Part shown: one piece after another, positions 1 through 64,000 of the stretch
Position numbering within the stretch: position 1 is the first letter of the stretch
How the letters are laid out: every line of letters starts with the position of its first letter
NCBI RefSeq assembly: GCF_018326265.1
Contig: NZ_AP023360.1
Coordinates: 1,789,501-1,853,500 of the forward strand
DNA length: 64,000 nucleotides
Direction of reading: 5' to 3'
From: Catellatospora sp. IY07-71
GTDB lineage: Bacteria; Actinomycetota; Actinomycetes; Mycobacteriales; Micromonosporaceae
Made by a program: the position numbers and the translations under genes
The notes under the pieces: model-generated
What the model was told of the DNA's origin: nothing
Seen by the model: the letters and a program-made list of their open reading frames with translations, nothing else
Database searches by the model: none

Positions 1-1
1 G

Positions 2-220
2 TCCACCGACATGATCACCGAGTCGGGCTGGGCCGCACTGGAGCGGACCGGCATCGCCGCGCCGGGCGCCACCGGCACCCCGGCCTGCCCGCGCTGCGCG
101 CACGGCGGCAAGCCCGTGACGCCGGTGCTGCAGATCAGCCGGTACGCCTCGACGCCGTGCCAGAGCCTGTGGAGCTGCCGCTCCTGCCTGGAACCCTTCA
201 ACGCGATCAAGAAACTGTGA
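2..220 (+). CDS. paaD: PaaD, 1,2-phenylacetyl-CoA epoxidase subunit (3' end only)
   Basis: The gene is cut by the window start, and the reading frame is open from base 2 to the stop at 218-220. PaaD belongs to the MIP18/DUF59 family and assists assembly or activity of the ring-1,2-epoxidase (PaaABC) in phenylacetate breakdown. The visible C-terminus carries the family's two-cysteine-pair tail: CPRC, then the STPCQSLWSCRSC segment and EPF. Most family members end in FKC-I/L, whereas this one ends NAIKKL and so lacks the last cysteine. The next gene, paaE, starts 10 bp downstream, which supports an operon whose earlier members (paaA-C) should lie just upstream of the window. Confidence 0.85.
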   Translation, partial: STDMITESGWAALERTGIAAPGATGTPACPRCAHGGKPVTPVLQISRYASTPCQSLWSCRSCLEPFNAIKKL

Positions 221-230
221 GCACGCCGCT

Positions 231-1283
231 GTGAGCACGACCTTCCACGAGCTGACCGTCTCCGCCGTCGAGCCGCTGACCCCGTCCGCGGTGGCGCTGA
301 CCTTCGCCGTCCCCGCCGAGCTGCGGCAGGCTTTCACCTTCCGGCCCGGGCAGCATGTGACGGTACGCCTCGACGGCGCGCTGCGCCGCTCGTACTCGAT
401 CTGCTCCACCCCTGCTGAGCTGCGCGAACAGGGCGTGCTGACGATCGGCGTGAAGCGGGTGCCGGGCGGGGTCTTCTCCACCCGTGCCCAGGGCCTGGCC
501 CCCGGCGAGACGCTGCCCGTGCTGCCGCCGCTGGGCCGCTTCACCACCGAACTGGACCCGGCCCGCACCCGCCGCTACGGCGCGATCGTGGCCGGCTCCG
601 GCATCACGCCGGTGCTGTCGCTGATCGCCACGGCGCTGGCCGTCGAGCCGGGCAGCACGTTCACGGTGATCTGCGGCAACCGCAGCGCGTCCGAGGTGAT
701 GTTCGCCGACGCGCTGGCCGACCTGAAGGACCGCTACGGCGCCCGGCTGCAGCTCGTACACGTGCTGTCTCGGGAGATGCAGCCCAGCGAGCTGCTGTCC
801 GGCCGCCTGGACGGGCCGCGGGTGACCGCGCTGCTCAAGGAGTTCGAGCTGGCGGCCGTGGACGAGTGGTTCCTGTGCGGGCCGCTGGGCGTGGTCCGCG
901 CGGGCCGGGATGCGCTGGCCGCGGCGGGCGCCCCGGGCAAGGTGCACGTCGAGCTGTTCCACGCCGAGGAGCCGCCTGCGCCGCAGGCCGCCGTGGCCGA
1001 GGGCGGCGAGGTCGAGGTGTCCATCGTCCTGGACGGACGCTCCACCGACTTCACCATGGACCGTGCCGAGCGGGTGCTGGACGCGGCGCTGCGGCACCGC
1101 GGCGAGCTGCCGTACGCCTGCAAGGGCGGGGTGTGCTCGACCTGCCGCGCCAAGGTCGTCTCAGGCTCGGTGCAGATGGCCGCTAACTGGTCCCTGGAGC
1201 CCGACGAGCTGGCCGCCGGCTACGTCCTCACGTGTCAGTCCACCCCCACCACCGACGCCCTCACCCTCGACTTCGACGCCTGA
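231..1283 (+). CDS. paaE: PaaE, phenylacetyl-CoA epoxidase reductase
   Basis: This 350-aa reductase passes electrons from NADPH through FAD and a 2Fe-2S centre to the PaaABC epoxidase. Three domains are visible in order. The first is an FAD-binding barrel (about 5-105) with RPGQHVTVR and RRSYSICS. The second is an NAD(P)-binding domain (about 115-240) with GSGITPVLSL and the FLCGP motif. The third is a plant-type ferredoxin domain (about 265-350) with CKGGVCSTC (C-x4-C-x2-C) and a fourth Cys in VLTCQS. The start is GTG at 231, directly after paaD. Length and domain order are typical. A generic phenol-hydroxylase type reductase is the alternative, but the paaD neighbour makes PaaE much more likely. 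Confidence 0.93.
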   Translation: MSTTFHELTVSAVEPLTPSAVALTFAVPAELRQAFTFRPGQHVTVRLDGALRRSYSICSTPAELREQGVLTIGVKRVPGGVFSTRAQGLAPGETLPVLPPLGRFTTELDPARTRRYGAIVAGSGITPVLSLIATALAVEPGSTFTVICGNRSASEVMFADALADLKDRYGARLQLVHVLSREMQPSELLSGRLDGPRVTALLKEFELAAVDEWFLCGPLGVVRAGRDALAAAGAPGKVHVELFHAEEPPAPQAAVAEGGEVEVSIVLDGRSTDFTMDRAERVLDAALRHRGELPYACKGGVCSTCRAKVVSGSVQMAANWSLEPDELAAGYVLTCQSTPTTDALTLDFDA

Positions 1284-1321
1284 CCCGCGTCGCGGCCGTG
1301 CCGTCGCGGCGGCGCGCTTGC

Positions 1322-1381
1322 GCAGTTTCGGGGAAACTGCACGATCCCTGGCTCAGGTTCGTGCAGTTTCCCCGAAACTGC
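1322..1381. repeat. Pair of 19-bp palindromes
   Basis: The palindrome GCAGTTTCGGGGAAACTGC lies at 1322-1340, and its reverse complement form (centre CCC) lies at 1363-1381. The arms are 8 bp (GCAGTTTC/GAAACTGC) around a 3-bp centre, and the two centres are 41 bp apart. The pair sits between paaE and mqnC. The same 19-mer appears four times at 23909-24054. The pair might act as a hairpin terminator for paaE, or it might be a site bound by a protein. Confidence 0.85.
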
Positions 1382-1456
1382 AGAGTGGCGCACGCGGACG
1401 CGGGAGCGGCGGGAGGGTGTGACGGACCAGGCGGCCTCGGGGCGGTGGGGACGGGT

Positions 1457-1462
1457 TAGTCT
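1457..1462 (+). promoter_or_regulatory. -10 element for a leaderless mqnC transcript
   Basis: TAGTCT lies 7 nt before the GTG at 1470. There is no Shine-Dalgarno between them, so transcription would begin at or next to the start codon. The same arrangement is seen at other genes in this window. Confidence 0.55.
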
Positions 1463-1469
1463 CGGTGGC

Positions 1470-2660
1470 GTGAGTGCGAACAGGGAGATCGACAGCATCG
1501 TGCAGCGGGCCGCCGACGGCGGCCGGATCAGCGCCGAGGAGGCGCTGCTGCTCTACACCGACGCGCCGTTCCACGCGCTGGGTGAGGCCGCTGACGCGGT
1601 GCGCCGCCGCCGCTACCCGGACGGCGTCGTGACGTACCTGATCGACCGCAACATCAACTACACCAACGTCTGCGTGACGGCGTGCAAGTTCTGCGCGTTC
1701 TACCGCGCGCCCAAGCACGCCGAGGGCTGGGTGCACGACACGGCCGAGATCCTGCGCCGCTGCGGCGAGGCGGTCGAGCTGGGCGCGACGCAGGTGATGC
1801 TGCAGGGCGGCCACCACCCCGAGTTCGGCGTGGAGTACTACGAGAACCTGTTCGCCTCGGTGAAGCAGGCGTACCCGCAGCTCATGATCCACTCGATCGG
1901 GCCCAGCGAGATCCTGCACATGGCCAAGGTCTCCGGGGTGTCCATCGACGAGGCCGTGGCCCGCATCAAGGCGGCCGGCCTGGACTCCATCGCGGGCGCC
2001 GGCGCGGAGATGCTGCCCGACCGGCCGCGTAAGGCGATCGCCCCGCTCAAGGAGTCGGGCGCGCGCTGGCTGGAGGTCATGGAGGTGGCGCACCGGCACG
2101 GCGTCGAGTCCACCGCCACCATGATGATGGGCACCGGCGAGACCAACGCCGAGCGCATCGAGCATTTGCGCATGATCCGCGACGTGCAGGACCGCACCGG
2201 CGGCTTCCGCGCGTTCATCCCGTGGACCTACCAGCCGGAGAACAACCACCTCAAGGGCCGCACCCAGGCCACGTCGCTGGAGTACCTGCGGCTCATCGCG
2301 GTGGCCCGGCTGTTCTTCGACAACGTGGCGCACCTGCAGGCGTCCTGGCTGACCACCGGCAAGGACGTCGGCCAGCTCGCGCTGCACATGGGCGTGGACG
2401 ACCTGGGCTCGATCATGCTGGAGGAGAACGTGATCTCCTCGGCGGGCGCCCGGCACCGGTCCAACCTGCACGACCTGATCCAGCTCATCCGCACCGCGGG
2501 CCGCATCCCGGCCCAGCGCGACACGCTGTACCGCCACCTCCAGGTGCACTGGACCCCCGCCGACGACCCGACGGACGAGCGCGTGACCTCGCACTTCTCC
2601 TCCATCGCCATCGAGGGCGGCGGCGTGGGCAAGCAGCTCCCCCTGGTCGACGCGCGCTGA
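1470..2660 (+). CDS. mqnC: MqnC, cyclic dehypoxanthinyl futalosine synthase
   Basis: This 396-aa radical SAM enzyme of the futalosine route to menaquinone cyclises dehypoxanthine futalosine. The radical SAM cysteines are C68, C72 and C75 in CVTACKFC. The NYTNVCVTACKFCAFYR context and QGGHHPEFGVEYYE are diagnostic of MqnC rather than MqnE. HKxKGRTQATS-like text and LEENVISSAGA near the C-terminus also fit. An upstream in-frame GTG at 1419 would add 17 residues with no family match. GTG 1470 is preferred because it begins at the conserved N-terminus and follows a -10 box. Together with menG and the menJ-like gene it places menaquinone synthesis beside complex I. Confidence 0.93.
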   Translation: MSANREIDSIVQRAADGGRISAEEALLLYTDAPFHALGEAADAVRRRRYPDGVVTYLIDRNINYTNVCVTACKFCAFYRAPKHAEGWVHDTAEILRRCGEAVELGATQVMLQGGHHPEFGVEYYENLFASVKQAYPQLMIHSIGPSEILHMAKVSGVSIDEAVARIKAAGLDSIAGAGAEMLPDRPRKAIAPLKESGARWLEVMEVAHRHGVESTATMMMGTGETNAERIEHLRMIRDVQDRTGGFRAFIPWTYQPENNHLKGRTQATSLEYLRLIAVARLFFDNVAHLQASWLTTGKDVGQLALHMGVDDLGSIMLEENVISSAGARHRSNLHDLIQLIRTAGRIPAQRDTLYRHLQVHWTPADDPTDERVTSHFSSIAIEGGGVGKQLPLVDAR

Positions 2661-2678
2661 GCTTCGCTCGCGCGGGCT

Positions 2679-2742
2679 AGATCGCCGTTTCGTGTCCAGA
2701 AGTGCGGTCAGACCGCAGGTTCTGACACGAAGCAGTGATCTT
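2679..2742. repeat. 64-nt palindromic repeat, copy A
   Basis: This 64-nt element begins AGATCGCCGTTTCGTGTC and ends with the complementary TGACACGAAGCAGTGATCT. The centre holds a perfect small palindrome GCGGTCAGACCGC (2704-2716), so the whole element can fold as a long hairpin. Copies B (57930-57993) and C (58882-58945) have exactly the same length. It follows the mqnC stop by 18 bp and could also serve as a terminator. Confidence 0.8.
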
Positions 2743-2845
2743 CACGTGGCGGGAGCCGCCGGCCGGTCTGTGCCTGATCGGACTATGGGGGCGGGTGGCC
2801 GCCGGACATTAGTGTCCACCTGACTGTGACGTCGGGGGGACATCG

Positions 2846-3589
2846 ATGACGCGCATCGTGAACGGGATCGCCGCGCTGTTCGTGGCGCTCGTCGCGGCGG
2901 TGGGGGCCGCCGCCGCTCCGGCCTGGGCGGCCGGGCCGGATCTCGCGGCGCTGGCCAAGGGCGCGCGCGGTGCGATCGGGGCGACCGTCGACGTGTCGGT
3001 GGGCATCGCCAACCACGGTGACCCGCTGACCATCCAGCAGGTGGTGCTCAGCTACCGCGCCCCGGCCGGCACGGTGATCGTCAAGGCGGCGGGCACGGCC
3101 TGTGTCTACAACCAGGAGCGCACGACCGCCAGGTGCGGGCTCGGCACCGAGTGGCGCAGCAGGATCGCCGCGCGGCCCGAGGGCGGCTTCCAGACCATCC
3201 AGATAAAGATCACGTCCAGGGTGACCGGGGCGGGTGCGTTCACCGTCACCTGTGGCTGCGACGCGAAGAAGGCCAACAACTCGGCGGAGATCGTCATCGA
3301 GGGCGTGACCAGGCCGCAGCCCACCGCCTCGCCGAAGCCGTCGGCCGAGCCCCGGCCCAGCGAGAGCCCGTCGCCGCAGCAGAGCCTCAGCCCGCAGGAG
3401 ACCTTCGAGCCGGACTACGGCACCGGGGCACCGATCGTCGCCGAGCAGCCGGCGGCCGAGAAGGACTCCTCCACCAGCGGATTCCTGCTGATCGGGGTCG
3501 GGGCGGTGCTGTTCGGGCTGGTCGGCCTGGGCGGCGCGGCGTACCTGTGGCGGGACCGCTCCGGCGGCGAAGAGGACGACACGGAGTAG
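2846..3589 (+). CDS. Secreted, membrane-anchored protein of unknown function
   Basis: This 247-aa protein belongs to no family I recognise with confidence. It has an N-terminal signal peptide (about 1-28, ending APAWAA). A beta-rich extracellular domain follows (about 30-155) that resembles the repeat-type adhesion domains of actinobacterial surface proteins and contains four Cys in two pairs ([12 protein letters not shown] and TCGC). Next comes a Pro/Ser/Glu-rich stalk (about 158-195), then one transmembrane helix (about 213-237) and a short charged cytoplasmic tail. There is no LPxTG motif, so anchoring is by the helix. The start ATG follows GGGGGGA. It sits between mqnC and menG, but the sequence gives no sign of a role in quinone synthesis. 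Confidence 0.75.
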
Positions 3590-3644
3590 CGCAGTGTGGC
3601 AGCCGCCGCAGCGCCGCCGCGCCGGGTTTGGCAGAGTGGCGGCT

Positions 3645-4340
3645 GTGAGCCGCGCAGACCTTGACAAAGAGCCGCACGAGATCGCTTCGATGTTCGACGG
3701 GGTGGCGGAGAAGTACGACAAGACCAACTCCGTGCTGTCGTTCGGCCAGGACAAGAGCTGGCGCCGGGCGACCCGGGCCGCGCTGAGCCTGAAGGCGGGC
3801 GAGAAGGTGCTCGACCTCGGCGCGGGCACCGGCGTCTCGACCGAGGAGCTGGCCCGCTCGGGCGCGTACGTGGTCGGCGTCGACCTGTCCCTGGGCATGC
3901 TGGCCGTGGGCCGGCGCGACCGGCCGAAGGTGCCGCTGGTCGCGGGGGACGCGCTGGCGCTGCCGTTCCCGGACGAGACGTTCGACGCGGTGACCACCTC
4001 GTTCGTCATCCGCAACGTGGCGAACACGCCCGCCGCGCTGCGTGAGCTGTCCCGGGTCACCAAGCCGGGCGGCCGCCTGGTCATCTGCGAGTTCTCGCAT
4101 CCGACCAACGGCGCGTTCCGCACCGTCTACCTGCAGTACCTGATGCGCTCGCTGCCCGCGGTGGCGCGCAAGGTGTCGAGCAACCCCGAGGCGTACGTCT
4201 ACCTCGCCGAGTCCATCCGGGCGTGGCCCGACCAGCGCGAGTTCGCCACGATCATCGGCGAGAACACCTGGTCGCAGGTGAAGTGGCGCAACCTGACCGG
4301 CGGCATCGTGGCGCTGCACAAGGCGGTCCGCCCGGCCTGA
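3645..4340 (+). CDS. menG: MenG/UbiE, demethylmenaquinone methyltransferase
   Basis: This 231-aa SAM-dependent methyltransferase performs the C-methylation of demethylmenaquinone. It contains the UbiE signature [20 protein letters not shown] at the N-terminus. The SAM-binding VLDLGAGTG loop is at about 55-63, followed by VVGVDLS, and the FVIRNV segment and EFSHPT are typical of the family. The frame is open from 3594, but GTG 3645 gives the normal N-terminus and lies 7 nt after CAGAGT, a candidate -10 for a leaderless transcript. It acts after MqnC and prenylation in the same pathway, and the menJ-like gene downstream acts on the product. Confidence 0.92.
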
Positions 4341-4389
4341 TCCGGCCGTTTCCCGGACACGGCGCGGCGTGCCGCCGCACGATCAGGGC

Positions 4390-4581
4390 ATGGGGTATGA
4401 CGAGAGCGCGGTGATCGGGTTCCTCGGCGGCGGGTACGGCGAGCCGCCCGTGCGCGTGGCCGACCTGGAGGAGGCCGCCCGCCGCCGCGCCGCCGCCCGC
4501 CGCGCCGCCCGCGCCGGGGACACCCCTGACCCCGACTCCGCGCCGCCCTCCTCCGCGCCCGACCCCTCACCCGACCCCTGA
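4390..4581 (+). CDS. Small hypothetical protein
   Basis: This possible 63-aa protein begins MGYDESAVIGFLGGGYGEPP and has an Arg/Ala-rich helix (about 24-41) and a Pro/Asp/Ser-rich end. The first 30 residues look like real protein, while the rest is low complexity. An in-frame GTG at 4369 is the alternative start. It belongs to no family I recognise, and it may be a conserved short protein of this family of bacteria or chance coding. Confidence 0.35.
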   Translation: MGYDESAVIGFLGGGYGEPPVRVADLEEAARRRAAARRAARAGDTPDPDSAPPSSAPDPSPDP

Positions 4582-4603
4582 CCACCCCGCCCTGCCTGCC
4601 CCC

Positions 4604-4682
4604 TGCCCTGCCGCAACTCTCGAAGAGTTGCGGCTTGAGCGCGTATCGGGGGGCGCGGCTCGTTGAGACCTGCGGCAGGGCA
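4604..4682. repeat. Nested inverted repeats upstream of the quinone reductase gene
   Basis: A perfect hairpin CCGCAACTCT-CGA-AGAGTTGCGG occupies 4611-4633. A second, longer-range pair overlaps it: TGCCCTGCCGCA (4604-4615) with TGCGGCAGGGCA (4671-4682). The two pairings share bases 4611-4615 and so exclude each other. This could be a terminator for the upstream genes or an alternative-fold regulatory leader. Confidence 0.55.
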
Positions 4683-4739
4683 AAGGGGCGGACGGGGCGG
4701 ATCGAGGTGGGGATGGGAGCGTTTTCGGGGGGTCATTCA

Positions 4740-4759
4740 TGGTTAGGGTCACCTAACCA
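4740..4759. promoter_or_regulatory. 20-bp palindromic operator candidate
   Basis: TGGTTAGGGTCACCTAACCA has perfect 8-bp arms around GTCA and ends about 100 bp before the menJ-like start. It fits a dimeric regulator binding site. A related sequence (AGTAAGGGTCCCTAACT) lies at 50826-50842 upstream of acsA and the Fic-like gene. Confidence 0.5.
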
Positions 4760-4857
4760 TTACGGGGTCTCGGCGCAGTTCTAGACTGCTCGCCGGACTG
4801 GCTTGTGAAGACTTTCACGAGCCCGGAACGAACGTTCAGGTCGAGGTGGAGGTGAGC

Positions 4858-6129
4858 ATGACACCGACCGATATCGATGCCGATGTGATCGTCGTTGGTG
4901 CCGGTCCGGGCGGCTCCGCCACCGCGTACCACCTCGCCAGGCACGGTGCCCGGGTGCTGCTGCTGGAGAAGACCGAGTTCCCGCGGGAGAAGGTCTGCGG
5001 CGACGGGCTGACCCCGCGCGCGGTCAAGCAGCTGATCGACATGGGCGTGGACGTCCGCCCCGAGGCCGGCTGGCTGCACAACAAGGGCCTGCGCGTGATC
5101 GGCGGCGGCGTCCGGCTGGAGCTGGACTGGCCCGACCTGGCCAGCTTCCCCGACTTCGGCCTGGTGCGCACCCGCCTGGACTTCGACGACATGCTCGCGC
5201 AGCGCGCCGTCGCCGCCGGGGCGATCCTGAAGACCGGACACAACGTGACCGGCCCGGTGCTGGACACCGACGGCCGCGTGGTCGGCGTCGAGGTGAAGAC
5301 CGCCGAGGGCGTCAAGACGCTGCGCGCGCACCTGGTGGTCGCCGCGGACGGCGTCTCCGGCCGGTTCGCGCTGGCGCTGGGCATGGCCAAGCGCGAGGAC
5401 CGCCCGATGGGCGTGGCGGTGCGCCGCTACTACCGCTGCCCGGCCAAGACCAACGACGACTACCTGGAGTCGTGGCTGGAACTGCGCAGCCGCGAGGCGG
5501 GCAGCGCGCAGCTGCCCGGTTACGGCTGGATCTTCGGGCTGGGCGACGGCCGCGTTAACGTGGGTCTTGGTGTGCTCAACTCGTCCAAGGCGTACCAGCA
5601 GACGAACTACCGGCAGATGCTCACCGACTGGCTCGGCGCGACGCCCGAGGAGTGGGGCCTGAACGACGAGGCCAACGCCGAGGGCAAGACGCTGGGCGCG
5701 GCCCTGCCGATGGGGTTCAACCGCACGCCCCACTACACGCGGGGCATGATGCTGGTGGGCGACTCGGGCGGCATGGTCAACCCCTTCAACGGCGAGGGCA
5801 TCGCGTACGCGATGGAGTCCGGCCAGCTCGCCGCGGACGTGCTGATCCAGGCGCTCGCCCGGCCGGCGGGCCCGGCCCGGGAGCGGGCGCTGCAGGCGTA
5901 CGCGGCCGAGCTGAAGCGGCGGCTGGGCGGTTACTACCGCGTTGGCGGCATCTTCGTGAAGCTGATCGGGAATCCTCAGGTGATGAAGGTGGCGACGAAG
6001 CACGGCATGCCGCACCCGACGCTGATGCGGTTCGTGCTCAAGCTGCTGGCGAACCTCACCGATCAGCGTGACGGGGACGCCATGGACCGGATCATCAATG
6101 CCATGTCCCGCGTGGCACCCGCGGTGTAG
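4858..6129 (+). CDS. menJ: Geranylgeranyl reductase family FAD enzyme, probable menaquinone reductase
   Basis: This 423-aa FAD-dependent reductase of the GGR family resembles mycobacterial MenJ, which saturates one double bond in the menaquinone isoprenoid tail. It has an N-terminal Rossmann motif VGAGPGGSATAYHLARHG (about 12-30) and the CGDGLTPRAV segment. The second FAD motif is GDSGGMVNPFNGEGIAYAMESG-like text at about 300-320. ATG 4858 is chosen because GGAGG at 4848-4852 lies 5 nt before it; GTG 4846 is possible. It sits directly upstream of nuoA, as in other actinobacteria, tying quinone tailoring to complex I. A general geranylgeranyl lipid reductase role is the alternative. Confidence 0.87.
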   Translation: MTPTDIDADVIVVGAGPGGSATAYHLARHGARVLLLEKTEFPREKVCGDGLTPRAVKQLIDMGVDVRPEAGWLHNKGLRVIGGGVRLELDWPDLASFPDFGLVRTRLDFDDMLAQRAVAAGAILKTGHNVTGPVLDTDGRVVGVEVKTAEGVKTLRAHLVVAADGVSGRFALALGMAKREDRPMGVAVRRYYRCPAKTNDDYLESWLELRSREAGSAQLPGYGWIFGLGDGRVNVGLGVLNSSKAYQQTNYRQMLTDWLGATPEEWGLNDEANAEGKTLGAALPMGFNRTPHYTRGMMLVGDSGGMVNPFNGEGIAYAMESGQLAADVLIQALARPAGPARERALQAYAAELKRRLGGYYRVGGIFVKLIGNPQVMKVATKHGMPHPTLMRFVLKLLANLTDQRDGDAMDRIINAMSRVAPAV

Positions 6130-6208
6130 CGGGCCGCGGGGCGAGGATCTTAACGGACTGCAAGCAGGCGAAACACAACAGTTCACCGGGAAGAAAGGAC
6201 GCAGGCAG

Positions 6209-6577
6209 GTGTCGCTCTCCGCGTACGTGCCCATCGTTGGGCTCTTCGCGCTGGCCGCGGCCTTCGGGCTTTTCTCGGTCGCGGCAGCACCCTTCATCGG
6301 ACCCCGCCGCTTCAACAAGGCGAAACTCGACGCCTACGAATGCGGCATCGAGCCGACCCCTCAGCCGGTCGGCGGCGGACGCTTCCCGATCAAGTTCTAC
6401 TTGACCGCGATGCTCTTCATCGTCTTCGACATCGAGATCATCTTCCTCTACCCGTGGGCGGTCAGCTTCGACCAGTTCGAAGGTGTGTTCGTCTTCGTGG
6501 AGATGGTTCTGTTCATCGGCACGGTGTTCGTCGCGTACGCCTACGTATGGCGTCGTGGCGGCCTGGATTGGGACTGA
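6209..6577 (+). CDS. nuoA: NuoA, NADH-quinone oxidoreductase subunit A
   Basis: This 122-aa membrane subunit of complex I has three transmembrane helices (about 8-30, 63-85 and 92-114). The conserved loop carries [11 protein letters not shown], and [12 protein letters not shown] marks the second helix. GTG 6209 is the start, with AAAGGA 10 nt upstream (6194-6199). The frame stays open further upstream, but that part overlaps the menJ end and has no family match. It is the first gene of the nuo operon. Confidence 0.93.
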
Positions 6578-6578
6578 C

Positions 6579-7235
6579 ATGGGACTCGAAGAGAAGCTCC
6601 CCTCCGGGGTGCTGCTCACCACCGTCCAGGGGCTCGTCAACTGGACCCGTAAGGCCAGCTTCTGGCCGGCCACCTTCGGCCTGGCCTGCTGCGCGATCGA
6701 GATGATGGCCTCCGGCGCGGCCCGCTACGACACGGGCCGCTTCGGCATGGAGGTCTTCCGGGCGTCGCCCCGCCAGGCCGACCTGATGATCGTGGCCGGC
6801 CGGGTGAGCCAGAAGATGGCCCCGGTGCTGCGCCAGATCTACGACCAGATGCCCGAGCCGCGGTGGGTGCTGTCGATGGGCGTCTGCGCCTCGTCCGGCG
6901 GCATGTTCAACAACTACGCGATCGTGCAGGGCGTGGACCACATCGTCCCCGTCGACATGTACCTGCCCGGCTGCCCGCCGCGGCCGGAGATGCTGCTCGA
7001 CGCGATCCTGAAGCTGCACGACAAGATCCTCGCCGAGCCGCTGGGCGCCGGCGGCCGCAAGATGCTGGCCGCCAAGGAGGCCCGGGAGGGCAAGCCGGTG
7101 GTCGCCGCGGGCGCGATGCCGTCGAGCTACCGCTACAACAAGGCGCTGCGCACCGAGTGGGAGCAGGCCGCCGCCGAGGGCCGCGAGGAGCAGCTGCGCA
7201 TCGCGAAGTGGATGGAGCGGGGGAACCACCGGTGA
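6579..7235 (+). CDS. nuoB: NuoB, complex I iron-sulfur subunit B
   Basis: This 218-aa peripheral-arm subunit carries the N2 4Fe-4S cluster next to the quinone site. The ligands are the tandem C37-C38 ([10 protein letters not shown]), C103 (GVCASSGG) and C132 (PGCPPRP). ATG 6579 follows the nuoA stop by one base. The C-terminus after residue 170 is a variable actinobacterial extension. The stop overlaps the nuoC start (GTGA). Confidence 0.96.
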
Positions 7236-7867
7236 CTCAGCCTGAGGGACTTTTCGGGGTCACCGGCAGCGGTGACACCTCCGGCTTCGGCGGCCTGGTC
7301 CGCAAGCGGCCGGTCCAGCTGGAGGCGCAGCGGCCGTTCGGCGGCTGGTTCGACGAGGTCGTGGACGCGCTGGAGGAGGCCTACCCCGGCTTCGCCGACG
7401 CGATCGAGCGCGTGGTCATCGACCGCGGCGAGATCACCCTGCACATCGTCCCGGCGAAGATCGCCGAGGTGTGCCAGATCCTGCGCGACGACGAGTCGCT
7501 GCGGTTCGAGCTGTGCTCGTCGGTCTCCGGCGTCGACTACGTCACCGAGGAGCGCCGCCTGCACGTGGCGTACCACCTCACCTCCATGACGTACCGGCGC
7601 CGCATCCGGCTGGAGTGCGCGCTGACCGTCGCCGACCCGCGCCTGCCCAGCGTGACCTCGGTCTACCCGACCGCGGACTGGCAGGAGCGCGAGGCGTACG
7701 ACATGTTCGGCGTCGTCTTCGAGGGGCACCCGAACCTGACCCGGATCCTCATGCCGGACGACTGGGAGGGCCACCCCCAGCGCAAGGACTACCCGCTGGG
7801 CGGGGTGCCGGTCGAGTACAAGGGCGCCGAGATCCCGCCGCCCGACACGCGGAGGGCGTACCGATGA
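7232..7867 (+). CDS. nuoC: NuoC, complex I 30-kDa subunit
   Basis: This 211-aa subunit is separate here rather than fused to NuoD. The 30-kDa signature is present as [20 protein letters not shown], followed by the family ending [11 protein letters not shown] 7232 overlaps the nuoB stop by four bases, and the stop overlaps the nuoD ATG. It helps form the link between the iron-sulfur chain and the quinone-binding module. Confidence 0.95.
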
Positions 7868-9189
7868 GCAACGCTGGTTACGCGCAGGAGCGCGAGACGA
7901 CCGAGGGCAAGGTCTTCACGGTCACCGGTGGTGACTGGGACAGCCTGGTGTCCGGCGTCGACCCGATCCACGACGAGCGCATCGTCGTCAACATGGGTCC
8001 CCAGCACCCGTCCACGCACGGCGTGCTGCGGCTGGTGCTGGAGCTGGAGGGCGAGACGGTCACCGAGGCGCGCACCGTCGTCGGTTACCTGCACACCGGC
8101 ATCGAGAAGAACATGGAGTACCGCACCTGGACGCAGGGCTCCACGTTCGTGACCCGGATGGACTACCTCGCCCCGATCTTCAACGAGACGGCGTACAGCC
8201 TCGCGGTGGAGAAGCTGCTGGGCATCGAGGACCAGATCACCGACCGGACGACCACCATCCGCGTGCTGATGATGGAGCTGAACCGGATCTCCTCCCACCT
8301 GGTGTGGCTGGCGACGACCGGTATGGAGCTCGGCGCACTGTCGATGATGATCTACGGCTTCCGCGAGCGTGAGTTCATCCTCGACATCTTCGAGATGATC
8401 ACCGGTCTGCGCATGAACATGGCCTACGTCCGCCCCGGCGGCGTGGCGCAGGACGTGCCGGACGAGGCGGTCAAGAAGATCCGCGAGTTCCTCGGCTTCA
8501 TGCCGCAGCGGCTCAAGGAGTACGAGGACCTGCTCTCCGGCCAGCCGATCTGGACCGCGCGCACCAAGGGCATCGCGGTGCTGGACGTCACCGGCTGCGT
8601 GGCGCTCGGCGTCACCGGCCCGGTGCTGCGCAGCGCCGGCCTGCCCTGGGACCTGCGCAAGACCATGCCGTACTGCGGCTACGAGACGTACGAGTTCGAC
8701 GTGCCGGTGGCGCAGACCGCCGACGTGTGGGGCCGCTACGAGGTGCGCCTCGCCGAGATGCGCGAGTCGCTGAAGCTGATCGAGCAGGCCCTGGACCGGC
8801 TCAAGCCCGGCCCGATCATGGTCGAGGACCGGAAGATCGCCTGGCCGGCGCAGCTCGCGATCGGCAACGACGGCCTCGGCAACTCGCTGGAGCACGTCGC
8901 GCACATCATGGGTCAGTCGATGGAGTCGCTGATCCACCACTTCAAGCTGGTCACCGAGGGCTTCCGGGTCCCGGCCGGCCAGGTGTACGTGCCGATCGAG
9001 GCGCCGCGCGGCGAGCTGGGCGCGCACGTGGTCTCCGACGGTGGCACCCGGCCGTTCCGGGTCCACATGCGGGAACCCAGCTTCGTGAACCTGCAGGCCA
9101 TCCCCGCGATGGCCGAGGGCGGCCTGCTGGCCGATGTGATCGCGGGTGGAGCCAGCCTCGACCCGGTGATGGGTGGGTGTGACCGATGA
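7864..9189 (+). CDS. nuoD: NuoD, complex I 49-kDa subunit
   Basis: This 441-aa subunit helps build the quinone-reduction pocket with NuoB. Conserved segments include [14 protein letters not shown] (quinone-site His), [16 protein letters not shown], and the C-terminal [15 protein letters not shown]. It overlaps nuoC and nuoE by ATGA. Its N-terminus of about 35 residues before the core is normal for actinobacteria. Confidence 0.96.
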
Positions 9190-9908
9190 CAACGCCGGAG
9201 AAGGCAGTGGACGTGTTCGGCCAGGAGATCCGGGAGCAGGCCCGCGAGATCATCGCGCGCTACCCGGAGGGCCGGGAGCGCTCGGCGCTGCTGCCCATGC
9301 TGCACCTGGTGCAGTCGGTCGAGGGGTACGTCTCCCCGGCCGGGGTGGCGTTCTGCGCGGAGCAGCTCGGGCTGACCAAGGCGCAGGTCGGCGCGGTGGC
9401 CACCTTCTACACCATGTACAAGCGCCGCCCGACCGGTGAGTACCTGGTCAGCGTCTGCACCAACACCATGTGCAACGTGCTCGGCGGCCAGGAGGTCTAC
9501 GACACCCTGTCCGACGCGCTCGGCGTCGGGCACGACGAGACCACCGAGGACGGCAAGATCACGCTGGAGCACGCCGAGTGCCTCGCCGCGTGCGACTACG
9601 GCCCGGTGCTCACGGTCAACTACGACTTCTTCGACAACGTGACCCCGGAGAGCGCGCTCGACGTCGTCGGCAAGCTCAAGTCCGGGCAGCGGCCGATGCC
9701 GACCCGCGGCGCCCGGCTGTGCACGCTGAAGGAGATGTCGGTCCAGCTGGCGGGCTTCGCCGACGAGCGCGAGGGCGCGGTCGCGGACGGCCCGGCGGGC
9801 GACTCGACGCTGCGCGGCGTACGCCTGGCGCAGCAGCACGGCATCAGCCCGGCCGGCTTCGACATCAACACCCCGATTCCGACTCCGTCGAAGGAGGCGG
9901 GCAAGTGA
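9186..9908 (+). CDS. nuoE: NuoE, complex I 24-kDa 2Fe-2S subunit
   Basis: This 240-aa thioredoxin-fold subunit holds the N1a 2Fe-2S cluster. The ligand pairs are CTNTMC (C-x4-C) and CLAAC (C-x3-C). A C-terminal tail after about residue 165 is longer than in proteobacterial NuoE, as usual in this group. Its ends overlap nuoD (ATGA) and nuoF (GTGA). Confidence 0.95.
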
Positions 9909-11221
9909 GCACGCCGAGCAAGGCCGTTCTGGAGAAGCTCACCCCGGTCCTGACCAAGCGCTGGCTGTCGCCGGACGCGTGGCGGCTGGACGTGTACGAG
10001 CGCCTCGACGGCTACGCGGCCCTGCGCAAGGCGCTGGCCGTGCACCCGGACGACCTGATCGCCCTGATCAAGGACTCGGGCCTGCGCGGCCGCGGCGGCG
10101 CGGGCTTCCCGACCGGCCTCAAGTGGGGCTTCATCCCGCAGAACGACGGCAAGCCGCACTACCTGGTCGTCAACGCCGACGAGGGCGAGCCGGGCACCTG
10201 CAAGGACCTGCCGCTGATGACGCACGACCCGCACTCGCTGGTCGAGGGCGTCATCATCGGCTCGTACGCGATCCGGGCCAACCGCGCCTACATCTACATC
10301 CGCGGCGAGGCGGTGCACGCCGCGCGGCGGCTGCGCCACGCGGTGCAGGAGGCGTACAAGGCCGGCTACCTCGGCAAGAACATCCTGGGCAGCGGGTACG
10401 ATCTGGACCTGGTGGTGCACTCGGGCGCGGGCGCGTACATCTGCGGCGAGGAGACGGCGCTGCTGGACTCGCTGGAGGGCTTCCGCGGCCAGCCGCGGCT
10501 GCGCCCGCCGTTCCCGGCGACGCACGGCCTCTACGCCAGCCCCACCGTAGTCAACAACGTGGGCACCATCGCCAGCGTGCCGTACATCGTGCTGGGCGGC
10601 GCGGCCTGGTGGAAGTCGATGGGCACCGAGAAGTCGTCCGGCCCGATGATCTACTCGCTGTCCGGCCGGGTGAAGAACCCCGGCCAGTACGAGTGCTCGA
10701 TGGGCATCACGCTGCGCGAGCTGATCGAGCTGGCCGGCGGCATGCAGGACGGCCACCAGCTGCGGTTCTGGACCCCGGGTGGCTCGTCGACGCCGCTGCT
10801 GACCGGTGACCACATCGACACCGCGATGGACTTCGAGTCGGTCGCCGCGGCGGGCTCGATCCTCGGCACCACCGCCACGCAGATCTTCAGCGACCAGGAC
10901 TGCCCGGTCTACGCGACCTACCGCTGGCTGGAGTTCTACCACCACGAGTCGTGCGGCAAGTGCACCCCGTGCCGGGAGGGCAACTACTGGATGGTCCGGG
11001 TCTACCGGCGCATCCTCTCCGGCGAGGGCACGCTCGAGGACCTGGACACCCTGCTGGACACCGCGAGCAACATCCTGGGCCGCTCGTTCTGCGGTCTGGG
11101 CGACGGCGCGACCAGCCCGGTGACCTCCTCGCTGCAGTACTTCAAGCAGGACTACCTGGACTACATCGAGGGTCGCAAGGCGCCGAAGCTCAGCGCCGCC
11201 GCCCTGGCAGGAGCGCACTGA
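9905..11221 (+). CDS. nuoF: NuoF, NADH-binding complex I subunit
   Basis: This 438-aa subunit binds NADH and FMN and carries cluster N3. The nucleotide-binding glycine loop is [16 protein letters not shown] and the FMN site includes NADEGEPGT. The 4Fe-4S ligands are [11 protein letters not shown] and the later FCGLG Cys. GTG 9905 overlaps the nuoE stop. Confidence 0.96.
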
Positions 11222-11223
11222 CA

Positions 11224-13656
11224 ATGAGCCAGGAAGTACAGAAGCACACCGACACCGTCACGCTCACCATCGACGGCATCGAGGTGACCGCGCCCAAGGG
11301 CGAGCTGGTCATCCGCACCGCCGAGCGGCTGGGCATCGACATCCCGCGGTTCTGCGACCACCCGCTGCTGGCCCCGGCCGGCGCCTGCCGCCAGTGCCTG
11401 GTGGACGTGGAGGGCCAGCGCAAGCCGGTCGCCTCGTGCACCCAGACGGTGGCCGACGGCATGGTGGTGCGTACGCAGCTCACCTCCGAGGTGGCCCGCA
11501 AGGCCCAGGAGGGTGTGATGGAGCTGCTGCTCATCAACCACCCACTGGACTGCCCGATGTGCGACAAGGGCGGCGAGTGCCCGCTGCAGAACCAGGCGAT
11601 GCAGGTCGGCCGCCCGGAGTCGCGCTTCCACGAGCACAAGCGCGAGTACGAGAAGCCGATCAACATCTCCGCGCAGGTGCTGCTGGACCGCGAGCGCTGC
11701 GTGCTCTGCCAGCGCTGCACCCGGTTCTCGGAGGAGATCGCGGGCGACAAGTTCATCGACCTGATGGAGCGCTCGTCCGCCGAGCAGATCAACGTCTACA
11801 GCGACAGCTTCTTCGGCGACGACGAGGAGAACGCGCCCGAGGTGCCGTTCAACTCGTACTACTCGGGCAACACGATCCAGATCTGCCCGGTCGGCGCGCT
11901 GACCAGCGAGCAGTACCGCTTCCGCGCCCGCCCGTTCGACCTGGTGTCCTCGCCGAGCAAGTGCGAGCACTGTGCGTCGGGCTGCGACATGCGCACCGAC
12001 CACCGCCGCGGCAAGGTGCTGCGTCGGCTGGCCGGCAACGACCCGCAGGTCAACGAGGAGTGGAACTGCGACAAGGGCCGGTGGGGCTTCCGCTACGCGA
12101 CCGCCTTCGACCGGCTCACCACGCCGCTGGTGCGCGACGCCAAGACCGGTGAGCTGCGCGAGGCCTCCTGGACCGAGGCGCTGAGCGTCGCGGCCGAGGG
12201 CCTGCGGGCCGCCCGCGACGGCGCGTACGGCGTCGGCGTGCTGACCGGCGGCCGGCTGACCGTCGAGGACGCGTACGCGTACGCCAAGTTCACCCGCATC
12301 GTGCTGAACAGCAACGACATCGACTTCCGGGCGCGCCCGCTGTCCGCGGAGGAGGCCGAGTTCCTGGCCTCCTCGGTGGTCGGCGAGCAGCAGGTCACCT
12401 ACACGGACCTGGAGCAGGCCAAGCACGTGGTGCTGGTCGGCTTCGAGCCGGAGGAGGAGAGCCCGATCGTCCTGCTGCGCCTGCGCAAGACGGCGGCCAA
12501 GGGCAAGCTCAAGGTCACCTCGGTGGCCCCGTTCCTGACCCGCGGCGCGGAGAAGGCCGGCGCGACGCTGGCCCCGTGCGTGCCCGGCCAGGAGCCGGCG
12601 GTGCTGTCCAACCTGGAGGGCGTGGACCCGTCCACGATCGTCCTGGTGGGCGAGCGGCTGGCCACGGTCCGCGGCGGCTACTCGGCCGCGGCGGCGCTGG
12701 CCGCACGGACCGGCGCGAAGCTGGCCTGGGTGCCGCGGCGCGCGGGTGACCGCGGCGCGGTCGACGCGGGCTGCCTGCCCAACCTGCTGCCCGGCGGCCG
12801 CGCGGTGAGCGAGCCCGCGGCGCGGGCCGAGCTGTCGGCGGCGTGGGGCGTGACCGCGGGCGTGATCCCGAGCGCGGCCGGCCGCGACACCGACGCGATC
12901 CTGGCCGCGGCCGCCGCCGGCAAGCTGGGCGCGCTGGTCGTGGCGGGCGTGGACCCGGCCGACCTGGCCGACCCGAAGGCCGCCGAGGAGGCGCTGGACA
13001 AGGTCGGCTTCCTGGTCTCGCTGGAGCTGCGGATGAGCGCGGTCTCCCGGCGCGCGAACGTGGTGTTCCCGGTCGCCGCGGCGGCCGAGAAGGCCGGTTC
13101 GTACGTGAACTGGGAGGGCCGCCTGCGCACCTACGAGCAGGCGCTGGACACCCCGAACGCGGGTGCCGTGCTGACCGACGCCCGGGTGCTGGACGCCCTG
13201 GCCGCGCGGCTGGGCGTCACCCTGGGCACCGCGGACGTGCTGGCGGTCCGCCGGGAGCTGGGCAGCCTGCCCGCGACCGGTGCGCCGCGCCCGTCCGCCC
13301 CGGCCGAGGTGGGCGCGGCCGCGCCCGCGCTGAAGCCGAACGAGGCGATCCTGGCCAGCTGGGCGCAGCTGATCGACCTGGGCAGCCTCACCGACGGGGA
13401 CCAGGTGCTGGCCGGCACCGCCCGCCCGCCGGTGGTGCGCCTGTCGAAGGCCCGCGCCACGGCGCTGGGGGTCGCCGACGGCGACGCGGTGACCGTCGGG
13501 ACCGCGCGGGGTGCGATCACCCTGCCGGCCGCGATCACCGAGATCGCCGATGACGTCGTCTGGGTTCCGACCAACTCGCCGGGCTCGACCCTGCGCCGCA
13601 CGCTCGGCGCGGTCCCCGGCGCGGTCGTGACCGTGAGCGGAGGAACGAGCAAATGA
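11224..13656 (+). CDS. nuoG: NuoG, complex I 75-kDa iron-sulfur subunit
   Basis: This 810-aa subunit of the peripheral arm begins with a 2Fe-2S ferredoxin domain ([15 protein letters not shown] and C in VASCTQ). A His-Cys 4Fe-4S site follows ([17 protein letters not shown]), then the CVLCQRC cluster and a molybdopterin-oxidoreductase-like domain. It has the CEHCASGC...CDKGRW motif of the extra N7 cluster found only in some bacteria. The last 400 residues are Ala-rich and poorly conserved, as in other actinobacteria. The ATG lies 2 nt after the nuoF stop, and the stop overlaps nuoH. Confidence 0.95.
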
Positions 13657-15071
13657 TCCTCGCCCCTATCGGTTTCCTGGCCGAGGCTCTGACACGGTCC
13701 CCGGCCCACTTCGTGGCCGAGGACCCGGCGACCGGTGATCCGACGCTGGTCGACTTCGGCAAAGACCCCTGGTGGCTGGTGCTCATCAAGGTGGTCGGCG
13801 TCTTCGTCTTCCTCGTGGTGATGACCCTGTTCACCATCTGGTACGAGCGCCGCGTGGTGGCCCGGATGCAGGTGCGTCCCGGCCCCAACCGGCACGGTCC
13901 CTTCGGTCTGCTCCAGTCGCTGGCCGACGGCCTGAAGCTGGCGTTCAAGGAAGACATCATGCCGCTCAAGGCGGACAAGGTGGTCTTCTTCATCGCGCCG
14001 GTGATCTCGACCGTGTGCGCGTTCACCGCGTTCTCGATCATGCCGTTCGGCCCGTTCGTGTCGATCTTCGGCACGAAGACCCCGCTGCAGCTCACCGACA
14101 TCTCGGTGGCCGTGCTGCTGGTGCTGGCCTGCTCCGGCATGGGCATCTACGGCATCGTGCTGGGCGGCTGGGCCTCGGGCTCGACGTACCCGCTGCTCGG
14201 CGGCCTGCGCTCCAGCGCCCAGCTGATCTCGTACGAGGTCGCCATGGGCCTGTCCTTCGTGGCCGTCTTCATGCTCTCCGGCACGATGAGCACCTCGGAG
14301 ATCGTCAACGCGCAGGCCACCGGCCACACGCTGCAGCTGCCCTTCGGGAACATCAACATCCCGATCGGCGGCTGGTTCTTCCTGCTGCTGTTCCCGAGCT
14401 TCATCATCTACGCCATCTCGGCGGTGGGTGAGACCAACCGTGCCCCGTTCGACCTCCCCGAGGCCGAGTCGGAGCTGGTCGGCGGCTTCCACACCGAGTA
14501 CTCGTCGCTGAAGTTCGCGCTGTTCTTCCTGGCCGAGTACATCAACATGGTGACGGTGTCGGGTCTGTGCGCCACGCTCTTCCTGGGCGGCTGGCGGATG
14601 CCGACCTCGTTCGAGAGCTTCGCGCCGTGGATCAACTCCGGCTGGTGGGGCCTGCTCTGGTTCACCATCAAGGTGCTGCTGCTGCTGTTCGTCTTCGTCT
14701 GGCTGCGGGGCACGCTGCCCCGGCTGCGCTACGACCAGTTCATGCGGTTCGGCTGGAAGGTGCTCATCCCGGCCAACCTGGTGTGGATCCTGGCCGTGGC
14801 CGGCTGGCTGACGCTGCGCAAGTCCGACCTGGGCACCGTGGACCGGCTGCTCTTCTTCGGCCTGCCGCTGGCGGTGATCATCCTGCTGGCGCTGTTCTGG
14901 CCGCAGAAGGAGAAGGAGCCGGAGCTGTCCGTCGAGGAGCAGGTGGCCAAGCGCCCCGAGGGCAGCTTCCCGCTGCCGCCGCTCGACCTGCAGGTGCCGG
15001 TCAACCCCCGCGCCAAGCGGCTCACCGCCGAGCGCGAGACCGTAGGCACCGCGACCGAGAAGGAGGTGTGA
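13653..15071 (+). CDS. nuoH: NuoH, complex I membrane subunit
   Basis: This 472-aa subunit has about eight transmembrane helices and forms the quinone tunnel entrance at the membrane. Family text includes [37 protein letters not shown] and [17 protein letters not shown]. It is longer than the E. coli protein (about 325 aa), with an N-terminal extension of about 40 and a hydrophilic tail of about 80 residues, both usual in actinobacteria. The ATGA overlap with nuoG supports the start. Confidence 0.95.
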
Positions 15072-15072
15072 C

Positions 15073-15609
15073 GTGGGTACGTTCACGGGCGCCGTCAAGG
15101 GCTTCGGCGTGACCTTCTCGCACATGTTCAAGAAGACCGTCACCACGGAGTACCCGGAGAAGCCGGACGCGACCGCGCCGCGCTACCACGGCCGGCACAT
15201 CCTCAACCGGTGGCCGGACGGGCTGGAGAAGTGCATCGGCTGCGAGCTGTGCGCCTGGGCCTGCCCGGCGGACGCGATCTTCGTGGAGGGCGCGGACAAC
15301 ACCGACGAGGAGCGCTTCTCGCCGGGTGAGCGGTACGCCGCCAACTACCAGATCAACTACGCGCGGTGCATCTTCTGCGGCCTGTGCATCGAGGCCTGCC
15401 CGACCCGCTCGCTCACCATGAGCAACGAGTACGAGCTGGCCCGGGACAAGCGCACCGACCTGATCTTCACGAAGGAGCAGCTGCTCGCGCCGCTGCTGCC
15501 GGGCATGGAGCAGCCCCCGCACCCGATGCGGCTGGGCGACAACGAGAAGGACTACTACCTGGGCGCGGTCACGAACCCGGGCACGTCGGCGGGAGCTGAG
15601 ACCCGATGA
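15073..15609 (+). CDS. nuoI: NuoI, complex I 8Fe ferredoxin subunit
   Basis: This 178-aa subunit has two 4Fe-4S clusters (N6a and N6b). The motifs are [12 protein letters not shown] and [12 protein letters not shown]. Electrons pass through it towards NuoB. GTG 15073 lies one base after the nuoH stop, and its stop overlaps nuoJ. Confidence 0.96.
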
Positions 15610-16382
15610 CACTCGCAACTACGGTGCTCGCCGCCGCCGGTGAGGTGACGACCGGGGAGAAGTGGGTCTTCTTCCTGCTGGCCCCGGTGGCGATCATCGG
15701 TGCGCTGGGCATGGTGATCGCCCGCAACGCGGTGCACTCCGCGCTGTGGCTGGTGCTGACCATGCTCAGCCTGGGCGTCTTCTACATCGTGCAGGCGGGG
15801 CCGTTCATCGGCATGGTGCAGATCATCGTCTACACCGGTGCCATCATGATGCTGTTCCTGTTCGTGCTGATGCTCGTCGGCCGGGACGCCTCCGACTCGG
15901 TGATCGAGACGCTGCGCGGGCAGAAGGTCGCCGCGATCATCCTCGGCGTGGGCCTGGCGGCCCTGCTCGGCACCGGCCTCTACCGCGCGCTGCAGGGCAC
16001 GGTCCCGGCCGGGCTGGACAGCGCCAACGCCAACGGCAACGTGCAGGGCATCGCCTCGCTGCTGTTCACCAAGTACGTCTACATCTTCGAGGTCACCTCG
16101 GCGCTGCTCATCACGGCGGCGGTCGGCGCGATGATCCTGGCCCACCGCGAGCGGGCCGAGGGCGAGCGGGTCGGCCAGGTCGCGAAGATGCGCGAGCGCT
16201 TCCAGCCGGGCAACTACCCCGGTCCGAAGGCCGGCCCGGGTGTCTTCGCGAACTCCACCTCGGTGGCCACCCCGGCGAAGCTGCCGGACGGGTCCCCGGC
16301 CGAGCGGAGCATCTCGCCGATCCTGCCGACGCGCGAGCTCACCTCGGCCGAGATCGCCAATAAGCACACCGAGGGGAAGTGA
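15606..16382 (+). CDS. nuoJ: NuoJ, complex I membrane subunit
   Basis: This 258-aa subunit has five transmembrane helices within residues 15-180. The core reads [13 protein letters not shown], then [15 protein letters not shown] with the pi-bulge helix. The hydrophilic tail (about 185-258) is variable. It overlaps nuoI by ATGA. Confidence 0.93.
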
Positions 16383-16385
16383 CCC

Positions 16386-16685
16386 GTGACCCCCGTCTAC
16401 TACATCGTGCTGGCCGCCGTGCTGTTCAGCATCGGCGCGGTCGGCGTCCTGATCCGGCGTAACGCCATCGTGCTGTTCATGTGCGTCGAGCTGATGCTCA
16501 ACGCCGCGAACCTCGCGCTGGTCACCTTCGCCCGGATGAACGGGACGCTCGACGGCCAGGTGATGGCGTTCTTCTCGATGGTGGTCGCCGCGGCCGAGGT
16601 CGTGGTCGGTCTGGCCATCATCATGTCGATCTTCCGGACGCGACGCTCGGCGAGCGTCGACGACGCGAACCTGCTGAAGTACTGA
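16386..16685 (+). CDS. nuoK: NuoK, complex I membrane subunit
   Basis: This 99-aa protein has three transmembrane helices and is one of the antiporter-like small subunits. Conserved acidic residues lie in [13 protein letters not shown] and [19 protein letters not shown] 16386 lies 3 nt after nuoJ. Length is exactly typical. Confidence 0.95.
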
Positions 16686-16692
16686 GGCTGAC

Positions 16693-18654
16693 ATGGAAGT
16701 GAACCTGATGCCTGCCGAAGCGGTGCAGGCGCCCGTCGTCTATGCGTCGGCCACGGGCCTGCTCTCGTACATGTGGCTGCTCATCGCCATCCCGGCGGTC
16801 GGCGCGCTGATCCTGCTGCTGTTCGGCCGCTGGACCGACAAGTGGGGCCACTGGCTCGGCTGCGCGACGGTGCTCGCCTCCTTCGGGCTCGGCCTGAGCA
16901 TGTTCTTCGAGCTGCGCGACCTGCCCAACCGGGCCGTGCAGCAGAACCTCTACAGCTTCATCCCGGTGGGCAACCTGCAGGTCGACTTCGGCCTGCTGTT
17001 CGACCCGCTGGCGGCGTGCTTCGTGCTGCTGATCACGGGCGTGGGCTTCCTGATCCACGTCTACGCCACCGGGTACATGGCCCACGACGAGGGCCGCCGC
17101 CGCTTCTTCGGGTACTTCAACCTGTTCATCGCGGCGATGCTGCTGCTGGTCCTCGGCAACAACTTCGTCATGCTGTACTTCGGCTGGGAAGGCGTCGGTC
17201 TGGCGTCGTACCTGCTGATCTCCTTCTGGTACGGGCGGCCGTCCGCGGCCACCGCCGGCAAGAAGGCGTTCATCATGAACCGCGTCGGCGACGCGGGCCT
17301 GGTGATCGCCATCTTCCTGATGTTCTTCCAGTTCGGCTCGGTCAACTACGACGTCGTGTTCAGCGAGGTCGGCCTGCTGTCCGGCACCACGGTGCTGATC
17401 CTGGGCCTGCTCCTGCTGCTCGGCGCGTGCGGCAAGTCCGGCCAGTTCCCGCTGCAGGCGTGGTTGCCCGACGCGATGGAGGGCCCGACCCCGGTCTCGG
17501 CCCTGATCCACGCCGCGACGATGGTGACCGCCGGTGTCTACCTGATCGCCCGCTCCAACCCGATCTTCTCGGCGAACCTGACGCTGGAGACGGTAGTGGT
17601 CAGCGTCGGCGCGCTCACCCTGCTGCTGGGCTGCATCATCGGCTCGGCCAAGGACGACATCAAGCGGGTGCTCGCCTGGTCGACCGTGTCGCAGATCGGC
17701 TACATGTTCCTGGGCGTCGGGCTCGGCGGCGGCGCGTACGCGCTGGCCATCATCCACCTGCTGGCGCACGGCTTCTTCAAGGCCAACATGTTCCTCGGCG
17801 CCGGCTCGGTCATGCACGGCATGAACGACCAGGTGGACATCCGCCGCTTCGGCGGGCTGTGGAAGTACATGCGGATCACCTGGCTCACCTTCATGATGGG
17901 CTGGCTGGCGATCATCGGCATCCCGCCGCTGAGCGGCTTCTTCACCAAGGAGCCGATCATCGTGGCCGCGTTCTCGCGGCCCGGCTGGACCGGCTGGCTC
18001 TACGGCCTCGCGGCGCTGATCGGCGCGGGTCTCACCGCCTTCTACATGACCCGCCTGTTCATCCTGACCTTCCACGGCCCGAAGCGGTGGACCACCGCCA
18101 AGGAGGGCTCGGTCGACCAGCACCCGCACGAGTCGCCGCTGGTCATGACGATCCCGCTGATCCTGCTGGCGCTCGGCTCGATCGCGGCCGGCTGGCTGAT
18201 GGCCTCGCCGGTGGCGCAGTGGCTCACCCCCGTGCTCGGCCCGGCCACGGAGGAGCACCCGAAGATCGGCCACACGCTCCTCACGGTGCTCAGCATCGTG
18301 CTGACCCTGGCCGGCGCGGGCCTGGCCTACGCCCTGTTCCGCAACGGCACCGCGCTGGCCCCGCAGCCCGCGGGCCCGCTGGTGACCGCCGCCCGCAACA
18401 ACCTCTACACCGACGCCTTCAACGAGGCCGTGTTCGAGAAGCCGGGCAACTGGCTCACCCGGGCGCTGGTCTTCGTCGACAACAAGGGCGTCGACGGCCT
18501 GGTCAACGGTCTCGCCGCGCTGGTCGGCGGGGGCTCGGGCCGGCTGCGGCGGCTGCAGACCGGCTTCGTGCGGTCCTACGCGCTCTCGATGCTTCTCGGC
18601 GCGGTGCTGGTGCTCGGCGCCTTCGCCGCGGTGCAGCTCGGCTGGATGGGATAA
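16693..18654 (+). CDS. nuoL: NuoL, complex I proton-pumping subunit
   Basis: This 653-aa antiporter-like subunit contains the NADH-ubiquinone/plastoquinone chain 5 core (WEGVGLASYLLISFWY, PLQAWLPDAMEGPTPVSALIHAATMVTAGVY in part). It also has the long amphipathic lateral helix region near its C-terminus. It is one of the three main proton pumps. An internal ATG at 16708 is a weaker alternative start. Confidence 0.95.
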   Translation: MEVNLMPAEAVQAPVVYASATGLLSYMWLLIAIPAVGALILLLFGRWTDKWGHWLGCATVLASFGLGLSMFFELRDLPNRAVQQNLYSFIPVGNLQVDFGLLFDPLAACFVLLITGVGFLIHVYATGYMAHDEGRRRFFGYFNLFIAAMLLLVLGNNFVMLYFGWEGVGLASYLLISFWYGRPSAATAGKKAFIMNRVGDAGLVIAIFLMFFQFGSVNYDVVFSEVGLLSGTTVLILGLLLLLGACGKSGQFPLQAWLPDAMEGPTPVSALIHAATMVTAGVYLIARSNPIFSANLTLETVVVSVGALTLLLGCIIGSAKDDIKRVLAWSTVSQIGYMFLGVGLGGGAYALAIIHLLAHGFFKANMFLGAGSVMHGMNDQVDIRRFGGLWKYMRITWLTFMMGWLAIIGIPPLSGFFTKEPIIVAAFSRPGWTGWLYGLAALIGAGLTAFYMTRLFILTFHGPKRWTTAKEGSVDQHPHESPLVMTIPLILLALGSIAAGWLMASPVAQWLTPVLGPATEEHPKIGHTLLTVLSIVLTLAGAGLAYALFRNGTALAPQPAGPLVTAARNNLYTDAFNEAVFEKPGNWLTRALVFVDNKGVDGLVNGLAALVGGGSGRLRRLQTGFVRSYALSMLLGAVLVLGAFAAVQLGWMG

Positions 18655-18656
18655 CG

Positions 18657-20204
18657 ATGAAATACCTGTCAATCCTGACCCTGGCGCCGCTGGTCGGCGC
18701 GCTGGCGGTCGCGTTCGTCCCGCGCAGCAGGCCGCAGCTGGCCAAGCAGCTGGCGCTGCTCGTCTCGCTGGTGGTGCTCGGCGTGGCGGTCGCGGCCTGG
18801 TTCGCGTTCGACTCGGGCGACACCGCACAGCGGCTGCAGCTGCAGGAGTCCTACACCTGGATCCCGGCGTGGGGCGCGAAGTTCTCCTTCGGCATCGACG
18901 GCATCGCGCTGGTGATGCTGGCGCTGACCGCGGTGCTCACCCCGCTGGTGATCCTGGCCAGCTGGCACGACGCCGAGCGCAGCAAGCGCAGCGTCCCGGC
19001 GTACTTCGCGCTGCTGCTGGCGCTCGAGGGCACCATGATCGGCACCTTCGCGGTCTCCGACGTGCTGCTCTTCTACCTCTTCTTCGAGGTCATGCTCGTG
19101 CCGATGTACTTCATCATCGGCTCGTTCGGCAGTGACGTGCCGGCCAAGCAGCGCCAGTACGCCGCGGTGAAGTTCTTCCTGTACTCGCTGGTCGGCGGTC
19201 TGTTCATGCTGGCCGCGGTCATCGGCATGTGGGTGCTGGGCGGCCACACCTTCGACTGGCAGACGCTGACCGACGCGGAGTTCTCCACCATCGCGCAGCG
19301 CTGGCTGTTCCTCGGCTTCTTCATCGCGTTCGCCATCAAGGCGCCGTTCTTCCCGTTCCACACCTGGCTGCCGGACGCGGGCGGGGCGGCTCCGGCCGGC
19401 GCCGCCGCGCTGCTGGTCGGCGTGATGGACAAGATCGGCACCTTCGGCATCCTGCGCTACTGCCTCCCGCTGTTCCCGGAGGCGTCGCGCTGGTTCGCGC
19501 CGTGGGCGATCGCGCTGTCGCTGGTGGGCATCATCTACGCCGCGCTGCTGGCGGTCGGCCAGAACGACCTCAAGCGGCTGGTCAGCTACACCTCGATCGC
19601 GCACTTCGGCTTCATCGGCATCGGCATCTTCGCCTTCACCTTCCAGGCCGGCTCCGGCGCGGTGCTGTACATGGTCAACCACGGTCTCGCCACCGGCCTG
19701 CTGTTCCTAGTCGTCGGCATGTTCGTGGCGCGCCGCGGCAGCACCCTGGTGACCGACTTCGGCGGCGCGGGCAAGCTCATGCCGCTGCTGGCGGGCATCT
19801 TCTTCATCGCCGGCATGGCCTCGCTGGCGCTGCCGGGCCTCGCCCCGTTCGTCAGCGAGTTCCTGGTGCTGCTGGGCGTGTTCACGGTGAACAAGACGGT
19901 GGCCGTGATCGCGACCGTCGGCATCATCCTGGCCGCGGCCTACGTGCTGTGGATGATCCAGCGCACGACCCAGGGCAACCTGAACCCGGCGCTGACCGAC
20001 GTCGCCCCGATGAAGCGGGACCTGAACCTGCGCGAGGGCATCGTCGTCGCGCCGCTCATCGTGCTGCTGATCGTGCTCGGCTTCTACCCCAAGCCGGTGC
20101 TCGACGTGATCAACCCGGCGGTGCAGGCCACGCTGTCTGACGTGGTCACCCCGGAGCGGGCCGATCCGGCGCCCGCCACCTCCACTGTGGAAGCAGGAAA
20201 GTGA
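18657..20204 (+). CDS. nuoM: NuoM, complex I proton-pumping subunit
   Basis: This 515-aa Mrp-antiporter-like subunit has about 14 transmembrane helices. Family text includes FYLFFEVMLVPMYFIIG, FPFHTWLPDAGGAAPAGAA and KRLVSYTSIAHFGF. The ATG lies 2 nt after the nuoL stop, and the stop overlaps the nuoN GTG. Confidence 0.95.
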   Translation: MKYLSILTLAPLVGALAVAFVPRSRPQLAKQLALLVSLVVLGVAVAAWFAFDSGDTAQRLQLQESYTWIPAWGAKFSFGIDGIALVMLALTAVLTPLVILASWHDAERSKRSVPAYFALLLALEGTMIGTFAVSDVLLFYLFFEVMLVPMYFIIGSFGSDVPAKQRQYAAVKFFLYSLVGGLFMLAAVIGMWVLGGHTFDWQTLTDAEFSTIAQRWLFLGFFIAFAIKAPFFPFHTWLPDAGGAAPAGAAALLVGVMDKIGTFGILRYCLPLFPEASRWFAPWAIALSLVGIIYAALLAVGQNDLKRLVSYTSIAHFGFIGIGIFAFTFQAGSGAVLYMVNHGLATGLLFLVVGMFVARRGSTLVTDFGGAGKLMPLLAGIFFIAGMASLALPGLAPFVSEFLVLLGVFTVNKTVAVIATVGIILAAAYVLWMIQRTTQGNLNPALTDVAPMKRDLNLREGIVVAPLIVLLIVLGFYPKPVLDVINPAVQATLSDVVTPERADPAPATSTVEAGK

Positions 20205-20206
20205 CC

Positions 20207-21757
20207 ATGGGAGAAACAGTCCTCAAGCTGCCCGCGCTGGACTACGCAGCGCTGGCGCCGATGCTGATCCTCTTCGGCGCGGCCTGCCTCGGGGTGCTCG
20301 TCGAGGCGTTCGCGCCGCGGGGCTGGCGCAACCCGATCCAGCTCGTGCTCAGCCTGCTGGCCCTGGTCGGCGCGCTGGTCGCGGTGGTGCTGCGGGTGCC
20401 GGACGTCACCGCGGCGAACGCGCAGACCGCCGTGGCGGCGGTCTCGATCGACCAGGCGGGCCTGTTCCTGCAGGGCGCCATCCTGGTGCTGGGCATCGTG
20501 TCGATGCTGCTGTTCGGCGAGCGCACGCTGGAGAACGGCGGCCCGTTCGTGGCCCAGGCGGCGATCACCGTCGGCTCGGAGCCGGACCGCCGCCAGGCGG
20601 CCCGCGAGCCGGGCGCGACCGAGGTCTACCCGCTGGTGCTGTTCGCCGTCGGCGGCATGATGCTCTTCGTCACCGCGAACGACCTGCTGGTCATGTTCGT
20701 GGCGCTGGAGGTCTTCTCGCTCCCGCTGTACCTGCTCTGCGCGCTGGCCCGCCGCAAGCGGCTGCTGTCGCAGGAGGCCGCGCTCAAGTACTTCCTGCTC
20801 GGCGCGTACGCCTCGGCGTTCTTCCTGTTCGGCGTGGCGCTGGTGTACGGCTACGCGGGCGCGGTCGACTTCCGCACCATCCACACCGCGATCGGCGCCG
20901 GCGCCGGCAACATCGTGCTGCTGCTGATCGGCCTGGCGATGCTCGCCATCGGCCTGCTGTTCAAGGCCGCCGCGGCGCCGTTCCACGTGTGGACGCCGGA
21001 CGTGTACCAGGGCGCCCCGACGCCGGTCACCGCGTTCATGGCGGCCTGCACCAAGGTCGCCGCGTTCGGCGGCCTGGCCCGCGTGCTGTACGTCGGCTTC
21101 GACCGCACGGCCTGGGACTACACCCCGGTGCTGGGCGTCATCGCGGTGCTGACCATGCTGCTCGGCGCGATCCTGGCGGTCACCCAGACCGACCTCAAGC
21201 GCCTGCTGGCCTACTCGTCCATCGCCAACGCCGGCTACCTGCTGGTCGGCGTGCTCGGCGGCGGCCGCGAGGGCCTGTCCAGCATGATGTTCTACCTGGT
21301 GGCGTACGGCTTCCTGGTGATCGCCGCGTTCGCGATGCTGACCCTGGTGCGCGACGCCGACGGCGAGGCCACCCACCTGTCCCGGTGGGCCGGCCTGGGC
21401 AAGCGTTCGCCGCTGTTCGCGGGCATCTTCACCTTCCTGCTGCTGGCCTTCGCGGGCATCCCGCTGACCAGCGGGTTCACCGCGAAGTTCGCGGTGTTCG
21501 GGGCGGCCATGGGCGGCAACCAGACCTGGCTGGTGCTCTTCGGCGTGCTGAGCAGCATCATCCTGGCCTTCCCGTACCTGCGGGTCGTGGTCATGATGTG
21601 GCTGAGCGAGCCCGGTGAGACCACGCCCAGCGTGTCCATCCCCGGCGCGCTCACCTCGGCCGCACTGATGATCGGCGTACTGGTGACGCTGGTGCTCGGC
21701 GTCTGGCCGAGCCCGGTCATCGAGCTGGCCAACAGCGCGTCCGACTTCATCCGGTAG
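20207..21757 (+). CDS. nuoN: NuoN, complex I proton-pumping subunit
   Basis: This subunit of about 516 aa is the last of the operon. Typical text is EVFSLPLYLLCALAR, KAAAAPFHVWTPDVYQGAPT and KRLLAYSSIANAGYLLVG. A hydrophilic insertion (about 120-140, SEPDRRQAAREPG) is usual in actinobacteria. ATG 20207 is preferred because AGGA at 20195-20198 lies 8 nt before it; GTG 20201 overlaps the nuoM stop but would have only 2 nt spacing. Confidence 0.94.
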   Translation: MGETVLKLPALDYAALAPMLILFGAACLGVLVEAFAPRGWRNPIQLVLSLLALVGALVAVVLRVPDVTAANAQTAVAAVSIDQAGLFLQGAILVLGIVSMLLFGERTLENGGPFVAQAAITVGSEPDRRQAAREPGATEVYPLVLFAVGGMMLFVTANDLLVMFVALEVFSLPLYLLCALARRKRLLSQEAALKYFLLGAYASAFFLFGVALVYGYAGAVDFRTIHTAIGAGAGNIVLLLIGLAMLAIGLLFKAAAAPFHVWTPDVYQGAPTPVTAFMAACTKVAAFGGLARVLYVGFDRTAWDYTPVLGVIAVLTMLLGAILAVTQTDLKRLLAYSSIANAGYLLVGVLGGGREGLSSMMFYLVAYGFLVIAAFAMLTLVRDADGEATHLSRWAGLGKRSPLFAGIFTFLLLAFAGIPLTSGFTAKFAVFGAAMGGNQTWLVLFGVLSSIILAFPYLRVVVMMWLSEPGETTPSVSIPGALTSAALMIGVLVTLVLGVWPSPVIELANSASDFIR

Positions 21758-21771
21758 GTCCAGACGATTTC

Positions 21772-21815
21772 CGAAGCTCCCCCCGTGCTCCGTCAGGGCG
21801 ATGGGGGGAGCTTCG
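21772..21815 (+). terminator. Hairpin terminator of the nuo operon
   Basis: Perfect 13-bp arms CGAAGCTCCCCCC (21772-21784) and GGGGGGAGCTTCG (21803-21815) enclose an 18-nt loop. The hairpin begins 14 nt after the nuoN stop. It has no T-tract, which is common in high-GC actinobacteria. Confidence 0.8.
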
Positions 21816-21847
21816 ATCATGTCGACGGCATGTGGCATCGTGAGAGC

Positions 21848-22870
21848 GTGGTGAGCAGCGTGAACGGTCATACCGCCCGGAGCACCGGTGTCCGCTTCGA
21901 GGACCCGGCCCTGGAGGCGTCGGTCCTGGCGAACCTGGAGCTGGTGGAGGAGCGCCTGCGCGAGTGCGTCGAGTCCGCGGACCCCTTCGTCACCGAGGCG
22001 GCCAAGCACCTGCTGGAGGCGGGCGGCAAGCGCTTCCGGCCGATGCTCGTCGCGGTGTGCGCGCACTTCGGCGACCCGACCGCGCCCGAACTCGTGGACG
22101 CCGCGGCCGTGCTGGAGCTGACGCACGTCGCGACGCTGTACCACGACGACGTGATGGACGAGGCGCTGATGCGGCGCGGCACGCCCAGCGCGAACGCCCG
22201 CTGGGGCAACTCGCTGGCCATCCTCGTCGGCGACTTCCTCTTCTCCCGGGCCGCCGAGCTGGCCGCGGGGCTGGGGCCGGACGCGGTGCGCATCCAGGCG
22301 CAGACCTTCGCCCAGCTGGTGCACGGCCAGATCGCCGAGACCGTCGGGCCGCGCGACGCCGACCCGATCGAGCACCACCTCAAGGTGCTGGCGGGCAAGA
22401 CCGGTTCGCTGATGGCCACCTGCGCCACTTTCGGGGGCATGTTCTCCGGCGCCCCCGAGGCGACCACCAAGGCGCTCACCACGTACGCGGAGGTCCTCGG
22501 GCTGGCTTTCCAGCTCTCCGACGACCTGCTGGACATCTCCAGCGACAGCTCGGACTCCGGCAAGACGCCCGGCACGGACCTGCGCGAGGGCGTGCCCACG
22601 CTGCCCGTGCTGTACGCGCTGGCGTCGCAGGACAGCGACCCGGCCGCGGTGCGGCTGCGCCAGATCCTCGCCGACGGGCCGGTGACCGACGACGCGCTGC
22701 ACGCCGAGGCGCTGGAGCTGCTGCGCGACAGCGTGGCGCTCAAGCGCGCCCGGCAGACCGTGCGCGGCTACGCCGAGCAGGCCCGCGCCCAGCTCCAGGG
22801 CCTGCCCCAGATCCCCGCCCGGGACGCCCTCGAATCCCTCTGCGACGTCCTCGCCGATCGCATCGCTTAG
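21848..22870 (+). CDS. Long-chain polyprenyl diphosphate synthase
   Basis: This 340-aa trans-prenyltransferase extends prenyl diphosphate chains, most probably for the menaquinone side chain given its place after nuo and menaquinone genes. It has both aspartate-rich motifs, DDVMD in LYHDDVMDEALMRRG and DDLLD in QLSDDLLDI, plus GGKRFRPML near residue 60 and KTGSL. Bulky residues upstream of the first motif, which set chain length, cannot be read reliably by eye. The frame is open from 21785. GTG 21848 is favoured since CATCGT lies 6 nt before it and the upstream part overlaps the terminator. Confidence 0.9.
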   Translation: MVSSVNGHTARSTGVRFEDPALEASVLANLELVEERLRECVESADPFVTEAAKHLLEAGGKRFRPMLVAVCAHFGDPTAPELVDAAAVLELTHVATLYHDDVMDEALMRRGTPSANARWGNSLAILVGDFLFSRAAELAAGLGPDAVRIQAQTFAQLVHGQIAETVGPRDADPIEHHLKVLAGKTGSLMATCATFGGMFSGAPEATTKALTTYAEVLGLAFQLSDDLLDISSDSSDSGKTPGTDLREGVPTLPVLYALASQDSDPAAVRLRQILADGPVTDDALHAEALELLRDSVALKRARQTVRGYAEQARAQLQGLPQIPARDALESLCDVLADRIA

Positions 22871-22874
22871 CCGC

Positions 22875-22934
22875 CTCGCCCCACCACGCCGCCCCGCTGG
22901 CGCGCCTCTGACGGAGTCGCGGCAACGGGGCGAG
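22875..22934 (+). terminator. Probable terminator after the polyprenyl synthase gene
   Basis: CTCGCCCC (22875-22882) pairs with GGGGCGAG (22927-22934) and is followed by TGTTTT. The intervening 44 nt are GC-rich and could fold further. Confidence 0.45.
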
Positions 22935-23082
22935 TGTTTTGTGCCAAGTCGTTCGGAGTTGCGCGGGAAGGGTCCGGCGGGGCGCGCACCGTCGTCATTG
23001 GATCGAGGGATTTCGTTGGGTTTCGGCCCTTCACCTCAGGCGTGCATTTGCATATCGTAGGTGCGACTGCCTGGAGGTGACG

Positions 23083-23889
23083 GTGCGAGATTCAGCGGTC
23101 CCGCCATCGGACATGGTCAGCAGCGTCGCGCGGGCGCTGCGCGTGCTGGAGGTGGTGGGCGAGTCGCCCACCGGGCTGTCCCCCAAGCAGATCGCCCGGC
23201 GCTGCGACATCACCATCGCCGCCGCGTACCGGATGCTGCGCACGCTCGCCCACCAGGGCTACGTGATGCGCCGCGCGGACGGGGCGTACACGCTTGGCCT
23301 GGCGGTCGCCGACCGCTTCCGGGAGCTGGTGACCGCGATGCGCGGCCCGGCCGAGGTCGGCACGGTGCTGCGCCGGGCCAGCGCCGAGATCGGCTACAGT
23401 CACTACCTGGGCAGCTTCGTGGACGGCCGGATCGCGATCACCGCGGTGGCCGAGGGCTCCCGCTCGCCGCACGTCGAGGACCTCGTGCCCGGCTTCGACG
23501 AGGGCGCCCACGCGACCGCGCTGGGCAAGAGCCTGCTGGCCACGCTCGACCCCAACCAGCGCGAGCGATATCTCAAGGAGCACGGCATGCGGGCCTTCAC
23601 CCAGGCCACGCTGCGCTCCCCTGCGGCGCTCGACGCCGACATCGCGGCCGGGATGCGCCGCGGCATGCAGGTGGAGATCGGCCAGTTCCGGCCCGGAGTG
23701 GCCTGCGTGTCGGTGTCCGTGCAGACGGCAGGCGAGCTGAGCCAGCGCTTCGTGGTGGCGTGCGCCCTGCCCGCCGTCGACCTGGTGAAGCAGGCCCCCG
23801 TCATCCGCGAGCGCCTGCACACCACGGCCCGCGCCCTCAAGTCGGCCCTGACCGCCCCGGCCACCACCCCCACCGTCGCCGCCGCCTGA
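23083..23889 (+). CDS. IclR-family transcriptional regulator
   Basis: This 268-aa regulator has an N-terminal winged helix (about 12-75, with SPKQIARRCDITIAAAYRMLRTL as recognition region) and a C-terminal effector domain. The effector domain carries GAHATALGKSLLATLD and the RGMQVEIGQFRPGVACVSVSV segment that is typical of IclR. GTG 23083 is chosen because GGAGG at 23073-23077 lies 5 nt upstream. Some relatives regulate aromatic or acid catabolism, but the neighbours here give no target. A palindrome array and a terminator follow it. Confidence 0.88.
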   Translation: MRDSAVPPSDMVSSVARALRVLEVVGESPTGLSPKQIARRCDITIAAAYRMLRTLAHQGYVMRRADGAYTLGLAVADRFRELVTAMRGPAEVGTVLRRASAEIGYSHYLGSFVDGRIAITAVAEGSRSPHVEDLVPGFDEGAHATALGKSLLATLDPNQRERYLKEHGMRAFTQATLRSPAALDADIAAGMRRGMQVEIGQFRPGVACVSVSVQTAGELSQRFVVACALPAVDLVKQAPVIRERLHTTARALKSALTAPATTPTVAAA

Positions 23890-23908
23890 CCCACCGACCC
23901 GCCGCGCC

Positions 23909-24054
23909 GCAGTTTCGGGGAAACTGCTGCATCCCCCGCCGCGTGTGCTGGTGCAGTTTCGGGGAAACTGCTGTGCCCGCCGCCTTGATTCGTGCAGTTT
24001 CCCCGAAACTGCTGTGCCCCCCCGCCACGGTTGGTGCAGTTTCCCCGAAACTGC
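23909..24054. repeat. Array of four 19-bp palindromes
   Basis: Copies of GCAGTTTCGGGGAAACTGC or its complement lie at 23909-23927 (+), 23953-23971 (+), 23994-24012 (-) and 24036-24054 (-). All four are exact. Their centres are 44, 41 and 42 bp apart, and the spacers are similar C-rich stretches that mostly begin TGTGCCC. The array lies between the convergent iclR and phoX genes. It matches the pair at 1322-1381. Confidence 0.9.
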
Positions 24055-24095
24055 GAACGGCGCCTGCGGCGTGAGCGTGAGCCCGGTGAGCGGCG

Positions 24096-24144
24096 AAGCC
24101 CCGCCCGGCGCCCGGAGTTGTCCGGGGGAGGCGGGGCGGGGCTT
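24096..24144. terminator. Bidirectional terminator between iclR and phoX
   Basis: AAGCCCCGCCC (24096-24106) pairs with GGGCGGGGCTT (24134-24144). The AA/TT ends fit termination from either side of this convergent gap. Confidence 0.6.
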
Positions 24145-24162
24145 CGGGTGGGGCGGGGTGGG

Positions 24163-26301
24163 TCAAGCGCCGATCGGGCGGCCGTCGAGGCGCCAGACGC
24201 CGACGATGCCCGGCTTGGCGTAGTCGCCGTCGGGCCAGGTGCTGGCGGGCTTGTCCATGGACGCGCCGCTGACCTCGCCGGGGTGCTGCGGGGCCACGAA
24301 CACGGTCCGGTTGTCCACGCTGATGAACGGCCCGCACGCCTCGGCACCGCGGGGCACGGTCAGGAACTGCTTGAGGTGCCCGGCCTCGGGGCCGGTCAGC
24401 GCGGTCGCGAAGAGGCCATCGTTGCTGCCCAGCGCATTGCCGTCGGTGGAGATCCACAGGTGGCCGGCGGCGTCGAAGGCGAGGTTGTCGGGGCAGGAGA
24501 TCGGCGAGACCTTGGTCTTGTCGTACCCCATGAAGTAGGTCGCTGGATCCGCCGGGTCACCGCACACGATCGGGACCGCCCAGGTGAACGTGGTACCCGT
24601 GTGGTCGCCGCCGTCCTCGGTGATCTCGAAGATGTGCCCGTGTTTGTTGCCGTTGCGCGGGTTCGCCTCGTCGGCCGGCGCGTTGCGGCCGCCGGTGGTG
24701 CCGCGGGCGGTGTTGTTGGTGAGCGCGGCGTAGATCTTCCCGGTGACCGGATTCGGCTCGACGTCCTCGGGCCGGTCCATCTTGGTCGGGTTGACCAGGT
24801 CCGCGGCCAGGCGGGTGTGCACCAGCACCTGCTCCACGGTCCAGCCCGGCACGTGCGAGACGCCGTCCTTGACCAGCGGGACCCAGACGCCGGTGCCGTT
24901 GAACGCGCCGTCGGCGGGCAGCTTGCCGGTGCCGTCGATCTCGGCGGCGCTGGTGTAGCCGAGGCGGGCCACGTACAGGTCACCGGACTCCAGCAGGGTC
25001 AGGTTCTGCTTGCGGGCCCACCACGAGTCGCCGCGCGCGATCCGGTTGCGGGAGACGAACTTGTAGATGTAGTCGTGCCGCTCGTCGTCGCCCATGTACG
25101 CCACGACGTGCCCGCTCTTGGCGACGATGACGTTGGCGCCCTCGTGCTTGAACCGGCCCAGCGCGGTGTGCTTGCGCGGGGTCGAGTCCGGGTCGAACGG
25201 GTCGACCTCCACGATCCAGCCGTGCCGGTTGATCTCGTTCGGGTTCGCGGTCAGGTCGAAGCGCGCGTCGACCCGGTCCCACTTGCGCGAGCCGCTGGGG
25301 TAGCGGGCGGTGGTGGAGACGCCGTAGCGGGCCAGCGAGGCCTTGGCGTCCGCCGGTGCGCCGTCGCCGCCGACGAAGTACTGGTTCCAGTTCTCCTCGC
25401 CGGACAGCACGGTGCCCCACGGGGTGACGCCGCCCGCGCAGTTGTTGAACGTGCCGATCACCTTGCGGCCGGTCGGGTCGGCGGCGGTCTTCAGCGACGC
25501 CGTGCCCGCCGCCGGGCCGGTCATCGCGAAGACCGTGGACAGCCCGGTGATGCGCCGGTTGTACGCCCGCCGCCCGCGCGAGACCACGGTCCACCGGCCG
25601 GTGCGCCCGACCCGCTCCAGCTCGACGATCGACATGCCGTGCGCGGCGATGGTGGCCTTGATCTGGTCGGTGGTGAGCGCGTCCACGCCGGTGAAGCCGG
25701 GGAACATCAGCTCCTCGTTGGTGTACTCGTGGTTGCAGACCAGCAGGGCGCGATCGTCGCCCCGGCCCAGCGGCAGCACCGCGACGAAGTCGTTGTTGTA
25801 GCCGAACTGCTTCGACTGGGTGTCGCCGGTCTGGTTCGCCGGGTCGAAGCCGGCGGCGCCCGGCACCACCTCATCGCCCCAGCGGATGATCACGTTGTGG
25901 TCGTACCCGTTGGGCACCACCAGGTTGTCCAGCGTGTTCGGCGGGATCGGGGAGAACGTCAGCGCGGCAGGCTTGCCGGTGCGGGTCAGCGACTCGGTGG
26001 AGAAGCCCTCGGCCGCGCCGCCGTCACCGCCCTCGGCGAAGGCGGGCGCCGCGGCGGCGCCGGCACCGGCCGCGGCACCGGCGAAGCCGAGCGCCAGCGC
26101 CCCGGCCGAACCGGCCCGCAGCACCCCGCGCCGGGACACCTCGGTCCGCACGACGTCGCCGAAGTACTCGTTGCCGGAGGTGTTGGGCGCGGGGTGGTCA
26201 CAGGCGTTGCCGCAACGGTAGAGGCAGGTCACGGACGACCGGCTGCCTCCGCTGTGGCCGTCCCCGCCGAGCAGGGGGAGCCGGCGGCGGGATTCGTTCA
26301 T
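24163..26301 (-). CDS. phoX: PhoX-family alkaline phosphatase, Tat-exported
   Basis: This 712-aa PhoX (DUF839) phosphatase is a calcium/iron enzyme that releases phosphate from organic esters outside the cell. A Tat signal is visible (S-R57-R58-G-V-L-R followed by an Ala-rich hydrophobic stretch to about 90), preceded by the usual 55-residue PhoX extension. Core text includes CNHEYTNEELMFPG, NNCAGGVTPWGTVLSGEENWNQYF, RHGWIVEVDPFDP-like text, RFKHEGANV and MDRPEDVEPNP. The ATG at 26301 has GGAGGAAG 5 nt upstream. A PHO box lies about 83-104 bp upstream of the start, which indicates induction by phosphate starvation. Confidence 0.93.
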   Translation of the reverse strand: MNESRRRLPLLGGDGHSGGSRSSVTCLYRCGNACDHPAPNTSGNEYFGDVVRTEVSRRGVLRAGSAGALALGFAGAAAGAGAAAAPAFAEGGDGGAAEGFSTESLTRTGKPAALTFSPIPPNTLDNLVVPNGYDHNVIIRWGDEVVPGAAGFDPANQTGDTQSKQFGYNNDFVAVLPLGRGDDRALLVCNHEYTNEELMFPGFTGVDALTTDQIKATIAAHGMSIVELERVGRTGRWTVVSRGRRAYNRRITGLSTVFAMTGPAAGTASLKTAADPTGRKVIGTFNNCAGGVTPWGTVLSGEENWNQYFVGGDGAPADAKASLARYGVSTTARYPSGSRKWDRVDARFDLTANPNEINRHGWIVEVDPFDPDSTPRKHTALGRFKHEGANVIVAKSGHVVAYMGDDERHDYIYKFVSRNRIARGDSWWARKQNLTLLESGDLYVARLGYTSAAEIDGTGKLPADGAFNGTGVWVPLVKDGVSHVPGWTVEQVLVHTRLAADLVNPTKMDRPEDVEPNPVTGKIYAALTNNTARGTTGGRNAPADEANPRNGNKHGHIFEITEDGGDHTGTTFTWAVPIVCGDPADPATYFMGYDKTKVSPISCPDNLAFDAAGHLWISTDGNALGSNDGLFATALTGPEAGHLKQFLTVPRGAEACGPFISVDNRTVFVAPQHPGEVSGASMDKPASTWPDGDYAKPGIVGVWRLDGRPIGA

Positions 26302-26383
26302 GGGAGCTTCCTCCGTACGTGAAGGGTCGACGGATCGTGCCGTCGTCCGGAACGTAAGGAGCACGGGTGAGCCGTTCTCAGCC

Positions 26384-26405
26384 CCCCGATGAACACCCCA
26401 TGAAC
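26384..26405 (-). promoter_or_regulatory. PHO box (PhoP site) for phoX
   Basis: On the minus strand two adjacent 11-nt units read GTTCATGGGGT and GTTCATCGGGG. This matches the direct-repeat layout (GTTCAyy plus a variable tail, 11-nt period) known for Streptomyces PhoP sites. A possible weaker unit (GGCTCACCCGT) follows at about 26364-26374. Confidence 0.75.
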
Positions 26406-26431
26406 AGCGCCTGGCAGTCGCCTCGGCGCCT

Positions 26432-26508
26432 AGATCGCCCGACTTGCCAGGCAAGTGGGCGTATGGGTGGCCAAGATACGCCCATATGCCAGGCAAGTCG
26501 GACGATCT
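26432..26508. repeat. Long near-perfect hairpin repeat with AGATCG ends
   Basis: The 5' arm (AGATCGCCCGACTTGCCAGG and onward) pairs with the 3' arm over about 33 positions with four mismatches around a loop of about 10 nt. Each arm holds ACTTGCC. The AGATCG...CGATCT ends resemble those of the 64-nt repeat family, but the inside differs. It lies 3 bp after the rarD stop and may terminate that gene. Confidence 0.7.
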
Positions 26509-26510
26509 TG

Positions 26511-27431
26511 CTACGCGAGGGCGGGGGCCTCCGCGGCGCGCAGGGCGGCCTGGCGGGTGCGGCGGGCCGTGCGCAGGCCGTCCCAGGTGAAGACGGCCAG
26601 GGCCAGCCAGACCAGGCAGAAGCCGAACAGGCGCACCGGCGGCATCGGCTCGTGGAACGCGAACACGCCGAGCGCGAGCTGCAGGGTGGGCGCGACGTAC
26701 TGCAGCATGCCGATGCTGACCAGCGGGAGCCGGTTGGCGGCGCCGGCGAACATCAGCAGCGGCACGGCGGTGAGCACGCCCGCGGCGGCCAGCAGCAGGG
26801 CATGTCCGGTGCCCGCCTGGCCGAAGGTCAGGTCGCCGGCGGAGGCGAGCCAGCCCAGCACCGCGAGCGCGGGCAGGGTGAGCACGGCCGACTCCAGGAA
26901 CAGGCCGTCCGCGGGCGGCAGCGCCAGGCGCTTCTTGACCAGGCCGTACATCGCGAAGGTGAAGGCGAGCACGAGCGCGACCCACGGCGGGTGGCCGTAG
27001 TCGACGGCGAGCACCAGCACGGCCACGGTGCCGACGCCCACGGCGGCCCACTGCGCGGGGCGCAGCCGCTCGTGCAGCACCAGGACGCCGAGCACGATCA
27101 CGACGAGCGGGTTGATGAAGTAGCCGAGCGAGGTCTCCACGACCCGGTCGACGTTCACCGCCCAGATGTAGGTGCCCCAGTTGATCCCGATGAAGATCGC
27201 GGCCAGCGTGATGCCGCCGAGGGTGGCGGGCCGGCGCAGCAGCTCGGCGATCTTCCGCCAGCGGCGGATCGCGGTCAGCGCGACCACCATGAACAGCACC
27301 GACCAGAGGATCCGGTGCGCCAGCACCTCGACCGGGCCGGACGGCTTGAGCAGCTTGAAGTACGCCGGGAAGAAACCCCACATGACGTAGGCGCCGAGCC
27401 CGTACAGGTAGCCGAGGCGAAGCTGACTCAC
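26511..27431 (-). CDS. rarD: RarD-type EamA permease
   Basis: This protein of about 306 aa has ten transmembrane helices and two EamA halves. RarD signature text includes GYLYGLGAYVMWGFFPAYFKLL, EVLAHRILWS, GINWGTYIWAVN and SLGYFINPL. The substrate is unknown; the name comes from a chloramphenicol-sensitivity phenotype. The frame opens at 27437, but GTG 27431 lies 6 nt after TACCAT, which fits a leaderless start. Confidence 0.88.
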   Translation of the reverse strand: MSQLRLGYLYGLGAYVMWGFFPAYFKLLKPSGPVEVLAHRILWSVLFMVVALTAIRRWRKIAELLRRPATLGGITLAAIFIGINWGTYIWAVNVDRVVETSLGYFINPLVVIVLGVLVLHERLRPAQWAAVGVGTVAVLVLAVDYGHPPWVALVLAFTFAMYGLVKKRLALPPADGLFLESAVLTLPALAVLGWLASAGDLTFGQAGTGHALLLAAAGVLTAVPLLMFAGAANRLPLVSIGMLQYVAPTLQLALGVFAFHEPMPPVRLFGFCLVWLALAVFTWDGLRTARRTRQAALRAAEAPALA

Positions 27432-27432
27432 C

Positions 27433-27477
27433 CTCACATGGTAAGGGTCAGCTTCGCCTCAGCTTCTTACATGTGAG
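27433..27477. promoter_or_regulatory. Inverted repeat over the rarD promoter
   Basis: CTCACATG (27433-27440) and CATGTGAG (27470-27477) form perfect 8-bp arms, extendable with one gap (TAAG/CTTA). The right-hand copy's -10 hexamer TACCAT for rarD lies inside the structure. It may be an operator or the terminator of the upstream holin-like gene. Confidence 0.5.
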
Positions 27478-27486
27478 CCAACTCGC

Positions 27487-27858
27487 TCAGTCGTCGATGA
27501 ACCAGTTCAGCGCCCAGCTGGTGAGGCCGACCACCAGCGCGCCGAGGATCGCGGCGGGCCAGAAGTCGTCGACGTGGAACGGCACGTCGAGCTGCCCGGC
27601 GATGAAGCCGGTCAGCATGAACAGCGCGCCGTTGACCACCAGCGCGATCAGGCCGAGGGTGAAGACGTACAGGCCGCAGCCGACCATCTTGACGATCGGG
27701 CGGATGAACGCGTTGCACAGGCCGAAGATGACCGCGACGGCGATGAAGGTCCCGATGGTGCCGAGCGTCGTCTCGGCCGTCACGCGGATGCCGGGGATGA
27801 GCAGCGTCGCCACCCATACGGCGGCGGCGCTGGCGGCCAAACGGAGGAGGATGCCCAT
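27487..27858 (-). CDS. Phage holin family 4 (DUF360) membrane protein
   Basis: This 123-aa protein has four predicted transmembrane helices and matches the Phage_holin_4_2 family by its pattern: LLRLAASAAAVWVATLLIPGI, then FGLCNAFIRPIVK and GLIALVVNGALFMLTG. Despite the name it is a chromosomal protein with no proven lysis role. ATG 27858 gives the normal N-terminus (MGILLR); an upstream ATG at 27876 would add six residues. Confidence 0.8.
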   Translation of the reverse strand: MGILLRLAASAAAVWVATLLIPGIRVTAETTLGTIGTFIAVAVIFGLCNAFIRPIVKMVGCGLYVFTLGLIALVVNGALFMLTGFIAGQLDVPFHVDDFWPAAILGALVVGLTSWALNWFIDD

Positions 27859-27912
27859 GGTGCGGCATCGTGCCATGATTCGCCCCGGTGCGCACCCCCC
27901 GGTGACGCCGGG

Positions 27913-29757
27913 TCAGGCCACGGGCGTGCCCGCGCCGATGAGCTGCTGCTCGTACGCCGTCTGCGAGATGGCCGCCCAGCGCACCGAGCGGCGGTGCACC
28001 ACGCCGATCATGCCGGGCTGGGCGCGGGACAGCCACGCCTCCTGGTCCCGGCTCAGCCCCAGCACCGAGACGGCCACCGCCGCCTCGGCGGGCTGGAGCG
28101 GCTGCAGCAGCGCGAGATCGGCCCGGCCCAGCACGTCCACGTCCACCGGGGACAGGTCGTCGCGCACCACCAGCGTGCTGTGCCACGGCGTGCCCGGCGT
28201 GCGGTCGGCGGCGACCGGACCGGCGTCGACGATGCTGAGCAGCGGGCGCAGCGGCGAACCCGGCGGCACGGTCACCGGGCCGGGCGCCATCACCAGCAGC
28301 GGCGCGCCCGCACCCAGACCCCGGCTGAACGCCTCCCAGAGCCACGGGCGGGTCGTCTGCACCAGGACGTAGGCCCCGACGGCCATCGCGCGCACGGCGA
28401 CGATCTGGGCCACCGCGACGCCGCCGATGAGCACCAGCCGGGTCGCCTCGGGCCGGAACAGCCGGAAGGACACCGGCTCGCTGTGCCGGTTGACGCCGAT
28501 CATGACGCCGCTGCCGCCGTACGGCGCGGACAGCGCGGCGACCGCGCCCAGCCGGCGGGAGGCGCCCGGGCGGCCGCCCGCGCCCGCCTCGGCGGGGCTG
28601 GGACCGGCCAGCGGCAGCGTGGCGAGCAGGCCGTCGAACTGCTGCCCGTCCAGGCGGCGGGCCTGCGCGTGCTCGGTGGCGAGCACCTGGCGCAGCGCGG
28701 TGCCCGCGTTGGCCAGCGAGGTGTGGTCGGGGGCGGTGAGCCGCACGGTCAGGTCGGCCCGCAGCTGCGTGCCGCCGTCGGTCCAGGGACCCGCGGTGAG
28801 CGCCACGGACACCGTGGTGGCGGGCAGCCGCAGCAGGCGCGGCAGCAGCGCGTGCGCCGGGTCGGGGTGCGGCATCGGCCAGCGCTCCACCGCGTACGCG
28901 GCCGAGTAGAGCCCGCCGACGTGCAGCGCGGACCAGCCCTCCTGCGCGGCGGCGGTGCCGTCGTGCCCGGCGGCCTCGGCCAGCGCGCGCAGCGCGGCCA
29001 CGTCGCCGAGCGGCCGGTGCGGCACGTCGCCCAGCTTCGCGCGCACCTTGCGCAGCGCGCCGGTGAGCGCCCGCTCCAGGTCGGCCTCGCTCCAGCCCTC
29101 GGCCCGGTGCACCCGCACGCACAGCACGGCGCGCTCGTTGGCCAGCAGCCGCCCGCCGGTGAGCTGGCGGTATGACGACGTGGCGGGCGAGGAGCCGTTG
29201 GCGGCGTTGGCGTGCAGCAGCAGCTGTACGCGTACCGGCGGGGTGTCCGCGGCGGGCGCGGGCAGCAGCGTCGCCGGGGACGGCAGCGGGTGCCAGGCGC
29301 GGGCCGGCATCACCGCCTGGTCGCCCAGCTCCAGCAGTGCGCACATGCCCTCGGCGTCCACGATCACGGCGCACCCGACGCCCTCGACGTCCACGGTGGA
29401 CAGCCGGCTGCCCGGCGCGGCGAGCGCGAGCAGCTCCGCCGCGCCCTCGGCGGGCTCGATCCGGTGGCGGCGGGTGCGGTAGCGCACGTAGACGGCGACC
29501 CATTCGGACAGCCAGCGGCCCCGCCAGCGACCCCACGCCAGCACCACCAGCGCGGCGGCGACGGGGACGGCGGCGGCCAGCAGCGGCAGGCCCGCCTGCG
29601 CGGCGACCACCACCAGCACCAGCGCGAGCTGCACGGTCACGATCTGCCCGCTGCCCAGGCCCAGGAAGCGGCGGGCCGGCCTGGGAAGCGACGCCGCCGG
29701 TGTGGTGTCCTCCGTCGCGGCCCCCGCCGTCGGCCCGGTAACCATGTCGACCGCCAT
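27913..29757 (-). CDS. eccE: EccE, type VII secretion membrane component
   Basis: This 614-aa protein is the EccE subunit that sits at the edge of the ESX membrane complex. Two adjacent transmembrane helices are at about 40-75. A long soluble part follows with the EccE core (GWSALHVGGLYSAAYAVERWP and LRLPATTVSVALTAGPW). The C-terminal half is longer than in mycobacterial proteins. It is divergent from eccB across 82 bp. GGGGAGG lies 8 nt before the ATG at 29757. Confidence 0.85.
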   Translation of the reverse strand: MAVDMVTGPTAGAATEDTTPAASLPRPARRFLGLGSGQIVTVQLALVLVVVAAQAGLPLLAAAVPVAAALVVLAWGRWRGRWLSEWVAVYVRYRTRRHRIEPAEGAAELLALAAPGSRLSTVDVEGVGCAVIVDAEGMCALLELGDQAVMPARAWHPLPSPATLLPAPAADTPPVRVQLLLHANAANGSSPATSSYRQLTGGRLLANERAVLCVRVHRAEGWSEADLERALTGALRKVRAKLGDVPHRPLGDVAALRALAEAAGHDGTAAAQEGWSALHVGGLYSAAYAVERWPMPHPDPAHALLPRLLRLPATTVSVALTAGPWTDGGTQLRADLTVRLTAPDHTSLANAGTALRQVLATEHAQARRLDGQQFDGLLATLPLAGPSPAEAGAGGRPGASRRLGAVAALSAPYGGSGVMIGVNRHSEPVSFRLFRPEATRLVLIGGVAVAQIVAVRAMAVGAYVLVQTTRPWLWEAFSRGLGAGAPLLVMAPGPVTVPPGSPLRPLLSIVDAGPVAADRTPGTPWHSTLVVRDDLSPVDVDVLGRADLALLQPLQPAEAAVAVSVLGLSRDQEAWLSRAQPGMIGVVHRRSVRWAAISQTAYEQQLIGAGTPVA

Positions 29758-29839
29758 CGCGCTAACCTCCCCTAGGCGCGTGCCCGCACGTCGCCCGGCT
29801 CATCGTATAGAGCCGTCGGCTGATCCGTGGGGAGGGACC

Positions 29840-31204
29840 ATGCCGTCGAGACAGGACCAGCTGCACTCGTACCAGTTCACGGTGCAGCGAGTGGTTTCGG
29901 CGCTGGTGATGCGCGACACCGATCCGGCGCAGGCGCCGTTCAAGCGCGCCGCCGGGGCGACGCTCGCCAGCGTGCTGCTGGCCGTGGTCATCGCGGCCGG
30001 CTTCGGGGTGTACGGCGTGTTCAGCGGCCGCGGCGACACCAAATGGAAGGCCGACGGCACGGTCGTCGTCGAGGAGAAGTCGGGCGCGCACTTCGTGTAC
30101 CGCGAGGGCAGGCTCTACCCGGCGCTGAACCTCACCTCGGCGCTGCTGGCCTCCGGAGTGCCCGCGCCGAAGATCGTGACCGTGGCCCGCAAGTCGCTTG
30201 TGGACGTGCCGCGCGGGCTGACCGTCGGCATCGCCGACCTGCCCGACTCGCTGCCCGACCCGGGCACGCTGCTCGGCCTGCCGTGGTCGGTCTGCGCCGC
30301 CGGAGACGGCGCCAAGCCCACGTCGGTGCTGGTGGTGGGCGACACCTCGATGACGGGCAACGGCCGCGCCATGGGCGGCGAGGAGGCCCTGTTCGTGCGC
30401 GCGGCGGACCGCCGCTACCTGCTGTGGCACGGGCGGCTCTACGACGCGGACGCCGACGAGCTGGCCGCGCTGGCGGGCGGGGCGCAGCCGCTGGCGGTGC
30501 CGGTCGCGTTCGTCAACGGCATGCCCAAGGGCCAGCCGCTGGACGCGCCGCGGGTCGCCGACCCGGGCAAGGCCTCGTCGGTCCGGGGCCTGACCAACGG
30601 CCAGGTCATCAAGATCAAGGGCCTGGACGGCAAGACCAGCCAGTACGCGGTGGTCCAGCCGGACGGCCTGGCGATGGTCACGCAGGTGCAGGCGGCCCTC
30701 GCGCTGGGCAGGTACCGGGCCGGCCGCGAGATCGAGATCAACCAGACCGAGCTCGCCGAGTACGACGGCTCTCCCGCGAACCTGGTGCCCAACCGCGACG
30801 ACCCGCGCCAGCCCCCGGCGACGATGCCGACCATCGCGTCGTACGCCCCCGGCGCGCTGTGCGCCGTGATCCGCGACGATCAGGGCGGCATCGAGGTGCG
30901 CGCCGAGGTGATCCTGAACCTGTCGAGCCTCATCGCGACCGTGGCACGCAGCGCCGAGGGCGGCTCGTACGCCGATTACGTGCTGGTGCAGCCCGGCCGC
31001 GGCGCGATCGTCGCCTCCGGCACGACGCTGAGTCTGGTCACCGATCAGGGCGTGCGCTACGACGCGGCCCGTCCGGACGTGCTGCCGATGCTCGGCTACG
31101 CCAATCCGGTGCCGCTGCGGCTGCCGTCGGCGCTGGTCGATCTGCTGCCGCCGGGACCGGGACTGGACCCGCAGGCGGCATCGGCGCAACTCGCTCTCGG
31201 CTGA
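29840..31204 (+). CDS. eccB: EccB, type VII secretion membrane component
   Basis: This 454-aa ESX core subunit has a short cytoplasmic N-terminus (MPSRQDQLHSYQFTVQRVVS, the EccB signature), one transmembrane helix (about 42-64) and a large extracytoplasmic domain. That domain has repeated segments and the Cys pair of the family (VCAAGDG and LCAVIRDD). ATG 29840 has GGAGG 4 nt upstream. The WXG100 genes follow 150 bp later on the same strand. Confidence 0.93.
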   Translation: MPSRQDQLHSYQFTVQRVVSALVMRDTDPAQAPFKRAAGATLASVLLAVVIAAGFGVYGVFSGRGDTKWKADGTVVVEEKSGAHFVYREGRLYPALNLTSALLASGVPAPKIVTVARKSLVDVPRGLTVGIADLPDSLPDPGTLLGLPWSVCAAGDGAKPTSVLVVGDTSMTGNGRAMGGEEALFVRAADRRYLLWHGRLYDADADELAALAGGAQPLAVPVAFVNGMPKGQPLDAPRVADPGKASSVRGLTNGQVIKIKGLDGKTSQYAVVQPDGLAMVTQVQAALALGRYRAGREIEINQTELAEYDGSPANLVPNRDDPRQPPATMPTIASYAPGALCAVIRDDQGGIEVRAEVILNLSSLIATVARSAEGGSYADYVLVQPGRGAIVASGTTLSLVTDQGVRYDAARPDVLPMLGYANPVPLRLPSALVDLLPPGPGLDPQAASAQLALG

Positions 31205-31356
31205 CCGCCGCGTGCCGTTATCCACAGGTGCGGGTCTCGGGCTGGCACGAGTTGGCGCAGGACGATACCGTCACCGAGACAGGCGCACCGCCATTTAAGT
31301 TCCGCATAGGACGGTGGGCGCGTTAACGCACAAAGGGAGTGGGGTGACGTTCGACA

Positions 31357-31677
31357 ATGTCGGAGACCGCGTCCGAAGCTGCCATCATGGCCGCGACCGC
31401 GCAGAAGTTCGATTCATCCAACGACGAGCTGCAGACCATGCTCAGCCGCCTGCTGAGCGAGCTCGAGGTGCTGCAGACCAGCTGGGTCGGCCGCGCGGGC
31501 ACGTCCTTCGAGCAGGTCAAGATCGCCTGGGCGGAGGACCAGAAGACGCTGCACAACGCCCTCGCCGAGACGGCGACGGCCATCCGCACCGCCGGCCAGG
31601 AATACTCCCGGGCCGACGAGGAGCAGGCCGGCCGGGTGTCCGCCCGTAACACCGGCGGCATCTCGCTGAACCTGTGA
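31357..31677 (+). CDS. WXG100 (ESX) protein 1
   Basis: This 106-aa helical hairpin protein is of the ESAT-6/CFP-10 superfamily. The WxG turn is W-V-G in QTSWVGRAGTSF at about 43-45. A Y-x3-D secretion signal (YSRAD) is near the C-terminus. It probably pairs with the next protein as a heterodimer and substrate of the EccB/EccE machine. No Shine-Dalgarno is strong here; GGGGTGA lies about 12 nt upstream. Confidence 0.88.
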   Translation: MSETASEAAIMAATAQKFDSSNDELQTMLSRLLSELEVLQTSWVGRAGTSFEQVKIAWAEDQKTLHNALAETATAIRTAGQEYSRADEEQAGRVSARNTGGISLNL

Positions 31678-31707
31678 GCACCGTAGACCGGAAGGGGGAG
31701 GACCTAC

Positions 31708-32004
31708 ATGAGCAACGGTGACCGGCTCGTCGTCAATTTCCAATCGCTGCACGGCGCGAGCCAGCACATCCAGAAGGCCCTGGGCCAGCTGGAGACCACG
31801 CTGAGCCAGCTCGAGGACGACGCCAGGCCGATGGTGTCCACCTGGGCGGGTTCCGCGCAGGCGGCGTACAACGAGCGTCAGGCCAAGTGGCGCAAGGCGG
31901 CGGACGAGCTGTCCACGATGCTGCGCGACATCAAGGGCGCCGTGGACGAGGCGGCCGTGCAGTTCCAGGACGCCGAGGACCGCAACACCAAGCTGTTCCA
32001 CTGA
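31708..32004 (+). CDS. WXG100 (ESX) protein 2
   Basis: This 98-aa partner has W-A-G in STWAGSAQAAY (about 45-47). Its C-terminal end has FQDAE in place of the usual YxxxD/E, so the exported signal is probably that of protein 1. GGGGGAGG precedes the ATG at 31708. It lies 30 bp after protein 1. Confidence 0.9.
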   Translation: MSNGDRLVVNFQSLHGASQHIQKALGQLETTLSQLEDDARPMVSTWAGSAQAAYNERQAKWRKAADELSTMLRDIKGAVDEAAVQFQDAEDRNTKLFH

Positions 32005-32017
32005 GCTTGCGCGACTG

Positions 32018-32056
32018 AGGGGGCGCCCGGCGGGGGACCGGTGGGCGCCCTTCCTG
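32018..32056. terminator. Terminator between the WXG100 pair and mycP
   Basis: GGGCGCCC at 32021-32028 and again at 32043-32050 can pair, with CCGG/CCGG extending the stem. TTCCTG follows. It serves the convergent wxg and mycP genes. Confidence 0.6.
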
Positions 32057-32084
32057 TTTCCTCAGTTCGTTGTGTTTCTGCCGG

Positions 32085-33302
32085 TCAGCTGCCGGCCGGG
32101 CGCCAGCGGCGCCGGATGCCGTTCGGCAGCGCCACGGCCAGCACCAGCACGAACCCGGCCAGCACCAGCCCGAGCGCGGCCAGCCACAGCGCCCGCGAGT
32201 GCTGCTCGGCGGCGCGGGCCGCGGCGGCCTCGGCCACGGGATCGTCCTTGCGCGGCGGCAGCGGCGGGATCGCGGCCCGCGGCTGGCCGTCCACGATCTC
32301 GGTCACCGCCCGGACCGGGTTGAGGATGCCCACCCCGTACCCGTCGCTGCGGCGGCCGCCCGGGGCCGGGTCGGCGGTGGCCATCAGCCGCTTGCGCACC
32401 TGCTCCTCGGTGAGGTCCGGGTAGGCCTGCCGGACCAGGGCCGCGGTGGCCGCGACCATCGGGGTGGCGAAGCTCGTGCCGCTGCCCCTGGTGTGTCCTC
32501 GGGTGGGCAGGGCCATCAGCACCTCGCCGCCGGGAGCGGCCAGGTCCACATAGGTGCCGGTCTGCGACGCGTCCAGCCGCTGGCCGTCGGCGTCCACCGC
32601 GGCCACCCCGAGCACGCCGTCCCACGCGGCCGGATACGGCGTCGGGTTGCTGCGCTGCTTGGCGTTGCCGACCGCGGCGACCACCACGATGTCGGCGGCG
32701 ATCGCCTCCCGGATCGCGTCGCGGAACTCCTCCAGCCCGCCGCTGCCGGACTCGCCGTAGCTCAGCGACAGGTTGATGACGTCGACGTCCCTGGAGATCG
32801 CGAAGCGGACCGCCCGTGCCATGTCCTTGACGCTGGCCGGCTTGTCGCCGGTGCTCTCCGCACCGGCGATCTGCTTGCTGACCACGATCGGCAGGATGCG
32901 CACGCCTGGCGCGAGGCCCCGGAACGCCACCCCCGGGACCGGCCGGGCGGCGATGATGCTCGCCACGCCGGTGCCGTGGCCGACGCAGTCCTGGCGGCCG
33001 TCGGTGCCGCCGTCGGGCAGCACGTCCAGACCCGGGTCCACCGCGCCGCGCAACTGCGGGTGATCCGCGTCGACTCCCGAGTCGAGCACCGCGACCGTGA
33101 CGTCGGCGCCGGTGATGCCCCGGGGCAGCGCGGACAGGTCCCAGCGTTGCTGCGGCCACGGCTTCTCGGCGATCGGTTCACCCGCCTTCGAGCTCGTGCA
33201 CGGCGCGGCGGCGGCAGCGGGAGATGTCGATATTCCGACGCCGCCGAAGGTCAGCACGACCGTGAGCGCGGCCAGCACGGCCGGCTGCCGGGTGCGGTGC
33301 AT
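32085..33302 (-). CDS. mycP: MycP, type VII secretion mycosin (subtilisin-like serine protease)
   Basis: This 405-aa S8 protease needed for ESX complex stability has a signal peptide (about 1-33). The catalytic triad is D74 (VLDSGVD), H109 (GHGTGVAS) and S277 (GTSFATP), with the oxyanion Asn at 213 (VGNAK). One C-terminal transmembrane helix (about 372-394) anchors it outside the membrane. All catalytic residues are intact. It is convergent with the WXG100 genes. Confidence 0.94.
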   Translation of the reverse strand: MHRTRQPAVLAALTVVLTFGGVGISTSPAAAAAPCTSSKAGEPIAEKPWPQQRWDLSALPRGITGADVTVAVLDSGVDADHPQLRGAVDPGLDVLPDGGTDGRQDCVGHGTGVASIIAARPVPGVAFRGLAPGVRILPIVVSKQIAGAESTGDKPASVKDMARAVRFAISRDVDVINLSLSYGESGSGGLEEFRDAIREAIAADIVVVAAVGNAKQRSNPTPYPAAWDGVLGVAAVDADGQRLDASQTGTYVDLAAPGGEVLMALPTRGHTRGSGTSFATPMVAATAALVRQAYPDLTEEQVRKRLMATADPAPGGRRSDGYGVGILNPVRAVTEIVDGQPRAAIPPLPPRKDDPVAEAAAARAAEQHSRALWLAALGLVLAGFVLVLAVALPNGIRRRWRPAGS

Positions 33303-33478
33303 GTCGCCTCCCCAGGCTTTATGGCAGGACCACCGGGTCGCGCGGGAGGGTGTTCACCCGCGTGGCCGATCCCCGGCGCAGATGCTACTGGACCGCGCCG
33401 ACCTAGACTGCTGGTTGCGACACGCATACGGGGTGCAAGGTAAGTTGTCTCAGTACTCTCCCGGCAGGAGGTGAGCGC

Positions 33479-35536
33479 GTGATGGGTTGGGAGCCGGCCA
33501 CCGATACCGAGATCGCGCTGCGTGACGCGCTGCGCGTGGGGGATCAGGAGCTCTACTTCCGGATCCTGGGCCGCTCGGAGCTGCTGCTGCCCGTCTCCGG
33601 CGACGGCGGGAACGGCGCCGCCGGCTGGGGCACCTGGACCGCCGAGAACCGCACCCACGTGCTGTCCTTCACCTCGTCCGCGGCCATGCGGTCCTGCCTG
33701 GCCGAGCACGCCGGCCCGGCGCGCCGCATCCTGTTCCAGGACCTCGCCGCCGCGTGGCCGAACCACGAGTGGTGGCTCGCGGTCAACCCGGGCCTGCCGA
33801 TCGAGGGATACCTGCCGGCCTGGTTCGTCACCCAGATGGTGCGTGGCGACGTGCGCATCCCGAGCATCCCGAACGCGCCCGCGGGTGCCCGGGGCCGGCT
33901 GGAGCGCCTGGAGGCGCTGGAGCGCGCCAAGGCGGCCCGCGTCGCGCCGCCCCCGCCCCCGCCTCCGCCGGTCTACGGCGGGCACCACGACGACCAGATG
34001 ATCCTCGACGCCGAGGTGATCGACGTCGAGGTGGAGCGCCCCGCGATCGCCCCGCCCCGGGTGCACGTCCCGCTGGAGCTGGAGCCGCCCCCGCCCGCGG
34101 TGACGGTGCCGCAGGCGGCCGCGCCGCCACCGGCGGTGCCGCCGCAGGCGCAGCTCGGCGGCCGGTTCTTCCCGGCCGACCCGGCGTTCTCCGCCGAGCC
34201 CGCCTACCCGGCTGACTCCGTCCAGCAGGACACGCCCGCCGGTCCCGCCGAGACGGCCTATCACGCCGAGCCGCCGTACGCCGCCGAGCCGCCCTACGGC
34301 AGCGTGCCGTCCGTGCCGCCGTCGTCTGCGCTCGCGACCGCTACGTCGCCGTCCGTGCCGCCCGCCGCCGCGCCGCCCGCCGTGCCCGTCGCCGCTGCGC
34401 CCCCGCCGTTTGTGCCGGTCGCTGCCGCGTCCCCGCCGTCCGTGCCGGTCGCTGCGGCGCCGACGGTGCCCGCCGCCGCTCCGGAGGCCGAGCCCGCCGC
34501 GGTGGCGGTCCCGGCAGCGGCGCCCGCCGCCGAACCGGCTCCGGCGCCCGCGGCGCGGGAGGGCGGGCCGCGGCACGGCCGCCCGAGCGGGCCGGAGGAC
34601 GACTTCGTGCCCGCGAACACCGTCGAGGAGCAGCTGTTCGAGGCCGCTGAGGCGGGCAACACCGACGCCTTCCTGTCCACGCTGCTGCTGGCGACCGTGC
34701 TGCTGCCGGGCGGCGCGGACGGTCCCCGGCCCGGCGAGCCGGGCTACCGCTGGCAGCCGCGCGACATCGACGGCGAGCCGCACATCGTCTGCTACACGTC
34801 GCCTGAGCGGATGCCGGCCCCGACCGAGGCCGTCCCGGTGCGCTTCATCAGCCTGATCGCGACCTGGCCGGACCCGGCGTGGTCGTTCGCGGTCGACCCG
34901 GGCACGGCGATCGGCGCCACGCTGCCCGGCGACCAGCTGCTGGAGCTGGCCCGGTGGGCCGCGGAGATGGGCCTGGGCAACGACGGCGGCGAGCCCGCCG
35001 CGCCGGTGCCGACGGCCGGCAGCGCCCCGCCGCCCGCCCGGCGCGATCCCGAGGTCACCGAGATGCAGAAGGTGATCGCGCCCAGCCAGATCGGCTACTA
35101 CCTGGAGCGCGGCTACGACCGGGTGTCCGGCTTCGTGCACCGGGCGCGTGAGGTCGGTCACCTGCGCGGCCCGCAGGCGCTGCGCGGCGCGCTGGGGCTG
35201 ACCTGGACGGGCTCCCCGTTCGGCGCGGACGACGAGGTGATCTACGTGCTGCGCTGGCCGGCGTACCGGCCCAGCCTGTACCGGATCCCGTACGGCGGGC
35301 AGCACGAGGCGGCGATGCGGGCCATGGAGGGCTGGGTCATCGAGCGCCCGCCGTTCCGCGGCAACGGCTTCGCGCCCGGGGACAGCACCGAGATCATCGC
35401 GGAGTTCAAGGTGGACAGCGCCCGGCTGCCGCACGGCGCGCGGCTGCTGCGCGTGGACGCCGAGGGCAAGGAGGAGATGGTCGCCGTGCTCGACGCCGAC
35501 GGCCCCCGCTGGCTGCGGACCGACGGAGGCGAGTGA
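33479..35536 (+). CDS. Double SseB-domain protein of the type VII locus
   Basis: This protein of about 685 aa has two SseB N-terminal-type domains. The first is at about 5-125 (GDQELYFRILGRSELLLPVS, FTSSAAMRSCL). The second is at about 380-495 (VEEQLFEAAEAGNTDAFLSTLLLATVLLPG, YTSPERMP). They are separated by about 230 residues of Pro/Ala-rich, low-complexity linker. A C-terminal region (about 520-685) has no family I know. SseB-domain proteins are common in actinobacterial ESX loci, where their task is unproven. GGAGG lies 7 nt before GTG 33479; ATG 33482 is the alternative. The next gene overlaps its stop. Confidence 0.8.
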   Translation: MMGWEPATDTEIALRDALRVGDQELYFRILGRSELLLPVSGDGGNGAAGWGTWTAENRTHVLSFTSSAAMRSCLAEHAGPARRILFQDLAAAWPNHEWWLAVNPGLPIEGYLPAWFVTQMVRGDVRIPSIPNAPAGARGRLERLEALERAKAARVAPPPPPPPPVYGGHHDDQMILDAEVIDVEVERPAIAPPRVHVPLELEPPPPAVTVPQAAAPPPAVPPQAQLGGRFFPADPAFSAEPAYPADSVQQDTPAGPAETAYHAEPPYAAEPPYGSVPSVPPSSALATATSPSVPPAAAPPAVPVAAAPPPFVPVAAASPPSVPVAAAPTVPAAAPEAEPAAVAVPAAAPAAEPAPAPAAREGGPRHGRPSGPEDDFVPANTVEEQLFEAAEAGNTDAFLSTLLLATVLLPGGADGPRPGEPGYRWQPRDIDGEPHIVCYTSPERMPAPTEAVPVRFISLIATWPDPAWSFAVDPGTAIGATLPGDQLLELARWAAEMGLGNDGGEPAAPVPTAGSAPPPARRDPEVTEMQKVIAPSQIGYYLERGYDRVSGFVHRAREVGHLRGPQALRGALGLTWTGSPFGADDEVIYVLRWPAYRPSLYRIPYGGQHEAAMRAMEGWVIERPPFRGNGFAPGDSTEIIAEFKVDSARLPHGARLLRVDAEGKEEMVAVLDADGPRWLRTDGGE

Positions 35537-35898
35537 TGCGCGACGGCTACGTGGCCCGCTACCAGGGGCGCGAGTACGAGGCGAGCCCCGACGGCGACAC
35601 CGTGCGGCTCTACCGACCGGAGCCGGCCGACGGCTTCGAGGAGATCCGGCCGGGCCGGCACGTGTGCGTGGTGCCCGCGGCCGAGGTCGACGACCTGGCG
35701 TACGTGCGCAGCACCTGCAACTGGCGCGGGCAGCCGTTCATCGTGCTCGCCGAGCACCAGTCCTGGCTGCGGCTGGAGTACACCGGCGGCAAGGCGCCGG
35801 TCGCCCAGGAACTCGGCCTGGAGGAGTTCGACTACGGCGTCTACCAGGGCTGGGCGCCGAAGCAGGAGGTCAGCGAGCTGCGCGAGCAGCGTCTCTGA
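35536..35898 (+). CDS. Small conserved-type protein after the SseB protein
   Basis: This 120-aa soluble protein begins MRDGYVARYQGREYEASPDG. It is rich in beta-type residues with Trp/Tyr pairs (WLRLEYTGG, YGVYQGWAP) and has two Cys. I cannot place it in a family. Its ATG overlaps the stop of the double-SseB gene (TGATG), so the two are translationally coupled and probably work together. Confidence 0.72.
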   Translation: MRDGYVARYQGREYEASPDGDTVRLYRPEPADGFEEIRPGRHVCVVPAAEVDDLAYVRSTCNWRGQPFIVLAEHQSWLRLEYTGGKAPVAQELGLEEFDYGVYQGWAPKQEVSELREQRL

Positions 35899-35901
35899 GG
35901 C

Positions 35902-36816
35902 TCACTTCGTCCAGCGGATGATCTCCCCGGCGACCAGGTCGGGGCGCTCCACGTGGGGGAAGTGGCCCACGTCGTCCAGCAGCCGCCACTCGTAGTCGGC
36001 CAGCACGTAGCGGCCCGAGCCCTGCGCGGTCGCGGGCAGCGTGATCGGGTCCAGGGCACCCTGCAGCTGCAGCGTGGGCGAGATGATCGGCTGCTTCACC
36101 GCGCGCAGGAAGCGATACCCGTGCAGCCGCAGCGTGGACCGGAACGCCCACCGGTAGGCCTCCATCGCGCAGAACGACGCCTGCGGGATGCGCATCGCCT
36201 CCCGGCATCGCTGCTCGTACTCGGCGAACTCGGCGCTGTTGCGGAATCCGGGCGACGTCCAGCCCCGCATCAGCGCGCCTACCAGCGCCGCGTCGTCCCG
36301 GGTCAGCACGTGCTCGAACCGGGGCAGCTGGAAGCGCAGCAGCGCGCTGCCGGCCCGGCGCTGGGCGGCGTTGGTCACCAGCGCGGAGCGCAGCCGCAGC
36401 GGGTGCGCCGCGCCGAGCACCACCAGCCGGCTGACCAGGCGCGGGTGCAGCGCCGCCGCCGACCAGGCGATCAGGCCACCGGCGCCCGCGCCGACGACGG
36501 TGGCGTTGCGCTCGCCGAGCGCGCGGATCAGCCCGACCACGTCACCGGCCAGGGTGAACCCGTCGTAGCCGCGGGGCGGCTTGTCGGTCGCGCCGTAGCC
36601 GCGCAGGTCCACCGCGACCGCCCGCAGCCCGGCGTCGGCAAGCAGGGGGAGCTGCCGGTGCCAGGCCCACCAGAACTCGGGGAAGCCGTGCAGCAGGATC
36701 ACCAGCGGCCCGGTGCCCTGCTCCACCACGTGGAACCGGCTGCCGTTGGCGCTGACGAACCGGTGCTCCCACGGCCCCTCGGTCAGCACGCACTGCTCAT
36801 CCACCTGCTCGCTCAC
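35902..36816 (-). CDS. Alpha/beta hydrolase fold protein lacking the usual nucleophile
   Basis: This 304-aa protein is closest to the epoxide hydrolase branch: HGFPEFWWAWHRQLP (about 43-57), LRGYGATDKP, and the C-terminal DDVGHFPHVERPDLV with the catalytic His. The nucleophile elbow should read VGHDWGG, but here it is VVGAGAGGLIAW, with Gly at position 111 where Asp is expected and neither Ser nor Cys nearby. The reading is clear in the DNA. It may be inactive, use another residue, or bind ligands. GTG 36816 has GAGGAG upstream. Confidence 0.82.
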   Translation of the reverse strand: MSEQVDEQCVLTEGPWEHRFVSANGSRFHVVEQGTGPLVILLHGFPEFWWAWHRQLPLLADAGLRAVAVDLRGYGATDKPPRGYDGFTLAGDVVGLIRALGERNATVVGAGAGGLIAWSAAALHPRLVSRLVVLGAAHPLRLRSALVTNAAQRRAGSALLRFQLPRFEHVLTRDDAALVGALMRGWTSPGFRNSAEFAEYEQRCREAMRIPQASFCAMEAYRWAFRSTLRLHGYRFLRAVKQPIISPTLQLQGALDPITLPATAQGSGRYVLADYEWRLLDDVGHFPHVERPDLVAGEIIRWTK

Positions 36817-36851
36817 GCGATCTCCTCGCTGCGCTCGCTCATGCAAGCAGG

Positions 36852-38099
36852 CTAGCGTGCGCGTACCCGGACCTGTCTGCGCAGGAGGGCCGCGGCCAGC
36901 AGCGATGCGATCAAGGAGGCGAGCAGGACCGCGCCCTTGACGCGGGACTGCTGGTCGCCGGGGGCGAAGGCGAGTTCGGCGATGAGCAGGCTGACCGTGA
37001 AGCCACAGCCGGTCACCACGGCCACCGCGAACAGGTCGCGCCAGTTCAGCGCCTCCGGCAGGGTGGCCAGGCGGCCGCGGACCGCGATCGCGGCGCCGCC
37101 CAGCACGCCGACGGTCTTGCCGACGACCAGGCCGAGCAGGACGCCGAGCGACACCCGATCGGTGAAGATGGCGGTGAGCGCCCCGGCGTTGATCGTGATG
37201 CCGGCGGCGAAGAACGCGAACAGCGGCACGCAGATGCCCGCGGAGATCGGCTGGAGCCGGTGCTCCAGCTCCGTGGCGGGCGTCTCGTGCTCGCCGGGGT
37301 CGGGCTTGACCCGGGTGAGCAGGCCGACCGCCACGCCCGCGATGGTGGCGTGCACGCCCGAGGCGTGCACCAGCGCCCAGGCCGTCAGCCCCAGCAGCAG
37401 GTAGAGCCACCAGCCGCGGACCCGGAACTGCTGGAGCAGGGCGTACCCGACCAGCACGGCCGCGGCGCCGGCCAGGGGCAGCAGCGCCACGTGGGCGGTG
37501 AAGGCGATCGCGATGAGCAGGATCGCGCCGAGGTCGTCGACGATGGCCAGGGACAGCAGGAAGACGCGCAGGCTGGGCGGCAGGTCCTTCGCGCAGATGG
37601 CGAGCACGGCCAGCGCGAACGCGATGTCGGTGGCGACCGGCACCGCCCAGGCCTCGGCGCCGCCGGGCGCACCGAACGCGACGAGGAAGCAGAGCAGCGC
37701 GGGCACGATCATGCCGCCGATCGCGCCCGCGATGGGCAGCGCGGCCTGCCGCAGGTCGCGCAGCTCCCCGACGACGAGCTCGCGTTTCAGCTCCAGTCCG
37801 GCGACCACGAAGAAGACGGTGAGCAGGCCGTCCTGCGCCCACTGGGCGACGGTCAGGTGCAGGTGCAGCGACTCGGGGCCGAAGGCGTACGCGCTGAGCC
37901 GCTGGTACGCCCCGGCCAGCGGCGAGTTGGCGATGATCAGGGCGAGCGCGGTGGCGCCGAGCAGCACCAGGCCGCCGATCTGCTCGGTGCGCAGGAACCG
38001 GGCGACCTCGGCCGCGGCGCCGCGCGCGGCCTGGGCGCGACGCCGCCGCATCCGCTTCAGACGTGGGCTGGCCTGCGGCCGGGTCCGGCTCTCCCCCAT
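36852..38099 (-). CDS. nhaA: NhaA, Na+/H+ antiporter
   Basis: This 415-aa antiporter has about 12 transmembrane helices and handles sodium and pH homeostasis. The key Asp pair is present in IVDDLGAI, and TDIAFALAVLAI and FFVVAGLELKRE are family signatures. A charged N-terminal extension of about 35 residues precedes helix 1. ATG 38099 lies 8 nt after TAGGAT and is preferred; an in-frame ATG at 38123 is possible. Confidence 0.93.
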   Translation of the reverse strand: MGESRTRPQASPRLKRMRRRRAQAARGAAAEVARFLRTEQIGGLVLLGATALALIIANSPLAGAYQRLSAYAFGPESLHLHLTVAQWAQDGLLTVFFVVAGLELKRELVVGELRDLRQAALPIAGAIGGMIVPALLCFLVAFGAPGGAEAWAVPVATDIAFALAVLAICAKDLPPSLRVFLLSLAIVDDLGAILLIAIAFTAHVALLPLAGAAAVLVGYALLQQFRVRGWWLYLLLGLTAWALVHASGVHATIAGVAVGLLTRVKPDPGEHETPATELEHRLQPISAGICVPLFAFFAAGITINAGALTAIFTDRVSLGVLLGLVVGKTVGVLGGAAIAVRGRLATLPEALNWRDLFAVAVVTGCGFTVSLLIAELAFAPGDQQSRVKGAVLLASLIASLLAAALLRRQVRVRAR

Positions 38100-38204
38100 G
38101 ATCCCGGATCCTACGGTCCCCATCACCCGGATACCCGGAGGTTCGCCATGAACCGGACATACACGGTGGCGTCCCGCCGGGGGGGTCGGGCAGAGTGCAC
38201 GACC

Positions 38205-39308
38205 ATGGACACCCCCCTGGCCGTGATCGACGTTCGCGGCACCCCCGAGCAGATGGGCCTGGCCTACGGCGCGGCGGCCGCCGATCCGATCAACGTGAAC
38301 GTGTCGGCGTACCTGGCGCGTTTCGCTGCCGCAGCCGGGCTGGACGGGGCTGCGGTCGCCGCGCGCGGCGCGGAGTTCGGGCAGACCACCCGGGCCCACT
38401 TCCCCCGGCTCGCGGACATGCTCGACGGGGTCGCGCAGGGCGCGGGCGTCGAGCCGGCCCTCGTCTACGCGATCAACGCCCGCTCCGAGCTGCTCTACGG
38501 CAGCCCGGCCTGCGGCTCGCCGAACCCGGCCGAGCCCGGGGAGTGCACCAGCATCGGGGTGCTCGGCTCCCGCGCGGCGGGCGGGCGCACCCTGCTGGCG
38601 CAGAACTGGGACTGGCACCCGGCCCACCGCGACGTCAACCTGCTCCTGCTCACCGAGGACGAGCACGGGCACCGGGTGGCCGCGCTGACGGAGGCCGGCA
38701 TGCTCGCCAAGGCGGGGCTGAACGGCGCGGGGGTGGGCGTCTGCGTCAACCTGCTCGGCAGCGACCGGGACGGGCGGCCGGGCGGGGTGCCGTACCACGT
38801 GATCCTGCGCTCGGTGCTGGAGGCGGACTCGCTGTCCTGGGCGACCCGAAACGCGATGCGGGCGCCCCGCTCCGCCTCGATCAACCTGCTGATCGGGCAG
38901 GCCGGGCCGGGTGGCGGCGAGCTGATCGACCTGGAGCTGGCGCCGGGCGAGGCGGGCTGGCTGCACCCGGTGGACGGGGTGCTGGTGCACGCCAATCACT
39001 TCGAGGCGCCGCTGCCGGTGTACGACACCGTCAAGGACTGGGGCGGCTCGTCGCTGTTCCGCTCCGCGCGGGCCCGCCGGCTGCTGGCGGCGTACCCGGA
39101 TCCGTTGGGGCCGCGGGAGTTGCGGGCGGTGCTGGAAGACCATCTCGGCCACCCGCTGTCGATCTGTCGCCATGCCGACGCACGTGACGCGGAGGTTGAC
39201 CGGTCCGAGACGATCTGGACCGTTTTGATGGATCTAGATGCGCGAACAATCAGGCTTATCGCCGGTCCGCCCTGTTCGGGCGAAGAAGGCACGACTATCG
39301 CGATCTGA
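38205..39308 (+). CDS. C45-family autoproteolytic acyltransferase/hydrolase
   Basis: This 367-aa protein resembles the isopenicillin N acyltransferase (peptidase C45) family of Ntn hydrolases. The presumed self-cleavage and catalytic Cys is C114 in GECTSIGVL. It is followed by the family's LLAQNWDW and MLAKAGLNGAGVGVCVN segments. These enzymes act on amide bonds such as acyl side chains; the substrate here is not shown by context. ATG 38205 lies 8 nt after CAGAGT (38191-38196), and no Shine-Dalgarno is present. It is divergent from nhaA. Confidence 0.85.
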   Translation: MDTPLAVIDVRGTPEQMGLAYGAAAADPINVNVSAYLARFAAAAGLDGAAVAARGAEFGQTTRAHFPRLADMLDGVAQGAGVEPALVYAINARSELLYGSPACGSPNPAEPGECTSIGVLGSRAAGGRTLLAQNWDWHPAHRDVNLLLLTEDEHGHRVAALTEAGMLAKAGLNGAGVGVCVNLLGSDRDGRPGGVPYHVILRSVLEADSLSWATRNAMRAPRSASINLLIGQAGPGGGELIDLELAPGEAGWLHPVDGVLVHANHFEAPLPVYDTVKDWGGSSLFRSARARRLLAAYPDPLGPRELRAVLEDHLGHPLSICRHADARDAEVDRSETIWTVLMDLDARTIRLIAGPPCSGEEGTTIAI

Positions 39309-39458
39309 TGTGGACGCTGGAAATCTCTGCCCGCGCAGGGTGGTGACAGCGACGCGGAGTTATGCAAGGCTGCTTTCACAATCGACGACCACGGGCAGAC
39401 GGGCTCACCCTGCCGTGCGCTGTCCATGGTCGTCTCCGCTAAAGGGAGGGAGGACCCT

Positions 39459-41792
39459 TTGCGAATCCGCAGAATCGGCACCGCCGCCGGGATCGCCGCC
39501 GCGCTGGTAGCTGCCAGCCTGACGGCGACCCCCGCGAGCGGCGCGCCCGCGCGGGCGGTTACCCCGCAGGACCCGACGGGCGTCAGCCGGCCGGACAACC
39601 TGCCCAACCCGCTGAACGCGAAGCGCCAGGAGACGCTGAAGAAGGCCATCGCCGACGTCGTGTCGGGCAAGGCCAAGCCGATCCAGCGCAACGGTTCCGA
39701 GGTCGTGCAGGTGGCCAAGGGCCGCTGGGCCGAGCTGAAGAAGAAGGCGGACAAGGTCGACCCGATCTTCACCATCCTGGTGGAGTTCGGCGACCAGGTC
39801 GGCCCCGACGGCACGGGCGGCACGCCCGGCCCGAGCTACAACCAGATCCCGCAGCCCGACCGGACCAAGGACAACTCCACGTACTGGGTGTCGAACTTCG
39901 ACAAGGCCCACTACCTGAAGATGATCAACGGTCCGGGCGAGTCGATGGCCGACTTCTACTACAAGCAGTCGGGCGGCAAGTACTCGGTCAAGGGCGACGT
40001 CTCGGACTGGGTGAAGCTGCAGTACAACGAGGCTCGCTACGGCTACAACTGGGACGAGGCCGAGCAGAACCCGAACGAGCTCGACGACCGGCACACCTAC
40101 TGGCCGTTCATCGAGGACACCGCCACCGAGTGGTACAACTCGCAGCTGGCGGCCGGCAAGACGAAGGCCGAGATCAAGGCGTACCTCACCCAGTTCGACA
40201 TCTGGGACCGGTACGACGCCGACGGTGACGGCAACTTCAACGAGCCCGACGGGTACATCGACCACTTCCAGGCCATTCACGCTGGTGAGGGCGAGGAGGC
40301 CGGCGGCGGCGCCCAGGGTGCCGACGCCATCTGGTCGCACCGCTGGTACGTGAACTCGACCGACGAGGGCAAGACCGGCCCGGAGGGCAACAAGCTGGGC
40401 GGCGCGCCGATCGGCGACTCGGGCATCTGGATCGGTGACTACACCACCGAGCCGGAGAACGGCGGCCTCGGCGTCTTCACCCACGAGTACGGCCACGACC
40501 TCGGTCTGCCGGACCTGTACGACACGCAGGGCGGCGACAACAGCACCGCCTTCTGGACGCTGATGTCGGGTGGCTCCTGGCTGAGCAAGGACCCGAACAG
40601 CATCGGCACCTCGCCGTCGTACATGGGCCCGTGGGAGAAGCTGTTCCTGGGCTGGCTCGACTACACCGTGGTCGACCCGGGCAAGACCAAGCTGGTGTCG
40701 CTCGGCTCGGCGGCCACGCCGGAGGGCCTGCCGCAGGCGGTCCTCGTGCCGCTGCCGGACCAGACGGTCACCGAGAACTGGAACACGCCCTACAGCGGCG
40801 GCTGGGAGTGGTGGAGCGGCAGCGCCGACGACCTCAACGTCTCGCTGGAGCGCACGGTCGACCTGACCGACGCGACCACCGCGACGCTGACCGCCAAGGC
40901 GCAGTACCGCATCGAGCCCGGCTACGACTGGCTCTACGGCGAGGTCAGCACCGACGGCGGCACCACCTGGACCAAGGTCCAGGAGCCGGGCATCGGCGGC
41001 CAGAGCGCCGGCTGGCCCACCGGCTGGGTGGACCTGAACTACGACCTGACCCCGTGGAAGGGCCAGACCGTCAAGTTCCGGTTCCACTACACCAGTGACG
41101 GCGGCCTGCACTACGAGGGCGCCTTCCTGGACGACATCAAGCTCGTCACGGACGGCACCCACGGGTTCACCGACGACGTCGAGGCCGGCGTGGGCGGCTG
41201 GACGGCGAAGGGCTTCGAGCGCATCAACGGCTCGACGACCGACGTCTACCCCCGCTTCTACCTGGCGGAGTACCGCACGTACACCGGTTACGACAAGAAC
41301 TTCAAGACCGGTCCCTACAACTTCGGCTTCGCCTCGAAGCCGGACTGGGTGGAGAAGTTCCCGTACCAGGACGGCCTGCTGGTCTGGTACGTGAACTACA
41401 AGTACGGCGACAACAACACCCGGGTGCACCCGGGCGGCGGCCTCGCGCTGCCGGTCGACGCGCGGCCGACGCCCATCGCGTGGCCGGGCACCTGCGCGGC
41501 GCACGCCGGCAACCCGGACGGCCTGTGCATGCTGGGCAACCGGCGCCAGCCGTTCGACGCCGTGTTCGGTCTGCAGAAGACCGACGCGGTGACCTTCCAC
41601 CGGGCGGACGTTCCGCTGACCGTGCCGTCGAGCAAGGGCATCGCGACGTTCGACGACACGGACCCGAACCGCTACTGGTCGCCCCAGAACCCGTGGGGCT
41701 CGGTCCAGGTGGCCGGGGACGGCGTCAAGATCTCGGTCTGGCTGGAGTTCACCGGCGTCGCGCCGGTGATGCTGCTCCAGGTCAAGAACTGA
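39459..41792 (+). CDS. M6 family (immune inhibitor A) secreted metalloprotease 1
   Basis: This protease of about 777 aa belongs to the immune inhibitor A group. A signal peptide covers about 1-33 (ending GAPARA). The zinc site is H342-E-Y-G-H346 in THEYGHDLGLPDLYD. The propeptide region and the MSGGSW Met-turn-like text fit M6. A carbohydrate/MAM-like beta region follows (about 450-600). TTG 39459 is favoured because GGAGG (39449-39453) lies 5 nt before it and it starts the signal peptide cleanly; ATG 39426 would add 11 residues. A paralog is encoded at 45637-48414. Confidence 0.9.
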   Translation: MRIRRIGTAAGIAAALVAASLTATPASGAPARAVTPQDPTGVSRPDNLPNPLNAKRQETLKKAIADVVSGKAKPIQRNGSEVVQVAKGRWAELKKKADKVDPIFTILVEFGDQVGPDGTGGTPGPSYNQIPQPDRTKDNSTYWVSNFDKAHYLKMINGPGESMADFYYKQSGGKYSVKGDVSDWVKLQYNEARYGYNWDEAEQNPNELDDRHTYWPFIEDTATEWYNSQLAAGKTKAEIKAYLTQFDIWDRYDADGDGNFNEPDGYIDHFQAIHAGEGEEAGGGAQGADAIWSHRWYVNSTDEGKTGPEGNKLGGAPIGDSGIWIGDYTTEPENGGLGVFTHEYGHDLGLPDLYDTQGGDNSTAFWTLMSGGSWLSKDPNSIGTSPSYMGPWEKLFLGWLDYTVVDPGKTKLVSLGSAATPEGLPQAVLVPLPDQTVTENWNTPYSGGWEWWSGSADDLNVSLERTVDLTDATTATLTAKAQYRIEPGYDWLYGEVSTDGGTTWTKVQEPGIGGQSAGWPTGWVDLNYDLTPWKGQTVKFRFHYTSDGGLHYEGAFLDDIKLVTDGTHGFTDDVEAGVGGWTAKGFERINGSTTDVYPRFYLAEYRTYTGYDKNFKTGPYNFGFASKPDWVEKFPYQDGLLVWYVNYKYGDNNTRVHPGGGLALPVDARPTPIAWPGTCAAHAGNPDGLCMLGNRRQPFDAVFGLQKTDAVTFHRADVPLTVPSSKGIATFDDTDPNRYWSPQNPWGSVQVAGDGVKISVWLEFTGVAPVMLLQVKN

Positions 41793-41809
41793 CCGGTCGC
41801 ATCGCACCG

Positions 41810-41846
41810 AAGGGGGCCTGCCCGCGAGGGCAGGCCCCCTTTCTGT
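41810..41846 (+). terminator. Intrinsic terminator of M6 protease 1
   Basis: AGGGGGCCTGCCC (41811-41823) and GGGCAGGCCCCCT (41828-41840) pair perfectly around GCGA, followed by TTCTGTT. A near copy lies at 43521-43550. Confidence 0.9.
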
Positions 41847-41916
41847 TATCAACCGTATACAAAAGCGGTCTGACACGCCCCGGTTGAGTCCTTAATGTAC
41901 GGACAGAAACAACATC

Positions 41917-41937
41917 CATGCTCATCGAATGAGCATG
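41917..41937. promoter_or_regulatory. 21-bp palindrome before the haloperoxidase-like gene
   Basis: CATGCTCAT-CGA-ATGAGCATG has perfect 9-bp arms and ends 18 bp before the ATG. It could be an operator or a hairpin in the 5' leader. Confidence 0.6.
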
Positions 41938-41955
41938 TGACACGGGGAGAACCGA

Positions 41956-43467
41956 ATGAAACGACTGAGAGGTCGTGGGCTGCTCGCTGCCCTCACACTG
42001 GTCGCGGCCGCGGCGGGAGCCGCGATCGTCCCGGCGCAGGCGGCTCACGCCGCAGGCCCGCCCGACCACACCGTCTACTGGAACCAGGTGCTGCTGCGCG
42101 TTTACCGCCAGGTGGGCGGGGCGCCCGGCCCGCTGGCCCGCGCGGGGGCGATGATGCACGCCGCGATGTGGGACGCCGCCAACTCGGCGGAGTGCCGCCT
42201 CGGCGCCACCGCGACGCCGGTGTTCGACACCTGCCTCGGCAAAAAGTACCTGACCGTCGTCACCACGCAGAAGTACGCCGGAGCCACCGCGCCGTCGCTG
42301 ACCACCGCGATCGACTACGCCGCGGTCACCGTGCTGCGCAACCTCTACCCCGGGATCAACTTCGACGCCGACCTGGCCACCGCCCAGCAGGGCGTGGGCA
42401 CCGACGTCAACCAGAAGGAAGGTGTGTACATCGGTCAGGCGGCCGCGCTCGCCATGCGCAACGCGCGCGCGACCGACGGCTCGGCCGACAACACGGCCTA
42501 CCCGGACGGCACCGTGCCCGGCGCGTGGCGCTCGACCGGCTCCGGCGCCGCCGCCGGGCCCAACTGGGGCCTGGTCACGCCGTTCGCCATGACCTCGGGC
42601 TCGCAGTTCCGCCCGCAGCTGCCGCTCGGCTTCTCCAGCTACGCGAGCCTGCTGGCCAGCCCCGCGTACGCGGCGCAGGTCAACGAGATCAAGAGCTACG
42701 GTTCGGCCACCTCGACCACGCGGACCGCCGACCAGACCCAGCAGGCGTGGTTCTGGGCGAACGACGTCAACGAGACCTACAAGCCGCCGGGCCAGCTCTT
42801 CGAGCACACCCGGATCATCTCGGTCGTGCGCGGGCTGTCCCCGACCCAGACCGTCCGGCTGTTCGCCCTGGTAGCCGTGGCCATGGCGGACGCCAGCATC
42901 GCGGCATGGGACGCGAAGTACCAGACCGCGATCGACCTGTGGCGGCCGGAGTCGGCGATCCGGCTGGCCGACACCGACGGCAACGCCGCGACCGTGGCGG
43001 ATCCGTCCTGGCAGCCGCTGTCGGCGGACAAGTTCGGGGTCCACTTCAGCCCGCCGTTCCCGGCGTACGTCTCCGGGCACGCCACGTTCGCCGCCGCCTG
43101 GGCCGGGGTGATGCAGGACTTCCTCGGCACGGACGCGGTGACCTGGACCGCCACCACAGAGGACCCGCACGCCATCGGCGTGACCCGCTCCTTCACCACC
43201 ATTTCGGCGGCCGCGACCGAGAACGCGCTCAGCCGCATCTACCTGGGTGTGCACTACCGGATGGACGCCGACCACGGTCTGGCCACCGGGGACAGCGTGG
43301 CGGCCCGCGTCTTCGCCCGCGAGTTCACCGTGTGGCAGGCGCAGAACGTCTACGAGGACGCCAACCAGTGCGTGCTGGCCGGGATGGCCGCAGTGCAGCA
43401 GGGGACGTACGAGGAGTACAAGTGCGTCACCAGCATCAACGAGACCGCGACGCTGTACCTGCGCTAG
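41956..43467 (+). CDS. Secreted vanadium haloperoxidase-fold (PAP2 superfamily) protein
   Basis: This 503-aa protein has a signal peptide (about 1-33). The vanadate/phosphate-binding motifs are in order: RPESAIRL after KYQTAIDLW (about 316-330), then YVSGHATFA with S373-G-H375, and SRIYLGVHYRMDADHGL (about 425-442). All motif residues (R, S-G-H, R, H) are intact. It may be a vanadium chloroperoxidase-type enzyme or an acid phosphatase; sequence alone does not settle which. ATG 41956 follows GGGGAG. It is preceded by a perfect palindrome and followed by a terminator. Confidence 0.85.
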   Translation: MKRLRGRGLLAALTLVAAAAGAAIVPAQAAHAAGPPDHTVYWNQVLLRVYRQVGGAPGPLARAGAMMHAAMWDAANSAECRLGATATPVFDTCLGKKYLTVVTTQKYAGATAPSLTTAIDYAAVTVLRNLYPGINFDADLATAQQGVGTDVNQKEGVYIGQAAALAMRNARATDGSADNTAYPDGTVPGAWRSTGSGAAAGPNWGLVTPFAMTSGSQFRPQLPLGFSSYASLLASPAYAAQVNEIKSYGSATSTTRTADQTQQAWFWANDVNETYKPPGQLFEHTRIISVVRGLSPTQTVRLFALVAVAMADASIAAWDAKYQTAIDLWRPESAIRLADTDGNAATVADPSWQPLSADKFGVHFSPPFPAYVSGHATFAAAWAGVMQDFLGTDAVTWTATTEDPHAIGVTRSFTTISAAATENALSRIYLGVHYRMDADHGLATGDSVAARVFAREFTVWQAQNVYEDANQCVLAGMAAVQQGTYEEYKCVTSINETATLYLR

Positions 43468-43518
43468 CCGGAGGGGAAACGCCGCAGGTCATGAACTGAC
43501 GACCCGACCGCGTCGACC

Positions 43519-43552
43519 GGAAGGGGCCTGCCTGCACGGGCAGGCCCCTTCC
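43519..43552 (+). terminator. Intrinsic terminator of the haloperoxidase-like gene
   Basis: AAGGGGCCTGCC (43521-43532) pairs with GGCAGGCCCCTT (43539-43550) around TGCACG. Apart from the loop it is nearly the same as the terminator at 41811-41840. Confidence 0.88.
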
Positions 43553-43613
43553 GCCGTCACCGGCACGCGGTCCCCCGTGCCTGACGGACGTCCGCACGCA
43601 CGTGCCACGTGAC

Positions 43614-43697
43614 CCGGAGCTCGGGTGCTCCGGAGGACAACATATGGCGGCCCGCGCCCGGCTTCCAGATCGACGGCGGCGGTTGCACAAACATGCA
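43614..43697. promoter_or_regulatory. Two inverted repeats upstream of the LuxR-type gene
   Basis: CCGGAGC-TCGGGT-GCTCCGG lies at 43614-43633. TTGCA-caaaca-TGCAA lies at 43683-43698. A TAGGTT hexamer at 43737-43742 may be the -10 box. These are candidate operator sites, perhaps for autoregulation. Confidence 0.4.
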
Positions 43698-43797
43698 ATC
43701 AGGCAGCCGGAGCTGTTGTGCCGCAATGGAAATGCCTAGGTTGCTCATGTGCGGCCACGGTGCCGCACGGGTTCGGACAAGCGGGGGAGGCTCGTTC

Positions 43798-44874
43798 ATG
43801 CTCGACACGCAGGCCGCCGTGCCGTCGCTGATGCGGTGGGGCGTCTCGCCACACGCGGATCTCGTCTACCGCACGCTCATCACCTTCGGCCCCTGGTCGG
43901 TCGACCGGATCAGCCGGTCGCTGGAGATGAAGGCACGTCAGGTGCGCCGGGCTCTGGACGAGCTGAACGCGCTCGGCGCCGCCACGCCCAGCCGTGCCGT
44001 GGCGGACGGCAACGGCGAGGATCGGGTCTGGTCCTGCCGCGGCCCCAGCCACGTGCTGCCCGTGCTGCGCGACCGGCACCACCGCAACGCGCTGGCACAC
44101 CACCGGCTGCACCAGAGCCTGTCCCGGATGGCGTACCCGAACATCGTGGCGGGCCTGGCCCGGACGCCCGCCAACGGCGTCCGCGCGCTCGACGGCCTGC
44201 GCCGGACGGTCGAGCGGATGACCGAGCTCGCCGCGGCCGAACGGCACGAGCACCTGGCGATGAACCCGGAGCCCGCCTTCGACACCGCGGCGATCAGGGC
44301 GGCGGCACCGTTCAACCGCAGGCTCGCCGCGCGGGGAGTCACGATCCTGAGCCTCGGTGTGCCCGCGTCGCCCGACGACGAGTCCGACTGGCACGACGAG
44401 GAGCTGCGCTGCCAGGGCATGCAGTATCGCGAGCTGCCGGAGGTGCCGGCGAAGCTCATCATCTTCGACCGGACGACGGCGCTGGTGCGGCAGGACGCCG
44501 CCGACCGGGAACGCGGCATGTGGGAGATCACCGCGCCGGATCTGGTCGCCGAACTCGCCAACCTCTTCCGGCAGCAGTGGGACCTCGCGAAGGACCCGGG
44601 CCGCGATTGGACACCGCCCATGAACCTCACCCCCCGCGAGAGCACGATCGTCGTCCTGCTGGCCAAGGGCTACACCGACGCCGCGATCGCGGCGAAGCTC
44701 GACATCAGCGTGCGCACCATCGCCTACACCCTGTCCGCCCTGATGGACAGGTACGACGTGACCAACCGGTTCCAGTTGGGCCTGCGCCTGGGCGCGGAGG
44801 CCGCCCGCCAGGCGCCCTCGGCGGCCGACGCCGGACCTGAAGACGACCCCGAGCACAGACCTGAACAGGAGTAG
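43798..44874 (+). CDS. LuxR-type transcriptional regulator with N-terminal TrmB-like helix
   Basis: This 358-aa regulator has an N-terminal TrmB-like winged-helix segment (about 5-65, DLVYRTLITFGPWSVDRISRSLEMKARQVRRAL in pieces). A middle region (about 110-265) resembles the sensor half of actinobacterial helix-turn-helix regulators. A C-terminal LuxR/GerE helix-turn-helix follows (about 280-340, LTPRESTIVVLLAKGYTDAAIAAKLDIS). No receiver Asp domain is present. GGGGGAGG precedes ATG 43798 by 7 nt. It lies in a cluster of exported proteins and is a candidate regulator of them. Confidence 0.85.
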   Translation: MLDTQAAVPSLMRWGVSPHADLVYRTLITFGPWSVDRISRSLEMKARQVRRALDELNALGAATPSRAVADGNGEDRVWSCRGPSHVLPVLRDRHHRNALAHHRLHQSLSRMAYPNIVAGLARTPANGVRALDGLRRTVERMTELAAAERHEHLAMNPEPAFDTAAIRAAAPFNRRLAARGVTILSLGVPASPDDESDWHDEELRCQGMQYRELPEVPAKLIIFDRTTALVRQDAADRERGMWEITAPDLVAELANLFRQQWDLAKDPGRDWTPPMNLTPRESTIVVLLAKGYTDAAIAAKLDISVRTIAYTLSALMDRYDVTNRFQLGLRLGAEAARQAPSAADAGPEDDPEHRPEQE

Positions 44875-44879
44875 AACGG

Positions 44880-45437
44880 GTGACGAGACGCTCACGTCCA
44901 TTGACCCTGCTGATCGCGGTCCTCACGGCGCTGGCCGCCGCGGCGGCGCCGTCGCTGGCGGGCCCGCCCGTCGCGATCGACCAGTACAGCTGGCTCAGCT
45001 GCCCGGCCGGCACGTACACCAGCGCCTGGATCGACGAGGTGCGCCTGGAGCGCGTCATGACGGACACGATGGTGACCATCACCGGAGGGCTCCAGCCCTG
45101 CCGGCCGCCGGAGAACAGCAGGGAGGTGTTCGCCGTCGCGGCCTACTACACGGTCGCCGACGCCAGAGGCATCCCGGTCACGTTCATCAGCCAGCCGCTT
45201 CCCGGGATGAACGTGACCCAGGGGATCCCCGAGCTGACCACCGAGGCGATGTGTGTGATCGCGCGGAGCGACGTCAGGCTCGCCTGCTTCGCGATCAGCT
45301 GGGAGATCGTGAGCGGCGTGCCGGTCGCCCGGTACGACGGCGCCCTGCCGCTGAACGATCCGCGGGTCATCGAGAACGCCTTCACCGACCTCAAGATCAA
45401 GGGCGGTAGCGGGCCGGGCTGCCCGCTCTGTCCCTGA
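44880..45437 (+). CDS. Small secreted Cys-containing protein
   Basis: This 185-aa protein has a signal peptide (about 1-28, ending SLAGPP). The rest is a beta-rich domain with six Cys, two in the terminal CPLCP. I recognise no family. GTG 44880 lies 5 nt after the LuxR-type stop with AGGAG nearby, so the two genes are probably one transcript. Confidence 0.7.
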   Translation: MTRRSRPLTLLIAVLTALAAAAAPSLAGPPVAIDQYSWLSCPAGTYTSAWIDEVRLERVMTDTMVTITGGLQPCRPPENSREVFAVAAYYTVADARGIPVTFISQPLPGMNVTQGIPELTTEAMCVIARSDVRLACFAISWEIVSGVPVARYDGALPLNDPRVIENAFTDLKIKGGSGPGCPLCP

Positions 45438-45467
45438 TCGGCAGCTCACGAGCTGCCGGCGGCCGAT
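45436..45467 (+). terminator. Hairpin after the small secreted protein gene
   Basis: CGGCAGCTC (45439-45447) and GAGCTGCCG (45450-45458) form a 9-bp stem, and GATCGGC can instead pair with GCCGATC. There is no T-tract. Confidence 0.55.
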
Positions 45468-45582
45468 CGCTTGCGGGAACGTGCAAGTGGGCGGGCGGAA
45501 CCTCCCCGCCGTCCGGACGGCCGTCTACTTTGCTCTCATACGGCGGCGGCCCGGCCGCGGGCGCCTGAGCCGGATACGAGAA

Positions 45583-45610
45583 AGGCGGCCCGCGTGGTGC
45601 GGGCCGCCCT
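45583..45610 (-). terminator. Terminator of M6 protease 2
   Basis: On the minus strand AGGGCGGCCCGC pairs with GCGGGCCGCCT around ACCAC, and TTTCTC follows. It lies 27 bp beyond the stop codon, which is itself preceded by two TTACTGCG direct repeats on the plus strand. Confidence 0.85.
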
Positions 45611-45636
45611 CTCTTACTGCGTTACTGCGTTACGGA

Positions 45637-48414
45637 CTAGCTCAGGGCCGGCGTGACGTGCACGGTGGCGTACGAGTTGTCCTTGGCGGCGCGCACGATG
45701 GTGATGGTCACCCCGTAGGCGACACCCGCGTCACCCGGGTTGCCGCTGCCGAGCACGGTGAAGCCGAGACCGTCGTATCCGTAGAGGGCGGTCACCGGGT
45801 TGCCGTTGGCGTCGACGATCCGGGTGGTGTACGGCGCGTTGCCCACCGACGGGATGACCGTCGAGGCGTCGGCGTCGCGGTAGAACAGGCTGCCGTTGCG
45901 GAACTCCAGACCCGGCACCCAGCCCTTGGCGTCCGTGAAGGCGGACACGGCCGGCTGCGGGCCGAAGTCGGTGCAGTACTCGCTGAACGGCTCGTTCGGG
46001 CCCTCCAGGCACTCCCGGAACGGGTACGTCGGCTGCAGCGTGAACGCGGCGTTCGACGACTGCGGACGGCCCGGCAGGTTCTTCAGCGTGGAGCCGTCCT
46101 TCGTGGCCGCGACGCCGGTGCGGCGCAGCGGGTCGAAGTGCGAGTCCACGATGAGCAGGCCGCCCTTCGAGCCCACGCTGGGCAGCGCGGTCAGGTTCGC
46201 CGTGACGTGGTTGGTGTTGCCGAACGTGGTGTCGCGGTACCACACCAGCATGCCGGGGGCGTTGTACTTGACCTTCTCCACCTTCCACGCGCCATCACGC
46301 GAGTAGCTGGTGTCGTAGGCGTACTGCAGACCCTGGTCGAACCCGTCGAAGTTGCGCCACTCGGCCAGGTAGTAGTGCGCCTTGGTCGAGGTGCCGGTGT
46401 CGATGCGCCAGCCGGGGCCGGTGGTGTCGACCCAGGTGCCGCCGGTCGCGGTCCAGCCGTTGGCGCCGGACTCGACGTCGTCGCTCCAGGTGGTGGCGCC
46501 GCCGCCGGTGACCGAGAAGTCGTCGGCGAACCAGCCGCGGTCCTGGTAGGCCGCGTCGGTGGCCAGGCGCAGCCGCACCTGGACCGTCTGGCCCTTGTAG
46601 GCGCCGAGGTTGACGTAGTCGTGACGCCAGCCGTGGCTGTCACCGGTGAGGCCGTACTTGCCGAACGTGTTCAGGTTGCCGTTCGGGTCGGCGTAGCCGT
46701 CGTCGGTGGAGACGAGCTGGCCGGCCTCGTTGTAAATCTTGAGCGGGGTCCACGCGTTCCCGTCGGTGGAGACCTCGACCATGCCGAAGTCCCAGTCCGC
46801 CTCGATCACGTAGTTGTTCCACATCCAGAACTTCGCGTCGTCGGCGTTGGGCACGTCGACGGTGCGAGCGATCTTGATGTTGCCCCAGTCCTGGTCGGCA
46901 CCGGTGTACCACATGTGGCCGCCGCTGTGCGGGGTCGCCAGGGTGATGGTCTTCGGCGGCAGGTCGATCTTGATGCCGTCCTTGGTGCCCTTCGGCGTGC
47001 GGGAGGTCTGGCCCAGCTGGATGTCACGCGGGTCGGCGCCCGGCGCGAGCACCTGCGGGTCAGCCCAGCCGAGCACCCACTTGTCCCAGAGGCCCATGTG
47101 GGTCGGCATCGACTGGAAGATCGGGCCGGAGTGCGAACCCGAGGACATCAGGTCCCAGAAGTCGACACCCGACTCGCCGGCGCCCGAGGTGTCGTACAGG
47201 TCCGGCAGACCGAGGTCGTGGCCGTACTCGTGGGCGAACACGCCCACGCCGGAGTCCTCCGGCTGCACGATGTAGTTCGAGATCTTCAGGTTGGTGCCGG
47301 GAATGCTGTAGCCGCCCGCCACCGCCGAGGAGTGCGCCCAGATGGCGTAGATGCCCTCGGCACCGCCGCCACCGGACTTGTCCTCACCGGCGTGCACGAG
47401 CACCAGGTGGTCGATCACGCCGTCCGGCTCGTAGTAGTTGCCGTCGCCGTCGCGGTCGCCCTGGTCCTCGATGTCATAGTCGGCCCACGGGAAGTTCGGG
47501 TGCTGCGCGGCCAGCGCGTCCACCGCGTCCATCGCCATCTGCTGCGGGCCGAGCGGGTTGTCCGGGTGGCCGTTCTGGTCCTGGATCGCGCCGGCGACCC
47601 ACTTGCCTTCGGCGTCCTTGAAGCAGCGGGACGCGGCGTACCAGCCCTCCGAGTGCGGCAGGGTGATCCACGGGGTCGCCTCGCCCTCGACGGTGTAGGT
47701 GCCCTTCGACATCTCCAGGTACATGTTGCGCATGGTGTAGCCGGAGATGTCGATGCCCGGCTTGCCGTCCGGGCCGGTGAGGTCCGGGCGGACCCGCTCG
47801 GTGATGCCCTCCGAGGTGTAGAGCATCTTGTTGTAGTGCTCCTGGTTGAAGTCGGGCACCCACATCGAGTTGTTGTCAGGGTGGCCGACCGTCGCCGGGT
47901 TCGGGATGGTGTTGTTCGTCGGGCCGTTCTGGATCGTGCCCGGCACGCAGGTGCGCGAACCGTTCACCGACTCCGGCACCATCACGCCGGTGAAGTCGTC
48001 GTTGGCCTGCGTGTTGTACTCGACCAGCATGGTCAGCAGGCGTGCGACCTGCGTGCCGTTCGCCTGCTTGAGCTGGCGCGGGCTCTTGCCGGTCTTGATG
48101 GACTTGGCCTCCAGCTTGGCGAGCTGGTTGGCGGTCAGCGGGTTGCCGTTGGCGTGCTTGCGGTCGAACGCGCGGGCCTTGTCCAGCGCGCTACCGTAGA
48201 TGCCGCCCTTGCCCTTGACCTCCTTGCCGTCGGTGTCAGGCTGCACGGCGGGCTCGGCGTAGTTGATGTAGTACTCGCTGGGGCTGATGACGGCGGTCGG
48301 GGTGGCGGCAGCGCTCGCCGTTCCCGGGCCGTAGAGCCCCACCGCGGCCAGCGCCAGCGCGGGCACACCGGCGAGTAGCCGGCGCCTCCTCCGCGCATGG
48401 ATGGCGTGCTTCAT
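45637..48414 (-). CDS. M6 family (immune inhibitor A) secreted metalloprotease 2
   Basis: This 925-aa paralog of the protein at 39459-41792 has a signal peptide (about 1-35, Arg-rich start RRRRRLLAG). The zinc site is H395-E-Y-G-H399 in AHEYGHDLGLPDLYDTSG. The propeptide has ALPHSEGWY-type text typical of bacterial InhA, and C-terminal beta domains follow. It is about 150 aa longer, mainly at the C-terminus. ATG 48414 has GGAG 5 nt upstream; GTG 48420 is less likely. It faces the small secreted gene across two terminators. Confidence 0.9.
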   Translation of the reverse strand: MKHAIHARRRRRLLAGVPALALAAVGLYGPGTASAAATPTAVISPSEYYINYAEPAVQPDTDGKEVKGKGGIYGSALDKARAFDRKHANGNPLTANQLAKLEAKSIKTGKSPRQLKQANGTQVARLLTMLVEYNTQANDDFTGVMVPESVNGSRTCVPGTIQNGPTNNTIPNPATVGHPDNNSMWVPDFNQEHYNKMLYTSEGITERVRPDLTGPDGKPGIDISGYTMRNMYLEMSKGTYTVEGEATPWITLPHSEGWYAASRCFKDAEGKWVAGAIQDQNGHPDNPLGPQQMAMDAVDALAAQHPNFPWADYDIEDQGDRDGDGNYYEPDGVIDHLVLVHAGEDKSGGGGAEGIYAIWAHSSAVAGGYSIPGTNLKISNYIVQPEDSGVGVFAHEYGHDLGLPDLYDTSGAGESGVDFWDLMSSGSHSGPIFQSMPTHMGLWDKWVLGWADPQVLAPGADPRDIQLGQTSRTPKGTKDGIKIDLPPKTITLATPHSGGHMWYTGADQDWGNIKIARTVDVPNADDAKFWMWNNYVIEADWDFGMVEVSTDGNAWTPLKIYNEAGQLVSTDDGYADPNGNLNTFGKYGLTGDSHGWRHDYVNLGAYKGQTVQVRLRLATDAAYQDRGWFADDFSVTGGGATTWSDDVESGANGWTATGGTWVDTTGPGWRIDTGTSTKAHYYLAEWRNFDGFDQGLQYAYDTSYSRDGAWKVEKVKYNAPGMLVWYRDTTFGNTNHVTANLTALPSVGSKGGLLIVDSHFDPLRRTGVAATKDGSTLKNLPGRPQSSNAAFTLQPTYPFRECLEGPNEPFSEYCTDFGPQPAVSAFTDAKGWVPGLEFRNGSLFYRDADASTVIPSVGNAPYTTRIVDANGNPVTALYGYDGLGFTVLGSGNPGDAGVAYGVTITIVRAAKDNSYATVHVTPALS

Positions 48415-48737
48415 GGTCACTCCGATCCTTGGGGATGTCCGCCGCGGGCAGGGGCGCCGTAGCGGTTAGGCAGGAGGAGGCGGCATGACAGCCTGCCCCC
48501 TCCGCACCTGAGCGGCTTCACGCGGCTGGAAGGAGGAGGTGGCTCACGTGAAGCAAGCACTTCACAATGGCAAATGAAGGGATTGTTTAGGGATGGCCCG
48601 GACACGGGAGGACTGTGTCGGGGCTCCCACGTCACCGCGCGACATGGACATGTCGCGATGATGCTGATTCCGGTCCACCGAACGGTGGATGTGCCGCTGG
48701 TCGGCTCTTTGAGCAGAGAATGCCATGACAGCGAAAG
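48415..48737. other. Upstream region of M6 protease 2
   Basis: This gap of about 320 bp lies between the protease 2 start and the acsA terminator. No gene is supported. It contains a 16-bp palindrome TCCACCG-AA-CGGTGGA at 48674-48689 that could be an operator, and an AT-richer stretch (48560-48590, CACAATGGCAAATGAAGG) that may hold the promoter. Confidence 0.6.
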
Positions 48738-48769
48738 GGGGCGGCCACCGGAATCCCGGTGGCCGCCCC
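48738..48769 (-). terminator. Terminator of acsA
   Basis: GGGGCGGCCACCGG (48738-48751) pairs with CCGGTGGCCGCCCC (48756-48769). Read on the minus strand it is followed by CTTTCGC. Confidence 0.85.
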
Positions 48770-48785
48770 TCTCGTCGGCGGGTGG

Positions 48786-50738
48786 TCAGTCCTCGTCGGA
48801 CTTGCCGGACTGCATACCGGCCGCGATCAGGTTCATCACCGCGGAGTCCTGCAGCGTGGTGACGTCGCCCAGCGAGCGGTTCTCCGCCACGTCACGCAGC
48901 AGGCGCCGCATGATCTTCCCGGACCGCGTCTTCGGCAGCTCGGCTACCAGCATGATCTGGCGCGGCTTGCAGATCGGGCCGAGCGTCTTCGAGACGTGCT
49001 CGCGCAGCTCGGCCACGCCGACCTCGGCGCCGCCCTTGAGGATCACGAAGGCGACGATGGCCTGGCCGGTGGTCGGGTCGGTGGCGCCGACGACCGCGGC
49101 CTCCGCGACCGCCGGGTGGCCGACCAGCGCCGACTCGACCTCGGTGGTGGAGATGTTGTGACCGGACACCAGCATCACGTCGTCGACCCGGCCCAGCAGC
49201 CAGATCGCGCCGTCCTCGTCCCGCTTGGCACCGTCACCCGCGAAGTAGAAGCCCTGCTCCACGAAGCGCGACCAGTACGTCTCGATGAAGCGCTTGTCGT
49301 CGCCCCAGATGGTGCGCAGCATCGACGGCCACGGGCCGGTCAGCGCCAGGTAGCCGCCGCCGCCGTTGCCCACGATCGTGCCGTCGTCGGCCACGACCTC
49401 CGCCTTGATGCCCGGCAGCGGGCCCATCGCCGAGCCCGGCTTGCAGGTCGTCACGCCCGGCAGCGGCGAGATCATGATGGCGCCGGTCTCGGTCTGCCAC
49501 CAGGTGTCCACGATCGGGCACCGGTCGCCGCCGATGTGCTTGCGATACCACATCCACGCCTCGGGGTTGATCGGCTCGCCGACCGAGCCGAGCAGCCGCA
49601 GCGAGCCGAGGTCGAACTGCGCCGGGATGTCGTCGCCCCACTTGGCGAACGTGCGGATCGCGGTGGGTGCGGTGTAGAGGATGGTGACGCGGTACTTCTC
49701 CACGATCTCCCAGAACCGGCCGCGGTGCGGGGTGTCCGGGGTGCCCTCGTACATCACCTGGGTGGCGCCGTTGGACAGTGGGCCGTACACGATGTAGCTG
49801 TGCCCGGTGACCCAGCCGATGTCGGCGGTGCACCAATAGACGTCGGTCTCCGGCTTCAGGTCGAACACCGCGTGGTGGGTGTACGAGGCCTGGGTCAGGT
49901 AACCGCCGGTGGTGTGCAGGATGCCCTTCGGCCGCGCCGTGGTGCCCGAGGTGTAGAGGATGAACAGCGGGTGCTCGCTGTCGAACGGCTGCGCCTCGTG
50001 CTCGGCCGGCGCGGTGGCCACCACGTCGTGCCACCACACGTCGCGGCTGTCGTCCCAGGCGACGTCCTGCCCGGTGCGGCGCACCACGAGGACCTTCTCG
50101 ACGGTCGGGCACTCGGCCACGGACTCGTCCACGGTCGGCTTGAGCGCGCTCGCCGCCCCGCGGCGGTAACCGCCGTCGGCGGTGATGACGACCTTCGCGC
50201 TGGCGTCCTGGATCCGGCCGGCCAGCGCGTCCTTGCTGAAGCCGCCGAACACCACGGAGTGCGTGGCGCCGATGCGGGCGCACGCCAGCATCGCGACGGC
50301 CGCCTCGGGGATCATCGGCAGGTAGATCGCGACCCGGTCCCCGGCGCTGACGCCCAGGCCGGTCAGGGCGTTGGCCGCCCGGCACACCTCGGCGTGCAGG
50401 TCGGCGTAGGTGATGGTGCGGGTGTCGCCCGGCTCGCCCTCCCAGTGGATGGCGACGCGGTCACCCAGGCCGTTGGCCAGGTGCCGGTCCAGGCAGTTGT
50501 ACGCGATGTTGAGCTGCCCGCCCACGAACCACTTCGCGAACGGCGGGTTCGACCAGTCCAGCACCTCGTCCCACGGGCGCGCCCAGTCCAGCCGCCTGGC
50601 CTGCGTCTCCCAGAAACCCAGCCGGTCCGCCTCGGCCTGCGCGTACGCCTCGGCCGTGACGTTCGCCGAAGCGGCGATCTCCGCCGGCGGTGGGAACTGC
50701 CGCGTCTCGTGCAACAGGTTCTCGAGGGTCTCGCTCAC
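48786..50738 (-). CDS. acsA: Acetyl-CoA synthetase
   Basis: This 650-aa AMP-forming ligase activates acetate to acetyl-CoA. It has the adenylation core motif [19 protein letters not shown] (about 260-278), the WWQTETGA motif and [13 protein letters not shown]. The C-terminal [11 protein letters not shown] contains the lysine that is regulated by reversible acetylation in this family. GTG 50738 has a purine-rich GGGAGG upstream. It is divergent from the Fic-like gene, and a palindrome-like sequence sits in the shared promoter region. Confidence 0.96.
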
Positions 50739-50825
50739 TGCGGCGCCTCCCTAGGGGTGAATTGACGGCACATGCCCTGTGACGTGGGTCTCCGGTGATG
50801 TTACGGCCAGATGACCCGGCTTTAC

Positions 50826-50842
50826 AGTAAGGGTCCCTAACT
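50826..50842. promoter_or_regulatory. Imperfect palindrome in the acsA / Fic-like promoter region
   Basis: AGTAAGGGTCCCTAACT has 8-nt arms with one mismatch. It shares AGGGTC-CCTAAC with the site at 4740-4759. The -10 hexamer TAGCCT for the plus gene lies 12 bp downstream. Confidence 0.4.
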
Positions 50843-50866
50843 ATTTTGTTGGGATAGCCTCCGGCT

Positions 50867-51604
50867 GTGACTATGGATCCGTTGGCCCCGCTGCTGAAAC
50901 TGGCCGATGTCGAATCTGCGGTGAATGGCGCGCGCGCTGCGGTGGACGGCGCGTACAAACATCGCGCGCTGCGGCGTCAGGGCGGCGCGGTGGCCGCCGA
51001 GATCAGCCTGCGCTGCGCGGTGGCCAGCGCCGCCCTCGAAGGTCACCGCTACGAGCTCAGCGACGTGCGCGGTGGCACCGTGCTGGACGCGGTGCTGCAG
51101 GGCGCGCTGCGGGTCGCCGAGGCGCTGCCCGGCCTGCACCAGACCTGGCAGACCGCGCCCCGGCAGGTGCTGGCGCGGCTGCACCTGCTGGCCGGCACCG
51201 GCGTGCTGCCCGACGCCGTGCTGGGCCGGCCGGAGCCGGAAAGCGCCGGCCGCCTGGACACCCTGCTTCAGATCGTCACCGGCGAGGCCGGGGATCCGCT
51301 GATCCGGGCTGCCGTGGTGCACGGCGAGCTGCTCGCGCTGCGCGCATTTCCTGGGGTCAACGGCGTGGTGGCCCGAGCCGCCGCCCGGCTCACCCTGGTC
51401 GGCAGCGGCTTCGACCCGCGTGGCCTGATCGCGCTGGAGGTCGCGCAGCTGGCCCGCGAGCCGGAATACGTCGGTGCGGCGGGGGCCTTCGCCACCGGCA
51501 CCCCCGACGGCCTGCGTTCCTGGCTGCGTCATTACGCCACCGCGGTCACCGCGGGCGCCGCGGAGATCGCCGTGGTCGGCGACGCGGTCCTGGCCTCGGC
51601 CTGA
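50867..51604 (+). CDS. Fic-fold protein with degenerate active site
   Basis: This 245-aa protein is often named oxidoreductase in actinobacterial genomes, but its layout is that of a Fic protein. An inhibitory-helix motif S54-A-A-L-E58-G59 matches (S/T)xxxE(G/N). At the place of HxFx(D/E)GNGRxxR it has RAFPGVNGVVAR (159-170). F161, N165, G166 and R170 are kept, but the catalytic His, the acidic residue and the phosphate-binding Arg are lost. It is therefore unlikely to AMPylate. GTG 50867 lies 6 nt after TAGCCT, so the mRNA is probably leaderless. Confidence 0.7.
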   Translation: MTMDPLAPLLKLADVESAVNGARAAVDGAYKHRALRRQGGAVAAEISLRCAVASAALEGHRYELSDVRGGTVLDAVLQGALRVAEALPGLHQTWQTAPRQVLARLHLLAGTGVLPDAVLGRPEPESAGRLDTLLQIVTGEAGDPLIRAAVVHGELLALRAFPGVNGVVARAAARLTLVGSGFDPRGLIALEVAQLAREPEYVGAAGAFATGTPDGLRSWLRHYATAVTAGAAEIAVVGDAVLASA

Positions 51605-51626
51605 CCGTTCCACTCCGGACAATATG

Positions 51627-51653
51627 GATGGCGCCGCACGAGGCGGCGCCATC
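51627..51653 (+). terminator. Terminator of the Fic-like gene
   Basis: GATGGCGCCGC (51627-51637) pairs with GCGGCGCCATC (51643-51653) around ACGAG. Confidence 0.75.
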
Positions 51654-51916
51654 GCGCACGTCCTGCCGGGGTACCAAGCGTGCACCCTTTGCCAAACGGC
51701 CCACAGCCGACCCGAAGGTCATGCTGCGACTATGCCTTCACGACGGCTAGATCGCGCGTGGGTGCCCGGAGGCCGTGCCCGAAAGCTGGCTTCTGCCAGC
51801 TACTTCCAGCTGCAGAACGCTTTCGTACTCACTTTTCTACGCCCGTTTCGGGGTGAAGGCCAGGGTTCACGCCGAATGTGTGACTGCTGTGGCTGTTGTG
51901 ACGTCCCAATCACCCA
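51654..51916. other. Gap between convergent Fic-like and HAD genes
   Basis: Nothing coding is supported. It contains a short hairpin AGCTGGC-TTCT-GCCAGCT (51784-51801) and CTAGATCGC (51748), which resembles the start of the other palindromic repeats but has no matching second arm. Confidence 0.5.
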
Positions 51917-52720
51917 TCAGGGGGCAGAAGCCGCGGCACGGGCGCGCCTGCGGCGGCCGTACCACGCGATGCCGATGGCCACGCCGACGCCGAGACCCAG
52001 CGCGGCGGCGACCGGGACGGCCGGCCGGTTGCGCAGCCTGCGGCCCAGCGGAATCGGGTGGCGGAACTCCAGGACCGGCCAGTGCCGCTCGACGGCCTCG
52101 CGGCGCAGCGCCTTGTCGGGGTTGACCGCGCTCGGGTGGCCCACCGCCGACAGCAGCGGCACGTCGGAGACGGAGTCGGAGTAGGCGTAGCACTCGCCGA
52201 GGTCGTAACCGCGTTCGGCGGCGAGCTTGCGCACCGCCTCGACCTTCGCGGGACCGGCCGCGTAGAACTCGATCTCGCCGGTGTACTGCCCCTCGGCGAC
52301 CTTCATCCGGGTGGCGATGACGTCACTGACCCCGAGCTGGGCGCCGATCGGCTGCACCATCTCCTCGCCGGAGGCGGACACCAGCACGATGTCCCGCCCG
52401 GCCGCCTGGTGCTCCTCGATCAGCGTCGCGGCCTCGGCGTAGATGTAGGGGTCGATCAGCTCGTGCAGCGTCTCGTTGACGATCTGCCGGACCTGGTCGA
52501 CGCGCCAGCCCTTGACCAGCTCGGCCATGTAGTCGCGGGTGCGCACCATGGCCTGGTCGTCGGCGCCGGAGCGCTTGAACATGAACTGAGCGAACGCCGT
52601 CTTGACGACGTCACGCTTAGTGATCAGACCGTCACGATAGAACGGTCTGCCGAACGCCAGCGCGCTCGATGTCGCGATGACGGTCTTGTCCAGGTCGAAA
52701 AACGCGGCGCTGCGGCCCAC
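51917..52720 (-). CDS. HAD-IB family (SerB-like) phosphatase with C-terminal membrane helix
   Basis: This 267-aa HAD phosphatase has motif I FFDLDKT (about 7-13), motif II VSASG (about 113-117) and motif III/IV in AYSDSVSDVPLL. A transmembrane helix lies at about 235-255, ending in an Arg-rich tail. It is related to the morphological-differentiation-associated protein of streptomycetes (from memory) and the substrate is unknown. GTG 52720 lies 6 nt after TACACT, a clear leaderless start. Confidence 0.87.
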   Translation of the reverse strand: MGRSAAFFDLDKTVIATSSALAFGRPFYRDGLITKRDVVKTAFAQFMFKRSGADDQAMVRTRDYMAELVKGWRVDQVRQIVNETLHELIDPYIYAEAATLIEEHQAAGRDIVLVSASGEEMVQPIGAQLGVSDVIATRMKVAEGQYTGEIEFYAAGPAKVEAVRKLAAERGYDLGECYAYSDSVSDVPLLSAVGHPSAVNPDKALRREAVERHWPVLEFRHPIPLGRRLRNRPAVPVAAALGLGVGVAIGIAWYGRRRRARAAASAP

Positions 52721-52726
52721 GGTCGG

Positions 52727-52732
52727 AGTGTA
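52727..52732 (-). promoter_or_regulatory. -10 element for the HAD gene
   Basis: TACACT on the minus strand, 6 nt before the GTG at 52720, with no Shine-Dalgarno between. Confidence 0.6.
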
Positions 52733-52911
52733 GCGGGGCGTCCGCCCCGGTGGCGTGCGGCCACCGCCCGGCGTACCGGCGGGCCTGCGGCTACTGACCG
52801 GCCACTCAGTGATTGCGTAGCGTAGGATCTTGGGGTCATCTACGGCGTGTCGGCGCGTGTCGGGCAGGATGCCCCTCGACGGCGTGCCGTCCGGTCAGGC
52901 ATGCTTTCGCA

Positions 52912-53024
52912 AACAGCCCTCAGCGGTTGCCTCCCCCCCCCGCGACCGCTGAGCGGGTTCCGGCTCACCATCCCCCCTGAGGGCCGGTCCCCAAGGACGG
53001 CCCCCGTCTCCCCGGACGGGGGTC
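52912..53024 (+). ncRNA. 6C small RNA
   Basis: This matches the actinobacterial 6C RNA, defined by two hairpins whose loops each hold at least six cytosines. Hairpin 1 has stem CTCAGCGGT (52919-52927) with ACCGCTGAG (52945-52953), and its loop has nine C in a row. Hairpin 2 has CCGGCTCA with TGAGGGCCGG (about 52962-52989) and a loop with six C. A terminator hairpin follows: CCCCCGTC (53001-53008) with GACGGGGG (53015-53022). The location between the HAD gene and the ssd/tadZ gene is the same as in mycobacteria (from memory, B11/6C near Rv3660c-Rv3661). The 5' end is estimated; CATGCT at 52900-52905 may be its -10. In mycobacteria this RNA binds C-rich loops to GC-rich mRNA sites. Confidence 0.85.
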
Positions 53025-53163
53025 GTCGTCATTCGGGGCGTACGCCGGACGCCATAGCAGATCCACACCTTGATCAGGCGGTTGTCCCCAAGCACCGCAC
53101 TGTCCACAAGCGCCGTGCGCGCATCGTGGTGTCCGCATCGGACCGTGGCGCACAGTGCCCGGC

Positions 53164-54264
53164 ATGACCCGCTCGACGACCCGCCGCCGCGAAGCCGCCC
53201 GCGCCCTGCTCGTCACCGCCGACCCCGACCTGCTGGACGACCTGCTGCGGCTCGGCTCCGCCGCGGGCGTGGAGCTGGAGGTCGCACACGACCTGCCCGC
53301 CGCCCGCCCGCGCTACGGCCCCGCGCCGGTCGTGCTCATCGGCGGCGACCTGGCCGACGGCTGCCTGCGGGCGCGGCTGCCCCGGCGGCCCGGGGTCGTC
53401 GTGGTGTGCCGCGACGCCGCCGACCCGCGGCCGTGGGACCTCGCCCAGCCGCTCGGCGCCGAGCACGTCGCCCTGCTGCCCGCCGCCGAGACCTGGCTGG
53501 TCGAGCGGCTCGCCGGGATCGGCCGCGGCCCCGCTCCCGGCGCCGGGCGGGTCGTCGCCGTGCTCGGCGGCCGGGGTGGCGCCGGTGCCAGCGTGCTGGC
53601 CGCCGGACTCGCCGTCACCGCCTGCCGCGTCCCGCTGCGCACCCTGCTGATCGACGCGGACCCGCTGGGCGGCGGCGCCGACCTGCTGCTGGGCTGGGAG
53701 GAGCTGCGCGGCCTGCGCTGGCCGCAGCTCGCCCGCGCCAGCGGCCCGGTCGACCCCGCCGCGCTCGTCGACGCGCTGCCCCGCCGCGGTGACCTGGTCG
53801 TGCTGTCCTGCGCCCGCGACATCCCCGACGAGGAGACCCCGGTCGCCCCGTCACTGCCCGCCGACGCCATGGCAGTCGCCCTCGACGCCGGACGGCGCGG
53901 CCGGGACCTCGTCGTGGTCGACCTGCCCCGGCGCCTCGACGAGGCCGCCGCGGTGGTGCTCCAGGACGCCGACCGGGTGCTGCTGGTCGTGCCCGCCGAG
54001 CTGCGCGCGGCCGCCGCGGCGGCCCGCGTCGCCGACGTCGCGCTGGCGTACCGGCGCGAGCTGTCCCTGGTGGTCCGCGAACCGGCGCCGGGGCGGCTCA
54101 GCGCCGCCGAGCTGGCCCGCGCGGTGGGCCTGCCGCTGGCCGGCACCCTGCGCCCCGAGCCCCGGCTCGCCGCCGCCCTGGAACGCGGCGAGGCGCCGGG
54201 CTCCGCCGCCCGCGGCCCGCTGGCCACCCTGTGCGGCCGCCTGATCCGCGAGGTCCTGCCGTGA
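53164..54264 (+). CDS. Ssd/TadZ-like CpaE-family protein
   Basis: This 366-aa MinD/ParA-fold protein is of the type that places tad pili or septa (septum site determining protein, Ssd, in mycobacteria). The Walker A region reads GGRGGAGAS (135-143), lacking both lysines of the normal KGGxGKT, so ATP hydrolysis is doubtful. A receiver-like domain (about 10-110) precedes it. ATG 53164 lies 7 nt after CACAGT; GTG 53155 is the alternative. It begins the tad gene set after the 6C RNA. Confidence 0.82.
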   Translation: MTRSTTRRREAARALLVTADPDLLDDLLRLGSAAGVELEVAHDLPAARPRYGPAPVVLIGGDLADGCLRARLPRRPGVVVVCRDAADPRPWDLAQPLGAEHVALLPAAETWLVERLAGIGRGPAPGAGRVVAVLGGRGGAGASVLAAGLAVTACRVPLRTLLIDADPLGGGADLLLGWEELRGLRWPQLARASGPVDPAALVDALPRRGDLVVLSCARDIPDEETPVAPSLPADAMAVALDAGRRGRDLVVVDLPRRLDEAAAVVLQDADRVLLVVPAELRAAAAAARVADVALAYRRELSLVVREPAPGRLSAAELARAVGLPLAGTLRPEPRLAAALERGEAPGSAARGPLATLCGRLIREVLP

Positions 54265-54313
54265 CCAGGCTTCTCTCCGGGTCGGGTGCGGCGCGCACGG
54301 ACGGTGAGCAGGG

Positions 54314-55339
54314 ATGACCGAGCGCATCGTGCCCGCCGAACTCGCCGGGACCGGGCCGCTCGGGCCGCTGCTGGCCGCGCCCGACGTCACCGACGTGCTG
54401 GTCAACGGGGTGCAGGTGTGGACCGATCGGGGGTCCGGGCTGGTCCGCGAGCCGGTCACCATGCCGTCCGCGGAATCCGTACGCCGGCTCGCGCAGCGGC
54501 TCGCGGCCGCCTGCGGGCGGCGGCTCGACGACGGGCAGCCGTTCGTGGACGCCCGGCTCGCCGACGGCACCCGGCTGCACGCGGTGCTGCCCCCGGTGGC
54601 GACGGCCGGGCCGTACCTGTCCCTGCGCACCTTCCGGCAGCGCCCGATGGGCCTGGCCGAGCTGGTCCGTCCCGAGCTCGCCGAACTGCTCGCCGTGGTG
54701 GTCGCCGCCCGGCTCACCTTCCTCGTCTCCGGCGGCACCGGCTCCGGCAAGACCACGCTGCTCGGCGCGCTGCTCGGGCTGGTGCCCGGCCGTGAGCGGA
54801 TCGTGCTCGTCGAGGACTCCGCCGAGCTGCGCCCGGCCCACCCGCACGTGGTCGCCCTGCAGACCCGCACCTCCAACGTGGAGGGGGCCGGTGTGGTCGG
54901 CCTCGCCGAGCTGGTCCGGCAGGCGCTGCGGATGCGCCCGGATCGGCTCGTCGTCGGCGAATGCCGCGGCGCCGAGGTGGTCGATCTGCTCGCCGCCCTG
55001 AACACCGGGCACGAGGGCAGCGCGGGCACCCTGCACGCCAACACCCCCGCCGACGTGCCCGCCCGGCTGGAGGCGCTCGGCCTGCTGGGCGGGCTGCCCC
55101 GCCCGGCCCTGCACGCCCAGGTCGCCGCCGCGGTCCGGGTGCTGCTGCACCTGCGGCGCACCGCGACGGGCCGGGTGCTCGACGCCGTATGCCTGCTCAC
55201 CGCCGACGGACCCGAGCGGCTCGTCACCGCCCGGCCGGTCTGGCGACGCGCCGACGGCATCCGCCCCGGCGCCGCCGAACTGTGCCACCTGCTGCGCGAA
55301 CGTGACGTCGTCCCGCCCGCCTGGCTGGCGGCGCGATGA
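54314..55339 (+). CDS. tadA: TadA/CpaF, tad pilus secretion ATPase
   Basis: This 341-aa type II/IV secretion ATPase powers assembly of Flp pili. The Walker A is SGGTGSGKTT (about 137-146). The Walker B/Asp-box region includes LVEDSAELRPAHPHVVALQTR, and RPDRLVVGECRGAEV gives the conserved Glu. HEGSAGTLHAN is the His box. All essential residues are intact. It is translationally coupled to the next gene (ATGA-type overlap at 55336). Confidence 0.93.
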   Translation: MTERIVPAELAGTGPLGPLLAAPDVTDVLVNGVQVWTDRGSGLVREPVTMPSAESVRRLAQRLAAACGRRLDDGQPFVDARLADGTRLHAVLPPVATAGPYLSLRTFRQRPMGLAELVRPELAELLAVVVAARLTFLVSGGTGSGKTTLLGALLGLVPGRERIVLVEDSAELRPAHPHVVALQTRTSNVEGAGVVGLAELVRQALRMRPDRLVVGECRGAEVVDLLAALNTGHEGSAGTLHANTPADVPARLEALGLLGGLPRPALHAQVAAAVRVLLHLRRTATGRVLDAVCLLTADGPERLVTARPVWRRADGIRPGAAELCHLLRERDVVPPAWLAAR

Positions 55340-56730
55340 GGCAGGCGCGCGACCGGCCGGCCGGACTCGACTCACCCTGGTCACGTGGGGCGCGCGACCG
55401 GCTGGCCGCGCTCGGCGCATCCGGGCCAGGTGGGGCGGAGGAAGAATCCGGCGGGCGTGATTTGGACCCGCCGGTCGTCTCCCGGCTGCTGATCCCCCTG
55501 CTGCCGGCGGCTGCCGGGCTGGTCGCGGGACTGCTCGCCGGTTCGCCCGTGGCGGCGCTGATCGTCGCCGGGTATGCCGTGCTCGGCGGGCGGCTGTGGC
55601 GCGGGCACCGGCTCGGCCGCAGCGCCACCCGGCAGCGCGCCGACTCGCTCGACCTGATCGGCGCGGCCGCCGCCGAGCTGCGCGCCGGTGCCGTCGGCGG
55701 GGTCGGTGGCGTGCTGCTGCTGCCCGACGCCGAGCTGGACCGGCTCGTGCACGCCGCGCGCAGGCTCGCCGACGGCACCGGCGCGCCCCTGGCGGAGCTG
55801 CTCGAACGGCTCGAAGCGCAGAGCCGGGCCGCCGACCGTGCGGACGCCGCCGCTGCCGCGCAGGCCGCCGGTGCGCAGCTCACGGCGGTGCTGCTGGCCG
55901 CGCTGCCGGTGGGCGGGCTCGGGCTCGGCTACCTGATCGGGGTCGACCCGCTGCGGATCCTGCTGCACACGCCCGTCGGCGTCGGCTGCGCCTGCGGTGC
56001 CGCCGTGCTCCAGGCCGCCGGGCTCGCCTGGACACGCCGCCTGCAGGGCGCCCCGCCCTCGCGTGCGGCGGCGGGCAGCGGCTCGGTCCGGCGCCGGCTG
56101 CGCCGGCTGCGGCTGCGCCGCGTCCCGGAGAACCCGTCCCCGCGTACGCCATGGCTGCTCGGGCTGGTCGCGGGCGGTGCCGTGGTCGCGCTGCTGCCCG
56201 GTGTGGCGGGCGTCGTCATCGGAGCCGTGGTCGCGGCGGTGACGGTGGCGGTGCTGCGGCGAATGGAACCCGCGGCGGTCCGCGCCGAAAGGGTGCAGGT
56301 GCTCGCCGACCTGCCGTGGGCGGTCGACCTGGTGGGCGCGGCGCTGCGGGCCGGTGCCCCGCTGGACGGTGCGGTGCTCGCCGTCGCGGCCGCGCTCGAC
56401 GGGCCTGCCGCGGTGCGCCTCCAGCGCATCGGGCGCAGCCTGCGGCTGGGCGCCACGCCCGCCGAGGCCTGGCAGCACCTTGCCGACCTGCCGCCCGCCC
56501 GGCGCCTGGTCGCCGCCGCCGAACGCAGCTCCGCCAGCGGATCAGCCCTGGCCGGAGCGCTCCACCGGTGCGCCGACGACCTGCGCGCCGACGCCGCCGT
56601 ACGCCGCCAGGCCGGTGCCCAGCGCGCCGGTGTGCTCATCGTGCTCCCCCTCGGCCTGTGCTTCCTGCCGGCCTTCGTGCTCGCCGGCCTGGTGCCGGTG
56701 GTCCTCGCCGTGCTCGGCGAGGTGCTCTGA
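55336..56730 (+). CDS. TadB-TadC fusion, tad pilus inner-membrane platform
   Basis: This 464-aa protein contains two type II secretion F-type regions in one chain. In many actinobacteria these are two separate genes (TadB and TadC). The first half has transmembrane helices at about 58-80 and 188-225, with DSLDLIGAAAAELRAGAVGG between. The second half has helices at about 275-305 and 435-464, with the typical LPWAVDLVGAALRAGAPLDGA (about 330-350). It forms the platform for the TadA ATPase. The N-terminal 50 residues are cytoplasmic and charged. The overlap with tadA supports the start. Both cores are complete; there is no sign of a frameshift. Confidence 0.82.
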   Translation: MRQARDRPAGLDSPWSRGARDRLAALGASGPGGAEEESGGRDLDPPVVSRLLIPLLPAAAGLVAGLLAGSPVAALIVAGYAVLGGRLWRGHRLGRSATRQRADSLDLIGAAAAELRAGAVGGVGGVLLLPDAELDRLVHAARRLADGTGAPLAELLERLEAQSRAADRADAAAAAQAAGAQLTAVLLAALPVGGLGLGYLIGVDPLRILLHTPVGVGCACGAAVLQAAGLAWTRRLQGAPPSRAAAGSGSVRRRLRRLRLRRVPENPSPRTPWLLGLVAGGAVVALLPGVAGVVIGAVVAAVTVAVLRRMEPAAVRAERVQVLADLPWAVDLVGAALRAGAPLDGAVLAVAAALDGPAAVRLQRIGRSLRLGATPAEAWQHLADLPPARRLVAAAERSSASGSALAGALHRCADDLRADAAVRRQAGAQRAGVLIVLPLGLCFLPAFVLAGLVPVVLAVLGEVL

Positions 56731-56747
56731 ACGAGAGGAGATCAACC

Positions 56748-57233
56748 ATGATCATGACCGACCCGACCGAGACGGCGGCGGGGCCGTCACCCGCGGCGCT
56801 CGCCTCCGGCGCGCGGCGCCTGCTCCGCCCGCCGGTCCCCGCGGACGCGGAGATGCGCGACGCCGGGCTCTTCACCCAGCCGCAGGTGAACGACGCCGTC
56901 CGCGCCGCGTGCGCGACCGCGGACGACGCCGGTCTCACCGCCCGGCCGCAGGTGGACGGCCACATCCTCGCGGGTGGCGCGGCGGCACACGGCGCCGGTC
57001 TCGCCGCCCCGTCGGAGGTGGACGGTGCCGTCCACGCCGACGACGCGAAGGGACACGACGAGACCGGCCCTGCCGCCGGGCCGCGCTGCATGGCTGACGC
57101 CGGGATGAACACCGCCGAGTACGCGGTCGGCACGCTTGCCGCCGTCGCGTTCGCCGGGATCCTGCTCAAGGTGCTGACCAGCGACAGCGTGCAGGCGGCA
57201 CTGGCCGGGGTGATCCAGCGGGCGCTCGGGTGA
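56748..57233 (+). CDS. Flp-type pilin (DUF4244) with long repeat-bearing leader
   Basis: This 161-aa protein ends in a typical actinobacterial Flp pilin: ADAG-MNTAEYAVGTLAAVAFAG with Gly at 119, Glu at +5 and Tyr at +6, then one hydrophobic helix (about 126-142). The normal family length is about 65 aa. Here about 115 residues precede the pilin, with three 22-residue imperfect repeats at 38-59, 60-81 and 82-103 (consensus DAGLxxxPQVDGAV...A..AH). ATG 56748 has GGAG 7 nt upstream. An internal ATG at 57090 would give a normal-sized 47-aa pilin but lacks a Shine-Dalgarno. Confidence 0.72.
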   Translation: MIMTDPTETAAGPSPAALASGARRLLRPPVPADAEMRDAGLFTQPQVNDAVRAACATADDAGLTARPQVDGHILAGGAAAHGAGLAAPSEVDGAVHADDAKGHDETGPAAGPRCMADAGMNTAEYAVGTLAAVAFAGILLKVLTSDSVQAALAGVIQRALG

Positions 57234-57520
57234 GCCGAAGCGACCGGGGCAGTGCCACCGCCGAGCTGGCGGTGGCACTGCCCGCCGTGGTGCTGCTGCT
57301 GGTCACCGGCATCGGTGCGGTCACCGCGGTGACCGTGAAGCTCGGCTGCGTGGCCGCCGCCCGTGATGCCGCACTGGCCGCGGCCCGTGGCGAGGCGGTG
57401 GCGGCCGGGGCGGACGTGTCGTCGGGCGGGGACACCGTGACGGCGACGGTGCGGCGGTCCGTCCGGGTCACCGTGCTCACCTGCACCGCGACCGCCGCCC
57501 GGGAACCCGGTGCGCCGTGA
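57230..57520 (+). CDS. TadE-like minor pilin
   Basis: This 96-aa protein begins RSDRGSATAELAVALPAVVLLL. The Gly-Ser junction with Glu at +5 is a prepilin-peptidase type site, followed by one hydrophobic helix. It matches TadE-like minor pilins. GTG 57230 overlaps the flp stop, and the stop overlaps the next gene. Confidence 0.83.
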   Translation: MSRSDRGSATAELAVALPAVVLLLVTGIGAVTAVTVKLGCVAAARDAALAAARGEAVAAGADVSSGGDTVTATVRRSVRVTVLTCTATAAREPGAP

Positions 57521-57963
57521 GCTCCCTGTACGCGATCGGCGTCGGGCTGGTGTTCGTCGTCGCGGGCACCGTGGTCGCGGCCGAGGGCGCGCACCTGGTC
57601 GCCCGGGAGCAGGCGCGGACCGCGGCCGATCTCGGCGCGCTGGCGGGCGCGGCGTACGCCGTCCAGGGCGTGGACGTGGCCTGCGCGCGGGCCGGGGAAC
57701 TCGTGCGGGCCAACGGCGCGATGGTGACGGACTGCCGGCTCGACGGCCTCGACCTGCTCCTTTCCGTAACCGCCGTGACCGGGGCGGGCGCCGCCGAGGC
57801 CACCGCCCGCGCCGGCCCGATCCGGATCGCCGCGGTGGCCGAGGCAGCCGCTCCCCGCGCCGAAGCTCCGCTCCCCGCGCCGAAGCTCCGGTATCCGCGC
57901 CAGAGCTCCGCTTTGGCTCCGCGCCGGGCAGATCGCGATTTCGTGTCAAGAAGTGAGGTGTGA
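57517..57963 (+). CDS. TadG/Rv3654c-like pilus-associated protein with repeat-eroded end
   Basis: This 148-aa protein has an N-terminal hydrophobic helix (about 1-24) and AREQARTAADLGALAGAAYAV (about 30-50), typical of TadE/TadG-like proteins that neighbour actinobacterial tad helicases. Residues 111-148 are low-complexity and coded by 20-bp tandem repeats (57851-57910) and then by the 64-nt repeat copy B. The family end should be near residue 110, so the C-terminus appears extended by repeat DNA. Confidence 0.75.
   Translation: MSSLYAIGVGLVFVVAGTVVAAEGAHLVAREQARTAADLGALAGAAYAVQGVDVACARAGELVRANGAMVTDCRLDGLDLLLSVTAVTGAGAAEATARAGPIRIAAVAEAAAPRAEAPLPAPKLRYPRQSSALAPRRADRDFVSRSEV
57851..57910. 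repeat. 20-bp tandem repeat within the TadG-like gene
   Basis: CTCCCCGCGCCGAAGCTCCG occurs twice exactly (57851-57870, 57871-57890), and a third degenerate copy (GTATCCGCGCCAGAGCTCCG) follows at 57891-57910. Confidence 0.9.
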
Positions 57964-57993
57964 CCGCAGATCATGACACCAACTACTGATCAA
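57930..57993. repeat. 64-nt palindromic repeat, copy B
   Basis: Same length as copies A and C, with about 49 of 64 bases identical to copy A by eye. The pairing is weaker than in A because the 3' arm has diverged. It covers the last 34 bases of the TadG-like gene and the first 21 bases of the DUF559 gene. Confidence 0.75.
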
Positions 57994-58878
57994 GCCGGGC
58001 TGGACGTGCTCGCCGATGACAGGGGTGGGCTCTTCACCAGGGAGGATGCTCATCGACACGGGTTCACAAACGATCAGATCCGGCGGCGCCTGCGCCGGGG
58101 CGATTGGCGGGTCGTCATCGGCCCGGTGCTGACCCGCGCCGGGCGGCAGGTCACTCCGCTGCTGCGGGACCGGGCGGTGCTGCTGGCCGTGCCCGACGCG
58201 GTCCTCAGCGGGCCGTCGGCGGCCCGGCGATACGGGCTGGAGGTGCCCGACCTGCGCACCTGCGTGACGGTCGGACCGGGGCGGCAGGTCCGGCACGCCG
58301 GCCTGCGGGTACACCGCGAGATCCTGGCCTCCGCCGACGTCTGCCTCGTCGACGGGATGCTGTTCACCGGCCCGGCGCAGACGGTGATCGACTGCGTACG
58401 TGAGCTGCGGCCCGACGACGCGGACCTGGTGCTCGACCGCGCGATCCAGCGGCGGCTCATCACGTTCGAGGAGTTCGTCGAGCGGGTGCGGGGCCGGGCC
58501 GGGCGACACGGGGCCGGGCCGCTGGTCCGGGCGGCGGCCCGGCACGCTCACGGTGCGCGGTCCGCCGCGGAACGGCTGCTGGTGCAGGGCCTGCGCCAGG
58601 GCCGGATCACCGGATGGCGGAGCAACCTGCCAGTGCACGACGAGGATGGGCTGATCGGCGCGGTCGACTTCGGGTTCGTGGAGATCCGGCTGGCGATCGA
58701 GATCGACGGGCAGGCCTGGCACAGCGCCGCCGACCGTTTCCAGCACGACCGCACCCGGCAGAATCGCCTGGTCCGGGCGGGCTGGACGGTGCTCCGCTTC
58801 ACCTGGCAGGACCTCACCCGCAACATGCCCGGCGTCCTCCATGAGATCGAAACCGTCCGCCGCCAGCTGGCGGGCTGA
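57973..58878 (+). CDS. AbiEi-like wHTH plus DUF559 nuclease-like protein
   Basis: This 301-aa protein has an N-terminal winged-helix of the AbiEi-antitoxin type (about 15-65, GGLFTREDAHRHGFTNDQIRRRL). Its C-terminal DUF559/Vsr-like domain (about 195-300) is related to short PD-(D/E)xK endonucleases. Candidate metal ligands are D in GAVDFGFVE, then the E-I-D of AIEIDGQAWH, with E in SAAERLL earlier. No AbiEii partner is present. Its ATG lies inside the 64-nt repeat copy B, and copy C starts 3 bp after its stop. No Shine-Dalgarno is seen, so the start is uncertain. Its cellular role is unknown. Confidence 0.75.
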   Translation: MTPTTDQAGLDVLADDRGGLFTREDAHRHGFTNDQIRRRLRRGDWRVVIGPVLTRAGRQVTPLLRDRAVLLAVPDAVLSGPSAARRYGLEVPDLRTCVTVGPGRQVRHAGLRVHREILASADVCLVDGMLFTGPAQTVIDCVRELRPDDADLVLDRAIQRRLITFEEFVERVRGRAGRHGAGPLVRAAARHAHGARSAAERLLVQGLRQGRITGWRSNLPVHDEDGLIGAVDFGFVEIRLAIEIDGQAWHSAADRFQHDRTRQNRLVRAGWTVLRFTWQDLTRNMPGVLHEIETVRRQLAG

Positions 58879-58881
58879 CAG

Positions 58882-58945
58882 AGATCGCTGTCTCGTGTCA
58901 CAACCTATGGTCCAGCCACAGGTTCCGACACGAGACGGCGATCTT
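58882..58945. repeat. 64-nt palindromic repeat, copy C
   Basis: Begins AGATCGCTGTCTCGTGTC and ends CGACACGAGACGGCGATCTT. About 46 of 64 bases match copy A. The outer arms pair almost fully (CTCGTGTC with GACACGAG). It lies between the DUF559 gene and the convergent helicase gene. Confidence 0.8.
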
Positions 58946-58976
58946 GGCGCCCCGCGCCCCGCGCCGCGCCCGGCGG

Positions 58977-61370
58977 TCAGTGGGGGAGGTGGTGGAGGAT
59001 GGTGTCGAGGACGGTCACGGCGCCGCGCTTGTCCAGGGGATTGTTGCCGTTGCCGCACTTGGGGGACTGGACGCAGCTGGGGCAGCCGCGCTCGCACCCG
59101 CACTCGGCGACGGCGGTGCGCGTCGCGCCCAGCCACTGCGCGGCCATCCCGTACGCCCGCTCGGCGAAACCGGCCCCGCCGGGGTGCCCGTCGTACACGA
59201 AGATGGTCGGCGCGTCGGTGTCGGCGTGGCAGGCGGTGGACAGGCCGCCGATGTCCCACCGGTCGCAGCTGGCCACCAGCGGGAGCAGCCCGATCGCGGC
59301 GTGCTCGGCGGCGTGCAGCGAGCCGGGCAGGTCCTCGACCCCGGCCACGGCGGACTCGGCGATCGTGGTCCACACCGCGACCGTGCGCAGGGTGCGGCTG
59401 GGCAGCTCCAGCGGCCAGGTGCCGAGCACCTCGCCGCTGTCCATGCGGCGGCGCTGGAACGACACCACCTGGCTGGTCACCTCGACCTCGCCGAGGAACA
59501 GCCCGATCGGCCCGGCGTCGACGTAGGAGCGCACCTCCAGCACGGTGAGCGAGGTGGTGTCCCGGGCGTGCGTGGAGTACGGCGGGTTGTCCGCCTCGAC
59601 CAGCGCGACCGCGTCGGCGAGGTCGAGCGACTGCACGACGTACGTGCGGCCCTGGTGGGTGTACACGGCACCGGGGTGCAGGTGGTGGTGGGCCGCGCCG
59701 GGGTCGGCGGTGCCGATGAGCCGCCCGGTCGACGCCTCGATGACGGCGACGGGCGGGCCGCCGGTGCCGCGCAGGTCGATGTCGGGGCGCTGCGGATGGG
59801 TCCAGTACCAGCCGGTGGGGCGGCGGCGCAGCGCGCCCGCGGCGACGAGTTCGTCGAGCAGTGCCGCGTCGGCGCCGAACAGGGGCAGGTCGGCCTCGGT
59901 GAGCGGCTGCTCGGCGGCGGCGGTGCACAGGTGCGGGGCGAGTACGTACGGGTTGGCCGGGTCGAACACGGTGGCCTCGACGGGGGTGCCGAACAGCGCC
60001 TGCGGGTGGTGCACCAGGTAGGTGTCCAGCGGGTCGTCGCGGGCGACGAGCACGCACAGCCCGTCGCGCCCGGCCCGCCCGGCCCGCCCGGCACGCTGCC
60101 AGACCGCGGCGCGGGTGCCGGGGTAGCCCGCCAGCAGCACGGCGTCCAGGCCGGTCACGTCGATGCCCAGTTCGAGCGCGTTGGTGGTGGCCAGGCCGGT
60201 CAGGCTGCCGTCGGTGAGCTGCTGCTCCAGGCTGCGGCGCTCCTCGCGCAGGTAGCCGGCGCGGTACGCGGCGACCTGGCGGCCCAGGCCCGGCTGCGCC
60301 TCTTCGAGGGCGGCGCGCGCGTGCACGGCCACGACCTCGGCGCCGCGCCGGGAGGGTACGAAGGCGAGGGTGCGTACGCCCTGCACGACCGCGTCGGCCA
60401 GCAGGTCGGCGGTCTCCCGCAGCGCGGACCGGCGCACCGGGGCGGCGTCGCCGTTCAGATCCGCCCCGGGCAGCTCCGGCGGCTCCCACAGCGCGAAGGT
60501 CATCGAGCCGCGCGGCGCACCGTCCTCGGTGACGGCCCGCACCGGTCGCCCGACGAGCTTGCTCGCGCTGCCCGCCGGATCCCCGGACGTCGCCGACGCC
60601 AGCAGGAACACCGGCCCGCGCCGCGCTGCGCCGCCCCGGCCGATCCCGGTGCCACCGGACCTGGCCGTGCCGCCTGACCGGGCAACGGACTGGTCAGCGG
60701 TCTCCGCGTTAAGAAGGTGCCCTTCCTCTACGGATTCCGTTAAGAAGGTGCCCTTCCTTTCTGGTTCTCCGGTGAGGCGGCGGAGGCGGCGGAGGATGTG
60801 GGCGACGTGGGCGCCGAAGACGCCGCGGTAGCTGTGGGACTCGTCGACGATGACGTAGCGCAGGTTGCGCAGCACCCCGGACCAGCGCTGGTGCTGCGGG
60901 AGCAGGCTGTGGTGCAGCAGGTCGGGGTTGGTGAGGATGACGTTGGCGTGCTGGCGGATCCAGTCGCGCTCCTCGCGGCCGGTGTCGCCGTCGCAGACCG
61001 CGGCGCGCAGGCCGGGCAGGTTCAGCCCGGTCAGCGAGCGGTGCTGGTCGGCGGCGAGCGCCTTGGTGGGGGCGAGGTAGAGGACCCGGGCGCGGGGCTC
61101 GGTGAGCACGGCGGACAGGGCGGGCAGCTGGTAGGCGAGGGACTTGCCGGAGCCGGTGCCGGTCGAGATGACGACATCGTGGCCGGCGTACGCCAGCTCG
61201 GCCGCCTCGGCCTGGTGGGCCCAGGGCGCGGTGATGCCGCAGCCGCGCAGCGCCTCGACCAGGTCCGGCGGGATCCAGGCGGGCCACTCGGCGGCGCGCC
61301 CGGCCCGCGCGGGCAGCAGCTCGACGTGCGTGACCTGGTCGCGCTTGAGCCAGTAGGGCAGCAGGTCCAC
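58977..61370 (-). CDS. MrfA-like DExH helicase with DUF1998 domain
   Basis: This 797-aa superfamily 2 helicase resembles mycobacterial Rv3649 and Bacillus MrfA (YprA), a mitomycin-damage repair helicase. The Walker A is STGTGSGKS (69-77) and the DExH box is D176-ESH. Motif III SAT is at 259-261 and the second RecA domain follows. The C-terminal DUF1998 has a four-Cys site (ECGCERGCPSC and KCGNG) that probably binds zinc. Residues about 204-251 are an insertion of low complexity between motifs II and III, including two copies of a 20-bp repeat. GTG 61370 lies 6 nt after CAGAGT; no Shine-Dalgarno. Upstream codons to 61499 lack family match. Confidence 0.88.
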   Translation of the reverse strand: MDLLPYWLKRDQVTHVELLPARAGRAAEWPAWIPPDLVEALRGCGITAPWAHQAEAAELAYAGHDVVISTGTGSGKSLAYQLPALSAVLTEPRARVLYLAPTKALAADQHRSLTGLNLPGLRAAVCDGDTGREERDWIRQHANVILTNPDLLHHSLLPQHQRWSGVLRNLRYVIVDESHSYRGVFGAHVAHILRRLRRLTGEPERKGTFLTESVEEGHLLNAETADQSVARSGGTARSGGTGIGRGGAARRGPVFLLASATSGDPAGSASKLVGRPVRAVTEDGAPRGSMTFALWEPPELPGADLNGDAAPVRRSALRETADLLADAVVQGVRTLAFVPSRRGAEVVAVHARAALEEAQPGLGRQVAAYRAGYLREERRSLEQQLTDGSLTGLATTNALELGIDVTGLDAVLLAGYPGTRAAVWQRAGRAGRAGRDGLCVLVARDDPLDTYLVHHPQALFGTPVEATVFDPANPYVLAPHLCTAAAEQPLTEADLPLFGADAALLDELVAAGALRRRPTGWYWTHPQRPDIDLRGTGGPPVAVIEASTGRLIGTADPGAAHHHLHPGAVYTHQGRTYVVQSLDLADAVALVEADNPPYSTHARDTTSLTVLEVRSYVDAGPIGLFLGEVEVTSQVVSFQRRRMDSGEVLGTWPLELPSRTLRTVAVWTTIAESAVAGVEDLPGSLHAAEHAAIGLLPLVASCDRWDIGGLSTACHADTDAPTIFVYDGHPGGAGFAERAYGMAAQWLGATRTAVAECGCERGCPSCVQSPKCGNGNNPLDKRGAVTVLDTILHHLPH
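60708..60758. repeat. Two copies of a 20-bp repeat inside the helicase gene
   Basis: GTTAAGAAGGTGCCCTTCCT lies at 60708-60727 and 60739-60758, 31 bp apart. Because 31 is not a multiple of three, the two copies are read in different frames (as RKGTFLT and EEGHLLN), and both stay open. Confidence 0.92.
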
Positions 61371-61616
61371 CCCAGCACTCTGCCACCCGGCGGGCCGCGG
61401 CGGCCAGCCCGCATCGGCCGCCGTCGGGCGACGTCCGGCGCAGTCTCGGGCGGCGCCCGGCCCACGGTCGGCGCCCGTTGCCGAGATACGACAGCCCACG
61501 TCGGCGACAAGGGCAAAGGGCGCGTAGCCCGGAAACCCGACCAGTGGTTAGATGCATGGGGACCGGTGCACGGAGAGATTCCGGGCAGTGACCGGACGTC
61601 GCAGAGGGAGGTGCCG

Positions 61617-61952
61617 ATGGAGCTGTCGCTGGCCACGCGTGTCGTCGCCACGCACACCGTGCTCGAAGTCGGCGGCGAGGTGGACGTCTACACCGCTCCC
61701 AAGCTGCGCGAGCGCATCGCGGAGCTGCTCGACAGCGGGGTGACCGGGGTCGTGGTCGACCTCGCGAAGGTCGAGTTCATGGACTCGACCGGGCTGGGCG
61801 TGCTGGTCGGCGGGCTGCGTAAGGCGCGTGCCGCGGGAGCGACGTTCGGCGTGGTGTGCGCCCGCGAGTCGCTGCTGAAGATCTTCCGGATCACGGCGCT
61901 CGACCAGGTGCTGCCGCTGTATCCGTCCATCGACGCCGCGACCGCGAGCTGA
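61617..61952 (+). CDS. bldG: BldG, anti-sigma factor antagonist
   Basis: This 111-aa STAS-domain protein closely resembles Streptomyces BldG, a regulator of development and antibiotic production that is switched by phosphorylation. Matching text includes VLEVGGEVDVYTAPKLRE, MDSTGLGVLVGGL and ILKIFRIT-like LLKIFRIT. S57 is the expected phosphorylated serine. GAGGGAGG is 5 nt before ATG 61617. The anti-sigma partner gene follows 11 bp later. In S. coelicolor bldG lies between the same helicase and the apgA and hppA genes (from memory). Confidence 0.92.
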   Translation: MELSLATRVVATHTVLEVGGEVDVYTAPKLRERIAELLDSGVTGVVVDLAKVEFMDSTGLGVLVGGLRKARAAGATFGVVCARESLLKIFRITALDQVLPLYPSIDAATAS

Positions 61953-61963
61953 TCCGCAGGGTA

Positions 61964-62374
61964 ATGGCGACCGTCCGGCTCGAATTCACCCCCGAACCCG
62001 CGCACGTGCGTACGGCGCGGCTCGTCGGCGTGGCCGTCGCACGGCGGGCCGGCGTGCCCGACGACCAGCTCGACGAGGTCCGGCTGGCGATCGGCGAGGC
62101 CTGCGCGCGGGCGGTGGCCCGGCACCAGCGGGTCGGCCTGCGCGACGTGGTCGCGGTGGCGTTCAGCGACGGGGATCGTTACCTGGTGCAGGTGTGGGAC
62201 CGCGCCGGCGACGACGCGCCCATCGCCGACGAGGAGCAGATCACCGTGGACGTGAGCGCCAGCCTGCTCCAGGCGATCGTGAAGGATCTGCAGGTCCGCC
62301 CGCTCGACGACGGGCCGGGCACCGAGGTGCAGATGGCGTGGCCGATCCGGCGCGCGTCGCGGCTGGGGCGCTGA
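61964..62374 (+). CDS. ApgA-like anti-sigma regulatory (RsbW-type) protein
   Basis: This 136-aa protein has the fold of the RsbW/SpoIIAB histidine-kinase-like ATPases (LDEVRLAIGEACARAVARH, VQVWDRAGDD). The N-box Asn that coordinates magnesium in these kinases is replaced: the family reads EAxxNAV, and here EACARAV (about 47-53). Kinase activity is therefore in doubt. It probably binds BldG and one or more sigma factors. ATG 61964 has only weak Shine-Dalgarno support and may be translated by coupling to bldG. Confidence 0.78.
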   Translation: MATVRLEFTPEPAHVRTARLVGVAVARRAGVPDDQLDEVRLAIGEACARAVARHQRVGLRDVVAVAFSDGDRYLVQVWDRAGDDAPIADEEQITVDVSASLLQAIVKDLQVRPLDDGPGTEVQMAWPIRRASRLGR

Positions 62375-62689
62375 TTCCGCCACGGAACGTGAGCGTGTGC
62401 ATGCGCGGCGACGTGCTGTGACCGTTCCGCAGGCATAGAGTCGCTGAGCGTACCGCACAAACCCGCGCGGCGCAGCAACGAAGATCACCGCGACACGGCA
62501 GGTACGGGGTGTGACCCCGACCACGTGTCCGGTTTACAGTTCACGGGTTGTTTCGATGCCGTAACCGCCGTCACTCGTGCTCCGGTTCCGGCTCCGCCGT
62601 GGGGGGTAGCCCGGTGGCAGGCCCGACCGGGCCGTCCACCGACGACACCGTACGGCGGCCTCACAAGTAGAGATCTTTGGAGGACAAAG
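62375..62689. other. Intergenic region before hppA
   Basis: This 315-bp gap holds the hppA promoter. GGAGG at 62679-62683 is the hppA ribosome site. I see CACGTG at 62523-62528 but no convincing -35/-10 pair, no small gene and no riboswitch. Confidence 0.5.
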
Positions 62690-64000
62690 ATGTCCGGGAC
62701 CATCCTCGCCGCGCCCGGCGGCGAGCTGGCCCTTACCGGCAAGAACGTGTCGTACGTGATTGTCGCGGCCGTGATCGCGCTGGTGGCGCTGGGATTCGCC
62801 GCCGTGCTGGTCAAGTCCGTGCTCGCGACCGGTAAGGGCACCAACAAGATGCAGGAGATCGCCGGGGCCGTCCAGGAGGGCGCGTCGGCCTATCTCTTCC
62901 GCCAGTTCAAGACGCTCGGCATCTTCGTGGTGCTCGCGGTCATCCTGCTCTTCGTTCTGCCGGTGCACGGCGACGGCGACGAGCTCTCGCTGAAGATCGG
63001 CCGTTCGGCCTTCTTCGTGGTGGGTGCGCTGTTCAGCGCGTTCATCGGCGGTGCGGGGATGGCCCTCGCCACCCGTGCCAACCTGCGGGTGGCCGCGGCG
63101 GCGCGGGAGGCCGAGGGCGGTCGCGAGAACGCCATGGCGATCGCGTTCCGCACCGGCGGTGTGGTCGGCTTCCTGACGGTGGGCCTCGGCCTGTTCGGCG
63201 CCGCGCTGGTGGTGCTGATCTACCGTGCCGACGCCGCGACCGTGCTGGAGGGCTTCGGCTTCGGCGCCGCGCTGCTCGCGATGTTCATGCGGGTCGGCGG
63301 CGGCATCTTCACCAAGGCCGCCGACGTCGGCGCCGACCTGGTCGGCAAGGTCGAGCAGAACATCCCCGAGGACGACCCGCGCAACGCGGCCACCATCGCC
63401 GACAACGTCGGCGACAACGTGGGCGACTGCGCCGGCATGGCCGCGGACCTGTTCGAGTCGTACGCGGTGACCCTGGTGGCCGCCCTGATCCTGGGCCGGG
63501 CCGCGTTCGGCGTGGAGGGCCTGGTCTTCCCGCTGATCGTGTCGACCATCGGGGTGCTGATCGCGATCGTCGGCGTGTTCCTGACCCGCCTGCGCAAGTC
63601 CGACAAGAACGGCCTGCAGGCGATCAACCGCGCCTTCTACATCTCGGCCGGCGTGTCCGCGCTCGCGGTGGCGGGCGCTTCGGTGTGGTACCTGCCGAAG
63701 ACCTTCGCTGAGCTGGGCAAGCCGGATGTGACCGGCAACCCGCAGATCGTCGCCATCGGCGCGGTCATCATCGGCATCGTGCTGGCCGCCGCCATCCAGG
63801 CGCTGACCGGCTACTTCACCGAGACCGGCAAGCGGCCGGTGCAGGACATCGGCAAGACGTCCGAGACCGGCCCGGCGACCGTGGTGCTCTCCGGCATCAG
63901 CGTCGGCCTGGAGTCGGCGGTCTACTCGGCGCTGCTCATCGGCGGTGCCGTGTACGGCGCGTTCCTGCTGGGCGGCGGCACCCTGGTCGTGTCGCTGTTC
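62690..64000 (+). CDS. hppA: HppA, membrane-bound proton-pumping pyrophosphatase (5' part)
   Basis: The gene runs off the window end with 437 codons visible. The enzyme couples pyrophosphate hydrolysis to proton transport. It has many transmembrane helices, and the catalytic segments KAADVGADLVGKVE (about 205-219) and DNVGDNVGDCAGMAADLFESY (about 237-257) are intact. The residue that separates K+-dependent from K+-independent enzymes lies beyond the window. ATG 62690 follows GGAGG. Its place after bldG and the ApgA-like gene matches streptomycetes. Confidence 0.95.
   Translation, partial: MSGTILAAPGGELALTGKNVSYVIVAAVIALVALGFAAVLVKSVLATGKGTNKMQEIAGAVQEGASAYLFRQFKTLGIFVVLAVILLFVLPVHGDGDELSLKIGRSAFFVVGALFSAFIGGAGMALATRANLRVAAAAREAEGGRENAMAIAFRTGGVVGFLTVGLGLFGAALVVLIYRADAATVLEGFGFGAALLAMFMRVGGGIFTKAADVGADLVGKVEQNIPEDDPRNAATIADNVGDNVGDCAGMAADLFESYAVTLVAALILGRAAFGVEGLVFPLIVSTIGVLIAIVGVFLTRLRKSDKNGLQAINRAFYISAGVSALAVAGASVWYLPKTFAELGKPDVTGNPQIVAIGAVIIGIVLAAAIQALTGYFTETGKRPVQDIGKTSETGPATVVLSGISVGLESAVYSALLIGGAVYGAFLLGGGTLVVSLF

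Follow-up and report, generated by a model that had tools for sequence, protein, structure and literature searches.

The question raised by this locus is whether a nuclease gene that lies tightly between two members of a dispersed palindromic repeat family encodes the protein that reads those repeats. The gene is located in a 64-kb window (G000:C1:1789501-1853500) on an 8.6-Mb contig of the Catellatospora genome under study (G000), that of a soil bacterium. To our knowledge, it has not been established which proteins read most of the palindromes dispersed in bacterial genomes or what DUF559 nucleases do, and a limited search of the open literature found no description of such repeats or of DUF559 proteins in connection with AbiEi or palindromes. 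Here, one gene has candidate sites of its own at its start and after its stop, and similar dyads lie beside some of its homologs in other genera. The genus holds hundreds of copies and also includes species that naturally do not carry the gene, which allows a direct comparison.

The gene (57973..58878 of the window, + strand; ATG at 57973, stop codon at 58876-58878) encodes a 301-aa protein. The N-terminal region (residues about 5-186) is AbiEi-like, with a PADLOC AbiEi match at 3.2e-19; Pfam AbiEi_4 reached 19.2 bits, under its cut-off of 25. Residues about 187-295 form a DUF559, Vsr-like nuclease domain (Pfam DUF559 2.4e-11, MTES_1575 2.9e-11). Profile searches found the PDB relatives 3hrl (1.5e-6) and 3r3p (0.0019), the latter of which we take to be I-Bth0305I. 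D232, E243, D245, H250, and D259 are invariant in 11 aligned homologs and may correspond to the residues of the EDxHD motif. The closest named relative of the gene is from Catellatospora bangladeshensis (90% identity), and structure prediction of the protein from two sequences was poor (pLDDT 44.5). Apparently in place of a toxin partner, the adjoining genes are a TadG-like gene upstream (57517..57963, + strand; Pfam Tad 7.9e-05) and, downstream, a gene that we assume from its sequence motifs to be helicase-like (58977..61499, - strand).

The preliminary description had placed three copies of a 64-nt palindrome in the window: A at 2679-2742, B at 57930-57993 over the start codon of the gene, and C at 58882-58945, starting 3 bp past its stop. 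These positions were confirmed as full-length matches, at 78.4, 56.8, and 78.1 bits, to a covariance model built on 25 aligned members of the family, among which is A and outside of which are B and C. The palindromic plan is real and marks a shared dyad family, but the length is 63 nt, since matches on the two strands are offset by one base, and the right arm of B is degenerate, reading GACACCA...TGATCA where the family has GACACGA...GATCT. The central stretch of B, aagtgaggtgtgaccgcagatcatgac, is identical in five species. B, the proposed operator, overlaps the end of the TadG-like gene, whose open frame enters its left half in G000, and the start of the nuclease gene, whose ATG falls within it. 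C lies between the convergent ends of the DUF559 and helicase-like genes. A is a dispersed member, and its ortholog in the related genome G051 differs at one base.

That these copies belong to a family dispersed in the genome, as had been proposed, was borne out. The pattern TCGTGTC-N27-GACACGA occurs 214 times exactly and 269 times with at most one mismatch in the 8.6-Mb genome, and the same pattern read backwards occurs 0 times. A strict pattern gave 36 rows on the two strands, from which 25 copies were aligned after six without a locus and five second-strand duplicates were omitted. A looser pattern applied to the window alone, with a spacer one base too long so that real copies were missed, gave 7 matches versus 5.3 expected. 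A 63-column matrix was seeded with the aligned copies apart from one that contains a gap (24 of 25) and, after a single round of refinement, was scanned over 2.06 Mb of G000, including the window and four stretches (0.2 Mb) picked for their arrays. It found 121 elements at all thresholds from 18 to 30 bits and 122 at 14-16 bits, and 0 in the reversed-sequence control. With the count unchanged from 18 to 30 bits, the family has no tail of decayed copies. Outside full elements, a half-site scan gave 12 hits, compared with 9 control hits; scores above 19 were reached by 7 of the former and by none of the latter. Among these seven, three are halves split by an insertion sequence, two are half-elements adjoining a full element, and one is an element that has lost a single base. 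Around G000:C1 278009 and 448641, half-elements lie some 41 nt from a full element (~4 helical turns by hand count) and in direct orientation to it.

The family is concentrated in one genus. Among 300 genomes of the bacterial family, the exact pattern is present in nine, of which seven are Catellatospora with 214, 220, 36, 14, 12, 12, and 10 copies; the other four of the 11 Catellatospora genomes have 0, and the two single exact matches outside the genus look like chance. With the covariance model, the family was found in all 11 genus genomes (48-150 two-strand hits, with scoring limited to 150 candidates in each genome). The outer pattern W-GATCG-N51-CGATC-W, counted in 150 genomes, matches 61-258 times in the 11 genus genomes, 37-79 times in the genus g39, and 5-49 times elsewhere, the last of which was taken as pattern background. 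Within g39, the counts were 63 (G039), 79 (G061), 74 (G080), and 37 (G094), and three of these genomes exceed every genome of the remaining non-Catellatospora genera; perhaps g39 holds a second amplified family. Two other palindromes were noted in G000. A diverged dyad with the core CCGGTC...GACCGG lies at G000:C1 978641 (L131:18641) directly 5' of the start codon of a presumably macro-domain-like gene and is possibly a related operator. The palindrome GCCGCAGTTTCGGGGAAA...TTTCCCCGAAACTGCGGC at G000:C1 544082 (L110:4082) lies in a convergent gap and is apparently of a different type.

A home-made gene caller was used to place the 121 elements: the flanking genes are convergent for 62, codirectional for 51, and divergent for 6, while 2 overlap called genes, so 119 are intergenic. 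The codirectional elements are closer to the 3' end of the upstream gene in 39 of 51 cases. Since 62 of the 119 intergenic elements occupy convergent gaps, which make up 16% of intergenic bases, C is typical of the family and alone unremarkable. B is one of the two gene-overlapping elements. The element at G000:C1 8433797 sits within a called 1257-bp gene, possibly a wrong gene call. Because the caller placed the start of the nuclease gene too far downstream, in-frame start codons were searched for inside the elements, and B was the only one of the 121 to contain an in-frame ATG of the adjoining gene. In seven others, a GTG or TTG codon in frame with the gene precedes its called start. That B is atypical and lies over the start of a DNA-binding-type nuclease gene counts in favor of B as an operator.

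The symmetry of the elements differs between their outer and inner parts. The outer 18-bp arms have 14.98 of 18 complementary pairs versus 14.42 at random (z 5.2). The inner 27 nt have 7.28 of 13 complementary pairs versus 7.44 with the halves dealt at random, so the halves are independent, with some avoidance of pairing at positions 24, 27, and 30 (z -2.2, -2.0, and -2.9, uncorrected for 31 tests). In 92 typed copies, the inner halves were again independent, and base preferences on the left and right were alike. In other species, the core differs and remains matched between the two arms in most of 18 elements, a set in which at least 11 of 18 arm pairs were demanded and the loci were chosen by the G000 model. 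Inner halves without excess complementarity are expected of two independently read half-sites rather than of a hairpin. The covariation of the arms is also expected of a hairpin and counts against the explanation that we prefer below.

Neighboring elements are regularly spaced. Of 22 neighboring pairs less than 600 bp apart, 2 are at 94, 14 at 104-106, 5 at 113-115, and 1 at 279 bp, and thus 21 fall near 9, 10, and 11 helical turns (8 from the stretches chosen for arrays and 13 from elsewhere). When placement in the same intergenic gaps was simulated 2000 times, the phased distances were taken by 0.76 pairs on average and by 4 at most. The spacers between neighbors are mutually unrelated by eye. 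Compared in direct orientation, the neighboring elements themselves resemble each other more than random pairs do (18.4 versus 15.2 of 27, z 5.4), so some arrays, or part of the 105-bp spacing, may be due to tandem duplication. Helical-turn spacing between otherwise unlike neighbors suggests a protein reading DNA on one face, and independent half-sites together with helical phasing point to a dimer that reads double-stranded DNA. The elements look like two-fold-symmetric double-stranded DNA sites.

These findings bear on the idea that the elements act as RNA, either as bidirectional terminators or as hairpins at mRNA ends. Such a role would fit the placement at 3' ends, seen in 39 of 51 codirectional and in the 62 convergent elements, and the arm complementarity above chance. 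We consider it improbable. The missing covariation of the inner 27 nt lowered this reading, as does the pairing avoidance there, and neither spacing by helical turns nor a copy over a start codon, as with B, speaks for a transcript end. A T-run after the arms was not seen by eye, and no known RNA family matched the 64-kb window at the Rfam gathering threshold.

The stability of the elements was examined by comparing G000 with G051 (95.6% identity over 212 kb). Nine of 10 G000 elements have an ortholog in this stretch, and the site of the tenth holds unrelated sequence in G051 with no target duplication visible. The nine pairs differ at 37 of 243 positions of the inner 27 nt and at 15 of 324 positions of the arms. 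The suggestion that the protein moves the repeats found no sign in its favor, as the elements are mostly fixed in place between species at this identity. The comparison with REP repeats and their RAYT transposase also failed as a description of this pair and was rejected: the single Y1_Tnp match in G000 lies 4 Mb away, and G051 has none despite 220 exact copies there. If the elements were instead selfish, like MITEs or REPs, and were spread by some transposase, this would explain why hundreds of copies are limited to one genus in differing numbers, and why G051 lacks one of the 10 elements in the stretch that was compared. We regard it as very unlikely, since 9 of 10 elements are common to both genomes, the absent site lacks a target duplication, spacing is regular, partial copies are few (12 half-site hits, 7 above the control's top, several explained), and G051 maintains its copies without a Y1 transposase, the only transposase family searched for.

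Next, the gene and its flanking elements were followed across the genus, using the helicase-like gene, which has orthologs in all 11 genomes, as the anchor. Orthologs of the nuclease gene were found at the same locus in 8 of 11 genomes. Both B and C are present at five of these; in G118, two dyads follow the gene and none was seen at its start, and G016 and G133 have weak or remnant dyads. Empty sites in relatives, raised as a question in the preliminary description, were found in the other three genomes (G125, G109, and G071), where the TadG and helicase ends meet directly and 3 of 3 have no gene, element, or half-element. Therefore, loss of the gene by recombination between B and C is unsupported. 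Loss is likelier than gain of the gene, since the empty genomes are interspersed with gene-bearing ones on the helicase tree, which has two open forks and a midpoint root. The block from B through C (window 57750-58950) is 81-93% identical to G051 per 150 bp (gene dS 0.37, dN 0.053), and its flanks are mostly 91-99% identical apart from one stretch near 57.0 kb at 66-78%. The higher divergence of the block may mean that the whole cassette was exchanged as a unit.

The proposed link between gene and repeats thus holds at the locus, where the presence and absence of the two together count in favor of the AbiEi-DUF559 protein as reader, but the sites persist in the three gene-less species, which is the strongest evidence against this protein reading the dispersed sites. 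With 150 candidates scored in each, the gene-less genomes gave 92, 146, and 147 model hits on both strands, and in two of the three the best scores resemble those of gene-bearing genomes. The gene as the cause of all copies was rejected, as the family is retained without it. Counts of W-GATCG-N51-CGATC-W were 250, 258, 217, 205, 165, 126, 102, and 74 in the gene-bearing genomes and 75, 70, and 61 in the gene-less ones, and part of the latter matches may be background. Gene-bearing genomes thus tend to have higher counts (Mann-Whitney p=0.024, 8 versus 3 genomes, kinship ignored). The three gene-less genomes belong to a single clade, however, and G133 has no more than 74 matches despite carrying the gene.

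Other DUF559 genes were also inspected. G000 has nine DUF559-type loci (8 by protein search and one more by Pfam), and no element lies within 1.5 kb of any of the other 8. Among the 30 matches listed for the genus, 2 of 22 non-orthologous loci hold an element (L075 and L090). Clustering of the repeats near DUF559 genes, which a partnership had been thought to produce, was not seen, and a general association was rejected on these counts. Outside the genus, 13 homologs were found at E up to 1e-30 from 121 genomes. Exactly 63-bp W-GATCG...CGATC-W dyads lie within 220 bp of the matched stretch in three of these, which belong to three other genera: two at L254, the one homolog with both flanks occupied, one at L256, and one at L264. 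At L254 and L256, the first TGA of the downstream dyad is the stop codon. L257 has a 62-nt dyad, hand-trimmed from a 68-nt palindrome, and the other 9 of 13, including all five of the genus g44, have no 62-63-bp GATC-ended dyad. Scored with a core-free family matrix, L256 (41.6) and L264 (39.4) far exceed the maximum of -0.4 in 273 controls; L254, at -2.4, is not set apart from them. The chance expectation in the 48.6 kb examined is ~0.2 dyad matches by a hand estimate from per-genome counts, and these stretches had been looked over before the dyad test was framed. One of the dyads lies beside a homolog in G002, which has only 12 pattern matches and no visible expanded family. The 0 of 8 other DUF559-type genes and the 9 of 13 homologs without dyads count against the explanation that we prefer.

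Another possible explanation is that the elements are sites for a general host protein, such as gyrase or a nucleoid- or chromosome-organizing protein, and that the DUF559 gene merely gained one over its start and ends in a convergent gap, a place in which elements are common. E. coli BIMEs bind gyrase, which provides a precedent, and the preference for convergent gaps, the persistence of elements without the gene, and the other DUF559 genes unlinked to elements would all be explained. It is a serious possibility, only slightly less likely than the explanation that we prefer. Against it, B is atypical among the 121 elements, the gene and both elements are lost together, and dyads occur beside homologs in three more genera, including the one in G002.

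The explanation that we prefer, tentatively and as one that may well be right without yet being probable, is that the AbiEi-type protein reads the dyads and B is its operator. Each 63-bp element would be a pair of inverted ~31-bp half-sites read by a dimer, and the gene between B and C would most likely supply the reader, the AbiEi-DUF559 protein, with its AbiEi-like part binding the dyad. B, over the gene's own start codon, would mediate negative autoregulation like that of AbiEi antitoxins. In Catellatospora, the same site would have been multiplied across the chromosome, giving the copies dispersed in 3' and convergent intergenic regions, from an ancestral state of one or two sites beside the gene. 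We also infer that the nuclease domain may act at the sites. AbiEi binds its own promoter at a pair of 23-bp inverted repeats separated by 3 bp, and the repeats that Rv2827c binds in its promoter are 23 bp long with 13 bp between them (PMC7319586). The related nuclease I-Bth0305I dimerizes on nearly 60 bp (PMC3943268). A dyad at the operator position of an AbiEi-nuclease fusion fits with these precedents. A broader proposal, which we find rather unlikely, is a nuclease-repeat partnership without a transposase, in which an AbiEi-Vsr/DUF559 protein had its own 63-bp operator multiplied to hundreds of helically phased gene-end sites. A toxin-antitoxin-type regulator might in this way have turned into a chromosome-wide site reader that marks, nicks, or organizes intergenic DNA.

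Several known systems resemble parts of this one. Like AbiEi antitoxins (PMC7319586), the protein has an AbiEi-like region and inverted repeats at its own start or promoter, and the Rv2827c operator span of 23+13+23 bp is close to the 63-bp dyad. Unlike them, it is fused to a nuclease, has TadG-like and helicase-like neighbors, and has a site repeated hundreds of times in the genome. I-Bth0305I, related to it by profile, has a very long dimer-bound target (PMC3943268). In contrast to EDxHD homing endonucleases, the gene lies between sites and not within a split target, and empty sites hold neither element nor half-element. MITEs differ from the family in that its absent site shows no duplication and its partial copies are few.

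The closest likeness is to REP and BIME sequences, which also occur in more than 100 copies, are palindromic, extragenic, at 3' ends or in convergent gaps, and clustered, and serve as targets of insertion sequences (PMC3733652; PMC1525189; PMC2817692). REPs measure 20-40 bp and bear a GTAG or CGTC tag on one of their ends, whereas the present elements are 63 bp with symmetric W-GATCG ends; the independent dyad halves, the helical-turn spacing, and the lack of a RAYT also set them apart. A RAYT flanked by two REPs (PMC2817692) is matched here by a DNA-acting gene bracketed by members of a dispersed family with which it is co-present, and in both cases copy number loosely tracks the gene. However, the present protein is an AbiEi-DUF559 (Vsr-like) protein and not a Y1 tyrosine transposase, its repeats outlast the gene, and mobility was not seen. 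The elements are themselves a target: a 1522-bp IS4-family element has six copies in G000 (L267-L278; G000:C1 112394, 3419982, 3751961, 4583288, 7451380, and 7859925), and all six lie at one position inside the dyad. This resembles the REP-specific insertion sequences of PMC1525189 and is set apart from them by the IS4 family, the 63-bp dyad as target, and a 10-bp duplication, GTGTCNNNNN, read from the flanks by eye.
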